Assembly (NCBI RefSeq): GCF_014696925.1
Contig: NZ_JACJQY010000001.1
Coordinates: 62,001-126,000 of the forward strand
DNA: 64,000 bases
From: Phormidium tenue FACHB-1050
GTDB lineage: Bacteria > Cyanobacteriota > Cyanobacteriia > Pseudanabaenales > Pseudanabaenaceae
Direction of reading: 5' to 3'
The notes under the pieces were generated by a model that saw only the letters and a program-made list of their open reading frames with translations, searched no databases and had not been told where the DNA came from. Position 1 is the stretch's first letter. Each line of letters begins with the position of its first letter. Shown here piece after piece: positions 1 through 64,000 of the stretch. The position numbers were made by a program, and so were the translations under genes.

Positions 1-1293
1 TTGCCATTCGAGTTTATCTAAAGTGTGTGAACGCTCTAGCGCACGCTCGAAACTATCGAGTTTTGGCTCAATCAAGAATGGTTCGCCAACATAGCCTTGA
101 ATAGCTTCTTGAGTCTTCAAACCATTGCCTGTGATATAGACAACAGTGGTTTCTTCAGGGTCGATTTTGCCAGCTTCAACTAGCTTTTTGAGAACTGCGA
201 TCGTCGTACCGCCAGCAGTCTCGGTGAAGATACCTTCAGTTTCCGCAAGCAACTTCATGGCTTGGATGATTTCATCATCATTAACAGATTCGATGTTGCC
301 ATTGGTCTTGTGAGCAATGTCGATCGCGTAGATACCATCAGCAGGGTTGCCGATCGCCAAGCTCTTGGCAATTGTCTTAGGCTTAACAGGAGTGATAAAG
401 TCGCGACCTTCTTTGTAAGCAGCAGCGATCGGTGAACAACCTTCAGCCTGTGCGCCACTGAATCGAACAGCTTTGTCATCGACTAAGCCAACCTTCACAA
501 ATTCATTGAAGCCTTTGTAAATCTTTGTGAATAGAGAGCCAGAAGCCAGAGGTGCAACGATGTGATCGGGCAACTTCCAGCCGAGTTGTTCGACAACCTC
601 ATAGGCAAGGGTCTTGGAACCTTCAGAGTAATAAGGACGCAGGTTGATATTGACAAATCCCCAACCATGAGTGTTGGCTACTTCTGAACAAAGACGATTT
701 ACTTGGTCGTAGTTACCATGTACTGAGAAAACCTTGGGATTGTAAATGGTTGTACCGAGAACTTTACCTGCTTCGAGGTCAGAGGGAATGAACACGCAAC
801 ATTCTAGACCTGCATGGGCTGCGATCGCGGCGGTGGAGTTAGCAAGGTTGCCAGTACTAGCACAAGCAACGGTGGTGAAACCTAATTCACGGGCGCGGCT
901 AAGCGCTACAGAAACTACGCGATCCTTGAAGCTCAAGGTGGGCATGTTGACAGCATCATTTTTGATGTAGAGATTTTTGATGCCGAGACGCTTTGCAAGG
1001 CGATTTGCTTTGATCAAAGGAGTCATGCCAGTGGATACATCGATATAGTCGTCAGTCTTGACTGGGAGGAAATCGCGATAGCGCCAGATTGAGAGGGGAC
1101 CAGCTTGAATTGTTTCACGGCTGACTCTAGCGGCGATCGCATCATAGTTATAGGCAACCTCTAGGGGACCAAAGCATAGTTCACAAACATGCATCGCTTT
1201 GGCTTCATATTCTGCACCGCACTCTTTGCACTTGAGATTACTAAATGTATCAACGCGATCGCTGGTGTAAGGAGAAACAATCGTTGCAGTCAT
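1..1293 (-). CDS. thrC: Threonine synthase, 3' end beyond the window
   Basis: Converts O-phosphohomoserine to threonine, a cytoplasmic PLP enzyme at the end of the threonine pathway. The reading frame starts with ATG at 1293 and is open to base 1, so the last residues lie outside the window. An N-terminal Cys pair set (CKECG followed by CELC) precedes the fold-type II PLP domain. The PLP lysine sits in LSFKDR, the Ser/Asn loop in ASTGNLANS, and the glycine-rich region in ETAGGTT. About 430 residues are visible, as expected for cyanobacterial ThrC. The truncation is a window effect, not a mutation. Confidence 0.95.
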   Translation of the reverse strand, partial: MTATIVSPYTSDRVDTFSNLKCKECGAEYEAKAMHVCELCFGPLEVAYNYDAIAARVSRETIQAGPLSIWRYRDFLPVKTDDYIDVSTGMTPLIKANRLAKRLGIKNLYIKNDAVNMPTLSFKDRVVSVALSRARELGFTTVACASTGNLANSTAAIAAHAGLECCVFIPSDLEAGKVLGTTIYNPKVFSVHGNYDQVNRLCSEVANTHGWGFVNINLRPYYSEGSKTLAYEVVEQLGWKLPDHIVAPLASGSLFTKIYKGFNEFVKVGLVDDKAVRFSGAQAEGCSPIAAAYKEGRDFITPVKPKTIAKSLAIGNPADGIYAIDIAHKTNGNIESVNDDEIIQAMKLLAETEGIFTETAGGTTIAVLKKLVEAGKIDPEETTVVYITGNGLKTQEAIQGYVGEPFLIEPKLDSFERALERSHTLDKLEWQ

Positions 1294-1442
1294 GTTCTTG
1301 GTTGCCCTTTGAATCAATAAAGGTGTTTGTTTTGATTTACTTATTGAAATGAACATTAACACAGGCATTAATTGTCGTCAAATATACCCGACTAATTTAA
1401 TCGGGTATTGCTTTATTCGTTAAATTATCCCGTCATGCTGAC

Positions 1443-1483
1443 AAAAAATGAGATGCGGCGTTTATCTCTGCATCTCATTTTTT
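1443..1483 (-). terminator. Rho-independent terminator of the GH94 gene
   Basis: Inverted arms AAAAAATGAGATGC and GCATCTCATTTTTT surround a 13-base loop. On the minus strand the stem is followed by a T run, just past the stop of the upstream phosphorylase gene. A second weaker hairpin (ATACCCGA/TCGGGTAT, 1384-1408) lies between it and thrC. Confidence 0.75.
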
Positions 1484-1537
1484 GATGGTGAATAATTCCA
1501 GTCAGGTAGAGGTCGCTTTGCGATCTCTAGCTAGATC

Positions 1538-3934
1538 TTAAAGATGAACGGCGATCGCTATTTCATCGTCCTCATAGAGAGCCATATCGATGAAGTTACT
1601 TTCTACAACTTCACCATTGACTAGCATTTGTTTGACATCGCTATGATTAACTACTGTCAGCGAGAGCGTCTTACCGCGAAACTTGCGTTGTGCAGTAAAG
1701 CCCGACCATTCATTTGGAATTTTAGGATCGATAATCATGCCTGTGAAAGTAGGTTGAAATCCTAAAATGTAATCGATGCCAATGCGTAGCATCCATACTG
1801 CTGTACCTGTCAGCCATGAATGACTTGCCTGTCCTTGGGTTTCGTGATCTGGACTAGTCACATATTCAGGATAGACATAGGGTTCTGTTTCAAAGCGATC
1901 GCATTTATCATCAGTTGCCTGTGAGGAATTAATCGGCATCATCCGACGATAGATTTCCCATGCAAATTCGGTGTCACCATTGAGAAGCGAAGCGAGGACA
2001 AACCAAGATGAGGCATGGTTAAACACTGCGCCATTCTCTTTCTTCCCTGGCACACAACGACTAATTAACCCAACCGTATCATCAATTTCCGTAAATGAAG
2101 GAGCAACAATCTGCATCCCGAATGGTGTCGCCAGATATTCACGACTGCTTGCCATACAGCGATCGGCGCGATCCTTCGGGGCAAGTTCCGAAATTACTGC
2201 CCATGATTGGGCATTGACAAATATTTTGCCTTGACTTGCATTTGATACGCCAATTGGTTCGCCATTGTCACGAAAAGCACGTAAATACCATTCTCCATCC
2301 CAACAAATGTCATTAGTTACTTGACGCAGATGCTCATAGAATTTTTGGAATCTATTAATCGCATCACTATCTCCTTGATGTTCACAGACAGGCAGTGACT
2401 TATTCAACACATAGCCCAAGAAGAAAGCACCCCAAGTAGTTTCGCCCTTGCCTTGAGAGCCAACATGGTCGAGCGTATCATTCCAATCACCTGTAAAGAT
2501 GCGGGGCATTCCTCGTTCGCCTGTGTTGGCGATCGCAAAGTCTAGCGCTCTTACCAAATGCTCATAAACTGTCCCTGAAGTATCATCATGGTAAGGAACT
2601 ACTTCTTCTAAAATCGAGAAATCACCAGTTTCCTTGAGATATTCGACAATGCCAAAGGGAATCCAAAGCGGTGTGTCGGAATGATTGGTGCGTTCGCCTG
2701 TATTGGTTAGTACAAAATAATTATGTAGAGTGGATCCATCCTTAAATTGGAAGTTGAGTGCTTTAATCAATCTTTCGCGCACTTTTGCAGGATCAACCAT
2801 CACTACACCGAGAATATCTTGGAAGCGATCGCGCATTCCCGTACCAAACAGTAATCCGCCGTGATAGTAGCCCGAATTTCGCGCCATATCAAAGGTAACT
2901 GCTGCCTGATACTGATTCCAGACATTAATCATGGCGTTAAATGCTGCATCTGGCGTTTGCACCTGCACACAGGATAAATGAGCATCCCATTTCTGTTTAA
3001 GCTGCTCAAACTGGCGATCAACAACTTCCATAATCTTGCCCCCCTTTACAAGGGGGGTAGGGGGGATCTCTTTCGGCGCAATCTCCAAAACAACCGCGAA
3101 ATCAACAGAACTATTCGCCGCCAATGAGATCTTTGATTGCAAAGCTACCACAGGATCACCAGCCGTGATTTCTGTGTTTTTCATTACCCCTGTTTCTACA
3201 GCTACAGGGTTTGATTCCGATCGCCATCTGCCGATGAAAGTATCGAGACTACTATCAAAACCAGAAATCGGTAAACTCTGAGAAAAATAAATCTGATACT
3301 TCCAGTCAATATTTGGCTGCTTTACGGAAACGCCCTTATTCAACACCCAATAGCGGCGAGTGGCTACCAAGGCTTGCAAATCTTGATCAAAATGAATGTC
3401 CGTGAAATGCTTGTCATTCGGTTGATTAATTTGATCATTGAGAGCATTCCCCATCAGCAATTCCAAAAAGGAATAAACTTCTAAATCTCGCGTCTGTCCT
3501 GACAGTTCCGTTAATTTTACGCGCCAAACTTCAGCATTAGTATCAGTGGGAACGAAGTAAGTAATTTCCCCTCGAATTCCATTAATTTCGGTCGTGATTT
3601 TGGTATAGCCCTGTCCATGCCGACATTCATAGAAGTCATAGTTAAGATGAATTGTCGGCGACCAACTCAGTGACCAATACTTATCTGTAGCAGTATCTTT
3701 GATCATCACATAGCGACCAGGACGATCCCAAGGAAGGCAGTTATAACGCATCCGACTAATGCGGTTATCGCGGGGCGAATCCAAGAAGCTAAAGCCACCA
3801 CCTGTATGGGAAATCAGCCCTGCATACTGGCTATTCCACATATAGTTAAACCAAGGGCGCGGGGTGCGCGGATTTGTAATCACAAATTCCCGATAATCTT
3901 CGGTGTAATAGCCGTATTGGTTTGCGATCGCCAC
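1538..3934 (-). CDS. GH94 family glycoside phosphorylase (cellobiose phosphorylase type)
   Basis: This 798-residue protein has the layout of GH94 (formerly GT36) phosphorylases: an N-terminal beta-sandwich domain (about residues 1-280), a helical linker and an (alpha/alpha)6 barrel. The barrel contains the motif TGDWND near the middle, which holds the catalytic aspartate of cellobiose phosphorylases. These enzymes split beta-glucosides with phosphate, giving a sugar 1-phosphate; the actual sugar here cannot be read from sequence. No signal peptide is seen, so it should act in the cytoplasm. The start codon is GTG at 3934. A GC-rich repeat at 3038-3068 is translated in frame as PPTPLVKGG within the sandwich/linker region, an apparent insertion. 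The gene stands alone with its own terminator. Confidence 0.85.
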   Translation of the reverse strand: MAIANQYGYYTEDYREFVITNPRTPRPWFNYMWNSQYAGLISHTGGGFSFLDSPRDNRISRMRYNCLPWDRPGRYVMIKDTATDKYWSLSWSPTIHLNYDFYECRHGQGYTKITTEINGIRGEITYFVPTDTNAEVWRVKLTELSGQTRDLEVYSFLELLMGNALNDQINQPNDKHFTDIHFDQDLQALVATRRYWVLNKGVSVKQPNIDWKYQIYFSQSLPISGFDSSLDTFIGRWRSESNPVAVETGVMKNTEITAGDPVVALQSKISLAANSSVDFAVVLEIAPKEIPPTPLVKGGKIMEVVDRQFEQLKQKWDAHLSCVQVQTPDAAFNAMINVWNQYQAAVTFDMARNSGYYHGGLLFGTGMRDRFQDILGVVMVDPAKVRERLIKALNFQFKDGSTLHNYFVLTNTGERTNHSDTPLWIPFGIVEYLKETGDFSILEEVVPYHDDTSGTVYEHLVRALDFAIANTGERGMPRIFTGDWNDTLDHVGSQGKGETTWGAFFLGYVLNKSLPVCEHQGDSDAINRFQKFYEHLRQVTNDICWDGEWYLRAFRDNGEPIGVSNASQGKIFVNAQSWAVISELAPKDRADRCMASSREYLATPFGMQIVAPSFTEIDDTVGLISRCVPGKKENGAVFNHASSWFVLASLLNGDTEFAWEIYRRMMPINSSQATDDKCDRFETEPYVYPEYVTSPDHETQGQASHSWLTGTAVWMLRIGIDYILGFQPTFTGMIIDPKIPNEWSGFTAQRKFRGKTLSLTVVNHSDVKQMLVNGEVVESNFIDMALYEDDEIAIAVHL
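3038..3068. repeat. C-rich palindromic repeat inside the GH94 coding region
   Basis: GCCCCCCTTTAC and its near inverted copy AAGGGGGG form a hairpin continued by TAGGGGGGAT. The same kind of sequence recurs outside genes at 50154-50335. Here it keeps the frame and encodes PPTPLVKGG, so it looks like an insertion tolerated in a surface loop. Confidence 0.7.
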
Positions 3935-4067
3935 AGTTTAAAATTTTCCTTCTTTGTATAATAATCATGTTTTACGATTAATTTGTGACCATAAAACATA
4001 ACCAGATTGCGACATAGATTATCTCAATTTTTCACCCCAATTTTTTAGAGCAGTTTTAAATAAAACT

Positions 4068-4631
4068 ATGACAAGTACAATGATCTCTAAATTAGTAGTT
4101 GGTTTAACTTCACTGGGTGCGATATTTAGCACTGTTTTTCTTAGTCCACAGGCAACTACTCCTCAAACTCAACTTTCTGTCCCAATAGTCCAGAACTTTA
4201 GCCCCACCACGATCGCTAAAGCTCCTATTGCTAAGGCGTTGACAATTAATAAAACTCACATTTTTCTTGGAGAAATTAATCGCCGAGGCTTAGCAGTTGG
4301 TTATCATCATCGTCTTAATGGCAAAGATGCCAATAATGCAAAAATGGTCAAAATTACAGGACTGCCAAATCAGCAAGGGGTTTACATCGGTCGTGTTGAG
4401 ATTCGTAATCCTGCCAATGGTCAATGGGTTAGCAAAATTTCTAGTTCTTCTTTTTTCCCTGATCGCTGGTCTCAGGCTCAAGTTTTGTCAGAAATTAAAA
4501 GTGCTTTTAACTCAGCAAACAAATCTAAAGAACCTTGGCAAGGTACTTCAACCAGTGGGTTAAGAATTGAAGGTTATTATAATAAAGTGACAAATACAAT
4601 TACCACGGCTTATCCCATTTACCGTAGGTAA
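4068..4631 (+). CDS. Secreted EndoU-family ribonuclease
   Basis: The 187-residue protein begins with a hydrophobic signal-like segment (residues 6-25) and a short Ser/Thr/Pro-rich spacer. Residues 64-187 match the bacterial EndoU nuclease fold. Visible landmarks are H64 in HIFLGEI, the pair H80-H81 in VGYHH, K123, the FFPDRW block at 129-134, and the C-terminal TTAYPIY strand. EndoU enzymes cut RNA with two His and a Lys. In bacteria they usually occur as C-terminal toxin domains of large contact-dependent or polymorphic toxins; here the domain is alone behind an export signal. The next gene, 53 bases downstream on the same strand, may encode its immunity protein. Function as a toxin is inferred. 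Confidence 0.75.
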   Translation: MTSTMISKLVVGLTSLGAIFSTVFLSPQATTPQTQLSVPIVQNFSPTTIAKAPIAKALTINKTHIFLGEINRRGLAVGYHHRLNGKDANNAKMVKITGLPNQQGVYIGRVEIRNPANGQWVSKISSSSFFPDRWSQAQVLSEIKSAFNSANKSKEPWQGTSTSGLRIEGYYNKVTNTITTAYPIYRR

Positions 4632-4684
4632 GCGGAATGTACAAACCATCACATTCCTATTTACAGCATTTTCACTAGAGCATA

Positions 4685-5011
4685 ATGATCAATATCAAAT
4701 TCTATCGAGATGAAGAAGGCTACTTTCAAGCTGATACCGAACCTGAATATCAATTACTCGGTCAATACTTGCAATCAGAAATCCAAGGTGTTGCGGCTGT
4801 ATGTGCGGAAATTTTAGCAATAATCCAAGAGATTGAGATCGGCGATCGCATTCATGCTGAAGGGATCGGTAATGCCTATGGGTTAAGACTTACCCCAAAA
4901 ACTGCAAATATTTGGAGTGAGTACACAGAAACTGAACTAAGCTTAGAACTGCCTATTGCAGATTTTAAACAAGCTTTAGAGAGTTGTTACAAATTTTGCG
5001 ATCGCTTCTAA
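4685..5011 (+). CDS. Small acidic protein, possible immunity partner of the EndoU RNase
   Basis: This 108-residue acidic protein has no signal peptide or membrane segment, so it should stay in the cytoplasm. Its N terminus (IKFYRDEEGYF) and overall size recall the UPF0231/YacL-like proteins, but the likeness is weak and from memory. It directly follows the secreted EndoU gene on the same strand and precedes recF by 55 bases. A small acidic cytosolic protein next to an EndoU domain is the usual arrangement of toxin and immunity genes. The pairing is inferred only from position and charge. Confidence 0.5.
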   Translation: MINIKFYRDEEGYFQADTEPEYQLLGQYLQSEIQGVAAVCAEILAIIQEIEIGDRIHAEGIGNAYGLRLTPKTANIWSEYTETELSLELPIADFKQALESCYKFCDRF

Positions 5012-5066
5012 TCCCAATTCTGCGAAGTATAGCTATATTTTGCAAAATTAAGAAAAATACCCTGTA

Positions 5067-6197
5067 ATGTACCTTAAATCTCTACATATCAAGCAGTTTC
5101 GCAATTACATCGATCAGGAAGTTAACTTTACAGCACCCAAAACGGTAATCGTGGGTAATAATGCTCAAGGGAAATCTAACTTACTCGAAGCAGTTTTGCT
5201 ATTGGCAACTCTGCGATCGCATCGAGTTAGCAAGGATCGTGACTTAGTGCGTAATGGCGAAGTGATGGGGGAAATCACCGCAACTTGTCAGCGATCGCGC
5301 ATACCTGAGGGCTACCCCATAGAATTATTGATGCGGCTGCGAGCTAGTGGCAAACGGACTCTCAATGTGAATGGAGTCAATCAAGCCAGATCTCTAGATT
5401 TTTTGGGAAATTTGAATGCGGTCATGTTTTCGAGTTTAGATTTGGACTTGGTGCGAGGGAGTCCTGAAAGTCGGCGCAATTGGTTGGATACAGTTTTGAT
5501 TCAACTAGAGCCGATTTATATCAATCTTTTGCAACAATATAATCAAGTTTTGCGACAACGAAATGCATTATTAAAGTCAATCAAGCAGGGACAAATCACC
5601 TATGAACCTCAACAAATGGCGTTGTGGGATGCCCAATTAGTAACTGCGGGAACACGTTTGATTCGGAGGCGATCGCGGCTATTAGAGAGATTAACCCCGA
5701 TCGCAAGGACTTGGCATCAAGCAATTAGCGGTGGTAGTGAGTATTTAGAGATTACTTATGTTCCCAAATTTACTTTTGCACCAATGGATACAGTGGAGCA
5801 TATTCACCAAGCTTTTTTTGAGGCGATTTTGCATAAAGCCACCATTGAGCAACATCAAGGCTCAAGCTTAGTTGGTCCCCATCGTGATGAAGTTTCTCTG
5901 ACAATTAATACGACCCCTGCGCGAGAATATGGCTCTCAAGGTCAACAGCGAACTTTAGTACTAGCACTAAAACTTGCTGAGTTAGAATTGCTAGAATCGG
6001 TAGTTGGAGAACCACCATTATTATTATTAGATGATGTCCTTGCTGAACTTGATCTCCAAAGGCAAGATCATCTGCTGAATGCGATTGGCGATCGTGTCCA
6101 GACAATTATTACGACTACACATCTTGGCTCATTTGATGCTCAATGGCTAAATTCTGCCCGAATTTTTCAAGTAGAAAATGGCAAAATTTTATCTTAA
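5067..6197 (+). CDS. recF: DNA replication and repair protein RecF
   Basis: RecF is an ABC-type ATPase that loads RecA at gapped DNA together with RecO and RecR. The Walker A motif GNNAQGKS lies near residue 30, the ABC signature around EYGSQGQQRT near residue 290, and Walker B LLLDDVLAELD near residue 320. Length (376) is normal for RecF. It lies 55 bases after the small acidic gene and ends in a strong hairpin shared with the convergent cyAbrB gene. Confidence 0.95.
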   Translation: MYLKSLHIKQFRNYIDQEVNFTAPKTVIVGNNAQGKSNLLEAVLLLATLRSHRVSKDRDLVRNGEVMGEITATCQRSRIPEGYPIELLMRLRASGKRTLNVNGVNQARSLDFLGNLNAVMFSSLDLDLVRGSPESRRNWLDTVLIQLEPIYINLLQQYNQVLRQRNALLKSIKQGQITYEPQQMALWDAQLVTAGTRLIRRRSRLLERLTPIARTWHQAISGGSEYLEITYVPKFTFAPMDTVEHIHQAFFEAILHKATIEQHQGSSLVGPHRDEVSLTINTTPAREYGSQGQQRTLVLALKLAELELLESVVGEPPLLLLDDVLAELDLQRQDHLLNAIGDRVQTIITTTHLGSFDAQWLNSARIFQVENGKILS

Positions 6198-6242
6198 AAA
6201 ACACAAAACAAGCTTGCTTAGCAAGCTTGTTTTGTGTTTTTT
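6196..6242. terminator. Bidirectional terminator between recF and cyAbrB
   Basis: Perfect 22-bp arms (6196-6217 and 6221-6242) enclose the triloop TTA. A runs on the left and T runs on the right let it work on both strands. The stop codon of the convergent cyAbrB gene (6241-6243) overlaps the right arm. Confidence 0.9.
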
Positions 6243-6621
6243 ATTCGTCGTCGTCTGCACCAACTTGACGCAAATGAATATGCTTACGTCCAAGGCGAAT
6301 TTCCAACTCATCACCAGCCTGTAGACCCATCAATTGTGTATAAGCTGAGCCAATTAGTAGGTTGCCATTTTTCTGTACGCTAACTCTATAGCTGGCACTG
6401 CGTCCACCTTTGCCACTACCTTTTGCTTCTAGTTCAACCCCATCAGCCTCCATCAAGGCATTATAAAACTTCATCAAGTTAACACGAGCTTGATTGTTTT
6501 TGGTAACAGTAGCATATCCACAAGCCTTAGCTTTTTCTTCTTTTGACAGATGTTCAAGTTCTTTGACTTTCTGTAATAATGCATCGCCAGAAAGTTGCAC
6601 TGGTTGTTTGATTTTTGCCAT
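6241..6621 (-). CDS. cyAbrB-type transcriptional regulator
   Basis: The 126-residue protein matches the cyanobacterial AbrB-like family, which carries its swapped-hairpin AbrB domain at the C terminus (here about residues 78-118, with GDELEIRLGRKHIHL). The N-terminal part with LSGDALLQKVKEL and CGYATVT is typical of cyAbrB. Family members regulate nitrogen and carbon metabolism genes and are phosphorylated or redox-tuned in some strains. Which of the two common paralogues this is cannot be settled: it is more divergent than either consensus I remember. The C terminus ends in an acidic tail (GADDDE). Confidence 0.85.
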   Translation of the reverse strand: MAKIKQPVQLSGDALLQKVKELEHLSKEEKAKACGYATVTKNNQARVNLMKFYNALMEADGVELEAKGSGKGGRSASYRVSVQKNGNLLIGSAYTQLMGLQAGDELEIRLGRKHIHLRQVGADDDE

Positions 6622-6957
6622 TTGTTCTTAACAGTTTAATATTTAATATTTATACATTAGTATCTAAGATAATTGTACTACTAGTCAAATTTTTTTGAGA
6701 AGATATACAGCCTATTTATTTTTACATACAACTATCATCTATATCTAATTAAATTAGTTCTAAAAATAAAAGGTTCTTAATAGGTTGACAACTTAAAACA
6801 ATAAATCTATTTTTATAGTCTGAAACACTATAAAATTCATAAAGATAGTTTGTGTCAATTTAGAACCTCAAAATCAAAGCAATAATTCAGTAAATGTAAT
6901 TTATAAATTGCACCTAAGTTTAAAGATTGAGGACAACTTAACTAACGAAAAAAAGAC
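6622..6957. other. Divergent intergenic region between cyAbrB and the response regulator gene
   Basis: These 336 bases are very AT-rich and hold the promoters of two divergent regulator genes. The repeated TTTAATATTTAATATTTA near 6634-6652 is the most regular part. I could not identify a defined operator, RNA gene or small ORF. Confidence 0.4.
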
Positions 6958-7650
6958 ATGAGAGTTTTACTCGTTGAAGATGAAGTTGACTTAGGGACTG
7001 CAATTCAACGTAGTCTCAAACAAGAAAAATATGTGGTTGATTGGGTGCAAAATGGCAAAGAAGCATGGGACTACCTTGATCGCCAACCTACAGAATATAG
7101 TGTGGCAATTTTGGACTGGATGTTACCGCAGCTTTCAGGATTAGAATTATGTAAACGATTACGCAAAAATCAAAATCCTCTTCCTGTCATCCTCCTCACA
7201 GCAAAGGATCGGATTGAAGATCGTGTTCAAGGACTGGATGCAGGAGCCGATGACTATCTAGTGAAACCATTTGGGATGTTAGAGTTATTGGCAAGATTGA
7301 GGGCTTTGCAAAGGCGATCGCCACAAATTCAAGCCACACAGTTAAAAGTTGCCAATCTCGTTCTTGATTACAATACTTCCACCATTGCTGCTCCTGACAT
7401 TAATGGAAAATATCAGAGTATTCAATTGACGGCTAAAGAGTTTCAGCTCTTAGAATATTTTATGCAGCATCCTCATCAAATTTTGACCCGCGATCAGATT
7501 CTCAGTCGGCTATGGGAAATGCAAGCAGAACCAGAAAGTAACGTGGTTGCTGCCCAAATCAGGCTGTTAAGACGACGACTATCGGAATATGGACAGGAAA
7601 AACTAATTGAAACTGTTTATGGTCTGGGTTATCGGTTTAATGTTAATTAA
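6958..7650 (+). CDS. OmpR-family response regulator (RppA/NrsR/ManR-like)
   Basis: The receiver domain (residues 1-115) shows the acidic pair EDE near residue 8, the phosphoacceptor in ILDWMLP at about residue 52, and the conserved Lys in VKPF. A winged-helix DNA-binding domain follows (about 130-228) with LTAKEFQLLEYF and the C-terminal hairpin VYGLGYRF. The cognate kinase is encoded 93 bases downstream. The RppA-like arrangement and kinase type suggest a metal, redox or light-stress system; the signal itself is not visible. Confidence 0.9.
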   Translation: MRVLLVEDEVDLGTAIQRSLKQEKYVVDWVQNGKEAWDYLDRQPTEYSVAILDWMLPQLSGLELCKRLRKNQNPLPVILLTAKDRIEDRVQGLDAGADDYLVKPFGMLELLARLRALQRRSPQIQATQLKVANLVLDYNTSTIAAPDINGKYQSIQLTAKEFQLLEYFMQHPHQILTRDQILSRLWEMQAEPESNVVAAQIRLLRRRLSEYGQEKLIETVYGLGYRFNVN

Positions 7651-7674
7651 AGCTGTCGCATATCCTGAAAGGAA

Positions 7675-7709
7675 AGTTGTGCATCGCGGCTCCGCCGCGA
7701 TGCACAACT
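7675..7709 (+). repeat. Hairpin between regulator and kinase genes
   Basis: Perfect 16-bp arms (AGTTGTGCATCGCGGC and its complement) surround the triloop TCC. There is no T run, so it is less a terminator than a processing, stabilising or attenuating element within the two-gene operon. It belongs to the long triloop hairpin class seen throughout the window. Confidence 0.6.
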
Positions 7710-7743
7710 GGGTTTTAACTAAGCGCAAAGCGCTGTAACATCC

Positions 7744-9087
7744 ATGAATCACGATAGTGTCTTTTTCAAAGCAAAAGTATCCTTAGCTCTCTGGTATGCA
7801 GGAGTGATGGGAGTCATCTTGGGATTGTCTGGACTTGGTGCTTATCAGGTGATGGCTCATGCTCACTGGCAAGGCGTTGATCAAGAGCTAATTGCAGTCT
7901 CTGGCAATCTTCACGATGCTTTAGAGCCAAATTTGGAACAAACTGGAAAAATTAGTGCCAATGTGCAGCGAATCTTGCCTAAGCTCTGCATTATTGGCGA
8001 ATCATGCGAACCCGATCGCGATCGCCATGTGTTAGGAATTACTAAGCAAGAGGGTTATTATGTCAGACTGCTCGATCTTTCGGGGCAGCTTCTAGCTACA
8101 GTTGGACAACAAATAGAATCTGTTCCATTTAGCAAAAAAGCAATAAGTTGGCATACTTTAGAAGACTCTCAAGGAAATCGCTACCATCAAGTTGCATTAC
8201 TCTTAAAAAATAATACTGGACAGCCTTGGGGCTATCTGCAAATTGGGCGATCGCTACAAGACTATGACCAACATCTAAACGAGTCCAAATTTGCCTTATT
8301 GACAGGATTACCGATCGCCTTTTTGTTGGTCAGCATGGCAAGCTGGTACTTATCAGAAAAAGCGATGCGTCCAGTCTATGCCTCCTATCAACAAATTCAG
8401 CAATTCACCGCCGATGCTGCCCATGAAATCCGCACACCGCTAGCTTCAATTCGAGCGACAGTAGAATCGGTGCTAATGAGTGAGAAAGTTTCAGAACAAG
8501 AATCACGAGAAACTCTACAGACTATCGATCGCCAGACGATTCGCCTCTCGCAATTAGTGCAGGATTTGCTAATGCTCTCACGAATGGAAGGAAAGGTTTC
8601 CAAGCAATCACCCAGCCAATCCTGTTGTCTCAATGACATTGTGAGTGACTTAATCGAAGAAGTAGCCGCGATCGCGATGCAGTCACAAATTACGCTACAT
8701 TTGCAACTTGTTAACAAGATTCCGATCTATGTTGCGGGTAATGAAGAACAAATCTATCGCTTAATTTTCAATATTTTGATCAATGCTATCCATTACACTC
8801 CAGAGGGTGGCAAAGTTCAAATGTTTTTGGAACCGAGCGATCACATGGCAACGATCCGTATTGAGGACAATGGTATCGGTATTGATGAAGCTGATTTACT
8901 ACATATTTTTGATCGATTCTATCGCGCCCATAGCGATCGCTCTCGGCAAACGGGTGGAACTGGTTTAGGGCTTGCCATTGCTATGGCGATCGCTAAGTCT
9001 CATCAGGGCAATATCCAAGTCAAAAGTCAACTCGGCAAAGGCAGTATATTCACGATTCGATTAGGACTTAATGACAGAGAAATCTAA
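7744..9087 (+). CDS. Sensor histidine kinase (RppB-like)
   Basis: Two membrane helices (about residues 12-32 and 183-202) flank a periplasmic domain of roughly 150 residues. The HisKA domain carries the phosphoacceptor in AAHEIRTPL. The ATPase domain shows the N box NILINAIHY, the G1 box EDNGIGI and the G2 box GTGLGLAI. The start (FFKAKVSLALWYAGVMGV) resembles RppB-type cyanobacterial kinases. The periplasmic domain contains two cysteines close together (LCIIGESCEP), which could bind a metal or form a disulfide. It pairs with the response regulator just upstream. Confidence 0.9.
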   Translation: MNHDSVFFKAKVSLALWYAGVMGVILGLSGLGAYQVMAHAHWQGVDQELIAVSGNLHDALEPNLEQTGKISANVQRILPKLCIIGESCEPDRDRHVLGITKQEGYYVRLLDLSGQLLATVGQQIESVPFSKKAISWHTLEDSQGNRYHQVALLLKNNTGQPWGYLQIGRSLQDYDQHLNESKFALLTGLPIAFLLVSMASWYLSEKAMRPVYASYQQIQQFTADAAHEIRTPLASIRATVESVLMSEKVSEQESRETLQTIDRQTIRLSQLVQDLLMLSRMEGKVSKQSPSQSCCLNDIVSDLIEEVAAIAMQSQITLHLQLVNKIPIYVAGNEEQIYRLIFNILINAIHYTPEGGKVQMFLEPSDHMATIRIEDNGIGIDEADLLHIFDRFYRAHSDRSRQTGGTGLGLAIAMAIAKSHQGNIQVKSQLGKGSIFTIRLGLNDREI

Positions 9088-9147
9088 TCGAAACCCTTAG
9101 ATATTCTTAAATGCTGCCAATCACTTATCGCTTTGTGCCAAACAATT

Positions 9148-9190
9148 AAACAGGTAATGGGCGCTGCTTTGCAGCGCCCATTACCTGTTT
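9148..9190. terminator. Bidirectional terminator hairpin
   Basis: Perfect 20-bp arms (9148-9167, 9171-9190) with loop TTT and core GGGCGCTGC. It separates the kinase gene from the convergent small membrane protein gene. Confidence 0.85.
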
Positions 9191-9193
9191 GAT

Positions 9194-9451
9194 TTATAGA
9201 TTGTTAAAGTAATTGACTATGCTCTCTTCAGCTTTAATGACAGGCAAAAATAACTGGTACTCCCATCCTTCTCCAGCAGGCTGATCCTTTTTAGCAATGT
9301 AGTCTTGCCTTGGACCGCCTTTGCCTTCCGCACCTGCATAACGTTCCACAGCATGAAAGACAAAGATTCTAGCGTAAGCATAGCCGAGTAAGTATAGGCA
9401 TAACATACCAAATAGGACAGGGAGCAATTTATTTTTCTTCAGCATAATCAT
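9194..9451 (-). CDS. Small single-pass membrane protein, unknown function
   Basis: An 85-residue protein with one hydrophobic segment (about residues 9-30, LLPVLFGMLCLYLLGYAYA) and a polar C-terminal part containing YAGAEGKGGPRQDY. The probable topology is a single anchor with the tail on one side. I do not recognise the family. A convergent hairpin marks its 3' end, which supports it as a real gene. The start could be the ATG at 9451 or the third codon, also ATG. Confidence 0.65.
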   Translation of the reverse strand: MIMLKKNKLLPVLFGMLCLYLLGYAYARIFVFHAVERYAGAEGKGGPRQDYIAKKDQPAGEGWEYQLFLPVIKAEESIVNYFNNL

Positions 9452-9780
9452 CGAATAAGTTGTAAAAATAGCGATCCTAAACTAGCAAATCTCTGCTATT
9501 GATCTTGATCTGAAGTAAAGACGGCAGAGTGTTGCTGAAAAGTTCCCAATTTGTATCGAACAAGCGGGCTAACGGTGTAGTTATTTATTTGTTGCAGTCA
9601 GCCCGAAAAATATGAAAGTTAAGTTATTTTCATTCCTTTCTCCTAATCATCGCGATTTTTGCGCTGTGCAAATACATGCTATGAATGATCGCTAAATTAC
9701 AGTAGTTGGGGTTTGATAAATATTTTAGTGTTTTTGAAAATTAGTATTAAGATTTTGATTGAGTAAATCGAAAAAATGTA
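9452..9780. other. Divergent intergenic region upstream of the cyclase gene
   Basis: These 329 bases separate two divergent genes. No ORF, RNA gene or clear operator stands out. The last 70 bases before the cyclase ATG are AT-rich and should hold its promoter. Confidence 0.4.
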
Positions 9781-11760
9781 ATGAAAGCCAATATCAAAAA
9801 GAAGTTCAAAGCATTATCAAGCCCCAAGTTTATTGGCTATGCATTAGTGGGGGCGATCGCATTATTAAGCGCGATCGCTACGGGTTTAGAACTAAACGAA
9901 GTGCAGAACCTTGAACGTCAAACCCAATCAGCCTTTTTTAACTGGCGTGGCACGATCGCTCCTCCCAAAGATATTGTGATTCTGGCGATCGATGATCTTT
10001 CCTTGAGCCAAGGTGAATTTTATGACCCAAAAACTCGTCCTTTTTTAGAGCCATTTCGCACAACTACATGGAAGCGAGTAGTCTATGCCCAAGTCCTAGA
10101 GAAACTGGTTAAAGCTGGCGCAAAAGTAGTTGCCTTTGATATTTTATTCGTGACCCCTGGAGATCATGGAACTGCGGATGATGATAAATTTCAAGCAGCG
10201 ATCGCTAAGTATGGAGAACGCGCCGTATTTGCAGCTAGTTATGAATTTACACAGATTGGTGATGCAAATATTATGCAACTTGCCTCACCCGATAGAATTT
10301 TCCAAATAAAACCGAATACCTTAGGACTAATTAATTTTCAACCTGAAATTACAGGCAATATTCACCGTTTGGGCGTGCAACCACCAGCAGATAGTGGTTT
10401 GCCGATTGTGCCAACTTTTGCGGCTGCGATTTTGAATGTCGCCAAAATTAGTTATCCCCAACCTAAAGGCGATGGAATTTATTTCTTTGGTGGTTCAGAT
10501 ACATGGACAAATGCTCAACAACAGATTCCATTTTATTATGTGGTTGATCCGTATAATTGGAATAGTGAACAACTTCAGGGCGGTAAATTCTTTAAAGACA
10601 AAATTGTTTTGATTGGAGCAACGGCGGCTTCCAAACAGGATATCCAAAACTCAGCGATGGGGCGAATGCCGGGAATTGAGATTCATGCCAATGCGATCGC
10701 CACACTCATGCAAAACAAAAGCATGGCTGATCTATTCGCTCATCCTATCCAAAAAGGTATTTTCATCTTTCTACTTGTGGGAATCTCAGGGGGTATTCTC
10801 TGCCGATTTAAGCATCCACCTACGCAGATATTAACGTCTTTTGGCACTGCGATCGCTTGGTTTGGAATTGGGTATATTAGCTTCATTTACACCAGTACGA
10901 TTTTGCCAGTAGCGATTCCTACGATCGCGATCGGTTTAAATGGAATAGCCCTTTTAACTACGGGTTCCATTGCTGCCCAAATTGATAAGATTTTGCTGCG
11001 CCGTACTCTAGAGCGTTATGTTGCTGCACCAATTGTTGAAGAAATTATCAATCAGCCTGAAGGGTTTCGTGATTTATTAGAAGGTCACACACTCAAAGCG
11101 GCGGTTCTCTTTTCTGATATTCGAGGTTTTACGACTCTTTCGAGTCGCCTACCTGCAAAAGTACTAATCAAACAACTGAATACCTATTTAGCTGGAATGG
11201 TAGATGCGATTTTGGAGTATCAAGGCACAATTGATAAGTTCATTGGTGATGCGATCATGGCGGAGTTTGGCTCACCTGTTTCGCGAGGAGAGAAAGCCGA
11301 TGCGATGAATGCGATTAATGCTGCTCTAAATATGCGATTTGCTCTAATGGAACTGCGTAAGGTCTGGCAAACTGAAAATATGATCCCATTCTCAAACGGT
11401 ATTGGTATTAACTATGGGGAAGTAACTGTCGGTAATATTGGCTCCTCTCGCCGTCTTGAATATGCCGTTATTGGCGATACGGTCAACGTAGCAAGTCGTG
11501 TTGAAGGTATGACCAAGGAATTGGAAACAGATATCGTCATTACGGGTGCGCTTTACGAAATTGTCAAGGACGAAATCGATGTTGTTGATTTTGGAGAACA
11601 TGCACTCAAGGGTCGAGTTGGGAATGTACGGTTATATGGTGTGATCGGTCTCAAAGGTTGCGATCGCCAAATTTATGAACAAGTCCACAATGATCTTAAG
11701 CGCCATACTGCGGTGATCGATATTCTCAAAAAAGGTCAGTTACCAACACGTCGCGAATAA
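9781..11760 (+). CDS. CHASE2-domain class III nucleotidyl cyclase
   Basis: A membrane helix near residues 17-37 is followed by an extracytoplasmic CHASE2 sensor domain (about 40-310), three membrane helices (about 325-400) and a class III cyclase domain (about 430-610). The metal aspartates are in FSDIRGFT and IGDAIMAEFG. The adenine-type Lys is in TIDKFIGD, and the transition-state Asn/Arg pair is in NVASR. In the second purine-reading position (EYAVIGDT) an Ala stands where many cyanobacterial adenylate cyclases have Thr. It probably makes cAMP in response to an external signal; the ligand is unknown. The C-terminal 40 residues continue past the domain with no clear motif. Confidence 0.9.
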   Translation: MKANIKKKFKALSSPKFIGYALVGAIALLSAIATGLELNEVQNLERQTQSAFFNWRGTIAPPKDIVILAIDDLSLSQGEFYDPKTRPFLEPFRTTTWKRVVYAQVLEKLVKAGAKVVAFDILFVTPGDHGTADDDKFQAAIAKYGERAVFAASYEFTQIGDANIMQLASPDRIFQIKPNTLGLINFQPEITGNIHRLGVQPPADSGLPIVPTFAAAILNVAKISYPQPKGDGIYFFGGSDTWTNAQQQIPFYYVVDPYNWNSEQLQGGKFFKDKIVLIGATAASKQDIQNSAMGRMPGIEIHANAIATLMQNKSMADLFAHPIQKGIFIFLLVGISGGILCRFKHPPTQILTSFGTAIAWFGIGYISFIYTSTILPVAIPTIAIGLNGIALLTTGSIAAQIDKILLRRTLERYVAAPIVEEIINQPEGFRDLLEGHTLKAAVLFSDIRGFTTLSSRLPAKVLIKQLNTYLAGMVDAILEYQGTIDKFIGDAIMAEFGSPVSRGEKADAMNAINAALNMRFALMELRKVWQTENMIPFSNGIGINYGEVTVGNIGSSRRLEYAVIGDTVNVASRVEGMTKELETDIVITGALYEIVKDEIDVVDFGEHALKGRVGNVRLYGVIGLKGCDRQIYEQVHNDLKRHTAVIDILKKGQLPTRRE

Positions 11761-11803
11761 AGATTATTAAAAGTGTGGCTTCGCCACACTTTTAATAATC
11801 TTT
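11759..11803. terminator. Bidirectional terminator between cyclase gene and murG
   Basis: Perfect 21-bp arms (11759-11779, 11783-11803), loop TTC. The arms overlap the stop codon of the cyclase gene and encode the last residues of MurG, so it is compactly shared by both genes. Confidence 0.85.
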
Positions 11804-12912
11804 ACAATTTGAGCGATCGCATTCGCATCTTCGCTTTGATGCATATTCTGGATATACTCATCACGACGCTGATCAAGATCAGCGATCGCTTTTAATAAAC
11901 TCTCACTAGTTAAATCTTCTTCCATGAGAACAGCACTATAACCACGGGCTTGAAAAGACTTGGCATTGAGGATCTGATCGCCACGACTAGATAATTTTGA
12001 TAGGGGAATTAGTAAATTAGGCTTGCGTAAAGTCAGAAACTCAAACACAGCATTTGCTCCTGAACGCGACACGACTAAATCAGCGATCGCTAAAATATCG
12101 GCAAGTTCTGCTCCTAAATACTCAAATTGTTGATAGCGTGGATTTACATTGAGATTGACATCAAGATTGCCTTTACCACAGGCATGAACAACTTGATATT
12201 TTGACGTAAGCTCAGCTAAAACAGCACGGATAGATTGATTGATTTTTGCTGAACCCGTACTGCCACCGACCACAAATAGAACTGGATCATCAGCATTAAA
12301 TCCACAAAATGCTCTTCCTCTTTCTCCATTTCCTTGAAGAATATCAGGACGAATTGGCAAGCCTGTATGTGTAACCTTGGGAGCATATTTTGCTAAATGT
12401 TTAGCAGTTTCAGGAAAAGTGACACAGACTTTAGTTGCAAAGGGAATTGATAGGCGATTGGCTAAACCAGAAGAAAAATCTGATTCATGGATAATTACAG
12501 GAACCCGCTGTAGCCAACTGGCAAAAATGACAGGAACAGTGACAAAGCCCCCTTTAGAAAATACAACTTGAGGCTTGATTTTGGCGATCGCAAAATAAGC
12601 ATCAAATATGCCCTTAATTACTTTAAAAGGATCGATGAAGTTCTGCCAAGAAAAGTAGCGGCGCAATTTACCCGAAGAAATACCATGGTAGGGAATACCA
12701 ACTTCGGCAACAAGTTGTTTCTCAATCCCATGATTAGAACCAATATATATAACTTCCCAGCCATCAGCTTTCAAACTCGAAAGCAATGCAAGATTAGGGC
12801 TAACATGACCAGCAGTACCGCCACCTGTCAAGACAATTTTTGGTTTCTTTGCTAATTGTTGATGGTCTGATGGTAAGTTCGACTGATCTTTGGTCTGATT
12901 ATTTGCGCCCAC
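11767..12912 (-). CDS. murG: MurG: UDP-GlcNAc lipid I transferase
   Basis: Adds N-acetylglucosamine to lipid I to make lipid II, at the inner face of the cytoplasmic membrane. The N-terminal glycine loop reads TGGGTAGHVSPN, and the second Rossmann domain has VVGGSTGS and the UDP-GlcNAc site around SRSGANAVFEFL. Length is 381, with about 25 extra polar residues before the usual start of the fold. The only ATG is at 12912; a start nearer KPKIVLTGG would need a TTG or GTG-type codon. It stands alone between two hairpins. Confidence 0.93.
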   Translation of the reverse strand: MGANNQTKDQSNLPSDHQQLAKKPKIVLTGGGTAGHVSPNLALLSSLKADGWEVIYIGSNHGIEKQLVAEVGIPYHGISSGKLRRYFSWQNFIDPFKVIKGIFDAYFAIAKIKPQVVFSKGGFVTVPVIFASWLQRVPVIIHESDFSSGLANRLSIPFATKVCVTFPETAKHLAKYAPKVTHTGLPIRPDILQGNGERGRAFCGFNADDPVLFVVGGSTGSAKINQSIRAVLAELTSKYQVVHACGKGNLDVNLNVNPRYQQFEYLGAELADILAIADLVVSRSGANAVFEFLTLRKPNLLIPLSKLSSRGDQILNAKSFQARGYSAVLMEEDLTSESLLKAIADLDQRRDEYIQNMHQSEDANAIAQIVKIIKSVAKPHF

Positions 12913-13005
12913 AGTTATTATTTGTCTCTAGTTATTGAGAATATTGGATTTTTAGCTTCAAGTATTGTAGCGATTTCATGGCAATTTTCCAATAAGCTGT
13001 TACTA

Positions 13006-13032
13006 AACGTCCCGCGCTTTGCGCGGGACGTT
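13006..13032. repeat. Short GC-rich triloop hairpin
   Basis: Arms AACGTCCCGCGC and GCGCGGGACGTT with loop TTT lie in the region upstream of both murG and the VanW-like gene. No gene ends here, so termination is not an obvious role. Confidence 0.6.
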
Positions 13033-13065
13033 GAATGGATTAGGAATTAAACAAATGAACGAGGT

Positions 13066-13093
13066 GTAGGGGAAATTCATGAATTGTCCCTAC
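13066..13093. repeat. Near-perfect 28-bp palindrome (GTAGGGG...CCCTAC type)
   Basis: The sequence runs from GTAGGGGAAATTCA to TGAATTGTCCCTAC with two mismatches between arms. Palindromes with GTAGGG ends and an AATTCATGAATT centre are common interspersed repeats in cyanobacterial genomes. Confidence 0.65.
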
Positions 13094-13183
13094 AGGGTTT
13101 CAAGTGATTTTTGCGTAACTCCTATAGATTTTATGTAAAAATTGTTTAGGACAAATAAAACTCAAATCTAAAGAGTTTAGGAC

Positions 13184-13975
13184 ATGAACCAAGTCTGGCA
13201 AAATTTTAAAAAGCCAATTCGCAATAGTCTCAAATATGCCAAAGCTTTAGTCAAAGGATATCCATTCCATTATGCCAATCGACAAACTCCTGATGATACT
13301 GATCGATACTTGTATAAATGGATAGAGTCTATTACACCTATTCCCGATCGCGGCACATCAGAAATTCGGGCTAATCGAATTTGGAACTTACGACTTGCGG
13401 CTCAAAGGATTCATTGTCTCCATATTGCTCCTCAAAAGATTTTTAGTTTTAGCGATCGCATTGGTGCGCCGACCAGAGCCAATGGGTTTAGGGAAGCTCC
13501 TGTATTTGTACGTGGTCAGGTGCTAACCGATGTGGGGGGAGGATTGTGTTTGATTGCTACTAATGTTTTCAATACTTTTCTGTATGCAGGCTGTGAGATT
13601 TTAGAACGGCATTGCCATAGTATTGATGCCTACGGAGAATCAAGGTTTTATGAATTAGGTCAAGATGCCGCAGTCGCACATGGATACAAGGATCTCATCG
13701 TTCGTAATCATAGTCAAATCCCTTTACAACTGAGATGTCAAGTATTAGAGAATGAAGGTAAAGTTGCGTCCAGTCTTTGGGGTTCTACCCCAAAACCTTG
13801 GCAGATCAAGGTGGAGTCTCAAATCCTTAAGCAATTACATCCACCAAATCCACAGTATCTATCAGGTTGGACTGTTAAAACTTCCCGCTATGTCAAAAAT
13901 GAATTAGAGCCATCATCTACATGGCAACGTAATTATGAGGCTGTTAGCCATTATCAGCCCTGCATAAAGTCATAA
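13184..13975 (+). CDS. VanW-like protein
   Basis: Residues 80-185 carry the VanW signature, including FSFSDRIG, the glycine block DVGGGLCLIATNVFN and the paired-His motif ERHCHS. VanW is found with glycopeptide-resistance genes, and related proteins occur in many bacteria without them; the biochemical role is unresolved. There is no signal peptide or membrane helix in this 263-residue protein. It has its own promoter region and terminator. No vancomycin-resistance genes are nearby, so a resistance role is not supported. Confidence 0.8.
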   Translation: MNQVWQNFKKPIRNSLKYAKALVKGYPFHYANRQTPDDTDRYLYKWIESITPIPDRGTSEIRANRIWNLRLAAQRIHCLHIAPQKIFSFSDRIGAPTRANGFREAPVFVRGQVLTDVGGGLCLIATNVFNTFLYAGCEILERHCHSIDAYGESRFYELGQDAAVAHGYKDLIVRNHSQIPLQLRCQVLENEGKVASSLWGSTPKPWQIKVESQILKQLHPPNPQYLSGWTVKTSRYVKNELEPSSTWQRNYEAVSHYQPCIKS

Positions 13976-14010
13976 GACAAAAAGCGGCGCGATGCGCCGT
14001 TTTTTGTCTT
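13974..14010. terminator. Bidirectional terminator
   Basis: 17-bp arms (13974-13990, 13994-14010) with loop GAT and one G-T wobble. It lies between the VanW-like gene and the convergent pirin gene. Confidence 0.8.
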
Positions 14011-14021
14011 ATGGAGTTGGA

Positions 14022-14720
14022 TTAAGCCAAATCAAAAACTAGAATTTCAGCATCACCTTTACCAATCAATTTCAAATCGCCAACCCGATCGCTTGAAATG
14101 GCATCACCAGCATTTAGCAAGCGATCGCCTACTAACACACTGCCCTTTGCTACTTGTATCCATGCATAGCGATTTGGGCTAACTGTATGGCTTACTTCTG
14201 CACCATCTTCGAGAATGGAAGCATAAACATAGGCATCTTGATAGATTTTGACTGAGCGATCGCGTCCATCAGGTGAGACGATTAACCTTAACTGATTGAG
14301 CTTTTCTTCCCTTGAGAAAAAAACTTGTTCATAGCTGGGCTTGACACTTTCTTGATTTGGTAAAATCCATATTTGCAATAGATGAGCAGATTCCGTTGCT
14401 GAAGGATTAAACTCACTATGGGTAATTCCAGTACCTGCGCTCATTCTCTGCACATCACCCACACGAATGACTGAGCCATTGCCCATGCTGTCCTTATGCT
14501 CTAAAGCTCCATCGAGCATATAGGTAATAATTTCCATATCGCGATGGGGATGGGTTCCAAAGCCTTTACCACCTGCGATCTGATCTTGATTAATCACCCG
14601 CAATGAGCGAAAAGCCATATGCTGCGGATCGTAATAGTTAGCAAAGGAGAAGGTGTGATAACTGTCGAGCCAACCGTGGTTGGCATGTCCTCTTTCTTCT
14701 GATTTACGAATAGTCAACAT
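14022..14720 (-). CDS. Pirin family protein (YhhW-like)
   Basis: A 232-residue bicupin of the pirin family. The N-terminal cupin carries the metal ligands in THPHRDME and the later His/Glu in AGTGITHSEF. Some pirins are quercetin dioxygenases and others are transcription cofactors; the substrate here is unknown. The longer open frame to 14867 runs through a GC-rich repeat, so I place the start at 14720 (MLTIRKSEERGH), where pirin homology begins. It may be co-transcribed with the CDGSH gene upstream, though the repeat lies between them. Confidence 0.88.
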   Translation of the reverse strand: MLTIRKSEERGHANHGWLDSYHTFSFANYYDPQHMAFRSLRVINQDQIAGGKGFGTHPHRDMEIITYMLDGALEHKDSMGNGSVIRVGDVQRMSAGTGITHSEFNPSATESAHLLQIWILPNQESVKPSYEQVFFSREEKLNQLRLIVSPDGRDRSVKIYQDAYVYASILEDGAEVSHTVSPNRYAWIQVAKGSVLVGDRLLNAGDAISSDRVGDLKLIGKGDAEILVFDLA

Positions 14721-14755
14721 AATTTTTATCTCTGGTAGTTGTTTTTGATAATTTG

Positions 14756-14855
14756 CCCTCACCCCTAGCCCCTCTCCCGTAGGAGAGGGGAACAAGACAA
14801 TAATGTGGGTTTTGCTCCCCTTCTCCTGCGGGAGAAGGGGTTGGGGGATGAGGGT
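14756..14855. repeat. Inverted pair of C-rich repeats upstream of pirin
   Basis: Copy A (14756-14793) begins CCCTCACCCCTAGCCCC. Copy B (14814-14855) is its inverted version, with matching CTCCCGTAGGAG and CTCCTGCGGGAG cores. About 20 bases separate them. The pair looks like a small mobile or REP-type element sitting between the CDGSH and pirin genes. Confidence 0.7.
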
Positions 14856-14882
14856 TCCACATAACATCAGTTATGAATTGAA

Positions 14883-15119
14883 TTAAAGTTTTGTATGCGC
14901 TCCGTCACAGAATGGAGCATTACCTGTGTGCTTGCATAAACAAAGTGCAACTTTCTTGGTTTCGGTCACTTCAAAGGCAAGAGGTGTAAATTCTGTTCCT
15001 TTATGTGCGCCATTACAGTAGGGTTGGTTGGTAGATTCGCCACAGGTACACCAGTAATATGTTTTAGGCTCTAGTTCCAATACAACAGGCTTCTTATCAA
15101 CAATCTTAGGTTCACTCAT
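14883..15119 (-). CDS. Twin CDGSH iron-sulfur protein
   Basis: This 78-residue protein has two CDGSH-type 2Fe-2S binding motifs. The first is CTCGESTNQPYCNGAH and the second is CLCKHTGNAPFCDGAH, each with the 3Cys-1His ligand set. Such proteins carry redox-active clusters and respond to oxidative stress or iron status. It is divergent from an HxlR-type regulator, which probably controls it together with the pirin downstream. Confidence 0.92.
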   Translation of the reverse strand: MSEPKIVDKKPVVLELEPKTYYWCTCGESTNQPYCNGAHKGTEFTPLAFEVTETKKVALCLCKHTGNAPFCDGAHTKL

Positions 15120-15185
15120 GAATTCTGTCCAAATGCGTTGGTTACCGACAAATCAAATATAATTGACTCACACTCTTTAAGTAAA

Positions 15186-15212
15186 GTATGCACTTTTTTG
15201 TAAGGTACATAC
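15186..15212. promoter_or_regulatory. Candidate HxlR operator
   Basis: An imperfect inverted repeat, GTATGCACTT at 15186-15195 and AAGGTACATAC at 15202-15212, lies between the divergent CDGSH and HxlR start codons. Its place 13 bases before the HxlR ATG fits an autoregulated site. The assignment is inferred. Confidence 0.45.
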
Positions 15213-15224
15213 CAAAAAGATACT

Positions 15225-15605
15225 ATGGAAAATTATTCTGATACATTTACCCTAAATTCCTTATCTGAAGTGGATTGTATCGCTACTTACCAGAGCGATC
15301 GCCCTAGTTGCCCAGTAGAGGCTACCCTTGATGCGATCGGTGGACGCTGGAAGGTTTTAATTTTGCACGAATTATTTAATGGCACACGTCGCTTTGGTGA
15401 ATTACATCGCAGCTTGCGTGGCATTACTCAAAAAATGCTGACTCAACAACTGCGAGAAATGGAGCATGATGGTTTAATTCATCGCGAAGTATATATGCAA
15501 GTTCCGCCCAAGGTTGAATATTCGCTCACGGATTTAGGCAAAACCTTGCAACCTGTACTAGATGCAATGCATTTGTGGGGCAAAAAATATTTAGAACAAC
15601 AATAA
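15225..15605 (+). CDS. HxlR-family transcriptional regulator
   Basis: A 126-residue winged-helix protein with the HxlR hallmark from CPVEATL through GGRWKVLIL, then the recognition region GITQKMLTQQL and the wing with VPPKVEYSLTDLG. Cys29 in the SCPVE motif corresponds to the conserved cysteine that senses oxidants or electrophiles in several HxlR proteins; Cys18 is also present. It is transcribed away from a CDGSH/pirin pair, which are its likely targets. The redox-sensing role is inferred. Confidence 0.9.
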   Translation: MENYSDTFTLNSLSEVDCIATYQSDRPSCPVEATLDAIGGRWKVLILHELFNGTRRFGELHRSLRGITQKMLTQQLREMEHDGLIHREVYMQVPPKVEYSLTDLGKTLQPVLDAMHLWGKKYLEQQ

Positions 15606-15632
15606 AAAAGACGCACTTTGTGCGTCTTTTTT
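15604..15632. terminator. Bidirectional terminator
   Basis: 13-bp arms AAAAAAGACGCAC and GTGCGTCTTTTTT with loop TTT, between the HxlR gene and the convergent DUF3352 gene. Confidence 0.88.
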
Positions 15633-15660
15633 ATTGCTTAGAAAGCACAAAGGGCTTTAT

Positions 15661-17412
15661 TTACTTACCGCCTTTCTTGAGAGCCAAGATTACTTCGACT
15701 TCAGCAGTTTCTGGATTTGGATAAGCCGCAGTTGCCGCGATACCACGGATAGACTCAATCAAAGCTTTTGCCTCAGGAGGAGTCTTTTCTTTCTCAGCAG
15801 CAGGCATGAAGCTTTGAACGATACTCCATGTGCGATCGGCATCAATATAGAAATAGCCAACATTGTTAGTAGGTAAAGTACTAATTACTGACTTATAGGT
15901 AGCATCAGCATCCAGTGCAGTTGCAGGTTTTGGTACGAACAGAGACACAATTGGAGATGCGGTGATGAAGAGTGTATCTGGTTGACTCCAGCCATGAGCC
16001 ACGATCGCGCCAGCACCAGCCGCCGACCATTCAGTAACAGAGACTCCACCGACATCTTTTTTAGCTACCGTTGCACCATTCTTAGACGCAAAATCATCTA
16101 GTTTCTTGAACAAAGATTCAGCAGCAGCACGGTTTGTGGTTTGTAGCATTAGTAAAGGTGCAAGTCCTTGAGTTTGCGCCAAAATTCCTTCTGTTTTACC
16201 AGCTACAGAAGCTAATGCAAATTCGCCATCCATCCATCCAAAGATATCTTTGTCAAGATCAAGAGCCAATGGTGAGGACTTCAGTTGCGCTCTGACTTCA
16301 TCAATCCCTTTCTTGATTTCAGGATTTTTATCTGCCGACTTTACAAATTGCTCCCATGAACTCTTGATATTAAAGCCCGTGGTTACCATAAACGCTTGGG
16401 AAGGAATCTGACTCATAACCTTGTTAGGTGAGTTTTTGAGGGCAGCAATTGCCGCAGGATCAAACTTACCAAGGGCTTTAAAGCGAATACCTGCATCATC
16501 AATACCAAATCCCATATTCAAAGATTTGATCTGCTTCAATTGTTCCAAAGACTCTGGGGGAATGGTCTGAGCTTCAGGATTTAGTGCTGCTAGCTCCACA
16601 ATTGATGTGCCGAAGTTAGGGATGTAAACTTGAGCAACAGGGTTTTGAATCTTGAGGTCATCAGCACTTGCTGCACTTGCTAACGAAGCTTCACCTTTAA
16701 AAGTATCGATCGCTTTCTGCGTTGTTTGTTCTTGAGGAGTAACAATCAAGTAATCTCCAACCATTGCAGTTACACTGCCCTGACTACCTTCGCCATATTG
16801 GGTGATCTTCACACCTTTATAGTCAGACTGCTTTTCTTTACCACCTGCCTTAGTTTTGATTTTCTCGGTCAAAAACTTCTCAGCACCAGCTTTGTCTTTA
16901 ACCTCAACCACAATCAAAATATTAGGAATAGTTTTTGCTTCAGGGGTTGCAGGAGCCGCTTTGTCCTGTACAAACTGAATCGAACCTGTATCGCTCATCG
17001 GTACATAGCGATTTTGAATAGCCGCTTGCGATTTGCTTGGTACAAGGCTGGCTGTTTTCCCTGAAGGTAAAATTGCGAAAGTTATACTTTTACCAACCCA
17101 AGGCTTAATATCTTTGTCGTAGTCAACGTCACCTGAGGAGAGATTTTTCCTGACTTCGGCGATCGCTTGATCGTAAAGTTTTTTGGTTTCTGGAGACAGG
17201 AACTGCTCTATTTTGGACAAGGCTGCTTCGTCGGTGGAGATGGACATCGCCATCAATGACTGCTTCGGCACAATCGACAATGTTCCTGCGGTACTGCTCG
17301 CCGTGGGCAGAATTGACGGCTTATTTAAGAAAAAATAAGCACCTATGCCCCCAGCCACTACTACAGCCGCGCCACCAATAATTGGTAGTAAATTTGGTTT
17401 TGTTTCTGTCAT
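15661..17412 (-). CDS. DUF3352 domain protein
   Basis: A 583-residue protein with one N-terminal membrane helix (about residues 9-30, IIGGAAVVVAGGIGAYFF) followed by a long outward-facing region. It has the look of the cyanobacterial DUF3352 family, including an early VPKQSLMAMSI strand and repeated alpha/beta units. I chose ATG at 17412 because the helix then sits at the usual distance; an upstream ATG at 17442 adds ten residues. The function is unknown. It is monocistronic between two hairpins. Confidence 0.8.
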   Translation of the reverse strand: MTETKPNLLPIIGGAAVVVAGGIGAYFFLNKPSILPTASSTAGTLSIVPKQSLMAMSISTDEAALSKIEQFLSPETKKLYDQAIAEVRKNLSSGDVDYDKDIKPWVGKSITFAILPSGKTASLVPSKSQAAIQNRYVPMSDTGSIQFVQDKAAPATPEAKTIPNILIVVEVKDKAGAEKFLTEKIKTKAGGKEKQSDYKGVKITQYGEGSQGSVTAMVGDYLIVTPQEQTTQKAIDTFKGEASLASAASADDLKIQNPVAQVYIPNFGTSIVELAALNPEAQTIPPESLEQLKQIKSLNMGFGIDDAGIRFKALGKFDPAAIAALKNSPNKVMSQIPSQAFMVTTGFNIKSSWEQFVKSADKNPEIKKGIDEVRAQLKSSPLALDLDKDIFGWMDGEFALASVAGKTEGILAQTQGLAPLLMLQTTNRAAAESLFKKLDDFASKNGATVAKKDVGGVSVTEWSAAGAGAIVAHGWSQPDTLFITASPIVSLFVPKPATALDADATYKSVISTLPTNNVGYFYIDADRTWSIVQSFMPAAEKEKTPPEAKALIESIRGIAATAAYPNPETAEVEVILALKKGGK

Positions 17413-17593
17413 AAATGCATACCTCACACTTGTTAATTTCAATATGACAGTATAGTGCTTAACTTAGAAATACCCATAGACGCGATTCACCTAGGTCTTG
17501 TGAGATCGCTCACATCACTTAAAAAATCTCCCTAAAGGATTAGCATGACAGGCGTAACTTCAGTAATTATCGGGGGGTATGCAATCAAACTTT

Positions 17594-17630
17594 AACCAGA
17601 AAAAACTCGCTTCGCGAGTTTTTTCTGGTT
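17594..17630. terminator. Terminator of the metalloprotease gene
   Basis: 17-bp arms (17594-17610, 17614-17630) with loop TTC and core ACTCGC. It overlaps the stop codon of the YgjP-type gene (17629) and sits upstream of the DUF3352 gene on the same strand. Confidence 0.85.
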
Positions 17631-18381
17631 AAAAATCTAGCCATGCTGGAATAACTTGCCATGCTTGATTAAGAGATTTGTCTAATACCTTGTAATTTGG
17701 CTCAAACTTACTGACTAATTTCCAAAACTTATCCGAATGATTCATGTGAACTGTATGGCATAGCTCATGAATTAGGACATATTCAACAACATTAGCTTCG
17801 AGAAAAAGCAGCTTGTAATTGAGACTAATATTTCGATTGCCAGAGCAGCTACCCCATAAAGTCTTTTGACTACGCACGGTGGTAGTACGATAGGGCAGCT
17901 TGGCTCTGATGCTGACTTTGCGTAACCAACTGAATAAATGTTTTTCCGCCTTTTGCATTAGCCATTGCTTCAGAAAAAATTTGCAAGCTTCGATATCGGT
18001 AATATTGCCTTTTACGACTAGCTTTAGTTCAGATTTTTTTTCTTGGATAGCGATCGCCCTTGATTTTGTCAAAACCTCTTGATACTCAATCTGCCATTCT
18101 TCGTCCAGCGATCGCAAATTGATGTGATCAGGCAACTCATGGGGAGCTTGTGACTGAAAAAAAGCTTCACGCTGATCAAGTTTGAGTTGATTGCGAATAA
18201 TCCAATCACGCTTTTTTTGAATCAGTTCAGGAACCTTTTGATGGTCATAATCCACAGGGATAACCACTTCTAAACCCGCTTCTACGGAAAGTGAAAGGCG
18301 CACAGACTTAGCGCGATCGCTTACCCGCACAGTGTAAGCTGGCAAATCACCGTTAATTGAAGATTTGGAGCCAGATGCCAT
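17629..18381 (-). CDS. YgjP-type zinc metallopeptidase
   Basis: A 250-residue protein whose C-terminal half holds the zinc site HELCH with the third His in NHSDKFW, as in YgjP/WLM (DUF45) metallopeptidases. A preceding block TTVRSQKTLWGSCS is typical of the family. No export signal is visible, so the protein should be cytoplasmic. Substrates are unknown. It follows the SPOR-like gene by only four bases and probably shares its transcript. Confidence 0.85.
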   Translation of the reverse strand: MASGSKSSINGDLPAYTVRVSDRAKSVRLSLSVEAGLEVVIPVDYDHQKVPELIQKKRDWIIRNQLKLDQREAFFQSQAPHELPDHINLRSLDEEWQIEYQEVLTKSRAIAIQEKKSELKLVVKGNITDIEACKFFLKQWLMQKAEKHLFSWLRKVSIRAKLPYRTTTVRSQKTLWGSCSGNRNISLNYKLLFLEANVVEYVLIHELCHTVHMNHSDKFWKLVSKFEPNYKVLDKSLNQAWQVIPAWLDF

Positions 18382-18385
18382 AGGT

Positions 18386-19279
18386 TTAATCTTGAATTAA
18401 AATTGTGCCTGCAAAGCGAGCATTCAAGCGATCGCGCTCACGATGGGCATTGCTACGATTGCTATAAGTCCGCACTTGAATATAGGATTTCCCCTTAAAA
18501 ATAGTCACAAAAGCATCGGGTGCTAGTTCACGGACTTGTCTTAAGGTATTAGCATTTGTATTGGGAACTAGCACCCGATAAATCGTGGTAGTAGAACTGG
18601 GCTTATTGGAAGTTCTGCCAGAATTTGTGGGAAGAGAAATATTTGATGACGCAATGGGAGGAGCAATCAATGATGCACCAATTACTTGAGCTGCTAGCCC
18701 TTGACCTCGTAACTTTGAGGCGATCGCATTAGCACTTTGTTGACTTGCTAGTGGGGCTGCCAAAATTACGGAGCGATTACTAAACGTGGCAAGAACTGCA
18801 CTCTTTCCAGATAGGAATTGCACCTGTTGAATTGCCATATTTGGTTCTTTGTTCAGTTCCACCAAAATCACCGATGCTTGTAAGTTTGCAGGAATGTCAT
18901 TCACTTTTGCAGAGAAAGAATGCACAACTGCGTCTAGCCCTAACGCTCGTAATTGATTGGCGCGAAATGTCGAAGCTTGGGCATTGTCAAAACCTCCAAA
19001 AAAGGTCATGGATGCATTGAGATAATTACAAGGTACGGCGGCGATCGCGAGAAATTCTGGTAACTGGGGTAGTAAGTTGGCAGGACGATCCAACATGACG
19101 ACATAGCGTCGATTTGTGATCTGGGGGCAAGTGAGTGCAGGATTTACTGTCTGAGCGATCGCGGTTGATGAGAGCCCGAGACTATCGGTCAAGCCCAGCC
19201 CAGTTATAAAAATAGTGCTAGCGACATAATTGGCGGCGATCGCCCATGCAGATCTGCTAGGAAGTCTTAACGGTTTCAT
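18386..19279 (-). CDS. Secreted protein with three SPOR-like repeats
   Basis: A signal peptide (about residues 1-43, ending STAIAQ) precedes three roughly 75-residue units. Each ends in a SPOR-like helix: ANQLRALGLDAVV, ASKLRGQGLAAQV and RDRLNARFAGTIL. SPOR domains bind denuded peptidoglycan; these copies are divergent. A Ser/Thr-rich linker separates units two and three. It is likely periplasmic and cotranscribed with the downstream metallopeptidase gene. The SPOR assignment is by pattern, not by a profile search. Confidence 0.7.
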   Translation of the reverse strand: MKPLRLPSRSAWAIAANYVASTIFITGLGLTDSLGLSSTAIAQTVNPALTCPQITNRRYVVMLDRPANLLPQLPEFLAIAAVPCNYLNASMTFFGGFDNAQASTFRANQLRALGLDAVVHSFSAKVNDIPANLQASVILVELNKEPNMAIQQVQFLSGKSAVLATFSNRSVILAAPLASQQSANAIASKLRGQGLAAQVIGASLIAPPIASSNISLPTNSGRTSNKPSSTTTIYRVLVPNTNANTLRQVRELAPDAFVTIFKGKSYIQVRTYSNRSNAHRERDRLNARFAGTILIQD

Positions 19280-19440
19280 GTTGTTAAACCTATTGTCTTT
19301 AGAGCGACCATTTTGAACATCTTGATCACCTTTTTGCCCACCAATTTGTCTTCAATAGTTGAGATATACCACTATATGCTGTGAATTGTCATGACTAGAG
19401 CAAACTTTTTTCAGGCTTAATTTAAAGCTTTTGGGCAAAC

Positions 19441-19473
19441 ATCAAAAAGGCTCGCAACGCGAGCCTTTTTGAT
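19441..19473. terminator. Terminator of the GT9 gene
   Basis: 15-bp arms ATCAAAAAGGCTCGC and GCGAGCCTTTTTGAT with loop AAC. It lies just before the GT9 stop codon at 19477. Confidence 0.85.
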
Positions 19474-19476
19474 GAA

Positions 19477-20421
19477 TTATCCTTCCCAAATTTTGGCTAT
19501 GACTGTTTGTGGTGAGATTTCATTGAGGGGCTGTCCTGCGATCGCCTGCACATATTTGATCCGCTTTTCAGCGATCGGCAGTAACGCGCCAGCAGTCGCA
19601 TTTGCTCCTAAAATTGCCACTAGTGCCGTGCCAACTGCAACTCCCAGTTGCATAGCATCACCTTCGGCACAAATAAATAGATTAGCCGAAGCAATAAAAG
19701 CGGTTAGCTTGCCGATGTCGGTCGGACTAGTAATTAAGAGATTAGGAACTTTAGCGGTTAAATTCTTCAGTAAATCGGCATTATTAACGCTATCGATCGC
19801 CACAATCGGTAAGTTAGGTAGTTTTGTCTGCATATCCAGCGCGATCGTTGCCCAACTATCCGCAGGATAATTGGCATAAGCGCCACAATTCAGCAAAATA
19901 AAACCACTTTTTTGAATGCCAAGACGCTTTTGCTCGCTAGCTGCCCAATCCAAATCAATTTTTGGCAGAGTGACCTTAATGGGTGGACAGAGCTTCTGGA
20001 TATTGATTGCCATTAGCAAGTTATGCTTTTGGACTGCGGCATATTCTTCAGGATCGGTAGTAATAATATCCGTTAGCAAAAAGTCACCCTGTCCAGCAAA
20101 CGATATTCGCTTAGGAATACCGCTTAACCATAACAAGATGTTAACTGACAAACTAGGCTGACTAATGATCGCTGCATCATATTCGCGATCGCGAATTGTC
20201 CCAAGCAAGTTACCAAAATCAGCCAAAGAATTGCGATCTTTGAAATCAAACTTGAGGACTCGGTTCACAGATTGGCAAACGCGATAAGCTGCCATTGCGC
20301 GTGGCTCGACTACCACATCAATCTCGGCATTGGGATACTGTTGCTTGAGTGTATCCAGTGTCGGGAAAAATAGTAACTGATCGCCAGTTCCACCAGGAAC
20401 CAAGGCCAGTATTCGCATCAT
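19477..20421 (-). CDS. Glycosyltransferase family 9 (heptosyltransferase-like)
   Basis: This 314-residue GT-B protein starts with the GT9 loop VPGGTGDQLLFFP and has the second-domain nucleotide site around LFICAEGDAMQLGVAVGTALVAI. GT9 enzymes transfer heptose or related sugars to lipopolysaccharide core or other surface glycans. The usual GD.G pattern of the sugar-nucleotide site is AEGDAM here. It stands alone, so the acceptor cannot be inferred. Confidence 0.85.
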   Translation of the reverse strand: MMRILALVPGGTGDQLLFFPTLDTLKQQYPNAEIDVVVEPRAMAAYRVCQSVNRVLKFDFKDRNSLADFGNLLGTIRDREYDAAIISQPSLSVNILLWLSGIPKRISFAGQGDFLLTDIITTDPEEYAAVQKHNLLMAINIQKLCPPIKVTLPKIDLDWAASEQKRLGIQKSGFILLNCGAYANYPADSWATIALDMQTKLPNLPIVAIDSVNNADLLKNLTAKVPNLLITSPTDIGKLTAFIASANLFICAEGDAMQLGVAVGTALVAILGANATAGALLPIAEKRIKYVQAIAGQPLNEISPQTVIAKIWEG

Positions 20422-20530
20422 ATTTATACATCTCTAGACGAAGACCGTAAGTAATATTACTTTGTTTTTGGGAGTTGATACAGATAGCCTTAATACAAAC
20501 TCTAAGTAGCTGGATTAAAAACCAGATTCA

Positions 20531-20567
20531 AAACCTGTGGCGCACGCTGCGCGTGCGCCACAGGTTT
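20531..20567 (-). terminator. Hairpin after the recombinase gene
   Basis: 17-bp arms (20531-20547, 20551-20567), loop TGC, with core GGCGCACGC. In minus-strand direction it follows the recombinase stop codon by about 36 bases. Confidence 0.75.
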
Positions 20568-20603
20568 CTGGGTTTTATATTTAATTGCGCCTAGTAACTT
20601 GGT

Positions 20604-22133
20604 CTAGATCAAATCACCTAATAAGCTGGATACTTCGCCTTGCATATTGGTTCGATTGTCGTCGTAGAGCATGAGGGTATCCAATTTTTTGTGTCGTGAT
20701 AGTTTCTGGACTTTGCGAACATTGCCGTTAGTTGCATCAAGGGCGGCTGTAATCGCAGAATGGCGGATACGGTGGGGAGACATTTTTTTGGTAATGCCTG
20801 AGTCTCGTGCTAGTTGATCGACAATTTGGTAAATCGCTGTGCCAGTCAGTCGATGCCCCTGATTAACTGGATCGAGAGATTGAAATAAGGGGCGATCGCT
20901 ATTTTTTGTCTTAAGTTGAGATAGCCAGTCTTGAATTGCGTTAGTTGTTCCCATGCTAAGACTGATGAGACTCTTTTGAGAGCCACGTCCCTTACCTAAA
21001 ATCTGGAGCGATCGCCCTTCAAAATCAAAATCACCGATATTCGCACTAACAACTTCATTACGACGTAGGGCATTGTCCCAAAGTAGTCTCAAAATCGCAA
21101 AATCACGCTTACCCTTGAGGGTAGTTCTATCTATTTGTAACAGCATTGTGCGAATACCATCGGGTTTAATCCCCGTTGTATCGCGATAGGTTTGGACAGT
21201 CTCGGTTTGGACATCATCGAGATTCCAACTGCATTTCCCTAACTTAGCGGCGAAGTTTACCAAGGATTTGAGAGCCGACAAGCGACGGTTAATTGTCGAT
21301 TCCTTTAAGCTTTGAGCTATTAAGTCGGATTTGTATCGCAACACGATCGCGATCGCCTCAAATCGATTTAACTGCAAAAACTGAGCTATCACTGGCTCCG
21401 TAGGCTTTTGTCCATAGGCTGCAAGAAAAAAGTAGCGCAAATCCTTCTCATAGGCGCGTCTAGTGTTAAGACTCCGTTTGTCGGCTAGGAGAGAAGTGAG
21501 AATGTCTGGATTAAATTCTGTTAGAGCATAAGGAACCTTGCTTATTTGAGTCTCACTAGTATCTAAATAAGTCCTATTTTGATTCTCACACTCTAAATTT
21601 GATACGTCACTTGGTCTCAACTGAGTCTCACGTGTCGCAACTATAGTCTTGTTGAGTGTCTCAAAATCTTGATTTAAGGCATGTTTTGCTTGGCTAAATC
21701 TCAATTGTTCGGGGGCGATCGCGTCGCTAAGCCCTGCATTAGCTGCGGCGCGTTTGACAATGCCATAGATGGCAGTTCCCGTCAGTCTATGACCATAACT
21801 CGCACGATCCAGAGATATAAATAGTGGTGCTTGAGAATCTTCCTCGTTCTCAGCTTCAATATGAATCAAATTTAGCCAGTCTTGTAATGCGTTGGCTGTG
21901 TCTAAACTAAGACTAATAATTTCTGCTTGATTTTGTTGCCCCTGACGTTTATAGCGCCGTTGCACCTGAAGCGATCGCCCCCGACAATCCAAATCGCCAA
22001 TGCTAATTGCCGCTACCTGTTGCCGCTTTAGCGAATTCTCTATCAATAATTGCAAAATTGCATAATCGCGTTGACCTGCTAATGTGTGGCGATCGCAAGC
22101 CATGAGAATTCGCTCTGCAAGGTCATTAGTCAT
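20604..22133 (-). CDS. Tandem tyrosine recombinase with a dead N-terminal catalytic copy
   Basis: The 509 residues contain two related halves. Residues 210-509 are a complete tyrosine recombinase: a SAM-like core-binding domain (213-315), then catalytic R357 in ALRRNE, H454-R457 in SPHRIRH, H481, and nucleophile Y490 in LMLYDD. Residues 1-155 repeat the catalytic domain but are degenerate: K36 replaces the first Arg, E142 replaces the His of HxxR, and the part with the nucleophile is missing. Both halves share IGDLDCRGRSLQ/IGDFDFEGRSLQ and GHRLTGTAIY. A role in chromosome dimer resolution or element excision is possible; no attachment site was found. It abuts a small membrane protein gene. 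Confidence 0.85.
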   Translation of the reverse strand: MTNDLAERILMACDRHTLAGQRDYAILQLLIENSLKRQQVAAISIGDLDCRGRSLQVQRRYKRQGQQNQAEIISLSLDTANALQDWLNLIHIEAENEEDSQAPLFISLDRASYGHRLTGTAIYGIVKRAAANAGLSDAIAPEQLRFSQAKHALNQDFETLNKTIVATRETQLRPSDVSNLECENQNRTYLDTSETQISKVPYALTEFNPDILTSLLADKRSLNTRRAYEKDLRYFFLAAYGQKPTEPVIAQFLQLNRFEAIAIVLRYKSDLIAQSLKESTINRRLSALKSLVNFAAKLGKCSWNLDDVQTETVQTYRDTTGIKPDGIRTMLLQIDRTTLKGKRDFAILRLLWDNALRRNEVVSANIGDFDFEGRSLQILGKGRGSQKSLISLSMGTTNAIQDWLSQLKTKNSDRPLFQSLDPVNQGHRLTGTAIYQIVDQLARDSGITKKMSPHRIRHSAITAALDATNGNVRKVQKLSRHKKLDTLMLYDDNRTNMQGEVSSLLGDLI

Positions 22134-22139
22134 TACGCT

Positions 22140-22325
22140 TCATGATTTACTGCTAAAAACTTTGTAAGCGATCGCCCCTAAAATCACTAACCCAACGAAG
22201 GGCAACCAGTTATAGCGAATCCAGTAAAGCAAATTATTAAAAAAGTAACTAGCTTCACGGGATACCCATGCCGCAATTACAATCGCCCCAACAAACATCA
22301 CAAAATACATCACGATCTTTGTCAT
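22140..22325 (-). CDS. Small two-helix membrane protein, unknown
   Basis: A 61-residue hydrophobic protein with two membrane segments (about residues 3-22 and 39-56) and a basic end (KVFSSKS). It lies 10 bases after the 71-residue membrane gene and 6 bases before the recombinase gene, suggesting one transcript. No family recognised. Confidence 0.55.
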   Translation of the reverse strand: MTKIVMYFVMFVGAIVIAAWVSREASYFFNNLLYWIRYNWLPFVGLVILGAIAYKVFSSKS

Positions 22326-22335
22326 TTATTCTTTC

Positions 22336-22551
22336 CTAGAGAATTCTCTTTAAAAATGTGTCCGCTACAAATGCAATACAGATCAGTGTGATTACCCCAT
22401 ATTGCTCACCACTACCAAAACTTAGCCATTTTAGAGATTGAGCAATGGATGAACCACTGCCAGTAGCACCTCTAGCAAAACTCATCGTAATATTGAATAC
22501 AAGATGAGTAAAACCAATGGCTAAAATTTTGCTAATTAGGTTTTTATTCAT
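22336..22551 (-). CDS. Small membrane protein, unknown
   Basis: A 71-residue protein with a hydrophobic N-terminal segment (about 6-25), a Gly/Ser-rich stretch (GATGSGSSIAQS) and a second helix (about 51-67). It is first in a tight set with the 61-residue protein and recombinase. No family recognised. Confidence 0.55.
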   Translation of the reverse strand: MNKNLISKILAIGFTHLVFNITMSFARGATGSGSSIAQSLKWLSFGSGEQYGVITLICIAFVADTFLKRIL

Positions 22552-22595
22552 TCCTACTTTATCTGTAATTCACACATAATCATAACAAAAAGTTT

Positions 22596-23267
22596 ATGTC
22601 GCGTACTGCCCCATACCAGCCCATTCTTTTGCGGTTATTGCATAGTGCGATCGCCATCTTAGTCTTTGCTTCTCTAATTACAGGTTTTATGGTCTATGAC
22701 CGATTTGACAAGCGGTTTGGAACTCTTAACTTACCGATAGTTCCCAATACCCAAGGGATTCACGGTACGATCGCTTTAACATTCTTAATTCTCTTACCAA
22801 TTTTTGCTATATATTGCTTCCATCTAGGCTCACGACGCTTAGTTCAGGAGCAATCACTTAAACAGCTTGCAGAAGTGGGTAAACCAGTTTGGTGGATATC
22901 TCTACAGCGTCTCACCAATACTCTTATTCTTCTATCTGCGACCTTTGCAGTGATTACAGGTCGAATGATGCAAGAGATCTGGCTACCTAGTGAAGAATTG
23001 AACCATGCTTGGTATATCGGACATTTGATTTCATGGGTATTAATGATTGTTGGTATAGCAATGCATCTATTGATGAGCGCTAAGGTAGGCGGATTTCCAC
23101 TATTGCTATCTATCTACAATTGGAAAGTACGTGCTGAAGACATGCCAAATTCTTGGTTTAAAGGATTTCAAATCAAACCTTCTAGCACGATTCTATTAAT
23201 TTTTGAAATACTTGTTATCGGTGGTATTGCGATCGCCTTTGTTTTACCCGCATTCTCCCAAAAATAA
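22596..23267 (+). CDS. Cytochrome b561-like membrane protein
   Basis: A 223-residue protein with about five membrane helices. His residues placed for haem ligation occur in LLRLLHSAIA, GIHGTIALT, WYIGHLISW and IAMHLLMSA, as in b-type cytochromes related to hydrogenase or b561 subunits. It probably passes electrons between the quinone pool and an unknown partner. No partner enzyme gene is adjacent. The start ATG at 22596 is 44 bases from a divergent membrane gene. Confidence 0.75.
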   Translation: MSRTAPYQPILLRLLHSAIAILVFASLITGFMVYDRFDKRFGTLNLPIVPNTQGIHGTIALTFLILLPIFAIYCFHLGSRRLVQEQSLKQLAEVGKPVWWISLQRLTNTLILLSATFAVITGRMMQEIWLPSEELNHAWYIGHLISWVLMIVGIAMHLLMSAKVGGFPLLLSIYNWKVRAEDMPNSWFKGFQIKPSSTILLIFEILVIGGIAIAFVLPAFSQK

Positions 23268-23270
23268 AAT

Positions 23271-23307
23271 AAAGTAGAGGAGGTCGCAAAGCGACCTCCT
23301 CTACTTT
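23271..23307 (+). terminator. Terminator after the cytochrome gene
   Basis: 17-bp arms (23271-23287, 23291-23307), loop AAA, core GAGGTCGC, followed by T-rich sequence. Confidence 0.8.
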
Positions 23308-23318
23308 TATGCAAAAAC

Positions 23319-23873
23319 ATGAGAAAAAAAGACTTAACTTTACGCAGCGATCATAACTGGGAGTCAGAAGAAGGCTACAAAATCTTTGTTGCTGATCGTG
23401 GAGCGGTAAGATTTGATTTTCCCAAAGATTGGATTGTTAAGTTTAAAGAAAAGTCCGTTAGCTTCCATGACTTTGAGCCAACCGACGATACTGGCGCATT
23501 AGAAATGTCCTTTAATCGCTTACCTCCTCACGATTGGAATACATTTCCCCTCAAAAAAGCTCTACAACAAATCCTTGATGATGACGATCGCGAAATTCTA
23601 GCCAAAGGTAAAATCACTAGCGCTAACCGAGATGGCATGAAGCTCGTATGGACAGATCTGCGCTACATTGATGCCACTGAGAAGCGTGAAGCTACCTCTC
23701 GCATCCTGATTGGTATTGGTGGAAATGTCCAAGTCCTCTTCACCTTTGACTATTGGACGGAAGGCGAAGAACAAATGAGCCAAGTATGGGATGTCGTATT
23801 GCGATCGCTACGGTTGGGCTTATTTATTCCTGACCCTACCAGAGGACAAGTGGTTAACCCAAATTTAAACTAG
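23319..23873 (+). CDS. Conserved-looking hypothetical protein
   Basis: A 184-residue cytoplasmic protein without signal or membrane segment. The alternation of strands (AVRFDFPKDWIVKF, MKLVWTDLRYI, VQVLFTFDYW) and the C-terminal helix WDVVLRSLRLG recall PsbP/DcrB-like folds, but I cannot support a family. It has its own space between a terminator and the ParA-type gene. Confidence 0.6.
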   Translation: MRKKDLTLRSDHNWESEEGYKIFVADRGAVRFDFPKDWIVKFKEKSVSFHDFEPTDDTGALEMSFNRLPPHDWNTFPLKKALQQILDDDDREILAKGKITSANRDGMKLVWTDLRYIDATEKREATSRILIGIGGNVQVLFTFDYWTEGEEQMSQVWDVVLRSLRLGLFIPDPTRGQVVNPNLN

Positions 23874-24084
23874 AACTACTAGAAAACAAATAGAGGTATC
23901 TCTGGGAATAAATCTAGATATAGTGATGATTTTTTACCGATGACTTGGCGTTCTAATGGTGTATTGTTAATTCACTTAAAATGATTGAAGAGTAAAGGCT
24001 CACATAGTCTCAGCTCAGGTTTTAGGCTCAGACAGCCTCACTTTAAAACTCTTTAAAACTATATTTTTGCGGATATTCAAAGTA

Positions 24085-25047
24085 ATGGGAAAAGTAATAG
24101 CAACAGTAAATATGAAAGGTGGGGTCGGTAAAACCACCTTAACTGTCAATATTGCCACCTGCTTGGCGAAAATCCACCGCAAAAAGGTTTTAGTCGTCGA
24201 TTTAGATACCCAAATCAGCGCCACGCTCAGCATGATTTCACCAGCCGAGTTTGCTAAATGCCGCAAAGAAAATCGTACCTTGAGAAATCTAGTTAGTCAG
24301 GCGATCGCGCGTTACGGTGTCCAGATTAATGATCCAGAAGAAAAAGTCTACCAAATCAAAGATCTCGTAATTCCCCATGTCTGCAAAGTTCAAGGCTTAG
24401 ATCTGTTAGTGGGCGATATCGATTTATACGATGAGTTTCTCGTATCAGAAATGCTCTATAACCGATCGCTCCTATATGAAGAAAAGCAAACCTTTCAGCA
24501 GACTTGGAGTAAGTTTGAGCAAACTTTAATTAAAGGAATCCTTGCTCCTGCGCTGAAAAGTTATGACTTCATCATTCTCGATTGCGCTCCTGGTTATAAC
24601 TTAATTACGCGCAGCAGTATTGTCGCAAGTGATTTTTACCTAATGCCTGCAAGACCTGAGCCTCTGTCTGTAGTCGGTATTCAGCTATTAGAAAGACGTA
24701 TTGAGCGACTACGTGAAGTCTATCGAGAAGACAATTCGGTTAATATTCAACTTTTAGGTATTGTATTCAGTATGTCGGCTGGCTTTACGCTGAGCAGATA
24801 TTACCAAAAAGTAATGGATCGAGTAGCGGCGGACTTTAGCACCGCCAAGATTTTTAAAACCAAAATTCCCAATGATGTAAATATTGCTAAAGCTGTAGAT
24901 AATTTCATCCCTGCTTCTCTATCTAATCCTAATTCAGGCGGCGCAAAAGCTTTTGCTGAAGTCACAGTTGAGCTTTTGAAAAAGTTAGAAGTCTCTCTAG
25001 GCAGAAAAGAACAAACCTCAAGATTGAGTTTAGTTGATTTGGAATAA
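24085..25047 (+). CDS. ParA/MinD-type ATPase heading a nuclease cassette
   Basis: The deviant Walker A motif KGGVGKTT (residues 11-18) with the signature Lys, followed by VVDLDTQ and the switch DCAPGYN, defines a ParA-family ATPase. It is 320 residues from the ATG at 24085; a TTG at 24067 is possible but less likely. Between switch regions lies a longer helical insert (about residues 75-145) than in typical ParA. The downstream genes encode an Mrr-like nuclease and a TOPRIM protein on the same strand, 42 bases away. No ParB gene follows. A role in plasmid-style partition is therefore not obvious; an accessory ATPase role for the nuclease pair is possible. Confidence 0.85.
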   Translation: MGKVIATVNMKGGVGKTTLTVNIATCLAKIHRKKVLVVDLDTQISATLSMISPAEFAKCRKENRTLRNLVSQAIARYGVQINDPEEKVYQIKDLVIPHVCKVQGLDLLVGDIDLYDEFLVSEMLYNRSLLYEEKQTFQQTWSKFEQTLIKGILAPALKSYDFIILDCAPGYNLITRSSIVASDFYLMPARPEPLSVVGIQLLERRIERLREVYREDNSVNIQLLGIVFSMSAGFTLSRYYQKVMDRVAADFSTAKIFKTKIPNDVNIAKAVDNFIPASLSNPNSGGAKAFAEVTVELLKKLEVSLGRKEQTSRLSLVDLE

Positions 25048-25089
25048 ATATATCTAACCACTAATATAAATATTAAAAGAGGGCTAAAA

Positions 25090-25641
25090 TTGGCGACGGC
25101 AGCAGAATACGAAAGTATAATTAAATCTCTGCAATGGGATGCATTACGCTCTCTATGGGACAATATTGAAAAACGTAATACTCCTGATTGGGAATCGGGT
25201 AAGGCTTTTGAATATTTAATAATACGAGCATTTGAACTTGATGGAGCGGAGGTAAGATACCCTTACAACGTGCGTCTATTTGAAGAAGAAATAGAGCAAA
25301 TTGATGGAGCAATCCACATCTCTGAATTTTCTTGTCTAGTTGAGAGTAAAGACTTTGCAGACAAAAAAGTTGATATTGCTCCTATAGCTAAACTTCGTAA
25401 TCAGCTTTTACGTCGTCCGACAGCTACAGTTGGATTAGTGTTTAGTAGAACTGGTTTTACAGATCCAGCCCGTACCCTTTCCCGCTTTTTATCGCCACAC
25501 GCTATCCTGTTATGGGATGGCAACGAGATAGAGTATGCATTAGACAATCAAAAGATCTGTGAATTACTAATCCTAAAATACCGTGTATGTATAGAAGATG
25601 GACTACCTGATTACAACGTTACAACAAGGAATATTCCATGA
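25090..25641 (+). CDS. Mrr-like PD-(D/E)XK nuclease
   Basis: A 183-residue protein with a PD-(D/E)XK core: E41 in the first helix (GKAFEYLIIRAFEL), D72 in QIDGAIH, and E85-x-K87 in VESKDF, followed by a helix ending LRNQLLRRP. This is the arrangement of Mrr-type restriction endonucleases. The start is a TTG at 25090 with an AGAGGG ribosome site six bases upstream. The ORF overlaps the next gene by four bases (ATGA), so the two products are probably made together. The target, such as modified DNA, is not predictable. Confidence 0.75.
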   Translation: MATAAEYESIIKSLQWDALRSLWDNIEKRNTPDWESGKAFEYLIIRAFELDGAEVRYPYNVRLFEEEIEQIDGAIHISEFSCLVESKDFADKKVDIAPIAKLRNQLLRRPTATVGLVFSRTGFTDPARTLSRFLSPHAILLWDGNEIEYALDNQKICELLILKYRVCIEDGLPDYNVTTRNIP

Positions 25642-26186
25642 TTGCATATATTATCTGTGAAGGAACTGCTGACAAACAACTACTTAAGACTGTTCTACCA
25701 GCAGCATCTCTAAATCAAGTAGAAATTGTTGTTGGTGGTGGCATATCTTCTGTCAAATCAATTGCACGTTCTCTGGTTGTTCGTAGGCAAACGCCTGTTG
25801 TGATAGTTGTTGATTCTGATTCAATAGTGCCAGAATTAGTGCAGATGAGGATTAGAGAAATTACCGAGATAGTTGAAAGCGTTTCTGTAAATACTCCTGT
25901 AAAGGTAATGCTTTTTGTTCCTGAGATAGAAGTGATCTTGTTCCAAGATCTTCATTTGCTTACAAGATTATTAGGTTATAGTCCATCTCAAGCTGATCTT
26001 AATTTAGCTGTTGTACAACCACGTAAGGTGTTGGAAAAATTGTTGACTCAATCTGAGAAGGTACATAGTCTTAATGAAATTCTTGATTTATTAGCCAATG
26101 AAAATATTAATAATCTGCGCGATTTTCCAACTATACAAGAACTAATCAAGTTTCTCCAGTCCGTTCGTGAGCCAGTCAATGCTTAA
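25638..26186 (+). CDS. TOPRIM-domain protein
   Basis: The first 65 residues have the TOPRIM pattern: E8 in IICEGTADKQ and the DxD pair D59/D61 in VVDSDS. A later PEIEVILF motif (E96, E98) recalls the TOPRIM variants in OLD-type and DUF4276/RloB-like defence proteins. TOPRIM domains coordinate metal for DNA or RNA cleavage. At 182 residues it lacks any ATPase domain of its own. It overlaps the Mrr-like gene by four bases, and the ParA-type ATPase lies just upstream. Membership of a defence cassette is inferred. Confidence 0.7.
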   Translation: MIAYIICEGTADKQLLKTVLPAASLNQVEIVVGGGISSVKSIARSLVVRRQTPVVIVVDSDSIVPELVQMRIREITEIVESVSVNTPVKVMLFVPEIEVILFQDLHLLTRLLGYSPSQADLNLAVVQPRKVLEKLLTQSEKVHSLNEILDLLANENINNLRDFPTIQELIKFLQSVREPVNA

Positions 26187-26253
26187 AAGCAAAACAACGA
26201 AACTTTAATGATAGTCAAGTTCTACTTCGCCGATTATTCGTAATCTCTTATCG

Positions 26254-26679
26254 ATGACAACTAGAATACAAAATGCACTTTTTAATCTAGGCTTAGCAAC
26301 ACTCTCTACCCATGAATTAGATGCTGTTACTCAGTCAGAGTGGCATCTTCTCTATATTTTGAACAACCTCCCAGAAACAATTGCAGCAGACACTTTTGTA
26401 GTTCTTCACGTTCCATTATTTACGATTATTTTTGGGTTGGGATTTAACGAAAATCTGAAAGTTAAGAAGTGGGCAAGAATTATCTTTAGCTTGTTTTTGA
26501 TTATTCATGCAGGATTACATAAAGCTCTCGAAAATCATCCCCTATATACTTTTAACTCACTGATTTCAAAATGTTTGATTTTTGGGGCAGGAGTAATTGG
26601 TTTGATGTACTTAATTACTTTGATTGGAGAGAGATTTACTTATTCGCCAAAAACTGAAACCCAAAACTCCGCTAATTAA
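26254..26679 (+). CDS. Four-helix membrane protein (DUF6713-like)
   Basis: A 141-residue membrane protein with four hydrophobic segments. The N-terminal motif THELDAVTQSEWHLL with further His residues at the membrane edges (LHVPLF, IHAGLH) resembles the DUF6713 type as I remember it. Function unknown. It follows the TOPRIM gene by 67 bases. Confidence 0.6.
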   Translation: MTTRIQNALFNLGLATLSTHELDAVTQSEWHLLYILNNLPETIAADTFVVLHVPLFTIIFGLGFNENLKVKKWARIIFSLFLIIHAGLHKALENHPLYTFNSLISKCLIFGAGVIGLMYLITLIGERFTYSPKTETQNSAN

Positions 26680-26708
26680 AAAGATGCTACATCAGAAAGT
26701 AAATTACC

Positions 26709-27071
26709 ATGACGATAACGCTCTCTGTAGGAGACTTTGCTAATCGTAAAAAGTCTAACATGAAGACTGACGAGGTGTTTTTTGTGTCAGGAATTTTGTG
26801 GCTAGATGAAAAGGAAGCAAGACTTTATAATTGGCAGGATGACCAATCTATAGCCATTGCTGATGATGAAGCCTATGTAAAAATGCGATCGCACTTCTCT
26901 GGTGATTATCTTGATGATGTATTATTACAAGCTTGGGTACGCGATCGCGATGATTGGCTAGAAATTTATAATGTGTATTGGTTTGCTTGTAGAGATAGAA
27001 AACATCCTGTTAAATGGAGTGATGAGATTTCTGTAAGACCATTGCCAGCACAGTATGATTATTTTCGTTGA
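26709..27071 (+). CDS. Hypothetical protein
   Basis: A 120-residue soluble acidic protein with several Trp/Tyr-rich strands (SGILWLDEKEARLYNW, IYNVYWFACRD). The first 17 residues are polar and basic; the ATG at 26760 (MKTDEVFF) is an alternative start. No family recognised. Confidence 0.55.
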   Translation: MTITLSVGDFANRKKSNMKTDEVFFVSGILWLDEKEARLYNWQDDQSIAIADDEAYVKMRSHFSGDYLDDVLLQAWVRDRDDWLEIYNVYWFACRDRKHPVKWSDEISVRPLPAQYDYFR

Positions 27072-27104
27072 TTTATCAACTCTTGGAACTATGACGTTAA
27101 AACT

Positions 27105-27296
27105 ATGCACAATCATCTCCAGAAATTAGAAAGCGATCGCTTATCATCTGCTGCACAAAAATCGAAACCTTGTCATCACTGCGAAGGTAAAGGCTACATA
27201 GAACTACGAGACTGTTCTGGAGAAATTCAACGAGAAGAAAATTGCTCGTTTTGCCACGGGAAAGGAAAAATTGAATCTGATAATTTTACGGAGTAG
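27105..27296 (+). CDS. Small DnaJ-type zinc-finger protein
   Basis: A 63-residue protein with two CxxCxGxG-type motifs, CHHCEGKG and CSFCHGKG, as in the cysteine-rich domain of DnaJ. Two motifs can form one zinc site. It may be a small redox or RNA/protein-binding factor. It lies 33 bases after the preceding hypothetical gene. Confidence 0.65.
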   Translation: MHNHLQKLESDRLSSAAQKSKPCHHCEGKGYIELRDCSGEIQREENCSFCHGKGKIESDNFTE

Positions 27297-27301
27297 TTAG
27301 A

Positions 27302-27323
27302 AACAGGCGATCGCCTGTTTTCT
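27302..27323. repeat. HIP1-centred short palindrome
   Basis: AAACAGGCGATCGCCTGTTT is a perfect palindrome centred on GCGATCGC, just past the zinc-finger gene stop. It could form a weak terminator. Confidence 0.5.
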
Positions 27324-27392
27324 AGAGTTTATAAATTTAAGGCTCCGCAGTATCAAATCTTTATTTAATGCATTATGATTCTCGCAAAGCAT

Positions 27393-27608
27393 TTAGTTGT
27401 ACTCTCCAGGAATATCAGTTTTTCTAACAGTAACCCTGTCAACCTTCTGACCTGACATTCTCAATAATTCATCACCTGAAAATTCAAAACCAAGCTTTAG
27501 TGCTATTCGCGCAACATCATCTGCGGTTGATGCTGCGACCACCTCGTTTTTAAGTTCAGGTTCAGACTGCATTTTCTTTAAAAATGCTTCGATTTGCTCA
27601 AAAGCCAT
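27393..27608 (-). CDS. Nif11-domain peptide
   Basis: I place the start at ATG 27608, giving 71 residues beginning MAFEQIEAFLKKMQSEPELK. This is the Nif11 pattern, with the later helix ADDVARIALKLGFEFSGDEL. Nif11 domains act as leader peptides of ribosomally made natural products or occur alone near nitrogen-fixation genes. There is no Gly-Gly cleavage site or Cys/Ser/Thr-rich core; the tail ends DIPGEYN. No modifying enzyme is nearby, so this is an orphan. A longer open frame to 27671 lacks Nif11 similarity in its extra part. Confidence 0.75.
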   Translation of the reverse strand: MAFEQIEAFLKKMQSEPELKNEVVAASTADDVARIALKLGFEFSGDELLRMSGQKVDRVTVRKTDIPGEYN

Positions 27609-27664
27609 ATTTAAAATTCCTATTCTCGCTAGCTGCTCGTAATATAGCGCTTTCAAGCAAGCAA

Positions 27665-27681
27665 GGTACAAAGGTTTGTTT
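27665..27681. repeat. Single copy of the GGTACAAAGGTTTGTTT repeat
   Basis: The same 17-mer forms the left arm of the hairpin at 28186-28239, and most of it recurs at 45709-45722. Confidence 0.6.
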
Positions 27682-27837
27682 GAAAACGCTATATAAAGAA
27701 AAACAGCAGTATATTCTTTAAGACTAGCAGCACAAGGGTATCAAGATTCGGGAGAAAGATGATTAAGGAGCAGAACAAATGTCATACTCTAAACCAAACA
27801 TCTAAAAGTTTTTCAAAATCTCCTTAAATTAGCTTCA

Positions 27838-27872
27838 GCACCAAACCCACGAATTGGGACTGGTGCTTTTTT
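27838..27872 (+). terminator. Orphan Rho-independent terminator
   Basis: AGCACCA pairs with TGGTGCT, with inner bases CCCA/TGGG, and is followed by six Ts. The nearest upstream protein gene on the plus strand ends more than 500 bases away, so it may end an unannotated small RNA lying within about 27690-27872. Confidence 0.5.
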
Positions 27873-28185
27873 ATTGGCTAGAAAAATTAGAGCTTATTTT
27901 GTTACAGCGTTACATTGTTGCAAGACAAGATTACGAAATTAAATAGCTTGTGTAAATAACCATTATCGCAAACATAGTGGCTCAGCAAGCATTTTGAGCA
28001 AATTCGTAAGCTTTGACTCAACTTAAACACTGTGGGATTTCATCAAGCTTAAAAACAAGATTCTTTGTCTGTACTGACAGAAAAACTAGTCTAGTAGTGA
28101 GACATGCTGTCTTTTGTTGCGTCTAGAAATAAGACGCGGATTCTCAATAATAGGCAAAAAATTCTCTTAAGAATAAATATGAAAT

Positions 28186-28239
28186 GAGGTACAAAGGTTT
28201 GTTTCTCCGCCGAAGACGAAGAACAAACCTTTGTACCTC
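28186..28239. repeat. 18-bp-arm hairpin with GTACAAAGG repeat
   Basis: Arms GAGGTACAAAGGTTTGTT (28186-28203) and its exact complement (28222-28239) flank an 18-base spacer. The arm sequence is repeated at 27665 and 45709. Confidence 0.75.
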
Positions 28240-28396
28240 GCTTATTTGAAAGGCGGTATAGACTTAATCAAATAAAAGCGGTGCAATGCACTGATTTTAT
28301 TGGGCTTGTGAAAGGTTAAATTTTAGCTGTTGCTTCTCAAACCTAGACAAACCTATGATGAAATCTATATAAGTTCTAATTTGCGAGAAAATTTCC

Positions 28397-28735
28397 ATGG
28401 CTGATATTCGTGAAGTAACAGGTGACCCAAATGAATTTTGGAGTGAGCTAAGCTGGGCTGATCTCACCAGTGACGAGCAAGCGGTCTGGACTCAATTAGG
28501 CTGGACTGAGGAAAGCTGGGATGAGGAGGAGGATTTTCCTGAATGGGATGACTTGTCTAGCGAAGATAAAAAATTGTGGGGTATCCTCGGTTGGAGTCAG
28601 GCTAGCTGGGAAGGAGAAGATGACATTCCTGAATCAGCCGAAAAGCTCTGGGAAGATCTGACCAGTGAAGAACAAGCAGCCGCCACAGAGCTTGGCTATA
28701 CCCCTGAAAAATGGGATGACGAGGAAACCGAGTAA
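28397..28735 (+). CDS. Acidic tryptophan-repeat protein
   Basis: A 112-residue, strongly acidic protein built from three tandem units of about 30 residues. Each contains a W, a DLTSDEQ/DLSSEDK/DLTSEEQ motif, a LGW or LGY, and a final W before an acidic run (ESWDEEED, ASWEGEDD, EKWDDEET). The repeat can be read by eye and suggests a short helical repeat array. No family recognised and no membrane segment. A clear hairpin follows the stop codon. The acidity and aromatic spacing might suit binding to a basic partner. Confidence 0.75.
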   Translation: MADIREVTGDPNEFWSELSWADLTSDEQAVWTQLGWTEESWDEEEDFPEWDDLSSEDKKLWGILGWSQASWEGEDDIPESAEKLWEDLTSEEQAAATELGYTPEKWDDEETE

Positions 28736-28765
28736 ATCTTATGGCGCTTTGCGCTCATAGTAATT

Positions 28766-28816
28766 GCTCAAAAAACTACAGCCAGCAACTAGTTGCTGGC
28801 TGTAAGTTTTTTGAGC
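28766..28816 (+). terminator. Terminator after the acidic repeat gene
   Basis: Near-perfect 25-bp arms from GCTCAAAAAACT to AGTTTTTTGAGC, with core GCCAGCAACTAGTTGCTGGC. Confidence 0.8.
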
Positions 28817-28883
28817 GATCGCAATAATTTTAAAATTATGATCATAAATTGATCCATTTCGCGTTAGAATATCAAAGCCCTTT

Positions 28884-28966
28884 GGGGGTATGGCGGAATG
28901 GTAGACGCTACGGACTTAAAATCCGTTGATCGTAAGGTCGTAAGGGTTCAAGTCCCTTTACCCCCA
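28884..28966 (+). tRNA. trnL-UAA: tRNA-Leu(UAA), without intron
   Basis: A class II tRNA with acceptor GGGGGTA paired with TACCCCC, discriminator A, an anticodon stem ACGGA/TCCGT and loop CTTAAAA (anticodon TAA). The variable arm is long (TGATCGTAAGGTCG region) and the T-loop is TTCAAGT. CCA is not encoded. The group I intron often found in the anticodon loop of cyanobacterial tRNA-Leu(UAA) is absent. Confidence 0.95.
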
Positions 28967-29019
28967 CTTCATAAGATCGATTTGCAAGTAAACCAAGAGT
29001 ATTGCTTCGCAATATTTTC

Positions 29020-29072
29020 AAATCACAAAGAGAGACTACTGTGCGAAGCACAGTAGTCTCTCTTTGTGATTT
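29020..29072. terminator. Strong hairpin after the ParB-like gene
   Basis: Perfect 25-bp arms (29020-29044, 29048-29072) with loop GAA. It lies directly past the stop codon of the minus-strand ParB-like gene. Confidence 0.85.
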
Positions 29073-29074
29073 AG

Positions 29075-30013
29075 TTACCATGCATCAATAATTTTCTGCA
29101 TAGTCTTTTCAGCAAGTCCCTGAACATTAATAATTACATCTTGAATTGATAGAAATTTCTGATTTGGTTGCTGTAATCTTAGTTCATCAATAAGACGAGC
29201 AAACTTGATATTAGTTTTCGCTGATTTTGCTAACTTATTCTGCAACTCAGCAAAATTAAGTCTATTCAAGTCATCAAGTACCTGCAAGACTTTTGGATCG
29301 GTATTGTCAATATTTTTAGCTTTTGCTGTTTTTTTAGAGGTCTCGGTCTTGGGTTTATTAGTTTTAGGAGTAGTCTTAGATTTTGAAGCGGGCTTTGATT
29401 TACTAATCTTTTCTGGTAACGGTTCTGGAGCTAGATTACTAGGTTGATTATTAGTGCCAAGGACTGTATGAATAGGAACAAGGGATAATGACTGACGAAA
29501 ATCGGTTAAATGAGCATCCAGTTGTTTGGTTACTTGACTTACAATTGTTTGCAAACTAGCACTGATTCGTTCTTCAATGGTTTTCTCGATCGCCGCAGTT
29601 AGTTTTTGCTCTAATCGCTTCGCGATCGCTTCTTCGATTTTTGCTAAATCTGGAGAGGTTTCATGATTCACTGGTGGAGTATCGGAAATAGGTGTTGGCG
29701 CAGAATGCGATCTCAAAAAGTTATATTGCTCAAGAATCGTTGACTCTAAATCAGGTGGCACGACATAGGCGCGGATTGCTGTAAACTGCTCATCTATTTC
29801 CTGCGCTTTAATTGCTGCGTAATATTCAAAATGACCTTTCAAAACTTCAAAGGCGATCGGTGAAACTTTGCGGACAAGGATCGGACTAACGGTATCACCA
29901 GCCTTTAAAAATAAATTAGCAAGATTCTCAACTTGATGGTCTGGAAATTGAGAACTGGATACTGCGGGCGGCGTGATTGTATCGAGATCGATGGAAGAAG
30001 TTAATAGACTCAT
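29075..30013 (-). CDS. ParB-like partition protein lacking a canonical HTH
   Basis: Residues 20-110 resemble the ParB N-terminal nuclease-like domain: SPILVRK, then FEVLKGHFEYYAA where ParB proteins have a GERRYRAA-type motif. No helix-turn-helix follows; instead come a helical region (120-185), a Lys/Ser/Thr-rich linker (about 195-230) and a C-terminal helical domain (about 235-312) with a helix-hairpin-helix-like end (VQGLAEKTMQKII). The gene starts inside the stop of a ParA gene (ATGA overlap), so the two form a partition-type pair. Confidence 0.75.
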   Translation of the reverse strand: MSLLTSSIDLDTITPPAVSSSQFPDHQVENLANLFLKAGDTVSPILVRKVSPIAFEVLKGHFEYYAAIKAQEIDEQFTAIRAYVVPPDLESTILEQYNFLRSHSAPTPISDTPPVNHETSPDLAKIEEAIAKRLEQKLTAAIEKTIEERISASLQTIVSQVTKQLDAHLTDFRQSLSLVPIHTVLGTNNQPSNLAPEPLPEKISKSKPASKSKTTPKTNKPKTETSKKTAKAKNIDNTDPKVLQVLDDLNRLNFAELQNKLAKSAKTNIKFARLIDELRLQQPNQKFLSIQDVIINVQGLAEKTMQKIIDAW

Positions 30014-30870
30014 GCACTTAATCCTACTTTTTCAAGAACTTCATTAGCTAACTCTTCAAACTCGGCAGCAGATATCGAGTCGGGCTTAAAGTCAAAAATC
30101 GACTTAGGATCAGGAATTTGGCGATCGCCTTCAAATATAAAATTATCAATAGCCCTTGATAAGTCTTCACGCTGAAAAATTCTGGTCTCCAATACAGGAA
30201 ATCCATAACGCTCTTCAACTACCTTTTCTTGTTTAGGCAAAGTTGCTTTAATATAATTAGCATTGGTCAAGATTTTGGAAGGTAATACACCTAAAATCGC
30301 GATAGCAGGTTTATTGATGAAAGTCCGAAACTCATCAATTTCCTCGACAAAGTTTTTGACATTGCGTAAACCTTCATTGGCAAAAGGTTTGAGGTCAGAG
30401 GGAATGATTAAATAATCACAGGCAATTAGCGCAATCTTGGCATAGAGATTTAGAGATGGCGGCGTATCAATCAGAACTACATCATAGTCATCCTTCACCA
30501 GTTCCAATTTCTTGACTAGATGCGTTTTAGAACTATCCTTATCAACTAATCTTGCCTCTTGCCAAATCAAATTAATATGCGCGGGAATGACATCGACTGG
30601 GGGATAAGTAAAGGTACTCTTGAGTGCAATTTCAGGAATATAGTTAGATTTAGGATAGAAGACAACATTATAAATATTGCTATCTTTGAGCGTATCTTCT
30701 TCTTCAGTATCAAACTTCATTAGCCCTGCGGCATAGGTAGTATTCGCCTGACTGTCGAGGTCAATAATGAGAACTTTTAACCCCTTACGACTAATGGCAG
30801 CAGCGAGATTAATGGTAGTCGTGGTTTTACCTACACCACCTTTATTGTGATAGATCGCGATCGTTTTCAT
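30010..30870 (-). CDS. ParA-family partition ATPase
   Basis: A 286-residue ATPase with KGGVGKTT near residue 10, IIDLDSQANTT and the switch IDTPPSLN. The short N terminus, without an HTH domain, marks it as a type Ib or chromosomal ParA. It overlaps the ParB-like gene by four bases. It should organise DNA segregation; the parS site is not recognisable here. A second ParA-type gene lies 5 kb away at 24085 but in a different setting. Confidence 0.88.
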   Translation of the reverse strand: MKTIAIYHNKGGVGKTTTTINLAAAISRKGLKVLIIDLDSQANTTYAAGLMKFDTEEEDTLKDSNIYNVVFYPKSNYIPEIALKSTFTYPPVDVIPAHINLIWQEARLVDKDSSKTHLVKKLELVKDDYDVVLIDTPPSLNLYAKIALIACDYLIIPSDLKPFANEGLRNVKNFVEEIDEFRTFINKPAIAILGVLPSKILTNANYIKATLPKQEKVVEERYGFPVLETRIFQREDLSRAIDNFIFEGDRQIPDPKSIFDFKPDSISAAEFEELANEVLEKVGLSA

Positions 30871-30963
30871 GATTCTTACTTTTGGGTTAGGAATAGCAGT
30901 TGTAGTTTGTAGAGATTGTGGCGGCGTAATATCAACTGATTGCTTCGGAGTTCGACTTCGCTC

Positions 30964-31686
30964 TCATTGCGACAAAGCTTTGGATTGAAACTCACAGCAG
31001 TGCCATAATCCCCAAAAAATTAGATTCTTATCAATTATATCTACTTTTAGTCCCCATTTCACTAAATGTTCGCCATCTCCCCCAGTAATTATCACCTTGC
31101 TATCAAGAAATTGTGATCGCCAATCATCGATATAAGCTTGCAAACCCGCTAAAAATATGTGAGCAATTCCCGCTTGTATTGAGATAGGAGTATCCAAGCC
31201 CCACCGACTTGGCAAGGTCTCTGGAATATTGAGTTCGGGTAGCGCCGCCGTATTTTGATGCAAAATAGAAAACTGCGATCGCAAACCCGCCACAATTGAA
31301 CCACCAACTAAAGCTTTATCCGCATCAATTCCCGTTAAAGTAATCGCTGTCCCCGCATCAATCACTAAAACTGGATAGCCATAAATCTCCCCTGCTCCAT
31401 ACGCCGCCAAAGCGCGATCGCATCCCATAGTTGCGTACAAACCTCGCAAAGGCACATCAACAGTTTTAATAAATTGGGTTTGTGGAAGATGATGCCAAAT
31501 GGTTAGTAAATCAGGCACTACTGAAGCGATCTCAATATGCTCAAAATCTCGTTCAGCAAGCTGCGCTTCTAAGATTGGTAATTGGTCATGGGTATAGGCA
31601 TATTCTTCAAGAATTTGGCGATCGCTACTCAAAACAACCGCCTTAATTCTGGTGTTGCCTATGGCGATCGCAAGATGCTTATTCAT
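30964..31686 (-). CDS. coaX: Type III pantothenate kinase
   Basis: CoaX phosphorylates pantothenate, the first step of coenzyme A synthesis. The second phosphate motif DAGTAITLTG and the GGSIVAGL loop are clear, and the 240-residue length is normal. In the first motif the usual Asp is replaced: LAIAIGNTRIK where most families have D-x-GNT. Cyanobacterial CoaX proteins, as I recall, also vary here, so this may be a lineage trait. It follows mntB by 18 bases and may be read with that transporter operon. Confidence 0.85.
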   Translation of the reverse strand: MNKHLAIAIGNTRIKAVVLSSDRQILEEYAYTHDQLPILEAQLAERDFEHIEIASVVPDLLTIWHHLPQTQFIKTVDVPLRGLYATMGCDRALAAYGAGEIYGYPVLVIDAGTAITLTGIDADKALVGGSIVAGLRSQFSILHQNTAALPELNIPETLPSRWGLDTPISIQAGIAHIFLAGLQAYIDDWRSQFLDSKVIITGGDGEHLVKWGLKVDIIDKNLIFWGLWHCCEFQSKALSQ

Positions 31687-31704
31687 ACTGCTCTAGATTC
31701 AATT

Positions 31705-32559
31705 TTAGGACTCAGCAATTTGTTGACGCGATCGCACTAACATTCCATGCTTAGGCGCAAAAATCATCGCCGCTAGAAATAGCAAGGTTTGCAAAACTAC
31801 AATACAGCCACCCGTGGAGCCATCAATGTGATAGCTAATATAGGTTCCCATCACACTAGAGAACATCCCCGAAGCCATGGCAATCAGCATCATGTGGTCA
31901 AAGCGATCGCTTAATAAATAAGCAGTAGCTCCTGGGGTAATCAGCATCGCCACCACTAAAATAATCCCTACGGTCTGGAGTCCCGCAACCGCTGTTAGAG
32001 AAAGCAAAGACAGTAAAACGTAGTAGAGGAAAGTTGTATTTAATCCAATCGATCGCGCATGGGTAGCATCAAAACAAAACAGAATTAAATCTTTGCGTAA
32101 TAGCGCTAGGGTTAGCAAAGTGATGACACTAATAATCACAGTCTGGACAATATCGCCATCCGCGATTCCAAGGACATTGCCAAAGAGAATATGCCCTAGA
32201 TCGACAGTACTTTTGACTTTGGAAACCAGCACAATCCCGAAGGCAAATACTCCTGTAAATACCAATCCAATGACCGTATCTTCTTTAATGCGCGTATTGG
32301 ACTTAATAAATCCGATCGCCATGACCGAACCTACACCAAACACAAAGGCTCCGATCGCAAAGGGAATATTGATCACATAGGCAAGTACTACCCCTGGTAA
32401 TACTGCGTGGGAAACTGCATCTCCCATTAGCGCCCAACCCTTCAAGATCATGAAGCAAGATAGTGCCGAGCAGACAATACCAACCAAGGCACTAACCCAA
32501 ATCGCCTTGACCATAAACCCGTATTGCAAGGGTGCTGTAAACCAATTTACTAATTCCAT
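31705..32559 (-). CDS. mntB: Manganese ABC transporter permease
   Basis: A 284-residue ABC-3 family permease with about eight to nine membrane helices and the family motif around GWALMGDAVSHAVLPGVV. It is third in the order binding protein, ATPase, permease, the same order as cyanobacterial mntCAB. The permease alone cannot distinguish zinc from manganese, but the binding protein points to manganese. Three hairpins in the 160-base gap after the ATPase gene may lower its expression relative to the upstream genes. Confidence 0.87.
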   Translation of the reverse strand: MELVNWFTAPLQYGFMVKAIWVSALVGIVCSALSCFMILKGWALMGDAVSHAVLPGVVLAYVINIPFAIGAFVFGVGSVMAIGFIKSNTRIKEDTVIGLVFTGVFAFGIVLVSKVKSTVDLGHILFGNVLGIADGDIVQTVIISVITLLTLALLRKDLILFCFDATHARSIGLNTTFLYYVLLSLLSLTAVAGLQTVGIILVVAMLITPGATAYLLSDRFDHMMLIAMASGMFSSVMGTYISYHIDGSTGGCIVVLQTLLFLAAMIFAPKHGMLVRSRQQIAES

Positions 32560-32582
32560 TAATTTTATTCCTAAAAATTCTC

Positions 32583-32615
32583 AAGACTAAAAATGGCTAT
32601 GCCATTTTTAGTCTT
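32583..32615. repeat. Hairpin 1 in the mntA-mntB gap
   Basis: 15-bp arms AAGACTAAAAATGGC and GCCATTTTTAGTCTT, loop TAT. It lies about 23 bases before the mntB ATG on the transcribed strand. Confidence 0.75.
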
Positions 32616-32623
32616 GGTGTATA

Positions 32624-32660
32624 GCGTTTTTTATTTTGCCTACGGCAAAATAAAAAACGC
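32624..32660. repeat. Hairpin 2 in the mntA-mntB gap
   Basis: 17-bp arms GCGTTTTTTATTTTGCC and its complement, loop TAC. Confidence 0.75.
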
Positions 32661-32678
32661 AAAACCCTTGTTTTGATT

Positions 32679-32730
32679 AGTTATAGATGTTTTCATATGA
32701 GCATATGCTCATATGAAAACATCTATAACT
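32679..32730. repeat. Perfect 52-bp palindrome over the end of mntA
   Basis: The sequence is a perfect inverted repeat with no spacer, centred on GCAT|ATGC between 32704 and 32705. The mntA stop codon (32723-32725) is inside it. Being spacer-free and AT-rich, it can form a cruciform as well as an RNA hairpin. Confidence 0.85.
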
Positions 32731-33475
32731 GACTTTTTGAACGCGATAAATCGATGACCGAACCGCCAAAAGTACGCGAAAGATTCTCTTCGGTAAATAC
32801 TTCTGAAGTCTCACCATAGGCAAGAATGGTGCGATTGATTAGTACTACTTGATCGCAAAATGTCGTAATTGAGTCAAGATCATGGGTAGAAATGAGAATC
32901 GTATAACCTGCATCACGCAGTTCCATTAACAGATTAATCATCATCTTCTCAGTCTTGATATCAACTCCCGCAAATGGCTCATCTAGAAGTAAAACATTAG
33001 CCTGTTGCGCTAAAGCACGGGCAAAAAATGTGCGTTTCTTTTGACCTCCTGATAGCTCTCCAATTTGGCGATCGCGCATTTCCCACATTTCCACACGCTC
33101 TAAGCTATCACGCACTGCTTGTTTATCTAGCGATCGGGGAATCCGCAGGAAATTCATATAGCCATAGCGTCCCATCATCACCACATCATGCACACTCACA
33201 GGAAAGTTCCAATCTACTTCTTCCGTTTGTGGTACATAGGCAACGAGATTATTTTTCTGGACAAGGCGGATTGGTAACCCATTAATCAAAACTCTCCCAC
33301 TGACAGGCTTCACAAAGCCCATCACGGCTTTAAATAGGGTTGACTTTCCTGCGCCATTCATCCCGACTAAGCCACAGATTGTTCCTGCTTTGAGTTGGAG
33401 AGAGGCTTTATGTAGAGCAACCTTGCCATGATAGGCAACAGTTACATTCTCAATATCAATGCTAGGTGTATTCAT
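32723..33475 (-). CDS. mntA: Manganese ABC transporter ATP-binding protein
   Basis: A 250-residue ABC ATPase with Walker [10 protein letters not shown], the signature LSGGQKKR and Walker [13 protein letters not shown]. It supplies energy to the MntB permease. It starts 53 bases after the binding-protein gene. The stop codon lies in a 52-bp palindrome. Confidence 0.93.
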
Positions 33476-33528
33476 AATTGTTCTCTATTTATTTTAAATT
33501 TTTGGATATTCTATTCTTTGATGTTCTA

Positions 33529-34536
33529 TTAGCCCTGTAAGCCTTTGATTAAAGTATTGATGTTATATTCCAGTAGCTTGAGATAGGTCGGAGTTAGTCC
33601 ATCGGGAGGAGAGAGAGAATCAACATAAAAAACACCACCATACTTTGCACCAGTTTCTTTCACCACCTGTTGCATCGCTTTATCACTAACGGTACTCTCA
33701 CAAAATACAGTCGGTATTTTATTAGCTTTCACTACTTCAATCACTTTTTCGATTTGTTTAGGAGTAGCTTGCTGTTCCGCATTCACTGACCAAATGTAAA
33801 CCTCCTTCAATCCATAATCGCGAGCAATATAAGAAAATGCACCTTCGCAACTGACGATGTAGCGCTTGTCAGGGGGGATTACAGCGATCGCTTGTTTGAG
33901 TTTTGCATCAAGAGCTTGAATTTGCTGACTATAGGCTTGAGCATTCGCATCATAGGTGGCGGCATTTGCAGGATCGATTTTTCCTAACGCTTTGCGAATA
34001 TTTTCAACATAGATCAATGCATTTTGGGGCGACATCCAAGCGTGAGGATTAGGTTTACCCTGATACGAATCTTCAGTGATATTGATTGGCTGAATACCAT
34101 CACTTAAGGTCAAGCGATCGACTTTAGGAAAGCTGTTGTAAAAGCGCTCGGCCCAACGTTCTAAGTTCAAGCCATTATCTAAAATTAAATCGGCTGATTG
34201 TCCGCGCCGCAGGTCACTTGGTGTTGGCTCATAACCATGAATTTCAGCCCCCGCTTTGGTAATGGACTCAACGATCGCTTTATCTCCCGCCACGTTTTGC
34301 GCCATGTCGGCAAGCACCGTAAACGTAGTCAGAATCACTTTCTGATCTTTTTTGTCTTTACTCTCTTCTAATGCATTGGTGGAATTAGGGATGGGGCTAA
34401 CTGGATTTGTCGTCGGCAAGTTGCATCCACTCAGCCCTAGGGCAAACACAAGACTAGTCAGAATAGCGTGATGGCTTTTCCTTAAGGTAAAACTTCTATG
34501 TCTAATGAGTTGATAAGGCTTCATGATTACTTTCAT
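33529..34536 (-). CDS. mntC: Manganese-binding lipoprotein MntC
   Basis: A cluster A-I metal-binding protein with a basic N terminus, a hydrophobic segment and lipobox LSGC. The four metal ligands can be read: His in EIHGYEP, His in PNPHAWMSP, Glu in SCEGAFSY and Asp in VDSLSP. Glu in the third place fits manganese-type rather than zinc-type proteins. I place the start at 34536 (MKVIMKPYQ); the frame is open to an ATG at 34599, but the added residues would spoil the signal peptide. Manganese import feeds photosystem II. Confidence 0.88.
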   Translation of the reverse strand: MKVIMKPYQLIRHRSFTLRKSHHAILTSLVFALGLSGCNLPTTNPVSPIPNSTNALEESKDKKDQKVILTTFTVLADMAQNVAGDKAIVESITKAGAEIHGYEPTPSDLRRGQSADLILDNGLNLERWAERFYNSFPKVDRLTLSDGIQPINITEDSYQGKPNPHAWMSPQNALIYVENIRKALGKIDPANAATYDANAQAYSQQIQALDAKLKQAIAVIPPDKRYIVSCEGAFSYIARDYGLKEVYIWSVNAEQQATPKQIEKVIEVVKANKIPTVFCESTVSDKAMQQVVKETGAKYGGVFYVDSLSPPDGLTPTYLKLLEYNINTLIKGLQG

Positions 34537-34653
34537 AATCGTTTCATTTTCTAGAATATAGCACATGCAAGCAAAAAATGAATCGATTATGAAAAGCAAT
34601 GGCTATCATAAAATGTCTGAATGCAAGTACAGCGCTTTGCGCTTAATTAAATC

Positions 34654-34706
34654 CCAGAGAAACTTTTGGAAACGGCGCTCCGCGCCGTTTCCAAAAGTTT
34701 CTCTGG
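34654..34706. repeat. 25-bp-arm triloop hairpin upstream of mntC
   Basis: Perfect arms (34654-34678, 34682-34706), loop TCC, core GGAAACGGCGC. It lies between two divergent genes, so it does not end any identified gene. Confidence 0.8.
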
Positions 34707-34825
34707 ACTAATCCAAAATGGTTACTCCACTTTATGTTTGAGAAACCCTTACTGAATTTGGTTATACAGCTACATATTCGACTCAATAAAAGCGGTAAAC
34801 TTAAGGTCTGTATTTATTACAATTC

Positions 34826-35269
34826 ATGAAGCTGCAATCTATGCCTTATGGTGCAATTAGTTATCTCATAGCTTTGTTTTTAGGTTACTTAGTTGGAGGC
34901 GGTCTACTTGCTGCTTACAATGTCAATCCATTGATCTTAATCGGGAATTATCTAATTACTTTGAGATTAGCTCAAACAGGAAGTTCCTCAATTAGTTTAG
35001 CGATCGCATGGCTTTCTATGTGGATCTGGGGGGCGGTATTTGTATGGGCAAAACCTTTGAAATTGGGAGATAGCAATGCTCAAACTATTGCTTTTTTACT
35101 GCTGTTTTGCTGGATACTCGCAACTGGTATAATTTTTTTATTGGCTTTTGCTAAAGAAAGCATGTATAAGTTAGGACTCAATAAACACAAATCTATTTAC
35201 GGATTAACAATACTTACTTGGGGGGCTATGACACTTGGTTGGCTGATATATCAATGGGCAAATAATTAA
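34826..35269 (+). CDS. Four-helix membrane protein, unknown
   Basis: A 147-residue hydrophobic protein with four predicted membrane segments (about residues 12-32, 55-75, 85-107, 120-142). No family recognised. The next gene starts 18 bases later and probably shares its transcript. Confidence 0.6.
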   Translation: MKLQSMPYGAISYLIALFLGYLVGGGLLAAYNVNPLILIGNYLITLRLAQTGSSSISLAIAWLSMWIWGAVFVWAKPLKLGDSNAQTIAFLLLFCWILATGIIFLLAFAKESMYKLGLNKHKSIYGLTILTWGAMTLGWLIYQWANN

Positions 35270-35287
35270 CAGTCTTAGAACAAAAAA

Positions 35288-35701
35288 ATGAATCAATTTA
35301 GTAAGAATTACACCGAGAGAGATGCAGATTACTACATGCATCAAATTCCTGTGCAAATTTTAAAAAAATTAGATACAGATGAAAGAGAGAATCTAAAATC
35401 AGTTATTCACACAGCCATACCTCGACCATCTCCTAAGTTAATTGATCTTAGATTTGCGATCGATCTTATTTTCACTCGCTACTTTGTGGTACTAATGATT
35501 GGCAAAGATATGCGTAGACAACAAAGATCGCGCCAAGTTAGCGGTATTGCCAAAGTAGCTAATGTAATTGCGGCAATTTTATTAATTATTGCGATGAGTC
35601 TACTTGTTAGCGCGGTCACAATTTTAATTCTTTATCTTATTAAGTCAGCTTTAGGCATAGATTTGTTTGCAGGGCATATTACTAATGTTTTATTCAAATA
35701 A
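35288..35701 (+). CDS. Membrane protein with cytoplasmic N-terminal half, unknown
   Basis: A 137-residue protein with a polar N-terminal part and membrane segments near residues 55-70 and 93-120. The cluster GKDMRRQQRSRQ lies between them. No family recognised. Its stop codon directly abuts the stop of the convergent potassium channel gene, with no spacer. Confidence 0.6.
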   Translation: MNQFSKNYTERDADYYMHQIPVQILKKLDTDERENLKSVIHTAIPRPSPKLIDLRFAIDLIFTRYFVVLMIGKDMRRQQRSRQVSGIAKVANVIAAILLIIAMSLLVSAVTILILYLIKSALGIDLFAGHITNVLFK

Positions 35702-36508
35702 TTAATGGTTTTCCAGCTTAGTGCCACATACCTTGCAAAATTGTGCGTCAGCATCATGTAAAGATAATCCGCAACCTGAGCAGACAAAATCCCTAGTCCT
35801 ATCATTGATGCGATCGCCTTGATTGGCTGTTTGGACTAAGCGCTTAAATAATTCTCCCAACTGCACAGGTATCAGTGCAATACCAGTGAGTACCATTAAC
35901 ACAGTAGTTAGTTTACCTGCGTCAGATTTGGGCATGACATCGCTATAGCCAACGGTAGTCATGGTGAAAATAGAAAAGTAAAAAGCATCAAGAAAATTAT
36001 GAAACTTGGGATTGCTGGGATGTTCGATTTGGTAGACCAACCCTGAGAAAACAAACACGATCGCAAATAATGTAAAAAGTATCTTAAATAAGATCGCTAT
36101 ATCTTCATTCTTGTTCTCAAACAAAGACTTTGATTCTACTAACCGAATCAAGCGCAAAATCCGAAACCAGCGTAATAAACGAATAAAGGCTACATCACTC
36201 GCCCCAAAAAAGAATGGCAAAATCGCCACTAGATCGATAATTGCATAGAGACTAAATAGATGTTTGAGTTTCTGTTCAGCACAAATTAGCCTTAAAAAAT
36301 ATTCAAAAACAAATATACCAAGGATAATGTCATCTAATAAATTGAGTCGGTGACGGGTAATCTCGGATATTTCGTAGGTTTGGGCAACAAAACTTATCGC
36401 AGAGGCAAACACAAGAAGTGCGATCGCGATGTTGATTAGTTTGCCAATTGGTGTAGCAAGGTCATCAAGATAAAAGCTTATCTTCTGGCTAATTTTTTGT
36501 TCTAACAT
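35702..36508 (-). CDS. Kv-type potassium channel with C-terminal zinc ribbon
   Basis: A 268-residue six-helix voltage-gated channel. S4 has arginines every third position (FIRLLRWFRILRLIRL), and the selectivity filter is TTVGYSD. The C-terminal 25 residues form a zinc-ribbon-like CSGC...CKVC motif, an unusual ending for a bacterial Kv channel that may aid tetramer assembly or sensing. It is transcribed convergently to two membrane genes. Confidence 0.88.
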   Translation of the reverse strand: MLEQKISQKISFYLDDLATPIGKLINIAIALLVFASAISFVAQTYEISEITRHRLNLLDDIILGIFVFEYFLRLICAEQKLKHLFSLYAIIDLVAILPFFFGASDVAFIRLLRWFRILRLIRLVESKSLFENKNEDIAILFKILFTLFAIVFVFSGLVYQIEHPSNPKFHNFLDAFYFSIFTMTTVGYSDVMPKSDAGKLTTVLMVLTGIALIPVQLGELFKRLVQTANQGDRINDRTRDFVCSGCGLSLHDADAQFCKVCGTKLENH

Positions 36509-36547
36509 AAAGAATTAAATAATACCAAATTCCAGCTTTTCAAAAAC

Positions 36548-36600
36548 AAAGCCTGAAAATTAAAGGTTCCGCGTAGCGGAACCTTTAATTTTCAGGCTTT
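36548..36600. repeat. 25-bp-arm triloop hairpin
   Basis: Perfect arms (36548-36572, 36576-36600), loop GTA, core GGTTCCGC. It lies in the short divergent gap between the channel gene and rlmD. Confidence 0.8.
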
Positions 36601-36651
36601 GCGACAAGCTATAATCAAACATCTCCAAGCCACAGATTAATTTAGGAAACC

Positions 36652-38016
36652 ATGCTACTACAGGGACAAAAAATTACGCTCACTATCGACGATCTCGCTG
36701 ACAGTGGCGATGGAGTGGGACGTTTTGAAAATATCGCGATTTTTGTCCCCAATAGTGTTCCTGGCGATCGCCTTACGGCAAAACTAGAATTTGTAAAAAA
36801 GAATTTTGCTCATGGGAGTATTGAGAAAATTCTTACGCCCTCAAGCGATCGCGTCCGTCCGAGTTGCATCGTTGCCGATAAATGTGGTGGTTGTCAATGG
36901 CAAGCAGTTAGTTATCCTGCACAATTAAGAACCAAACAAAATATTGTCCAGCAAGCATTACAGAGAATCGGTGGATTTAATCCCGAAGTTCTTGAAGAAT
37001 TGCTTTCGCCCATTGTCGGTGCAGTCGATAGTTTGCATTATCGCAACAAAGTGACCTATCCCCTCGCCACTGGTCGAGATGGCAATCTGAAAGCAGGCTA
37101 CTATCAAAAGGGAAGCCACAAAATTGTCAATCTCAATCAATGTCCTGCCCAAGATGAAAGGCTTGATCCGATGCTTGCCGAATTGAAAATGGATATTCAC
37201 AACCAATGTTGGGAAATCTATGATGAGAAAACCCATACAGGACTACTCCGCCATTTAGGACTTCGCATTGGCAGATCTACAGGTGAGATTCTGATTACTC
37301 TGGTAACAAGAGATTGGGATGTTCCGAACTTGGGAGTATTTGCTCAAACATGGCTAGAACGCTATGACAAAGTAGTTGGTGTAATTCTCAATTGCAATCC
37401 CGATAAAACCAATGCTATTTTTGGCAAAGAAAGCCGTTGCATAGCTGGCAAAGATTATCTATTAGAGAAGTTTGCAGGTTTAACCTTCCGTTTGCGTGGT
37501 GATACTTTCTTTCAAGTCTATACTGAGCAAGCCGAAAGGATGCTGAAAATTATTGAAGAGGAACTTAATCTCGAAGGAACGGAAATTCTCTTAGATGCCT
37601 ATGCAGGCATTGGCACGATCGCTCTGCCTCTAGCCGAACAAGTCAAACAGGCGATCGCAATCGAAATTCAACCCCAAGCTACTGCACAGGGCAAACTCAA
37701 TGCTGAACTCAATGGTATTGACAATGTGGTTTTCCATACTGGCAAAGTCGAAGAATTAATCAGTACGCTCAATCTCCAACCCGATATCGTCATCCTCGAT
37801 CCTCCCCGCAAAGGTTGTGAACCAGAAGTAATTAACTTTCTGCGAGAAAATCCTCCCGATCGCCTTGTCTATGTCAGTTGTAATCCCGCCACCCAAGCCA
37901 GAGATTTAAAATTATTATGTGAAGGCGATCGCTATCAACTCACCCGCATTCAACCCATCGATTTCTTCCCACAAACCTCTCATGTTGAGGCGATCGCCTT
38001 TCTTAAAAAGTCGTAA
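36652..38016 (+). CDS. rlmD: 23S rRNA m5U methyltransferase RlmD/RumA type
   Basis: The 454-residue protein has an N-terminal TRAM domain (about 1-60) and an iron-sulfur cysteine set: C72, C78 and C81 in CIVADKCGGC, plus the Cys in LNQCPAQ. The C-terminal methyltransferase domain shows DAYAGIGTIALPL for SAM and the catalytic Cys in YVSCNPATQARDL. It methylates a uridine of 23S rRNA or tRNA; the exact site cannot be read from sequence, and RlmD-like and TrmA-like members are close. Confidence 0.88.
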   Translation: MLLQGQKITLTIDDLADSGDGVGRFENIAIFVPNSVPGDRLTAKLEFVKKNFAHGSIEKILTPSSDRVRPSCIVADKCGGCQWQAVSYPAQLRTKQNIVQQALQRIGGFNPEVLEELLSPIVGAVDSLHYRNKVTYPLATGRDGNLKAGYYQKGSHKIVNLNQCPAQDERLDPMLAELKMDIHNQCWEIYDEKTHTGLLRHLGLRIGRSTGEILITLVTRDWDVPNLGVFAQTWLERYDKVVGVILNCNPDKTNAIFGKESRCIAGKDYLLEKFAGLTFRLRGDTFFQVYTEQAERMLKIIEEELNLEGTEILLDAYAGIGTIALPLAEQVKQAIAIEIQPQATAQGKLNAELNGIDNVVFHTGKVEELISTLNLQPDIVILDPPRKGCEPEVINFLRENPPDRLVYVSCNPATQARDLKLLCEGDRYQLTRIQPIDFFPQTSHVEAIAFLKKS

Positions 38017-38039
38017 ACTTGAAATAAGGTTAAATCGCT

Positions 38040-39467
38040 ATGTTTACACAACTACGCATTCAAAATTTTAAGTCTTGGGCAGATACAGGGGAGTTTCGGA
38101 TGGCTCCTTTGACTGGATTTTTTGGGACAAATAGTTCTGGGAAAACGGCGATTTTGCAATTTTTGTTAATGCTGAAGCAAACTGTTGAATCAAGCGATCG
38201 CAATCGTATTTTGCATTTAGGTGGCGATCGATATAGTTATGTTGATTTAGGAACTAATTACGATATTAGCCACAGACATCAACTGCCAGAAAAAATAAAA
38301 TTCTCGCTAATGTGGAACCCAAAGCTAATTTCTCAGGAAGTTTTAGAAATTCTTTCAAAAATAGTTGTATATAATGAGGGAACAGTTGTTCACGAAACTA
38401 ATTCCTATGCTTCATTGCTAAAATTTGAATCAGAAATTGATATTGATAGAGATCAGGTAAATGTCGATTTTTTTGAGTTTTCTTTTGAGGCAGATAATCA
38501 ACAGTGGAATCACGTTCGCATTATGAAATACGATAACCAAGAAGCGATTTACACATTATCTACAGAAGGGAATCTTGTTGAGTCATGGCAGAAAAATTGG
38601 TCTGATAAACTAGCCAAATCCTATGGATTTCAATTTCCAATCTTGCCACTTTTCTATGGTGTTGAACTTTTTAAGAACTATAATTTTCAACTTATAACTC
38701 CATTTAAAGGGATTGAAGATTTTATGGAGATGATAAAAGCCTATGAAGATCTCTTCCAAAATACTTATTATCTCGCACCGTTAAGAGAATACCCAAAAAG
38801 AACTTACCTTTGGTCTGGGGAAAGTCCTCAAGATGTTGGAAAATACGGAGAATTAACAGTTGCTGCACTTCTTGCTTCCCACAAAAAAGATACAAAAGTT
38901 GAGATTTCTGTCGCAAAAGCATTGAAAGATTTGGGCTTAATTCATGGATTTAGATTGAATAGAATTACACCTAATCGTGGTGATTATGAAATATTAGTGC
39001 AGAAGTCTCCTAATTCAGCAGAAGTATTAATTACTGATGTTGGATTTGGAGTCTCGCAAGTCTTACCGATCTTAGTGTTATGTTACTACGCACCCAAAGG
39101 CGCAACCCTCATATTTGAACAACCCGAAATCCATTTGCATCCCTCAGTCCAAGCAGGACTCGCCGATATATTTATCGAAGTCATCAAAACCCGCAATATC
39201 CAAATCATCATTGAAAGTCATAGCGAACATTTATTAAGAAGATTGCAACGCCGCATGGCTGAAGAAAAAGATGGATTTACTAATGATGATGCTGCCCTTT
39301 ATTTTTGCAAAATGAACGATCAAGGGGATTCAGAATTAGTTACTCTTGATATTGATGACTATGGCAATATTTGTAATTATCCCGAAGGATTTTTTGGTGA
39401 CGAAATGGGTGATCTTGTTGCGATGACCGAAGCAGCAATCAATCGCCAGATGAATGTTGGAGTGTGA
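38040..39467 (+). CDS. DUF3696-type AAA ATPase
   Basis: A 475-residue ATPase of the RecF/OLD-like AAA class. Walker A is GTNSSGKTA at about residues 30-38, the ABC-like region VGFGVSQVLPIL follows, Walker B is LIFEQPEIHLHPS, and the following IIIESHSEHLLRRLQRR is typical of this class. The C-terminal 50 residues match the DUF3696 type. It is 23 bases after rlmD. The next gene encodes a PIN-like nuclease, nearly touching it. ATPase plus nuclease pairs of this kind often work in phage defence; no TOPRIM domain is present in this protein. Confidence 0.8.
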   Translation: MFTQLRIQNFKSWADTGEFRMAPLTGFFGTNSSGKTAILQFLLMLKQTVESSDRNRILHLGGDRYSYVDLGTNYDISHRHQLPEKIKFSLMWNPKLISQEVLEILSKIVVYNEGTVVHETNSYASLLKFESEIDIDRDQVNVDFFEFSFEADNQQWNHVRIMKYDNQEAIYTLSTEGNLVESWQKNWSDKLAKSYGFQFPILPLFYGVELFKNYNFQLITPFKGIEDFMEMIKAYEDLFQNTYYLAPLREYPKRTYLWSGESPQDVGKYGELTVAALLASHKKDTKVEISVAKALKDLGLIHGFRLNRITPNRGDYEILVQKSPNSAEVLITDVGFGVSQVLPILVLCYYAPKGATLIFEQPEIHLHPSVQAGLADIFIEVIKTRNIQIIIESHSEHLLRRLQRRMAEEKDGFTNDDAALYFCKMNDQGDSELVTLDIDDYGNICNYPEGFFGDEMGDLVAMTEAAINRQMNVGV

Positions 39468-39469
39468 AA

Positions 39470-39955
39470 ATGTATCAAATTGTCGATACAAATGTCCTAC
39501 TTGTCGCCAGTAAAAAAGCACCTCAAGCCTCCGAAACCTGTGAACTTGCCTGTGAGAAATATCTTCAAAATCTTATGAACGCAGGAATATTGGTAATTGA
39601 TAATCAATGGCTAATTATCAAAGAATATATGAACTATATGAACAAAAATTCTCAGACTGGACAACCTCATGCTGGTGACGCATTTCTCAAATGGGTTTTG
39701 ACACATCAAGCTACTAAACGCTGCGAAAAAGTTGCTATTACGCAAATTGCCGAAAACGATTTTGCTGAGTTTCCAAAATCCCCATCTCTTGACAAATTTG
39801 ATCCATCCGATCGCAAATTTGTGGCGGTTGCGCTAACTCATCATGCTAAACCCGCAATCGCTAATGCTGTTGACTCTGATTGGTACAATCACAAACAAGC
39901 CCTTACCGAACATGGAGTTAAACTTGACTTTCTTTGCCCAGAAATATTTTCATAG
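39470..39955 (+). CDS. PIN-like nuclease partner of the DUF3696 ATPase
   Basis: The protein begins with YQIVDTNVLL, the first acidic motif of PIN domains. A central E is in KEYMNYM, and the later acidic positions are in FDPSDRKFVAVAL and NAVDSDW. This suits a metal-dependent RNase fold. The ATG at 39470 follows the ribosome site GGAG by seven bases; a GTG at 39464 overlaps the ATPase stop. At 161 residues it is slightly longer than VapC toxins. The pairing with the ATPase is by gene order. Confidence 0.72.
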   Translation: MYQIVDTNVLLVASKKAPQASETCELACEKYLQNLMNAGILVIDNQWLIIKEYMNYMNKNSQTGQPHAGDAFLKWVLTHQATKRCEKVAITQIAENDFAEFPKSPSLDKFDPSDRKFVAVALTHHAKPAIANAVDSDWYNHKQALTEHGVKLDFLCPEIFS

Positions 39956-39967
39956 AAAGAGGTAATT

Positions 39968-40247
39968 ATGAAGAGAATTGAAGTTGAGACAAGAACAATT
40001 CTATTGGCTTTGACTGGCTCTAGACTTTATCGAGTTCATAACGAAGATAGTGATTATGATTACAAGGGAATTTGCATTCCCACACTTCCTTATTTCATTG
40101 GCACACAAAATTTTGATTACAGAAGTTGATAAGCTAACTGCCAAACTGGCGATCGCAATGGAAAATACTAAGCTTCCCAAATATCCCGATCAAAAACTAA
40201 TCGAAGAAAAGCAGATGGAGATTATCAAGGCATATCTTTCTCTTTAA
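39968..40247 (+). pseudogene. Remnant of a polymerase-beta-type nucleotidyltransferase
   Basis: A 53-residue ORF (39968-40129) starts like a nucleotidyltransferase: LALTGSRLYRVHNEDSDYDYKG has the GS and DxD-type motifs. It stops at a TGA at 40127. A second piece in another frame (about 40110-40247, ending EIIKAYLSL) matches the expected C-terminal helix of the family. About 150 central residues are missing. An internal deletion with frame change best explains this. Confidence 0.7.
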
Positions 40248-40382
40248 ATTGACACCAAAATCTACCATTCCGAATTGAAGCAAAACAAAAGAGATAAAAA
40301 ATGTTAATAAACTTGAACTTAAAAGGAAGTTATCGAACTCAGGTAATGTTATGTTAGAAAATCTGTCTTTATACTTGTTGTA

Positions 40383-41465
40383 ATGTCTAAAAACTATAAG
40401 ATTACCCTTCTCCCTGGTGATGGGATTGGTCCCGAAATTATGAAAGTAGCGGTGGCGGTACTACAGGCGATCGCCCCAAAATTTGATATTACCTTTGCTT
40501 TTGAAACGGCTTTAGTTGGTGGTGCAGCGATCGATGCGACGGGGCATCCTTTGCCTGAAGAAACTTTGCAGCTTTGCAAGAATAGTGATGCTGTATTACT
40601 GGCGGCTGTTGGCGGTGAAAAGTGGGACACGATGCCCTCAAATTTACGTCCTGAACAGGCATTGCTTGGCTTACGTGGTGGCATGGGCTTATTTGCAAAT
40701 TTACGTCCTGCTCAGATTTTGCCCCAATTAATTGATGCTTCGACCTTAAAGCGCGAAGTTGTGGAAGGCGTGGATATTTTGGTAGTACGAGAACTCACGG
40801 GCGGAATTTATTTTGGTAAGCCCAAAGGCATTGTTACTGACGAAAATGGTGTGCGGCGTGGCTTTAACACGATGGTCTATACCGAGCCAGAAATCGATCG
40901 CATTGCCAGAGTAGGGTTTGAGGCTGCTCAAAAACGTCATGGATCGGTTTGCTCCGTTGACAAGTCCAATGTCTTGGAAGTGTCACAACTATGGCGCGAT
41001 CGCGTGACGACTATTTCTAGTGAATATCCTGATGTGAAACTGTCTCATATGTATGTCGATAATGCCGCCATGCAAATTATTCGCAATCCGAAACAGTTTG
41101 ATGTGATTCTCACTAGCAATCTCTTTGGTGACATTCTTTCCGACGCAGCAGCAATGTTAACAGGTAGCATTGGCATGTTGCCATCGGCTAGCCTCGGAGA
41201 AGCAGGAAAACCTGGTGTGTTTGAGCCTGTTCATGGTTCGGCTCCTGATATTGCTGGTAAGGATTTGGCTAATCCTCTCGCTCAAGTGTTGAGTGCAGCG
41301 ATGATGTTGCGCTATGCCTTTAATGAAGGAGATGCTGCTGAGGCGATCGAAGCCGCAGTAAACAAAGTTCTCGATTCGGGCAAGCGGACTGGTGACATCA
41401 TGGCGGATGGATGCGAAAAATTAGGATGCATAGCTATGGGAGAAGCATTACTAGCTGCACTCTAA
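40383..41465 (+). CDS. leuB: 3-isopropylmalate dehydrogenase
   Basis: LeuB oxidises and decarboxylates 3-isopropylmalate in leucine synthesis, using NAD and Mg. The start [12 protein letters not shown] is followed by the substrate loop [22 protein letters not shown], and the metal/NAD motif [13 protein letters not shown]. Length 360 is normal. It is monocistronic, ending in a clear terminator. Confidence 0.96.
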
Positions 41466-41496
41466 AAAGAGGCGGCTAGTAACGCCGCCTCTTTTT
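41464..41496 (+). terminator. leuB terminator
   Basis: 13-bp arms AAAAAGAGGCGGC and GCCGCCTCTTTTT with a seven-base loop; the stop codon overlaps the left arm. Confidence 0.88.
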
Positions 41497-41602
41497 AGGC
41501 AATCTGCTACAAATAACTCTTAGTTCTACTCCCAAGAAACAGTTAAACTTTAAAGACAGCAATATCCTAATAAATCTAAATATTTAAGCCAAATTTTGCC
41601 CT

Positions 41603-43636
41603 ATGCCCAATCGTCTCGCCCAATCGCAAAGTCTCTATCTTCGTAAACACGCTGATAACCCGATTGATTGGTATCCTTGGGGCAATGAAGCTTTAGAAAA
41701 AGCGAGAAACGAAAACAAGCCGATCTTTCTGTCGATCGGTTACTCCAGTTGCCATTGGTGTACGGTGATGGAGCATGAAGCTTTCTCGGATACGGTAATT
41801 GCGGACTATATGAACGATCGCTTCGTGGCGATTAAAGTGGATCGCGAAGAACGTCCAGACTTAGACAGCATCTATATGCAAGCCGTGCAGATCATGGGCG
41901 AAAGTGGCGGCTGGCCTTTAAATTTATTTCTTGCTCCCGATGATTTAGTTCCTTTTTATGGGGGAACCTATTTCCCCATCGAGCCACGCTATGGCAGACC
42001 AGGATTCTTGCGAGTGCTCCAATCAATTCTGGAAATCTATCACGATCGCAATCAAGATATTCAAGATTATAAAGATCAGATTATTCGGAACCTGCACCAA
42101 GTTAATAAACTGATCCCCGTACCGATTATTAGCGATGAAGTGTTAGCTAATGGAATCGCTAAATGCGCTGAAGTCGTTACTAATCGTGATTATGGAACTT
42201 GTTTCCCGATGATTCCCTATGCAAATTTTTTGCTGAGGGCTAGTCGCTTTGAAGATAACAGTACAGAACTCAAAAATAAAGCTCAAGAGCGTGGTTTGGC
42301 TCTGGCTTTGGGTGGTATTTTTGATCATGTTGCAGGGGGATGGCATCGCTACACTGTTGATCATACTTGGACAGTCCCACACTTTGAGAAGATGCTCTAT
42401 GACAATGGCTTAATCATGGAATATCTGGCTAATCTCTGGCTGTCGGGTTTGCATGAACCTGCGATCGCCCGTAGTTGTGAACTAACTGCCACATGGCTCC
42501 AGCGCGAAATGTTAGCCGAAGAAGGTTGCTTCTATGCTTCGCAAGATGCGGATAGTGAAGGAAGAGAAGGAAAGTTTTGGGTATGGAGCTACGCAGAACT
42601 GAAAAAGATTTTTAGTCCCACAGAGCTTGATTTATTAACTCAAGAATTCACGATTTCTCTAGCTGGCAACTTTGAAGAAACTAATGTCTTGCAACGTAAA
42701 CAGACGGGGGAACTATCCCCAGAAATAGAAGCTTGTTTAACCAAGCTATTCCGTCGTCGCTATGGCGAACATTCGCGTCCCACTGATGCTTTTCCTGTAG
42801 CCCGTAGTCAAGATGATATTCGCGAAATTGATTGGGAAGGGCGCGTACCACCTGTGACTGACACTAAGGCGATTACGGCTTGGAATGCTCTGATGATTTC
42901 AGGTTTAGCCAATGCCTATCGTGCATTTCAGCAGCCGATTTATAAACAACTTGCGGTTAATGCTGCTAAGTTTATTCTAGAAAATCAATGGATTGAAGGC
43001 AGGTTACAACGGATTAATTATGAAGGACAAGCGGCGGTAGCAGCACAATCTGAAGACTATGCTTTATTAATTAAGGCGCTTCTCGATCTACATCAAGCGA
43101 TTCCTGAAGAAGCAGACTTTTATCTACAACAGGCGATCGCTATCCAAGCTGAATTTGATCGCGATTTTTGGGATGCTCTATCAGGTGGCTATTTCAATAC
43201 TACGAGCGAGTCTAGTCAACATTTACTATTGCGGGAGCGCAACTATCAAGATAATGCTACGCCTTCAGCCAATGGAGTGGCGATCGCTAATTTAGTGCGT
43301 TTGGCAAGTGTAACTGAGAAATTAGAATATCTAGATCGCGCCGAGCTAGCTCTCAAGCGCTTTGGGCATGTAATTACGAACAGCCCTGTCGCTTGTCCTA
43401 GTCTATTGGTTGCCTTTGACTGGTTCCGCAACCATACGCTGGTTCGCACCAATCCTGATCATTATGCCTATCTCAATCGTCAATATTTACCTGTAGTCAT
43501 GTTACGAGTCGATAAACATTTACCAAATCCTGATGCGATCGCGATGGTTTGTCAGGGTTTTGCTTGTTTAGAACCTGCGATGAGTGTAGAAATATGCGAT
43601 CGTCAGTTATTACGAAGTACAACTAGGGTCAGATAA
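41603..43636 (+). CDS. DUF255 thioredoxin-like protein (YyaL/SPATA20 family)
   Basis: A 677-residue protein. The N-terminal thioredoxin-like DUF255 domain has the motif [10 protein letters not shown] (C50, C53), [10 protein letters not shown] and GGWPLNLFL. The rest is an (alpha/alpha)6 barrel like that of N-acylglucosamine 2-epimerases. Its biological role is not established. It shares a hairpin terminator with the convergent antiporter gene. Confidence 0.9.
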
Positions 43637-43670
43637 AAAGAAAAGCGGCTCAAGGAGCCGCTTTTCTTTT
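43636..43670. terminator. Bidirectional terminator
   Basis: 16-bp arms AAAAGAAAAGCGGCTC and complement, loop AAG. It touches the stop codons of both convergent genes. Confidence 0.88.
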
Positions 43671-45054
43671 AAGCTAATTCTGCATTAGCTGGTGGTTCTT
43701 CAGTCTTGCCAAAGGCAATTCTCAAAAATGGAGGAGCGAGAAAAGTAGTCATGATCACCATGATGATAATGGCAACTTCTAGAGGTTTGTCGATCGCACC
43801 GCTAGCCGTACCAATCCCTGCAAATACAAGACCAACTTCACCACGGGGAACCATACCCACACCGATCGCTAGGCGATTGATATCGGGTATTCCGAAAACT
43901 ACCCAACCTGTGATGACTTTGCCGATGATCGCAACTGCGAGCATAAATACCGCAATTAATAAGCCACTGCGATTTTCAGGGATCATCGGATTGAGAACAC
44001 TGAGATCGGCTCTTGCTCCTACAGTCACAAAGAAAACGGGTACGAGCAAATCTGCAATGGGTTTAACTAGTTCATCTAATTCTTTTCGAGCATCGGTTTC
44101 ATCAAGTACCAATCCTGCGGCAAAGGCTCCCAAAATTGCTTCTAAATGAATCGCATTACCGATAAAAGCCATGATGTAGGCAAAGATAAAAGCAGGAATG
44201 ACGATATTGCCGCGAGTTTGGAGTTTATCAACTATTGCCACGAAGGTTTTGTTAAAAAAGCCACCTAAGAGAATCGCACCAAACAGAAAGGCGATCGCGC
44301 TAACTAATAGAATTGCAACGTTAGTAATATCTACTTCACCTGTTTTTGCCAAACTGGCAACTACGGCAAGAACGATGATTCCTAATACGTCATCAATGAC
44401 GGCTGCACCAACGATGATTTGTCCTTCCTTGGATTTTAGCTGACCAATTTCTGCCAAGACCTTAGAAGTAATCCCAATACTGGTTGCTGTGAGGGCAGCT
44501 CCTGCAAAAATGGCGGGAATCGCGGCAACATGGAAGAAGTACATTAGTCCGAGTGTCCCAGCCGCAAAGGGAGCAGTCACTCCGATAAAGGCAACTACAA
44601 AAGCTTGGATACCAACTTCCTTAAGTTGGCGCAAATCTGACTCTAAACCAATCTCAAACAGAAGGACAATTACACCCAATTCAGCTATTACCGAAATTAC
44701 TTCACTTTGCTGGGTAAATACGTTGTTAACGGCTTCAGGGGATAGGTTGTTGAGCAACTGCAAGCCCGACATGATCAAAGAGTCCGAAGCAACAAAACCC
44801 CCTTCAGGAAAGATGACTAAGCGCAATGCAGATACACCAATAATTACACCAGCGACTAATTCTCCCAAAACAGGAGGTAAATCTAACCGCTTAGCAATTT
44901 CACTACCAACTTTACTGGCGATGTAAATGAAAATGAGGGTGAGTAATACACCTGACAAAATAACTGGAGCATTTTCTGACTCGGCGGTGGCAAGTAGAGG
45001 CTGCGGTATGTGCAATCCAGATAAATGATTGGCGATCGCTGCGATCGAGAACAT
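43669..45054 (-). CDS. CPA2-type cation/proton antiporter (NapA-like)
   Basis: A 461-residue membrane protein with about 12-13 helices. The ion-binding pair is DD in AAVIDDVLGI, typical of electrogenic NapA/NhaA-like antiporters, and ALTATSIGITSKVL lies in the preceding unwound helix. It should exchange Na+ or K+ for protons at the plasma or thylakoid membrane. A signal-like or extra first helix precedes the core. No TrkA-type regulatory domain is present. Confidence 0.9.
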   Translation of the reverse strand: MFSIAAIANHLSGLHIPQPLLATAESENAPVILSGVLLTLIFIYIASKVGSEIAKRLDLPPVLGELVAGVIIGVSALRLVIFPEGGFVASDSLIMSGLQLLNNLSPEAVNNVFTQQSEVISVIAELGVIVLLFEIGLESDLRQLKEVGIQAFVVAFIGVTAPFAAGTLGLMYFFHVAAIPAIFAGAALTATSIGITSKVLAEIGQLKSKEGQIIVGAAVIDDVLGIIVLAVVASLAKTGEVDITNVAILLVSAIAFLFGAILLGGFFNKTFVAIVDKLQTRGNIVIPAFIFAYIMAFIGNAIHLEAILGAFAAGLVLDETDARKELDELVKPIADLLVPVFFVTVGARADLSVLNPMIPENRSGLLIAVFMLAVAIIGKVITGWVVFGIPDINRLAIGVGMVPRGEVGLVFAGIGTASGAIDKPLEVAIIIMVIMTTFLAPPFLRIAFGKTEEPPANAELA

Positions 45055-45213
45055 AGGCTATTTTCCTTTATATAGGGGTGATCCAAGAAACCTAGACTTC
45101 ACATTATTACGGTTTCGGTTATCTGTCTCTAGTACGACTAGTTACATTTTCAAGAAGGTAAAAATTTATTTGTTGGATGCGTTAGTGCAACGTAACGCAT
45201 TAATTAGGCATTA

Positions 45214-45384
45214 ATGAATATTGATCGCGAACTTGCGCCATACAGCCCTGCGATCGTTCCTGTGCCTGAGGCAACACTGAAGGCACGCGCTAGGGGTAAA
45301 GAGCCGATCGCGGCTGTTAAACCGCAAACCATATTGCTACGGAGGTTATCAAACGTGATTTTGCTAGTTATCGCCATTGGTAAG
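45214..45384 (+). pseudogene. Possible remnant: short ORF with N-terminal anchor
   Basis: Encodes 56 residues starting MNIDRELAPYSPAIVPVPE and ending in a hydrophobic run (VILLVIAIGK). This is like the beginning of a membrane protein cut just inside its first helix. Codon use (GCG, CGC, HIP1 sites) is gene-like. It may also be a small intact membrane peptide. Confidence 0.3.
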
Positions 45385-45715
45385 TAGATTAACCTGAATT
45401 ATGAATGAGTTTTTTAAAGAGTAATAGAATTTTTTATATCTCTACCATAAACTCTACAGGATGAAATGCATTGACATATATCGATTATTTATGGGCATAT
45501 CATAGTTTATTTTCTATGATATATGCTGCGATCGCTGTTATCATGAGTCTTGATTTCTAGGCGATCACCGATCAATTGGATGTTTTGCTGTATTCCGATC
45601 AAAGGTGAATTTCTGCGAAATAATGATAAGTAGCGTATTTGTTTTGAGTGGATAGAAACAGAAAATCGCCCATTTAATATCTAAATTGTCGATTACAAGA
45701 AATTCAAAGTACAAA

Positions 45716-45750
45716 GGTTTGTTTCCCTGCCTTCGGCAGGGAAACAAACC
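45716..45750. repeat. 16-bp-arm triloop hairpin with GTACAAAGG repeat
   Basis: Arms GGTTTGTTTCCCTGCC (45716-45731) and its complement (45735-45750), loop TTC. The left flank AGTACAAAGGTTTGTTT is the repeat found at 27665 and 28187. Confidence 0.75.
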
Positions 45751-46148
45751 CGCACTTAACGAGACTGATAAACGATATAAGGATAATCAGCAGTTAGTTA
45801 AAGTTTAGATAGATAAATTTTGGATATTGGGAAAGAGATCGCTGCAAACTGCCAATTTATTTGCAGCGATCTCGACCTAAAAACGTTGCTTAAGTAGCCC
45901 AAAAAGCATAGAGAAAATCATATGTAAACAATAAGTATTCTATTCAGTATTCAATATGTACTGGCACTCACAGTAGCGTACAGTTAGAAAAAATAGAAGT
46001 AAAAAAATAAAAGTAGTTTATATTTCAAAGTTTGAAATAAGAATGTCCTTAAGTCATTTCTAAAGGTTCTAATGTAATGCCTTTGGTCAAAGTGTCAAGC
46101 TTTTCACTATTAATTTTTTTAACTCTTTAAAGTTCATTTAGTTCAGTA

Positions 46149-46175
46149 TTCCTCGTAAGAGGAAACACAAGGAGG
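46149..46175 (+). promoter_or_regulatory. sbtA leader hairpin and ribosome site
   Basis: TTCCTC (46149-46154) and GAGGAA (46159-46164) form a short hairpin just before the strong ribosome site AAGGAGG (46169-46175), six bases from the GTG start. TTCCTC could also pair with GGAGG, so the leader may switch between two forms. The regulatory meaning is inferred. Confidence 0.45.
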
Positions 46176-46180
46176 CATTC

Positions 46181-47293
46181 GTGGATTTTTGGTCCTTATT
46201 TGTAATGGACTTCGTTAAGCAGTTGCAATCCCCAACACTCGGTTTTTTGATTGGTGGCATGATTATTGCCGCTCTTGGTAGCGAGTTGGTAATTCCTGAG
46301 TCGGTTGTTACCATCATCGTCTTCATGTTGCTCATCAAAATCGGTCTGACTGGTGGTATTGCAATCCGCAATTCTAATTTGACGGAGATGATTTTGCCCG
46401 TGGTGTTTGCTGTAATAGTGGGCATTCTTGTTGTATTCATTGCTCGCTATACATTAGCTAAGCTGCCGAAGGTCAAAACTGTAGATGCGATCGCGACAGG
46501 TGGATTGTTTGGTGCAGTGAGTGGCTCTACCATGGCAGCCGCCCTGACACTACTTGAAGAACAAAAAGTCCCATACGAGGCATGGGCTGGCGCACTCTAT
46601 CCCTTCATGGATATCCCCGCGCTCGTAACTGCAATCGTTGTAGCCAATATTTATCTCAATAATAAGAGACTTAAAGCAGCAGCTCTTTCTACTGATCAGA
46701 CTTCATTAAGTGAGCAACCCGATCAAAAAGAGTTACCCAACACTCGTCAGGAGTATCTCAACCAACAGAGCAATACAGTTAATCGGGTCAAGATTTGGCC
46801 GATCATCAAGGAAAGCCTCCAAGGATCTGCTCTATCAGCAATGTTGCTGGGCTTGGCTCTTGGCATACTGACCCAGCCAGAAAGCGTCTATAAAAGCTTC
46901 TACGACCCAGCATTCCGTGGCTTGCTATCAATCTTGATGCTGGTAATGGGCATGGAGGCTTGGTCAAGAATTGGCGAACTGCGTAAGGTCGCTCAATGGT
47001 ATGTCTTTTATAGTGTGATTGCCCCGTTTATACATGGGCTGATCGCCTTCGGTTTAGGCGCGATCGCTCACTATACCACTGGTTTTAGCTGGGGTGGTGT
47101 TGTGGTCTTGGCAGTTATCGCCTCCTCCAGCTCAGATATTTCAGGTCCTCCCACATTGCGAGCTGGTATCCCGTCGGCTAATCCTTCCGCCTATATTGGC
47201 GCTTCCACAGCCATCGGTACGCCAGTTGCGATCGGTTTGTGTATTCCGTTCTTCATTGGGTTGGCGCAGGCGCTATCGATCGCTGGCAAGTAA
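46181..47293 (+). CDS. sbtA: Sodium-dependent bicarbonate transporter SbtA
   Basis: SbtA is the high-affinity Na+/HCO3- symporter of the carbon-concentrating mechanism, in the plasma membrane. The 370-residue protein has two inverted halves of about five helices, starting DFWSLFVMDFVKQLQSPTLGFLIGG. The core motifs GLFGAVSGSTMAAA and SSSSDISGPPTLRAG are the substrate/Na+ sites. A polar loop (about residues 165-205) separates the halves. The start is GTG with a strong AAGGAGG. The regulator SbtB follows 79 bases later. Confidence 0.96.
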   Translation: MDFWSLFVMDFVKQLQSPTLGFLIGGMIIAALGSELVIPESVVTIIVFMLLIKIGLTGGIAIRNSNLTEMILPVVFAVIVGILVVFIARYTLAKLPKVKTVDAIATGGLFGAVSGSTMAAALTLLEEQKVPYEAWAGALYPFMDIPALVTAIVVANIYLNNKRLKAAALSTDQTSLSEQPDQKELPNTRQEYLNQQSNTVNRVKIWPIIKESLQGSALSAMLLGLALGILTQPESVYKSFYDPAFRGLLSILMLVMGMEAWSRIGELRKVAQWYVFYSVIAPFIHGLIAFGLGAIAHYTTGFSWGGVVVLAVIASSSSDISGPPTLRAGIPSANPSAYIGASTAIGTPVAIGLCIPFFIGLAQALSIAGK

Positions 47294-47354
47294 TTCCAGA
47301 TGGGTCGGATGTTATCGTTGATACCCCGACCTAACATACTCATTAGACTAGTAA

Positions 47355-47705
<351 letters not shown>

Positions 47706-47762
47706 ATAGATAAATTTCTATCTATAGCTGTCGCCATGCTTGTTAGGACATAAAACCTAAAT

Positions 47763-47795
47763 AATGTGAGGCGGCGCAAAGCGCCGCCTCACATT
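47763..47795 (+). terminator. sbtAB terminator hairpin
   Basis: Perfect 15-bp arms AATGTGAGGCGGCGC and complement, loop AAA, 58 bases past the sbtB stop. Confidence 0.8.
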
Positions 47796-47847
47796 TGACC
47801 TGATACAGGTGTCTATAGCTATACATCGTTGCAAAGCACCAGCAATT

Positions 47848-47962
47848 CTCATTATAAAAATCGGTTTTTTGAAAGCCATCCGTTGGATGGCTTTCAAAAA
47901 ACCGATTTTAGTATTTTCAGCGCCGAAGGCGCTGAAAATACTAAAATCGGTTTCATAATGAG
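47848..47962. repeat. Nested double hairpin
   Basis: Outer arms CTCATTAT (47848-47855) and ATAATGAG (47955-47962) enclose two perfect hairpins. The first has 25-bp arms (47857-47881, 47885-47909); the second has 16-bp arms (47909-47924, 47928-47943). AAAATCGGTTT occurs again at 47943-47953, so alternative pairings are possible. The element lies at the 3' end of cobS. Confidence 0.75.
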
Positions 47963-47965
47963 ATT

Positions 47966-48718
47966 TCATAAAAGAGCGATCGCACATAAACTTAGTGCTT
48001 CAGTCCACTCGACAATCGCCCCATAGGTATCGCCAGTCTGTCCGCCCAGTTGACGATTTAGCCATGCACCGATTAGCCAAGTAAAACTCAAGCCAATTAC
48101 TGTTAACCCGATCGCTAAATAAATTGATTGAGAAAACCAACCGATCGCTAAATTACTAATCGTTAATAAAATCGCCACTAGCCACACTTGCCAGTGATGC
48201 AAATCCTCTTGATGAAATTTGCCTTTACCGATTGCTTTGAGATAGGGATAAGCCATAATGGCGCGAAGCTGCCCCCACCTTGCCCATGCCCAAACACTAG
48301 ATAAAACCCACAAGCGCTGATCTTTAATCGTGGCAAGGGCAATAACTTTTAACAACAAAATTGCGATTCCCGCGATCGCTCCAAAAGCACCAGTGTTACT
48401 GTCTGCCATCACCTCAAGGCGACGATGAGGATCGGTGACGGCTAGCCCATCAGCAGTATCCATCGCGCCATCAAGATGTAATCCGCCTGTAATCAATAGC
48501 CCTAATAAAATCGTGAGTAGCGATCGCAGGTTGATAAACTCTGGGGCAGGTTTAATTAGTCCTAAGCAAAGGTCAAAAGAGGCGATCGTCCCACCAATGA
48601 AAATACCGATTAGTGGCGCATAGAGGGCAATTCCGCGAAAATCAAGTGTTCCCTGCGGACGCAAAGGTAAACAAGTATAAAAAATTAGCGCCGCTTGAAA
48701 TTTTCGCCAATGCTGCAT
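47966..48718 (-). CDS. cobS: Adenosylcobinamide-GDP ribazoletransferase
   Basis: CobS joins the lower ligand to adenosylcobinamide-GDP in the last steps of cobalamin assembly, in the membrane. The motif GGLHLDGAMDTADGL with the acidic residues, followed by MADSNTGAFGA, is diagnostic. The 250-residue protein has about six membrane helices. No cobalamin riboswitch was seen upstream; there is only a 25-bp triloop hairpin. No other cob genes are adjacent. Confidence 0.94.
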   Translation of the reverse strand: MQHWRKFQAALIFYTCLPLRPQGTLDFRGIALYAPLIGIFIGGTIASFDLCLGLIKPAPEFINLRSLLTILLGLLITGGLHLDGAMDTADGLAVTDPHRRLEVMADSNTGAFGAIAGIAILLLKVIALATIKDQRLWVLSSVWAWARWGQLRAIMAYPYLKAIGKGKFHQEDLHHWQVWLVAILLTISNLAIGWFSQSIYLAIGLTVIGLSFTWLIGAWLNRQLGGQTGDTYGAIVEWTEALSLCAIALL

Positions 48719-48724
48719 TTGAGA

Positions 48725-48777
48725 AAACCCATAAATTTAGAAAGGGCGCTTCGCGCCCTTTCTAAATTTATGGGTTT
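48725..48777. repeat. 25-bp-arm triloop hairpin upstream of cobS
   Basis: Perfect arms (48725-48749, 48753-48777), loop TTC, core AAGGGCGC. It starts seven bases upstream of the cobS ATG, so in cobS mRNA it could affect ribosome access if transcription begins before it. Confidence 0.8.
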
Positions 48778-48878
48778 TTGGTGTCTTAGGTAGTGAAAAT
48801 TTGGAAATTAGGTGTGATGAAAGCTAGATTAGTTAGGATAGAGAGAATATTTTTTTATAAAAAAAATTTATACAAAGC

Positions 48879-50153
48879 ATGATAAAACAGCGTCGTATTT
48901 GGTCTTGGCTTGTAATTAGTTTAGTCGCGATTGCCTTGCAGTTTTTCTGGATTGGGGGTGCAAGTGCGGCGGTGACCGACTATTTACAAGAACAAAAATT
49001 CCTCACTAATGTTTGGCAAATTGTGAACCGTTCCTATGTGGACGCTGATTTTAATCATCAAAACTGGTACAAAGTACGCCGCCAATTTGTCAATCGCAAA
49101 TTTAATAGCCGTGAAGATACCTATCAAGCGATTCGGGAAATGCTTGCCACTCTAGACGATCCTTTTACGCGCTTGCTAGAACCTGACAAGTTTAAAAGTA
49201 TGCAAACCAGCACATCGGGAGCATTAACAGGTGTGGGGCTGCAAATTGCCGTTGATGAGCCTGATAATAATGTCACCGTGATTGCCCCGATTGAGGGTTC
49301 GCCTGCGGATGTGGCGGGTGTGCGATCGCGCGATCGCATTGTGGGCATTGATAATATTCCCACTAAAGGCTTGAGCCTTGATGAATGTGCGACGAGAATG
49401 CGTGGTGCGATCGGTTCTGAAGTTAAGCTGAGCCTAGAGCGTCCACTGGCTGATAGCAAAGGTTTTGAGAAGCTTGATGTGGTGATAAAACGCGATCGCA
49501 TTGCAGTTACACCAATCATTGCCAAACTCAATCAAGAAGAGAATCACAAAGTCGGCTATATCCGTTTAAATCAGTTCAACGGTAATGCTTCCGCAGACAT
49601 GGAAAAGACGATCAAAAAGTTTAAAGCCGAAGGAGCCGATCGCTATGTTCTCGATTTACGCGGTAACCCTGGGGGACTCTTTGATGCGGGGTTACAGATT
49701 GCGAGGATGTGGATTCCTGAAGGAACTGTTGTTTATACAGTTGACCGTCATGGCATCCAAGAAAGTTTTGAAGCGAAAGGTGAAGCGATTACCACTGACC
49801 CTTTAGTAGTTCTCACCGATGGCGGCAGTGCTAGCGCTAGTGAAATCCTCGCTGGTGCATTGCAAGAGAACGATCGCGCTCAACTCGTTGGCACAAAGAC
49901 CTATGGCAAAGGTTTAATTCAATCGCTGTATGAATTGGAAGATGGAGCAGGCTTAGCGGTAACGATCGCTAAATATGAGACTCCATTACATCACAATATT
50001 CATAAGCGCGGCATTATTCCTGATGTAGAAGTCGCTCTGACAGAGCCAATTACTCGCAAACAACTAGGTACTAAGGAAGATCCTCAATATATTGCAGCTT
50101 TATCAGTTCTAGATGGAACAGTTAAGAGCGTAATTGCGAAGTCTGCTAGTTAA
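48879..50153 (+). CDS. ctpA: Carboxyl-terminal processing protease CtpA
   Basis: CtpA-type S41 proteases trim the C terminus of the photosystem II D1 precursor in the lumen. A signal peptide (residues 1-31, ending GASAA) leads to the PDZ domain (about 112-190). The catalytic pair is Ser319 in GGSASASEIL and Lys344 in TYGKGLIQS. The 424-residue length is as expected. Paralogues CtpB/C are similar, so the exact member is likely but not certain. Confidence 0.9.
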   Translation: MIKQRRIWSWLVISLVAIALQFFWIGGASAAVTDYLQEQKFLTNVWQIVNRSYVDADFNHQNWYKVRRQFVNRKFNSREDTYQAIREMLATLDDPFTRLLEPDKFKSMQTSTSGALTGVGLQIAVDEPDNNVTVIAPIEGSPADVAGVRSRDRIVGIDNIPTKGLSLDECATRMRGAIGSEVKLSLERPLADSKGFEKLDVVIKRDRIAVTPIIAKLNQEENHKVGYIRLNQFNGNASADMEKTIKKFKAEGADRYVLDLRGNPGGLFDAGLQIARMWIPEGTVVYTVDRHGIQESFEAKGEAITTDPLVVLTDGGSASASEILAGALQENDRAQLVGTKTYGKGLIQSLYELEDGAGLAVTIAKYETPLHHNIHKRGIIPDVEVALTEPITRKQLGTKEDPQYIAALSVLDGTVKSVIAKSAS

Positions 50154-50335
50154 CCCCCTTTAATTCCCCCTTGCAAAGGGGGAAGACAAGAAAATCTAAT
50201 TCCCTGCCCTTTGCAACTAATGTGTACACAAAAATGTCTCTCTGTCTACGTTTGATGGTTTAGATCCCCCTCAATCCCCCTTAAAAAGGGGGAAGAAGAA
50301 AATTCTCCCCCCTTTTTAAGGGGGGCTGGGGGGGA
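50154..50335. repeat. Cluster of C-rich palindromic repeats after ctpA
   Basis: Three units: 50154-50182, 50265-50294 and an inverted one at 50305-50335. Each has a CCCCCTT...AAGGGGG hairpin preceded or followed by a C/G run. The second and third form an inverted pair. Near-identical 15-mers AACTAATGTGTACAC (50215) and AACTTATGTGTACAC (50359) flank the pair. The same repeat type lies inside the GH94 gene at 3038. Confidence 0.7.
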
Positions 50336-50409
50336 TATTAGTAACTCACGCTATAGATAACTTATGTGTACACCTTAGTCTCTTTGCAAGGAGAGGGCTA
50401 GGGAGGGTT

Positions 50410-51363
50410 CTAACTTAGAGCCATCAATTCAGGATCTTGGAATAGAGGCGTACTTAAGTAACGTTCGCCAAAGCTAGGCTGAATCATTACTACCATTTTG
50501 CCTGCATTCTCAGGACGCTTCGCAATTTGCACAGCGGCATAGAGCGCCGCTCCACTGGAAATTCCTGAGAGAAGTCCTTCTTCACGAGCGAGTCTACGAC
50601 CATAGGCGATCGCTTGATCATCAGATACAGGAATAATCTCATCAATCAGTTCTGTTTTCAAAACTTCAGGAATAAAACCTGCACCAATACCTTGAATTTT
50701 GTGAGGACCTGGGCGATTTCCTGCTAAGACTTGGCTATTGGCTGGCTCAACTGCGATCGCTTTAAATTCTGGCTTGCGTGATTTAATCACTTCCGCAACC
50801 CCTGTAATCGTGCCACCAGTTCCAACTCCAGAAATCAGAAAATCAATCTGTCCTTCTGTATCTTCCCAAATCTCTTCGGCAGTAGTCTTACGATGGATCG
50901 CAGGATTAGAAGGATTACGGAACTGTTGCAACATGTAGGCATCGGGAGTACTTTCACTAATTTCCTTGGCACGACGGATTGCGCCGCCCATGCCCTCAGT
51001 CCCAGGGGTGAGTTCGAGGGTAGCTCCATAGGCGCGTAACATTGATCGCCGTTCCATACTCATAGTTTCGGGCATGGTCAGAATTAATTTATATCCCTTA
51101 GCGGCTGCTACCATCGCAAGCGCAATCCCTGTATTGCCTGAAGTTGGCTCGACCAAAATTGTCTTATTAGGCGAAATTAAGCCCTGTTCTTCGGCTTCTT
51201 GGATCATGTTCACGCCGATGCGATCCTTAACTGAGGCGGCGGGATTCATGCCCTCTAGTTTGACGATAATTCGGGCTACACAGCCTTCAGCCTTGGGAAT
51301 ACGCTGCAATTCGACTAGGGGTGTACGACCGACTAATTCAGTAATGTTATTGGCGATTTTCAT
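50410..51363 (-). CDS. cysK: Cysteine synthase A
   Basis: CysK makes cysteine from O-acetylserine and sulfide, using PLP. The PLP lysine is in [10 protein letters not shown], the substrate loop in [10 protein letters not shown], and the phosphate loop in [11 protein letters not shown]. The 317-residue length is typical. A long adjacent region upstream (51364-51581) separates it from the divergent 51582 gene and includes no clear motif. Confidence 0.95.
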
Positions 51364-51581
51364 AGATAAAAGCTTAAATGATTGCGGGTAAATGAGCTTG
51401 TAGTCAACTTTAGAGCATTTTTGAGGTCTTTGGAATTTCTTGGTGCAATGAAGCGATCGCTGCTTTTATCTCCCAAAAGCTACACACACTAACCTTTTTC
51501 GGCTTTAATAGGGATATTGCGATCGCAAGAATTTTTCACAACATCATCACAAACTTATTAATTAATATTAAATAAACTCCT

Positions 51582-51989
51582 ATGGCTGCTACTTTAAAAG
51601 ATTTTTTAGAAGAATGTCACACTCTCGGCTTAGTGCGTCTGATCGTCACCAGTGATGCGGGTGTGCTGGAAGCAAGGGTAAATATCGAGAAGCTTTTTTA
51701 CGCGGAACTCCCCAAGGGCAAGTATGCGAATATGCATTCCGAGCATATCGAGTTTCACCTAAACATGGACAAAATCTCCGATGTCCGCTTTGAAACCGCC
51801 GAAGCCAAACGCGGCAATTTCACCACCTACGCCATCCGTTTCCTTGATGCTGATGACAAGCCCCAAATGAGTGCTTTCTTGCAATGGGGTAAACCAGGGG
51901 AATATGCTGAAGGTCAGGTCGAAGCATGGGCTGCGCTCAAAGCCAAGTACGGCGAAACTTGGAAACCTGAGCCTGTTGAGAGTGTGTAA
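51582..51989 (+). CDS. Hypothetical protein, possibly ChuX/HutX-like fold
   Basis: A 135-residue soluble protein. The central part (IEFHLNMDKISDVRFET...TTYAIRFLDADDKP) resembles one repeat of haem-utilisation proteins ChuX/HutX, which carry haem in the cytoplasm. The haem ligand His of that family cannot be matched with confidence. A typical cyanobacterial hypothetical; family call is tentative. Confidence 0.55.
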   Translation: MAATLKDFLEECHTLGLVRLIVTSDAGVLEARVNIEKLFYAELPKGKYANMHSEHIEFHLNMDKISDVRFETAEAKRGNFTTYAIRFLDADDKPQMSAFLQWGKPGEYAEGQVEAWAALKAKYGETWKPEPVESV

Positions 51990-52016
51990 AATTTTGTTGA
52001 AACTTTAGCTCTATAT

Positions 52017-53066
52017 ATGAAAAATTACGTTACCTGCCATAGATGTAATTTCTACGTCACAAAGGATGACAAGCAATGTCCTAACTGTGGAACCATTAAA
52101 CCTTGGGAGAGAGGAATAAAGTTATATTACAAGAATATAAATACAATAAAAAGCTTTGCAAAACAGGATGTTACAGATAATCCATGGTTAGGACCCATTT
52201 GGATATTTCTATCCTCACTTATTTGGATAATAGGCGGATTCATTTTTGGGGTTTTTACAGGTATCAACAATCCCTCCTTCTTTCAGGTAATTATAGGTAT
52301 AATTATATTTTTTGGATACACTGTTGTAGGTGGAATTGTTTCAGCTTACTCACCTTATTGCTTGCATAAAATTATCATTTTTCTCCTTTCTGAAATTGCT
52401 CATAAGGTAGAATTAAAATCTGATAAACGTGATTCTTTATCTAAGAATGAAAAATCTATTGAAAATAGACTTCAGCGGATAGATACATCATTGTCAGAAA
52501 TGACTGAGATAAGAATAGATATGTCTCAACAAATATCAATTAAAGACCTTAGTAAACAGATATCTTTTATTGATAAAGCTATAGCAACTCGCACTATAGA
52601 AAAGAGGAAGTATATTGTAAAAAAATGGGAAATTGCAATGATTCGCTGGCAAAACTCTCTTCAGAACTTACTAGTTTTTGAAAATCTAAGTTTTAATCAA
52701 TATAGAACAAATATTAAATCTCTCCGAGGTAAAGAAAAAATTGGCAAAGAAATTATTGCCATATGGGAAAAGCAAGAAGATGTAGCTAACATTCACGAAG
52801 GTAAAAGAGCAATTACAAAGATGCAAAGACTACTTAACATTTTAGATTCTGCAATCAATAAACTTGTGATCAATCAAGCTGCTAAAAATATTGAGGGTGT
52901 CTCACCTGCAAGAATTTTCTCCAATTCTAACAATGAGATTTCATTAGCTGAAATCGATCTAATTGATGTCCGTAATTCTCTAGGAGAGTTCTCAGCAGAT
53001 TTTGACAAATTAGAGCAAGAATATGATCGATTAAGTAGCGAGCTGGATTTGATGGAAGGGATGTAG
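52017..53066 (+). CDS. Zinc-ribbon, membrane and coiled-coil protein, unknown
   Basis: The 349-residue protein has an N-terminal zinc ribbon (CHRC...CPNC, residues 8-24), two membrane helices (about 60-82 and 88-112), then a long helical coiled-coil-like region (about 120-345) rich in Lys, Glu and Ile. The layout suggests membrane anchoring with a cytosolic coiled coil. The base composition is more AT-rich than that of its neighbours, suggesting horizontal transfer. No family recognised. Confidence 0.7.
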   Translation: MKNYVTCHRCNFYVTKDDKQCPNCGTIKPWERGIKLYYKNINTIKSFAKQDVTDNPWLGPIWIFLSSLIWIIGGFIFGVFTGINNPSFFQVIIGIIIFFGYTVVGGIVSAYSPYCLHKIIIFLLSEIAHKVELKSDKRDSLSKNEKSIENRLQRIDTSLSEMTEIRIDMSQQISIKDLSKQISFIDKAIATRTIEKRKYIVKKWEIAMIRWQNSLQNLLVFENLSFNQYRTNIKSLRGKEKIGKEIIAIWEKQEDVANIHEGKRAITKMQRLLNILDSAINKLVINQAAKNIEGVSPARIFSNSNNEISLAEIDLIDVRNSLGEFSADFDKLEQEYDRLSSELDLMEGM

Positions 53067-53142
53067 GTTTTGAACATTCAAAAGATATTGATTAGTTCAT
53101 ATTTTTAGATAATGACTAATTGAGTGCTACTTGATTTATGTT

Positions 53143-53240
53143 GGGGCGATCCGTGATATTTTGAGGTGTTGAGGGGGCAACCGCTATTTGATTTTGGTGA
53201 AATAGCGGTTGCAATTTTGGGTATTGATGGTGCGGTTGTG
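53143..53240. repeat. Degenerate copies of the TA-islet repeat
   Basis: GGGGCGATCCGTGATATTTTGAGGTGTTGAGGGGG (in two halves near 53143-53176) and ATTTTGGGTATTGATGGTGCGG (53213-53234) are degraded versions of the unit found between the toxin-antitoxin genes downstream. An inverted CAACCGCTATTT/AAATAGCGGTTG lies between them. Confidence 0.6.
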
Positions 53241-53299
53241 TTAACAAAATGAATCCATTGTTATAATCATTTCTACAACATGAGTAAGTTCTAACTCTA

Positions 53300-53515
53300 A
53301 TGTCGATAACCATTGAAGAAAGAGTCTCAATCCTAGAAGCTGAAATCAACTTGATTAAGAACAAAGTGGAAAGTCCAACTACTTCAGTAAAACCTTGGTG
53401 GGAGCAAATCACAGGAACATTTGCTGATAGCCAAGACTATGACAAAGCTATGCAACTAGGCAAAAAATACCGTGAGTCATTGCGTAAGGCATCAACAAAG
53501 TCCCGCAAAAAATAG
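53300..53515 (+). CDS. Orphan antitoxin-like protein
   Basis: A 71-residue protein with an N-terminal coiled coil (EERVSILEAEINLIKNKVE) and the motif WWEQITGTFADSQDYDKAMQLGKKYRESLR. This is the shape of cyanobacterial antitoxins usually followed by a PIN-domain VapC toxin. Here no toxin follows; a repeat unit comes instead. It therefore appears to be a toxinless remnant, or a solo antitoxin guarding against a toxin elsewhere. Confidence 0.7.
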   Translation: MSITIEERVSILEAEINLIKNKVESPTTSVKPWWEQITGTFADSQDYDKAMQLGKKYRESLRKASTKSRKK

Positions 53516-53535
53516 ATATTTGATTTTTGTGGAGT

Positions 53536-53570
53536 GGCGATCGTGATTTTGGGTGTTGAAGGGGCGATCT
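53536..53570. repeat. TA-islet repeat unit
   Basis: GGCGATCGTGATTTTGGGTG followed by TTGAAGGGGCGATCT. It lies between the orphan antitoxin and the ParE/RelE-type pair. Confidence 0.7.
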
Positions 53571-53631
53571 CTTTACCTCATGTTAGGATTTATCAAGGTA
53601 AATATACTGATACTCACAAATTAATTCTCCT

Positions 53632-53853
53632 ATGAACACTCTAGTAGAGATTAAAACAGCGATCGCTAGATTGTCTGATGATGAAACATCAGCATTATTA
53701 TCGTGGCTACAAGAACGCTCAGAAGATGACTGGGATAAACAAATAAAGAAAGACTCAGAGCAAGGTAAATTAGACAAAATTATCCAACGAACAAAAGCCC
53801 ATATCGCCGCCAATCGCGTAAAGAAACTGGATGCAGTCATTAACAACCCCTGA
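53632..53853 (+). CDS. Antitoxin of a RelE/ParE-type pair
   Basis: A 73-residue acidic/amphipathic protein (MNTLVEIKTAIARLSDDET...) whose C-terminal part is helical and basic. It overlaps the following toxin-like gene by 23 bases, which is typical of toxin-antitoxin operons. Only position and size support the role, plus similarity to small cyanobacterial antitoxins. Confidence 0.7.
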   Translation: MNTLVEIKTAIARLSDDETSALLSWLQERSEDDWDKQIKKDSEQGKLDKIIQRTKAHIAANRVKKLDAVINNP

Positions 53854-54094
53854 TTTTTGGGAATCTTATGCAGCTTTGCCACCAGCCATCAAAGCCCAAG
53901 CCCAAAAAACTTATCAAATCTGGCTAAGCGATCGCTTCTATCCATCCTTACACTTTAAAAAAGTTAATCAAAATCTATGGTCTATTCGCATCAATAGAGA
54001 ATATCGAGCTTTAGCCTTAAAAGAAGGAGATGATTATTATTGGTTTTGGATCGGGTTACATGACGAATATGAGAGATTAATTGATGAAAGTTGA
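53831..54094 (+). CDS. RelE/ParE-superfamily toxin
   Basis: An 87-residue protein with the RelE/ParE layout: helix PPAIKAQAQKTYQIWL, then strands with LWSIRINREYRALAL and a C-terminal FWIGLHDEYERLI. The R/Y residues and final H/E/Y are in places used by RelE-type RNases. It overlaps its antitoxin gene. The target (mRNA on the ribosome or DNA gyrase) is unknown. Confidence 0.78.
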   Translation: MQSLTTPDFWESYAALPPAIKAQAQKTYQIWLSDRFYPSLHFKKVNQNLWSIRINREYRALALKEGDDYYWFWIGLHDEYERLIDES

Positions 54095-54103
54095 TTTTAA
54101 AAA

Positions 54104-54140
54104 GGCGATCGCGATTTTGGGTGTTGAGAGGGGCGATCGC
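54104..54140. repeat. TA-islet repeat unit (best copy)
   Basis: GGCGATCGCGATTTTGGGTG then TTGAGAGGGGCGATCGC. It has HIP1 octamers at both ends and lies between the RelE-type pair and higA. Confidence 0.75.
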
Positions 54141-54206
54141 TAGTTAACATTTTGGATAGGGTGGCATAATCGAAATTGTCGATTATCACTAAAGGAGAAA
54201 AGAACT

Positions 54207-54521
54207 ATGGCAAGCCCCCCAATTCACGCTGGCGAAATCTTAGCAGATGAACTAGAAGAACTTGGAATTAGTGCATCAGAACTAGCGCGATCGCTTCATA
54301 TCCCCACAAATCGAATTACACAAATCCTCAAAGGGCAAAGAGGTATTACTGCTGACACGGCATTGCGTCTAGGTCGATGGTTTGGCACTGGTGCAGAACT
54401 ATGGCTTAATTTACAAAAAGCTTATGAGTTACGCCTAGCTGAGGAGTTATCTGGAGAAGAAATTCAAAAAATGATTCAACCTCGTTCAGATATAAATAAT
54501 CAGCAGTTAATTCAAGTGTAG
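54207..54521 (+). CDS. higA: HigA-type XRE antitoxin without adjacent toxin
   Basis: A 104-residue HigA/VapI-type protein. It starts PPIHAGEILADELEELGIS and has an XRE helix-turn-helix (ASELARSLHIPTNRITQILKG) and the LRLGRWFGTGAELWLNLQ motif. HigA normally follows higB; here upstream there is only a repeat unit, so it is an orphan. The start has a good AAAGGAG ribosome site. Confidence 0.85.
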   Translation: MASPPIHAGEILADELEELGISASELARSLHIPTNRITQILKGQRGITADTALRLGRWFGTGAELWLNLQKAYELRLAEELSGEEIQKMIQPRSDINNQQLIQV

Positions 54522-54556
54522 ATCGATGATTTTGGGTGTTGAGAGTGGCGATCGCT
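54521..54556. repeat. TA-islet repeat unit
   Basis: GATCGATGATTTTGGGTGTT then GAGAGTGGCGATCGCT, directly after the higA stop. A partial further GTGGCGATCGCGAT lies at 54571-54584. Confidence 0.7.
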
Positions 54557-54655
54557 GTTTGATTTTTGAAGTGGCGATCGCGATATTACAGGCAAGCATA
54601 AACCAGACAACATTCTAATTTGCTCTATAATCAAACTCAAGTTAGTAATTTTGAT

Positions 54656-55942
54656 ATGACACCTAATCTCTTCTCAAACCTCAACCGCCGCAAATTTATC
54701 GGACTCTCTACCCTATTTTTACTTGGAGCCTGTGGATCTCAAACGACTCAATCCACCACCTCCTCAGGTAAAAGCAAAATCGTCTTTTGGACAATGCAAT
54801 TAAAACCACAGTTTGACAAATACATGACGGATTTAATTGCAGGATTTGTAAAAGTAAATCCGACAGCAGAAGTAGAATGGGTGGATATTCCTTGGGGAGA
54901 GATGGAAACTAAGATTTTGAGTTCTGTCGCCGCAAAAACTGCTCCCGATGTTGTAAATCTAAATCCTCAATTTGCCTCGAAATTAGCTGAGAAAAAAGCG
55001 CTAGTGGATATGGGTAAATCTATATCTGATGCTGATAAGGCTAGCTATTTCCCGAATATTTGGAAAGCAAATCAACTAGATAATGTCACCTTTGGATTGC
55101 CTTGGTATGTAGCAACTGATATCACTATTTACAACCGTTCTCTATTTGAAAAAGCTGGCTTAGATCCCGCAAAACCACCTAAAACCTTTGAGGAACTCAC
55201 TAAGGTTTCCGAACAGATTAAAGCAAAAACTGGCAAATATGCTTTCATGCTGACAATGGATGGTGGTCAGGTTTTAGAAGCGATGGTACAGATGGGCATG
55301 AAGTTGCTGGATGCCAATGGCAAGGCTGCTTTTAACGACGCTGCTGGCAAAGCCGCCTTTGACTATTGGGTAAATCTCTTTGAGAAGCAACTAATTCCCC
55401 GTGAAATCTTGACCGAAGGACATCGCAAAGCAGTAGAACTTTATCAAGCGGGGGAATTGGCAATTTTATTAACTGGCCCCCAATTTTTGCAAGCCGTTGC
55501 TCAAAATGCCCCTGAGACTGCTAAAACAACCGATATTGGCTCACAAATTACTGGCTCAACAGGTAAAAAGAGCGCGGCTGTAATGAATGTCGCTGTACCG
55601 ACTACATCCACCAATCAAGAACTAGCCGTAAAATTCGCACTCTACTTAACTAATGCTGAAAACCAGCTAGCTTTTACCAAAGTAGAGAATCTATTGCCTT
55701 CCACAATTAAGAGTTCTAGCGATCGCTATTTCACTGAAGCCGCCAAAGATGCATCTATTCTTGATCGCGCCAGAGTGATCAGTGCCTCGCAACTTCCACA
55801 ATCCGAAGTCTTAATTCCTCCTGCTAAAGACATTGAGAAGCTTCGCAAGATTATTTACGAAGAGTTACAACTGGCGATGCTCAAGGAGAAACCTAGCGAT
55901 AAAGCGATCGCTTCTGCTGCTGAGCGTTGGAACTCACTTTAA
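54656..55942 (+). CDS. Carbohydrate ABC transporter substrate-binding lipoprotein
   Basis: A family 1 extracellular solute-binding protein (about 428 residues). The N terminus has twin arginines (NRRKFIG) and a lipobox LGAC, suggesting export by Tat or Sec with lipid anchoring. Core motifs include APDVVNLNPQF and LPWYVATDITIYNRSLFEKAGLDP. ATG at 54656 puts the signal in place; the frame is open to a TTG at 54620. No permease or ATPase gene is adjacent, so the partner transporter must be elsewhere. The sugar cannot be read. Confidence 0.87.
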   Translation: MTPNLFSNLNRRKFIGLSTLFLLGACGSQTTQSTTSSGKSKIVFWTMQLKPQFDKYMTDLIAGFVKVNPTAEVEWVDIPWGEMETKILSSVAAKTAPDVVNLNPQFASKLAEKKALVDMGKSISDADKASYFPNIWKANQLDNVTFGLPWYVATDITIYNRSLFEKAGLDPAKPPKTFEELTKVSEQIKAKTGKYAFMLTMDGGQVLEAMVQMGMKLLDANGKAAFNDAAGKAAFDYWVNLFEKQLIPREILTEGHRKAVELYQAGELAILLTGPQFLQAVAQNAPETAKTTDIGSQITGSTGKKSAAVMNVAVPTTSTNQELAVKFALYLTNAENQLAFTKVENLLPSTIKSSSDRYFTEAAKDASILDRARVISASQLPQSEVLIPPAKDIEKLRKIIYEELQLAMLKEKPSDKAIASAAERWNSL

Positions 55943-55947
55943 TAAAG

Positions 55948-55982
55948 AGCTAAAGTCTTTGCCTGTGGCAAAGACTTTAGCT
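55948..55982 (+). terminator. Terminator after the binding-protein gene
   Basis: Perfect 16-bp arms AGCTAAAGTCTTTGCC and complement, loop TGT. Confidence 0.8.
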
Positions 55983-56063
55983 TGTTAATTTTCTTAGTGT
56001 ATTTTGAGGATTTTCTGACAGCTGCGCTAGATTAGCAGCAGTTCTGAAAGTGGGGTATTACCC

Positions 56064-58055
56064 GTGAAGAAATTAATTAATATTCAGGATATTTGTCAAA
56101 GCTTTAGCAGGAAGTTTTGGCAGCGATCACTGGTTTCAGGTGCAGCGATCGCCATGCTTGGTACTGTTACATTACCTATTATCAGTAGTAATGGATCGGC
56201 GATCGCTCAACAAATTTCGCAGCAAGATACAACTCAAACGCGATCGCAATCTGTACAAACGATGCAAGTAGCCGATCTTAAATTTCCATTGTGGGTATGG
56301 ATAATTGGTGGCGTTGTGCTCGTCTTTGTCTTTTTGCCACAGGTGGGTTGGATTTTAGGATTGATCGTAATCGGTGAACGCGAAGTTGGGATTGTGGTTA
56401 AAAAATTCTCATTTCGTGGTGATTTACCAGCAGGACAACTTGTTGCTCTCAATGGTGAAGCAGGATATCAAGCCGATACCCTTGCGCCAGGTTGGTATTT
56501 TGGCTATTATCCTTGGCAATATGGAATTCGCAAAGAGTCTGTAGTCGTAATTCCCCAAGGTGAAATTGGTTTAATTATTGCCAACGATGGCAAATCGATT
56601 CCCCCCGATCGCATTCTCGGTAAAACTGTTTCCTGTGACAACTTCCAAAATGCAAGAGAATTTCTGTTGGCTGGAGGAGAAAAAGGTCGCCAGATCGGCA
56701 TTCTAACCGCAGGAACCTATCGGATTAACACTGCTCTATTTACAATTGTTACTTCTGCAAATGCTGCTCAAAATGGCATGTCACCTGCGGAGTTAAGGCT
56801 CTATTCAGTTGCTACAGAAAAAGTTGGCATTGTCACTACGTTAGATGGTATTCCCATCGAAGCAGGAGCGATCGCAGGGGCAATTATTCCTGAACATGAC
56901 AATTTCCAAAATGCTCAGTTATTCATTAATGGCGGTGGTCGTCGTGGCTTGCAGGAGCAGGTAATTCTATCGGGTTCATGGAACCTCAACCCTTGGTTTG
57001 CTCAAGTGGAACAGGTGAGAATGACTGAAATCCCCATTGGCTATGTGGGCGTAGTGATTTCCTTTGTGGGCGGATCGCAAGATGATGTCAGTGGCGCTTT
57101 ATTTACCCATGGTCATTTAGTAAATGTGGGTGACAAAGGTGTCTGGATTGAGCCGCTTTACCCTGGTAAGCATCCATTAAATACGCACATTATGAAAGTA
57201 GAACTAGTTCCCACCACTAATATTGTGCTGAACTTCAGTTCTCGCACAGAAGAGCATGGTTACGATTCTAAACTTAGTGCTTTAAATGTGCGTTCTAATG
57301 ATGGCTTTGCCTTCAATTTAGAAGTTGCCCAGATCATTCATGTGGGTTCATTGGATGCACCTAGAGTAATTTCGCGAGTTGGTTCGATGCAAAATCTCGT
57401 CGATCATGTGCTGCGTCCTACAGTTGGCAATTACTTCCGTAACTCGGCACAGGCGTATACCGTCTTAGATTTCTTGATTGCTCGCAGCGATCGCCAAGCA
57501 GAAGCCGCAGATTTTATTCGTAATGCTCTACACGCCTATGATGTGCAGGCTGTTGATACTTTACTCGGTCAAATCGAACCACCTGAAACCCTAATGCAGA
57601 CCCTCACTGATCGCAAAATTGCTGAGGAACAACGTAAAACCTACGAAGTACAGAGAGTTTCTCAAACCCAACGCCAAGAGCTTGTGCGAGAAACTTCCCT
57701 TGCAGATATTCAAAGAGAAATCGTCACGGCGGAACAGGGTGTCCGTATTGCTGAACTCCAAGCCAATGCTAAGGTCAAAGAGGCAAGTGGCGAAGCTGAA
57801 GCCATCCGCGTCACTGGTGAAGCGAAAGCTGATGCCTATCGTGCAGGGGTAGATGCCCTTGGCGGTAACTCCTATGTTGCGTTGCAATTAATGCAAACGA
57901 TCGGCGATCGCAATGTGCGGGTTGTGCCAGATGTGGCGGTCAATGGCGGCGATCGCGGTGGTGGTTTGCTCGATGGTGTATTAGGAATGTTGCTTTGGAA
58001 TCAAAATAAAGAAGCAAAGGAAGCAAAATCTGATAGCCTCACCAGATTGCCATAA
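56064..58055 (+). CDS. SPFH/flotillin-like membrane protein with tandem repeats
   Basis: A 663-residue protein with an N-terminal signal-like segment (about residues 22-50), a membrane helix (74-104), and then two tandem copies of a repeat with DNFQNA. Copy one is near residues 165-235 (CDNFQNAREFLLAGG), copy two near 258-320 (HDNFQNAQLFINGGG). An SPFH domain (about 340-480) and a coiled-coil of Ala/Glu repeats (about 500-605) follow, ending in a Gly-rich tail. SPFH proteins form ring-like membrane microdomains. The start is GTG. Possible partners are not adjacent. Confidence 0.82.
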   Translation: MKKLINIQDICQSFSRKFWQRSLVSGAAIAMLGTVTLPIISSNGSAIAQQISQQDTTQTRSQSVQTMQVADLKFPLWVWIIGGVVLVFVFLPQVGWILGLIVIGEREVGIVVKKFSFRGDLPAGQLVALNGEAGYQADTLAPGWYFGYYPWQYGIRKESVVVIPQGEIGLIIANDGKSIPPDRILGKTVSCDNFQNAREFLLAGGEKGRQIGILTAGTYRINTALFTIVTSANAAQNGMSPAELRLYSVATEKVGIVTTLDGIPIEAGAIAGAIIPEHDNFQNAQLFINGGGRRGLQEQVILSGSWNLNPWFAQVEQVRMTEIPIGYVGVVISFVGGSQDDVSGALFTHGHLVNVGDKGVWIEPLYPGKHPLNTHIMKVELVPTTNIVLNFSSRTEEHGYDSKLSALNVRSNDGFAFNLEVAQIIHVGSLDAPRVISRVGSMQNLVDHVLRPTVGNYFRNSAQAYTVLDFLIARSDRQAEAADFIRNALHAYDVQAVDTLLGQIEPPETLMQTLTDRKIAEEQRKTYEVQRVSQTQRQELVRETSLADIQREIVTAEQGVRIAELQANAKVKEASGEAEAIRVTGEAKADAYRAGVDALGGNSYVALQLMQTIGDRNVRVVPDVAVNGGDRGGGLLDGVLGMLLWNQNKEAKEAKSDSLTRLP

Positions 58056-58064
58056 AGATTTTAC

Positions 58065-58115
58065 AAATCATATTTTTGGTGGCGCGGCTTCGCCGTGCCA
58101 CCAAAAATATGATTT
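58065..58115 (+). terminator. Hairpin after the SPFH gene
   Basis: 24-bp arms with one mismatch (58065-58088, 58092-58115), loop TTC, then T-rich sequence. Confidence 0.8.
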
Positions 58116-58157
58116 TTTATGTGGCAACACTTTCGTGTATTGGTATGATTAGAAAAT

Positions 58158-58212
58158 AGAAGCCAAAATACCAGTAGCGGCGCTTCGCGCCGCTACTGGT
58201 ATTTTGGCTTCT
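58158..58212 (-). terminator. Hairpin after the cupin gene
   Basis: Perfect 26-bp arms (58158-58183, 58187-58212), loop TTC, core GTAGCGGCGC. It lies just past the stop codon of the convergent cupin gene. Confidence 0.8.
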
Positions 58213-58234
58213 AGCTAGATATTGGCAAGGAAAT

Positions 58235-58717
58235 TTATAGAAAAACATCATCTAAAGATGTGCGGACAAAAAACATACAACCTGCGATCGCATAGGGTGA
58301 ATGCGTAGAACCAGCCGCCGAATAAATATGATCACCTGCTTTGTAAGTAGTGCCGCGATCGGTTAACTCACCTTCGATCATAAAAATTTCTTCCCCAGTC
58401 GCATGACGATGTAGGCGATAAGAGACATCCACTTCTGCGCGAATTAAAGCAGATATTTCCCTTTGCCCACGATCAATATTTAATACAGCCATCACCAAAC
58501 CTTGGACGGGATGCTTCCGCCATTTGAGTTCGGTTGATCGCTTTGTCATAATATCCAAAACTTCAGCTTCTATCTGAATCCGCTTGAATAGCCTCTGTTT
58601 GAGATTAGCAGGTACTGTCAAAGATGGCTCAGCATAAGCAAGAGTCGTCGCAACATCCTGTAGCGATTGTACTTCTTGTTCTACTGTAGGTAGGTCATTG
58701 ATGTCTTCTTGGTTCAT
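58235..58717 (-). CDS. Cupin anti-sigma factor (ChrR-like)
   Basis: A 160-residue protein. The N-terminal segment (LATTLAYAEPSLTVPANLKQRL-like) resembles a sigma-binding region, and a C-terminal cupin (about 75-155) has metal ligands in RLHRHATGEE and THSPY. ChrR proteins sequester ECF sigma factors until singlet oxygen or another signal releases them. The zinc ligands HxxxCxxC of the ChrR anti-sigma domain are missing here. It follows the sigma gene by 17 bases. Confidence 0.78.
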   Translation of the reverse strand: MNQEDINDLPTVEQEVQSLQDVATTLAYAEPSLTVPANLKQRLFKRIQIEAEVLDIMTKRSTELKWRKHPVQGLVMAVLNIDRGQREISALIRAEVDVSYRLHRHATGEEIFMIEGELTDRGTTYKAGDHIYSAAGSTHSPYAIAGCMFFVRTSLDDVFL

Positions 58718-58734
58718 ATTGTTGGTAGCATTTC

Positions 58735-59367
58735 CTAAGAACTAAACCATTCATCGCCAATCATTTCACGTAACTTTTTTAGCCCTAGACGAATGCGAGT
58801 TTTCACAGTACCAAGGGAAATACCTATCTCTGCTGCAATTTGACTATGACTAAGCCCTGAAAAATAGGCAAGTTCTAAGGCTAAACGTTGTTCAGCAGGA
58901 AGATTATCCAGACAAGATTTAATATAAATACTTCTTTCTTGGATGATCGCATCATTTTCAGGGCTATCTGTCTGCCAATGCATCATTAGTGCATCTTCAG
59001 AAGCGTTGACAACTTTATCAAACCTTGCATGATTGCGTAAGCGATCTAAAGCGCGGCTACGGGTCAACATAAATAACCATGTATCTACTCTCGCCTTTTG
59101 AGGATTGTAGTTTTTGGCAATTTTCCATACTTGAGTGAATACGTCTAAAACTATCTCTTCGGATTCTTCTGAAGATTTAAGAATGCGATGGGCGATCGTA
59201 TAAATGACCCTAGAATAGCGGTCGTAAAGCATTGATAGTGACACTTGATCACCTTCAGCGATTTGACGAATAAGCGCAACTTCATCGAGTCTACTTGCAT
59301 AATCAATTTTCAAAAATTGGCGATCGCATGAATCCAATGCAAAATCCTCTCCGTAGTTTTTGCCCAA
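58735..59367 (-). CDS. ECF (group 4-like) sigma-70 factor
   Basis: A 210-residue sigma factor with region 2 (DQVSLSMLYDRYSRVIYTIAHRIL through VDTWLFMLTRSRALDRLR) and region 4 (LPAEQRLALELAYFSGLSHSQIA, GTVKTRIRLGLKKLRE). The frame opens with TTG at 59367, but a GGAGAGG site lies eight bases before a second TTG at 59337, which I consider the likelier start. It probably responds to the signal sensed by the cupin protein encoded next to it. Confidence 0.88.
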   Translation of the reverse strand: MGKNYGEDFALDSCDRQFLKIDYASRLDEVALIRQIAEGDQVSLSMLYDRYSRVIYTIAHRILKSSEESEEIVLDVFTQVWKIAKNYNPQKARVDTWLFMLTRSRALDRLRNHARFDKVVNASEDALMMHWQTDSPENDAIIQERSIYIKSCLDNLPAEQRLALELAYFSGLSHSQIAAEIGISLGTVKTRIRLGLKKLREMIGDEWFSS

Positions 59368-59684
59368 TCAGAGAACAATCAAATTTCTAGCTTTATACCA
59401 AAACACAAAATGGCGTAGCCATTTTGTGTTTTTAAAACCTTTACTGGATTTGGTTTTTAATTCACAAAAGTGTTGCCACACTTTCGTGAATTGGTATTAC
59501 TTCAATTAGAAGTGATTTATGGCTTTGCAATTTAATAAGGAATCAATTTGTGGTGGTACGGCTTCGCCGCACTATCAAAAATTGATTCCTTATTTTATAG
59601 CGATCGCTGATCCAACACAATTATCTCAATGCTTGAATTAAGGGCTATAAAGCAAAAAAGCCTTGCTTTGCAGGGCTTTTTTGT
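59368..59684. other. Intergenic region between sigma factor and gas vesicle genes
   Basis: No ORF. It contains three hairpins: AAACACAAAATGGC arms at 59401-59431, AATAAGGAATCAATTT arms at 59534-59594 around a GC spacer, and the gvp terminator at 59654-59682. The promoter of the sigma gene must be here too. Confidence 0.5.
59654..59682 (-). terminator. Terminator of the gas vesicle operon
   Basis: AAAAAAGCC and GGGCTTTTTT pair just before the gvpJ stop codon, with a T run on the minus strand. Confidence 0.75.
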
Positions 59685-60023
59685 TTAATTACTATTGTTT
59701 GACTCTAATTGCCTAGAAGCGGCTAGTTCTCTTTCTAAAAGATTGACTCGCTCTAATAATTGCTGGTTAGAAGCAAGTAATTCTTGAGTTCTGGAAGACA
59801 AATAGGGATCGGACTCCCACCAGTTAATTCCTATTTCCTTAGCCTTATCCACTGAGGCAACTAGCAAACGAATCCTGATACTCAGTAACTCCACACTGCC
59901 CACGGACACTGTGATATCACCAGCAATGACGATTCCCTTATCTAATACTCTTTCCAGAATATCGGCAAGGGAAGAGCCAGTTGTGCTAGTTTTGATTGCT
60001 TGAGGTTTCAGCGCTTGAGACAT
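59685..60023 (-). CDS. gvpJ: Gas vesicle protein GvpJ
   Basis: A 112-residue GvpA-family minor protein. The core is ADILERVLDKGIVIAGDITVSVGSVELLSIRIRLL in two parts, followed by a C-terminal helix with LLERVNLLERELAASRQ that is absent from GvpA. It is needed for assembly or nucleation. Its start overlaps the gvpN stop by one base (TAATG). Confidence 0.9.
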   Translation of the reverse strand: MSQALKPQAIKTSTTGSSLADILERVLDKGIVIAGDITVSVGSVELLSIRIRLLVASVDKAKEIGINWWESDPYLSSRTQELLASNQQLLERVNLLERELAASRQLESNNSN

Positions 60024-60904
60024 TAAGGTATTTGATCCAATAATTTAGCGAGTCCGAGTTCTGATTCAGGCTTACCATCACCATAGCGAGAAATTAGGAC
60101 ATCAAAGCAAAGATCTCGAAAGTCCTCATCTTTGCCAGACACAGAAATCTCATGCTCATGACATATTTTACCAATCAGTAGACAAGCTCGTAAGCTCGAT
60201 GCTTTACTACATTCCACCTGACGACGAAAGCCACGAATTAAGTTGATTAATTTCAGAGCTTGAGTGCGATCTAGTCCAACCCGATTTACCAAAATTTGCT
60301 TTTCGGTTTCCACATCAGCTTCGCCAATGTTAATCGTGATCATCCGATCAAGTAGCGCATCCTGAGTGGGATGTACTCCAGCATATTCTTCGGGATTAGA
60401 GGTAAAAATGGCGCGAAACATTGGATGTACGCGCACATATTCTGATTGAGAACTATCTGGTGGCAAGACAATCAACTTTTCTTCAAGGGCGCTGAGCAGA
60501 ACGTTATTTACTTCTGGGCGCGATCGGTTGAACTCATCGTAAATTAACGTAAAGCCTTCCTTAGCTGCCAAGGTGAGACGTGAATCTGTCCAACTTTGGC
60601 GCAGGTCATCTTCAACTTTTAAAACTGAGTGGATATAGTTATCGACAACTTTTTTGCGCGTATAGCCTGAGTTAGAGCCAATCAGTTGTGACGATCGCAG
60701 ATCCTCATCACCATAGATCAGCACCATCGGTCTACCAACTAAACCCGCAAGATGCATTGCCAATGTCGTTTTACCAGTACCCGCAGGTCCACGCAAATGG
60801 ATTGCAAAGCCAGACTGTAAATAGCGCAGCGCCCGACGGACTATTTGCTTGGTGAAGTCAGTACTAATAAACTGACGGGCATTAGCATGGAGAACTGTGG
60901 TCAT
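60023..60904 (-). CDS. gvpN: Gas vesicle protein GvpN (AAA ATPase)
   Basis: A 293-residue MoxR-like AAA ATPase with Walker A RGPAGTGKTT, Walker B LIYDEFNRSR, and sensor region FTSNPEEYAGVHPTQ. GvpN is needed for normal vesicle growth. It overlaps gvpC by four bases (ATGA). Confidence 0.93.
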   Translation of the reverse strand: MTTVLHANARQFISTDFTKQIVRRALRYLQSGFAIHLRGPAGTGKTTLAMHLAGLVGRPMVLIYGDEDLRSSQLIGSNSGYTRKKVVDNYIHSVLKVEDDLRQSWTDSRLTLAAKEGFTLIYDEFNRSRPEVNNVLLSALEEKLIVLPPDSSQSEYVRVHPMFRAIFTSNPEEYAGVHPTQDALLDRMITINIGEADVETEKQILVNRVGLDRTQALKLINLIRGFRRQVECSKASSLRACLLIGKICHEHEISVSGKDEDFRDLCFDVLISRYGDGKPESELGLAKLLDQIP

Positions 60905-61935
60905 GTTGAGGAACCTTCTGCCATTTGTAGCAGGGTATTAAGAATATCCGACGGATCAACTTTCAGAGTGTTAGCTCCTTGAGCTAGCAAGTCTCTAACC
61001 GTATCGCGATCATTGACAACTTCTAACAAACTAGAGTTTGTCGATAGTTGGGCAACGTAGTCAACCACAAATTGCTCGATTTTGCCAGCAGGTTTAGGTG
61101 CTTCTTTGACTTCAATGGGTTTGGCGATCGCAGGTTCAGGCGCTGAAGCAACGACACTTTCAGATTTAGGATTTTTCTTTTTGGGTTTAGAACTGGAACT
61201 TTCGGAAGCATCAGGAGACTTTGTGGTGTCTTCCTGATTGGGCTTGGCAACAGGTGGGTTCACCACAGCAGTGCGAGAGCCTGACCAAACTGAATTAGTT
61301 AGCTCCGAACGAAAATTCTTTAATTTTAGAGCTTGGGCTTCGGCTTCAGCAAGTCGACTTGCCTCAATTTGCGCTAACGATGCTTTGACATTAGCTACGC
61401 GATCGCTAAATTCTTGTGCTCTTTGCTGTGCAGCGATAGTTGCATTATCAAGACGAGTTTTAGTCAGATCTTCTAGTTGCATTTTCGTTAAAGCAGCGCG
61501 ATCTTGAACTAGTTGTTGGCGTTGAGCTAGGCTAGCTTCACCATCACGAATCCGTGCTTTACGAATATGTTTTAGTTGCGATCGCGTTTTAAAGGTACGA
61601 GTTCTGACCTCTTGAGCGCGTTGCTCATTATCTTCTACGGCTTGCTCAGTACGAGTAGTATTGAGAGTCTCCAAGTATTCCGATACTTGAGCCGCCCGAT
61701 CTTGAATCTCTTCCCTGCGAGATTCTAAGGCATTTTCAGCGATCGCCTGTCTACCTTGTTCCCACGCAAGGCGAGTTTGCTCAGCATGAGCTAAATACTT
61801 TTCAGTCGCTTGGGCTTGGGCTTGCAAATCCCTTTCTCTCTGTTCCCTCGCTAGTTGCTGTTCAGCCAAAAAATCTGCTCTATCTTGTAACCGTCTCTGC
61901 CTTGCTTCTGCAAATTCTTGCATCAAAGAAGCCAT
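60901..61935 (-). CDS. gvpC: Gas vesicle outer protein GvpC with C-terminal extension
   Basis: A 344-residue protein. Residues about 10-215 consist of six imperfect 33-residue repeats rich in Arg, Gln, Glu and Ala (for example VSEYLETLNTTRTEQAVE, TKMQLEDLTKTRLDNATI). GvpC wraps the vesicle and strengthens it. A Lys/Ser/Pro-rich linker (about 220-270) is followed by a folded-looking 60-residue domain (IEQFVVDYVAQL...LKVDPSDILNTLLQMA). The extension makes it much longer than the well-known 190-residue GvpC. Confidence 0.88.
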   Translation of the reverse strand: MASLMQEFAEARQRRLQDRADFLAEQQLAREQRERDLQAQAQATEKYLAHAEQTRLAWEQGRQAIAENALESRREEIQDRAAQVSEYLETLNTTRTEQAVEDNEQRAQEVRTRTFKTRSQLKHIRKARIRDGEASLAQRQQLVQDRAALTKMQLEDLTKTRLDNATIAAQQRAQEFSDRVANVKASLAQIEASRLAEAEAQALKLKNFRSELTNSVWSGSRTAVVNPPVAKPNQEDTTKSPDASESSSSKPKKKNPKSESVVASAPEPAIAKPIEVKEAPKPAGKIEQFVVDYVAQLSTNSSLLEVVNDRDTVRDLLAQGANTLKVDPSDILNTLLQMAEGSST

Positions 61936-62054
61936 AACGTTAACCTCAAATTCACTCTTTCAAATCAAAATAAATCAAACTTTTCAAAACGCCCCAAGTT
62001 TCATTAAATGAGTCCCCCTTGCCACCGTAACTACCCTGCCAAAAATCTATTGCT

Positions 62055-62075
62055 TTGTCAGCAAGAAACTGACAA
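62055..62075 (-). promoter_or_regulatory. Hairpin in the gvpA-gvpC gap
   Basis: CTGACAA/TTGTCAG arms of seven bases with a seven-base loop lie between gvpA and gvpC. It may partly stop transcription, giving far more gvpA than gvpC mRNA, as needed for vesicle assembly. The stem is short. Confidence 0.45.
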
Positions 62076-62171
62076 GATAGTTTTTAGTGAGAAGGGGGTA
62101 GAAAAGAAATCGGTAGGCTAATAATCTATTGTTTAGCGACTTACTACTAGCATTGCTAGTGGTAAATTTTA

Positions 62172-62390
62172 CTAAGCAGCAGGTACTGCCGCCGATGCCG
62201 TCAAACCAACAGCTTCAGCATACTTGAGGTATGTTTCTACTGAGGCAATAACAACACGCGCTTCGATTGATAATAGTTCGATTCCCACCAAAGAGACTCT
62301 CACCCATGCATCAATAACGATGCCCTTATCCAAAATACGATCGATGACTTCCGCTAGACTAGAGGAAGAGTTGACTTTTTCGACTGCCAT
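62172..62390 (-). CDS. gvpA: Gas vesicle structural protein GvpA
   Basis: The 72-residue main rib-forming protein of gas vesicles. It begins [20 protein letters not shown] and continues to [22 protein letters not shown], close to other cyanobacterial GvpA proteins. Only one gvpA copy is present. It is the first gene of the operon, and a hairpin follows it. Confidence 0.96.
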
Positions 62391-62788
62391 AGTAATGTTC
62401 TCCTTGAGTTAACTATGTTAGGCATATAAATTCTGCCTTTGCAAACTGTACTATACAACAGCAAAATTACTTATACTTATTTTGTATTAATTATTTTGCA
62501 TGTGCTTATCTTTTGACTATAAAGATAACATCTTTAATTCTATAAGGTATTGTGAATATTGATGATAAACTTTCTTTAAGAGGATGCAGTCAAAACAGAA
62601 ATATTTTTCTGGCAATTACCAACGCTGAGCGATCGCTAAAAACTAGCGGCTAACTAAAAATAATTAATACATTTAGTTAATGCATTGAACTGATTTGTAA
62701 GCAAAAAAGTCTAGCTATTTAAAACTGGTCATATTTTTGAAATTACTTTAAACTTAAGAGTGAAAACCCACTAATTATCGATTAACCC
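62391..62788. other. Divergent region upstream of gvpA
   Basis: These 398 bases contain the gvpA promoter and leader and that of the DUF3285 gene. They are AT-rich. I see no small ORF, defined operator or structured RNA. Confidence 0.4.
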
Positions 62789-63016
62789 ATGAATAGCGAT
62801 TCCAATACCTCATCTAATTCAAGCTCAAGCACTACTAATAGTAGTGAAGTACTCAATCAAGTCTCTACTGCCAACAATCAAAAAGAGCAAGATAGTTTTG
62901 TGAAGCTTGCAATGAAGAATATGGTCAAGAAAGGTAGTACATCTCTATTTCATTTTTCACTGACAGTCTTTGGGGTGATTGGAGCTTTACTAGGATTAGC
63001 AATCATTTTTCACTAG
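62789..63016 (+). CDS. DUF3285 small membrane protein
   Basis: A 75-residue protein. A Ser/Asn/Thr-rich N-terminal tail (about 1-22) precedes the DUF3285 core: SFVKLAMKNMVKKGSTSLFHF and a C-terminal helix (VFGVIGALLGLAIIF). This family is found in cyanobacteria; its function is unknown. Confidence 0.8.
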   Translation: MNSDSNTSSNSSSSTTNSSEVLNQVSTANNQKEQDSFVKLAMKNMVKKGSTSLFHFSLTVFGVIGALLGLAIIFH

Positions 63017-63382
63017 AAATTTGATATTATCTGATTAATCAAACTAGTTGATGAGAGTCCTACTTTAGAGAAGCAATTAGCAAGACATTAAGAATATCAA
63101 AACCAGAAAACTGAAAAAGCAGATAAATTCTTTTGCATTCTTATCTTTGATAGTTTTTGTTTAAAGATGTCTATTCATAAGCTAATTTGTTCCTTTGATT
63201 ATGTTTCCTATCAACAACCAAAAAACAATTAAGTTCAATTTACTTTTCAGGAAAAAGATGAAAGTTACTATGTATGACGACTAATTTTTGCTGATAAATT
63301 TAATTAGTTCTTAAATTGAGAATGTCATAAGTTGCTAATTTTTTGTAGTTTTTTGTAGTTTAGCTGATGGGACTGTAGAGCA
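63017..63382. other. Intergenic region before ybeY
   Basis: AT-rich, with a direct TTTTTTGTAGT repeat near 63340-63358 and no ORF or RNA gene that I can support. The ybeY promoter should lie in its last part. Confidence 0.4.
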
Positions 63383-63883
63383 TTGAGTATTGATTTGTAC
63401 TGTGAAATCTATCCTGAAGTTGCCGATCGCCATCCGATCGCAGTAGAGCAATGGCAGGAATGGTTTGCTAAATGGGAAACCTATCTTGTTTCTGAACAGG
63501 CGATCGCGGCTGGAGAGTATGAGCTATCGCTTGCCATTACCGATGATTTGAAAATTCAACAGTTAAATTTGCAATATCGTCAACAGGATCGACCAACTGA
63601 TGTTTTGTCTTTTGCAGCTTTAGAGTCCGATATGCCAGAGATTCCCAGTGATGACTCTGGTTATATTGAACCAACTTATTTGGGAGATATCATTATTTCT
63701 CAAACCACAGCAATTTCTCAGGCGCAGGAGCGTGGTCATTCGCTAACCTATGAACTTGCATGGCTAGCAGCCCACGGTTTATTACATTTACTCGGCTGGG
63801 ATCACCCTGACGATGACAGTTTAGAGGTCATGCTAACGCAGCAAGCCTTAATGTTGCAGCTAATTTCGCTCCATGAAATTTAA
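63383..63883 (+). CDS. ybeY: rRNA maturation endoribonuclease YbeY
   Basis: YbeY is a zinc-dependent RNase needed for 16S rRNA 3' end processing and ribosome quality control. The zinc motif AAHGLLHLLGWDHPDD (H-x3-H-x5-H) and the ...RPTDVLSFA strand are clear. The start codon is TTG at 63383, and the 166-residue length is normal. A short GC hairpin follows at about 63898-63923. Confidence 0.94.
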   Translation: MSIDLYCEIYPEVADRHPIAVEQWQEWFAKWETYLVSEQAIAAGEYELSLAITDDLKIQQLNLQYRQQDRPTDVLSFAALESDMPEIPSDDSGYIEPTYLGDIIISQTTAISQAQERGHSLTYELAWLAAHGLLHLLGWDHPDDDSLEVMLTQQALMLQLISLHEI

Positions 63884-64000
63884 ATAATTGATAGTTTAGG
63901 GTCGGCACTTTGCGCCGACTCTAAGACAATGTAAAAATTAGTAAACAATTACTTAAGTATTTTTGTTCTTAATTTGATTAAACTAATTTTCTAGCGTTAA

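Follow-up and report, generated by a model that had tools for sequence, protein, structure and literature searches.

A mobile nuclease-TOPRIM gene pair behind a conserved ParA gene in cyanobacteria: a candidate toxin-antitoxin-like conflict cassette

Introduction

In a stretch of 64,000 nucleotides from Phormidium tenue FACHB-1050, referred to here as the window, genes for a ParA-type ATPase, an Mrr-like nuclease and a TOPRIM protein follow one another so closely that they have the appearance of a single operon. This raises the question of whether the three constitute one module and, if not, which of them belong together and to what effect. The first-pass annotation of this DNA had read the locus as a three-gene unit, possibly directed against phages or plasmids, in which the ATPase positions or gates two nucleases.

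The three genes and their products

The arrangement described in that annotation was borne out by the ORF coordinates of the window, with all three genes on one strand, a gap of 42 bases between the ATPase and nuclease genes and an overlap of four bases between the nuclease and TOPRIM genes. The first gene (24085-25047, + strand), here termed ParA1, encodes a solitary ParA/MinD-type ATPase (AAA_31, 1.7e-32 in Pfam) and starts at an ATG inside a 326-codon ORF that opens with TTG. The two genes of the cassette follow, encoding an Mrr-like nuclease of 183 aa (25090-25641, + strand, TTG start) and a TOPRIM plus helical-domain protein of 182 aa (25638-26186, + strand, ATG start). As had also been remarked, no ParB gene follows ParA1, the next gene according to the window ORFs and Pfam being that of the Mrr-like nuclease. 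Profile searches with all three proteins, which the annotation had itself proposed, left each domain call standing. Further downstream, and outside the module, lies a gene for a DUF6713 protein (26254-26679, + strand; DUF6713, 2.3e-21). The region 29075-30870 on the - strand holds a second ParA gene (AAA_31, 3.3e-53), which overlaps by four bases the gene for a 312-aa partner that is likely ParB-like given a weak ParB_N match (0.027); this gene order was also seen in loci L061 and L009.

The nuclease carries the full E...D...ExK set with which it had been credited (E41, D72, E85-x-K87), and its match to Mrr_cat (PF04471, 2.6e-7) lies above the curated cut-off. Mrr_cat was matched by 16 of 17 aligned nuclease members and is the sole domain recognised in the 183-aa protein by Pfam-type profile searches. 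No match was obtained to the sequences of solved structures or to the PADLOC profiles. The structure model was unusable (pLDDT 35), and the identity of the nuclease rests on sequence.

The TOPRIM protein was recognised by sequence only weakly and below cut-off (DUF3226, 0.0019; OLD-like_TOPRIM, 0.0079; Pfam), and its comparison with the sequences of solved structures gave chance-level matches only. The residues singled out previously, E8 and a DSD motif (D59-S-D61), are present, and the domain call is upheld mainly by fold and motifs. An AlphaFold model (m99a024817204; mean pLDDT 81.3, three-row alignment) matched the C-terminal regions of OLD nucleases (6njx, 6njv, 6nk8 and 6njw) with Z-scores of 11.7-12.1 over 164-168 residues and an rmsd of 3.4-3.6 A, and a Foldseek search with the same model placed two OLD entries on top (E 8.5e-5 and 3.7e-4). 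Thermus OLD was matched at Z 10.1 and the GajA entries at Z 7.9-8.4; matches to lumazine synthase and Rossmann-like entries, reaching Z 10.1, were attributed to a common arrangement and regarded as unrelated. Against PADLOC, weak matches of the HEC-01B/mad4 type were obtained (HEC-01B at 6.5e-6 for the window protein, and at best 1.7e-6 among 19 members). No ATPase domain was found in the 182-aa protein by Pfam or in the OLD C-terminal model, and the protein is predicted by its model to be an OLD-nuclease C-terminal fold, comprising TOPRIM and helical domain, without the ATPase.

ParA1 is a conserved neighbour of the pair

The distribution of ParA1 (cut-off E<=1e-60) was surveyed in 38 genomes of the order, 26 of them from the genus of the window. 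ParA1 was present in 25 of the 26 same-genus genomes, whereas a strong nuclease match was found in only four of these (G000, G012, G022 and G019, in the last split over two contigs), with a fifth (G027) retaining an 18-codon remnant; the nuclease was also strongly matched in G005, which belongs to another genus. Searches of 28 further loci with tblastn placed ParA1 beside the pair in the window, L061, L063 and L009 only (Pseudanabaena), and in G022 approximately 2 Mb separate ParA1 from the pair. The proposal of a three-gene unit was thus not sustained by these unequal distributions, nor was a conserved three-gene order recovered across genomes beyond the four loci in which ParA1 adjoins the pair.

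In blastn comparisons with ParA1 loci lacking the pair, homology to the window stopped at 25045-25054 in nearly all cases, divergence starting within a few bases of the ParA1 stop codon, and where homology resumed it did so at 26233, 26270, 26703-26709 or 27119-27168. ParA1 is a conserved gene of the genus that forms the left border of an insertion slot (25048-26232), occupied here by the cassette and in relatives by other genes or by nothing, and it is not part of the module. In some relatives the slot ends on the right at the DUF6713 gene, which in L121 directly follows ParA1. On a Leptolyngbya plasmid (L135), annotated ParA/ParB genes lie approximately 2.3 kb downstream of the pair and seem to serve partition of the plasmid itself. 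A scan of 23850-26300, blind to other promoter types, detected no sigma-70-like site on the + strand. With none between ParA1 and the pair, read-through from ParA1 is possible; the pair may be co-transcribed with ParA1, though they do not form a linked unit. The locus illustrates how genes packed as closely as in an operon can instead mark an insertion slot adjoining a conserved gene.

Distribution and coupling of the two-gene cassette

A survey of 386 genomes of the phylum returned TOPRIM matches in 21, that of G270 being weak and to another protein, and nuclease matches in 26, among which are several weak ones to fragments or to other Mrr proteins. Among 217 genomes of the G281 family, the TOPRIM gene was matched in 54 (E<=1e-10) and the nuclease gene in 49 (E<=0.001), broken copies included. 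Where both genes were present they were adjacent and co-directional, in many different contexts (28 loci). The overlap of four bases was retained in 35 of 43 pairs, which suggests co-dosage, and the protein distances of nuclease and TOPRIM correlated with a rho of 0.835, a value reached in 0 of 2000 permutations. The real unit is a mobile two-gene cassette, with a scattered occurrence in cyanobacteria and on one Rhizobium plasmid.

Instances on plasmids comprised that of Rhizobium beringeri (L136), in which the pair has a short TOPRIM partner of 129-131 aa, and those of Leptolyngbya NIES-3755, which carries the pair on two plasmids, the nuclease being split on one. A search of plasmids with the TOPRIM query at 1e-3 gave no match, these two cases having been missed because the TOPRIM proteins beside the NIES-3755 and R. 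beringeri nucleases are diverged. Plasmid matches to the nuclease in Aurantiacibacter, Sinorhizobium and Methylobacterium look like other Mrr-type proteins; at two of the Aurantiacibacter and Methylobacterium loci, no TOPRIM family match was found among three neighbours. Weak nuclease matches of 309-326 aa (L051-L054, L056 and L057) were likewise assigned to other Mrr-type proteins and kept out of the tally described below. None of the isolated nuclease fragments or weak matches seen in G076, G587:C1:6249771, G583:C32, G542:C1162, G455:C1:2625747, G124 and G111:C5 was full-length, nor was a second nuclease fragment that in G456 lies 1.2 kb away from the pair. An origin from phages or viruses was rejected on finding no match in phages (E<=0.01) or viral contigs, in scans that reach close relatives only.

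Several individual loci bear on how the pair may move or change. In L079, L081 and L143, all of one genus, near-identical repeats of 32-35 bp flank the cassette region and offer a possible route of mobility. Between L079 and both L148 and L147, the nuclease genes differ with a dS of 0.07-0.08 and the TOPRIM genes with a dS of 0.40-0.51, a mismatch that suggests recombination or partner exchange inside the pair. By eye, L071 and L076 were the only ones of 28 loci with ATPase-like ORFs adjoining the pair or what remains of it. In L071, at 3855-5671 on the - strand just downstream of the pair, such an ORF stands beside a TOPRIM-like ORF (starting 'LLVEGKDDE'), and by eye the two may represent a separate OLD- or PARIS-like system.

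Contents of the slot and toxin-antitoxin-type surroundings

Slot contents were listed for 22 ParA1 loci. The pair, or its TOPRIM gene, occupies the slot in L061 and L009. That of L114 holds a PIN toxin with a small partner, as does that of L116, judged by near-identical sequence. PhdYeFM/YoeB (YefM-YoeB) was found in L115, CHAT in L116 and AbiTii in L118, whilst L119-L121, L128-L130 and L132 run straight from ParA1 to small conserved genes; the loci not named here have other contents. ParE-like and PemK genes were also seen in L123 and L124, at a distance of more than 1 kb. Across L114-L132 the slot genes change between relatives, are mostly oriented like ParA1, and are of toxin-antitoxin (TA) or defence type. 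The first gene in the slots of L114 (6692-7447, - strand) and L117 (7423-8178, - strand) is a 252-aa ORF, the L114 copy of which has no Pfam match at 0.01; its D...(V)IEAK stretch resembles a PD-(D/E)XK site, and it is possibly another nuclease. The slots of L117 and L118 retain the small PIN partner but no PIN gene; this antitoxin-only remnant mirrors the nuclease/TOPRIM asymmetry reported below.

The neighbourhoods of the pair itself have a similar character. Matches to PIN, ParE, ParD, HicA, HicB or PemK were found near pairs in L074, L077, L078 and L083, among ORFs picked by eye. Of the 12 genomes of the G281 family that have both the pair and a close HicB, by our reading six have them within 4 kb of each other, or five of 11 when G287, the source of the query, was left out. 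Since HicB is common in this family (120 of 208 genomes), its proximity counts as supporting evidence only. Surroundings of this TA type fit a restrained toxic nuclease.

Active sites of the two proteins

The nuclease residues E41, D72, E85, K87 and Q105 were each invariant in 43 of 43 pairs. The corresponding site of the TOPRIM protein was traced by mapping E8, D12, D59, D61 and E98, by spacing, to E400, E404, D455, D457 and E508 of Bp OLD, as given in PMC6755086. This five-ligand set was complete in 27 of the 43 pairs, that of the window included, and in 15 of 25 orphan TOPRIM genes. The remaining 16 pairs displayed 13 patterns of incompleteness, including changes of E8 to V and D59 to N; several pairs had two or three ligand changes, and the most diverged rows may hold a few mis-set columns. 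Cleavage by Bp OLD is described in PMC6755086 as surviving single ligand changes, hence single losses in the TOPRIM protein are no proof of inactivity. The 'two nucleases' originally proposed are doubtful, the TOPRIM metal site being incomplete in 16 of 43 pairs whilst the Mrr-like site never varies.

One-sided decay of the pair

The decay of the two genes was tallied with profiles built from intact members, over rows that include all TOPRIM places found in the phylum and the G281 family, except the weak match of G270. The raw tally of 77 rows comprised 42 with both genes intact, 26 with an intact TOPRIM gene and a broken or absent nuclease, seven with both broken and two with an intact nuclease lacking an intact TOPRIM gene. 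Three rows at contig ends (L063, L064 and L084) were dropped, leaving 74 loci, and the Rhizobium pair L136, whose 131-aa partner had failed the automatic length rule, was counted as paired. The final tally was 43 loci with both genes intact, 25 with the TOPRIM gene only (nuclease broken or absent) and six with both lost; an intact nuclease without TOPRIM was found in none of the 74 scored loci. The nuclease lesions were varied, comprising 5' deletions, loss of the whole gene, stops and frameshifts, as well as an internal deletion in L009 and an in-frame fusion in L073.

As the nuclease and TOPRIM genes are equal in length, they present equal mutational targets. A sign test of 25:0 gave 6e-8 on counts taken without phylogenetic correction. 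It gave 3e-5 for 16:0, likewise without such correction, after removal of one shared deletion and the eight stop or frameshift cases (L010, L071, L134, L155, L199, L202, L211 and L214). In two of these loci, L134 (4001-4548) and L214 (1587-2220), the frameshift splits the nuclease at almost identical positions (model residues 94-104); both are short-TOPRIM loci of different organisms and contain no homopolymer run of six or more, the candidate explanations being shared descent, error or programmed frameshifting.

The dN/dS ratios of chosen pairs of orphan TOPRIM genes ranged from 0.14 to 0.47, with 0.68 between L152 and L155 on 18 changes, and those of chosen intact pairs were 0.17-0.35 for TOPRIM and 0.08-0.32 for the nuclease. 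A single nuclease deletion seems to be common to L081, L143 and L144; the TOPRIM genes of L081 and L143 have a dN/dS of 0.28, and that of L144 carries stops. Judged by these sequence comparisons, most orphan TOPRIM genes look still selected, beyond what would be expected of a plain left-over antitoxin. Protection against incoming cassettes is one explanation for their persistence, and an independent function is another.

Proposed action of the cassette and alternative explanations

We consider it reasonably probable that the pair is a mobile conflict cassette, akin to TA or abortive-defence systems, in which a toxic Mrr-type nuclease is restrained by a TOPRIM-fold partner. The small PD-(D/E)XK nuclease would be harmful to the cell when active. 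The TOPRIM gene, through its 4-bp overlap, is probably translationally coupled to the nuclease gene, and its product, of OLD C-terminal fold, would hold the nuclease in check, probably via direct binding, because the metal site of the TOPRIM protein itself is often incomplete. By analogy with TA and abortive infection, the nuclease would be released once its partner is lost or disturbed, whether the cause is a phage, a plasmid or the loss of the cassette. What is said here of the trigger, the target (DNA or RNA) and any role against phages is what we infer. Retention of the partner when the nuclease goes, and decay of the TOPRIM site but not of the nuclease site, fit a restrained toxic nuclease. 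Against this reading, orphan TOPRIM genes are mostly open, with 25 such loci against six in which both genes are broken; since orphans remain open, have complete ligands as often as those in pairs and show low dN/dS, the TOPRIM protein may have a further job. Its catalysis likewise remains conceivable, as the window protein keeps all five ligands and Bp OLD tolerates single changes. It is put forward more tentatively that a TOPRIM/OLD fold has been turned into an inhibitor, a catalytically dispensable antitoxin guarding an Mrr-type nuclease, and that orphans protect against incoming cassettes.

Were both proteins to cut nucleic acid, with either an invader or the infected cell as their joint target, the match of the TOPRIM model to OLD C-terminal nuclease regions (less good to GajA) and the complete ligands of 27 pairs, the window among them, would be accounted for; at least one ligand is missing in the other 16, however, the nuclease site never varies, and one-sided loss is not predicted for joint effectors, so this reading seems unlikely. 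We regard as improbable a small type IV-like restriction system, in which the nuclease would cut modified foreign DNA with the TOPRIM protein as an accessory or targeting subunit and not an inhibitor: it agrees with the Mrr_cat match and the patchy distribution, but no second domain is recognised in the 183-aa nuclease, and an accessory subunit would be expected to disappear no less often than the nuclease, which is not the case for the TOPRIM gene.

Little credence is likewise given to a TOPRIM protein that is beneficial on its own, beside a nuclease that is merely costly and decaying, with no inhibitory relation between them. The orphans do look to be under purifying selection, L081 and L143 included, yet the TOPRIM metal site lacks ligands in 16 of 43 pairs, L144 has TOPRIM stops despite the same nuclease deletion, and the conserved overlap points to co-dosage. 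The idea that ParA forms a module with two nucleases, which it would position or gate, draws on the tight spacing in the window, L061, L063 and L009, and on the ParA/ParB genes of L135, apparently those of the plasmid itself. It retains next to no probability, as ParA1 and the strong nuclease match differ so widely in occurrence in the genus and lie so far apart in G022, the remaining loci compared showed no ParA1 homologue close to the pair, and other genes fill the same slot in relatives; ParA as a third component is refuted as a conserved unit by distribution, spacing, homology break and slot contents.

Comparison with known systems

The first-pass annotation could name no described defence system of this composition, and our searches agree: the module is unnamed in the libraries searched, the idea of a conflict module is upheld, and neither a TOPRIM-Mrr pair nor a TOPRIM-fold antitoxin was found in the literature searched, which was covered in part. 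The module is small and also widespread: in one cyanobacterial family, 54 of 217 genomes gave a TOPRIM match, counting broken copies. AriB and GajA, the TOPRIM proteins of the defence systems considered here, are known to act as effectors by cutting nucleic acid; a TOPRIM protein that kept another nuclease in check would, if true, reverse that role.

Among the closest known systems is the OLD family (the class 2 C-terminal region, and GajA of Gabija), with which the window protein shares TOPRIM and helical domains over its whole 182 aa, as well as the Glu and DxD residues. It differs in having no ATPase domain, in the ligands being incomplete in 16 of 43 pairs, and in a partner gene that encodes an Mrr-type nuclease. 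PARIS (AriA-AriB), or HEC-01 of PADLOC, resembles the cassette in having TOPRIM as a separate protein, and weak HEC-01B matches were obtained. AriB is described in PMC10568477 as encoded beside the ATPase AriA, and in PMC12409363 as a tRNA nuclease effector; in the cassette, by contrast, the partner is a nuclease, and no ABC-type ATPase was found by Pfam among the neighbours in the window, where none is adjacent. From ParABS systems, which the adjoining ParA-type ATPase brings to mind, the locus is set apart by the lack of a ParB gene after ParA1 and by the unlinked occurrence of ParA1 and the pair. Mrr and type IV restriction enzymes share Mrr_cat and the E...D...ExK residues, but the cassette nuclease is of 183 aa only, has no second recognised domain and is accompanied by a constant small partner. 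Type II TA systems likewise consist of two short, overlapping, mobile genes, and the cassette resembles them further in its TA-type slots and in keeping the partner when the nuclease is lost; it differs in that its toxicity and neutralisation are proposed from sequence comparison.
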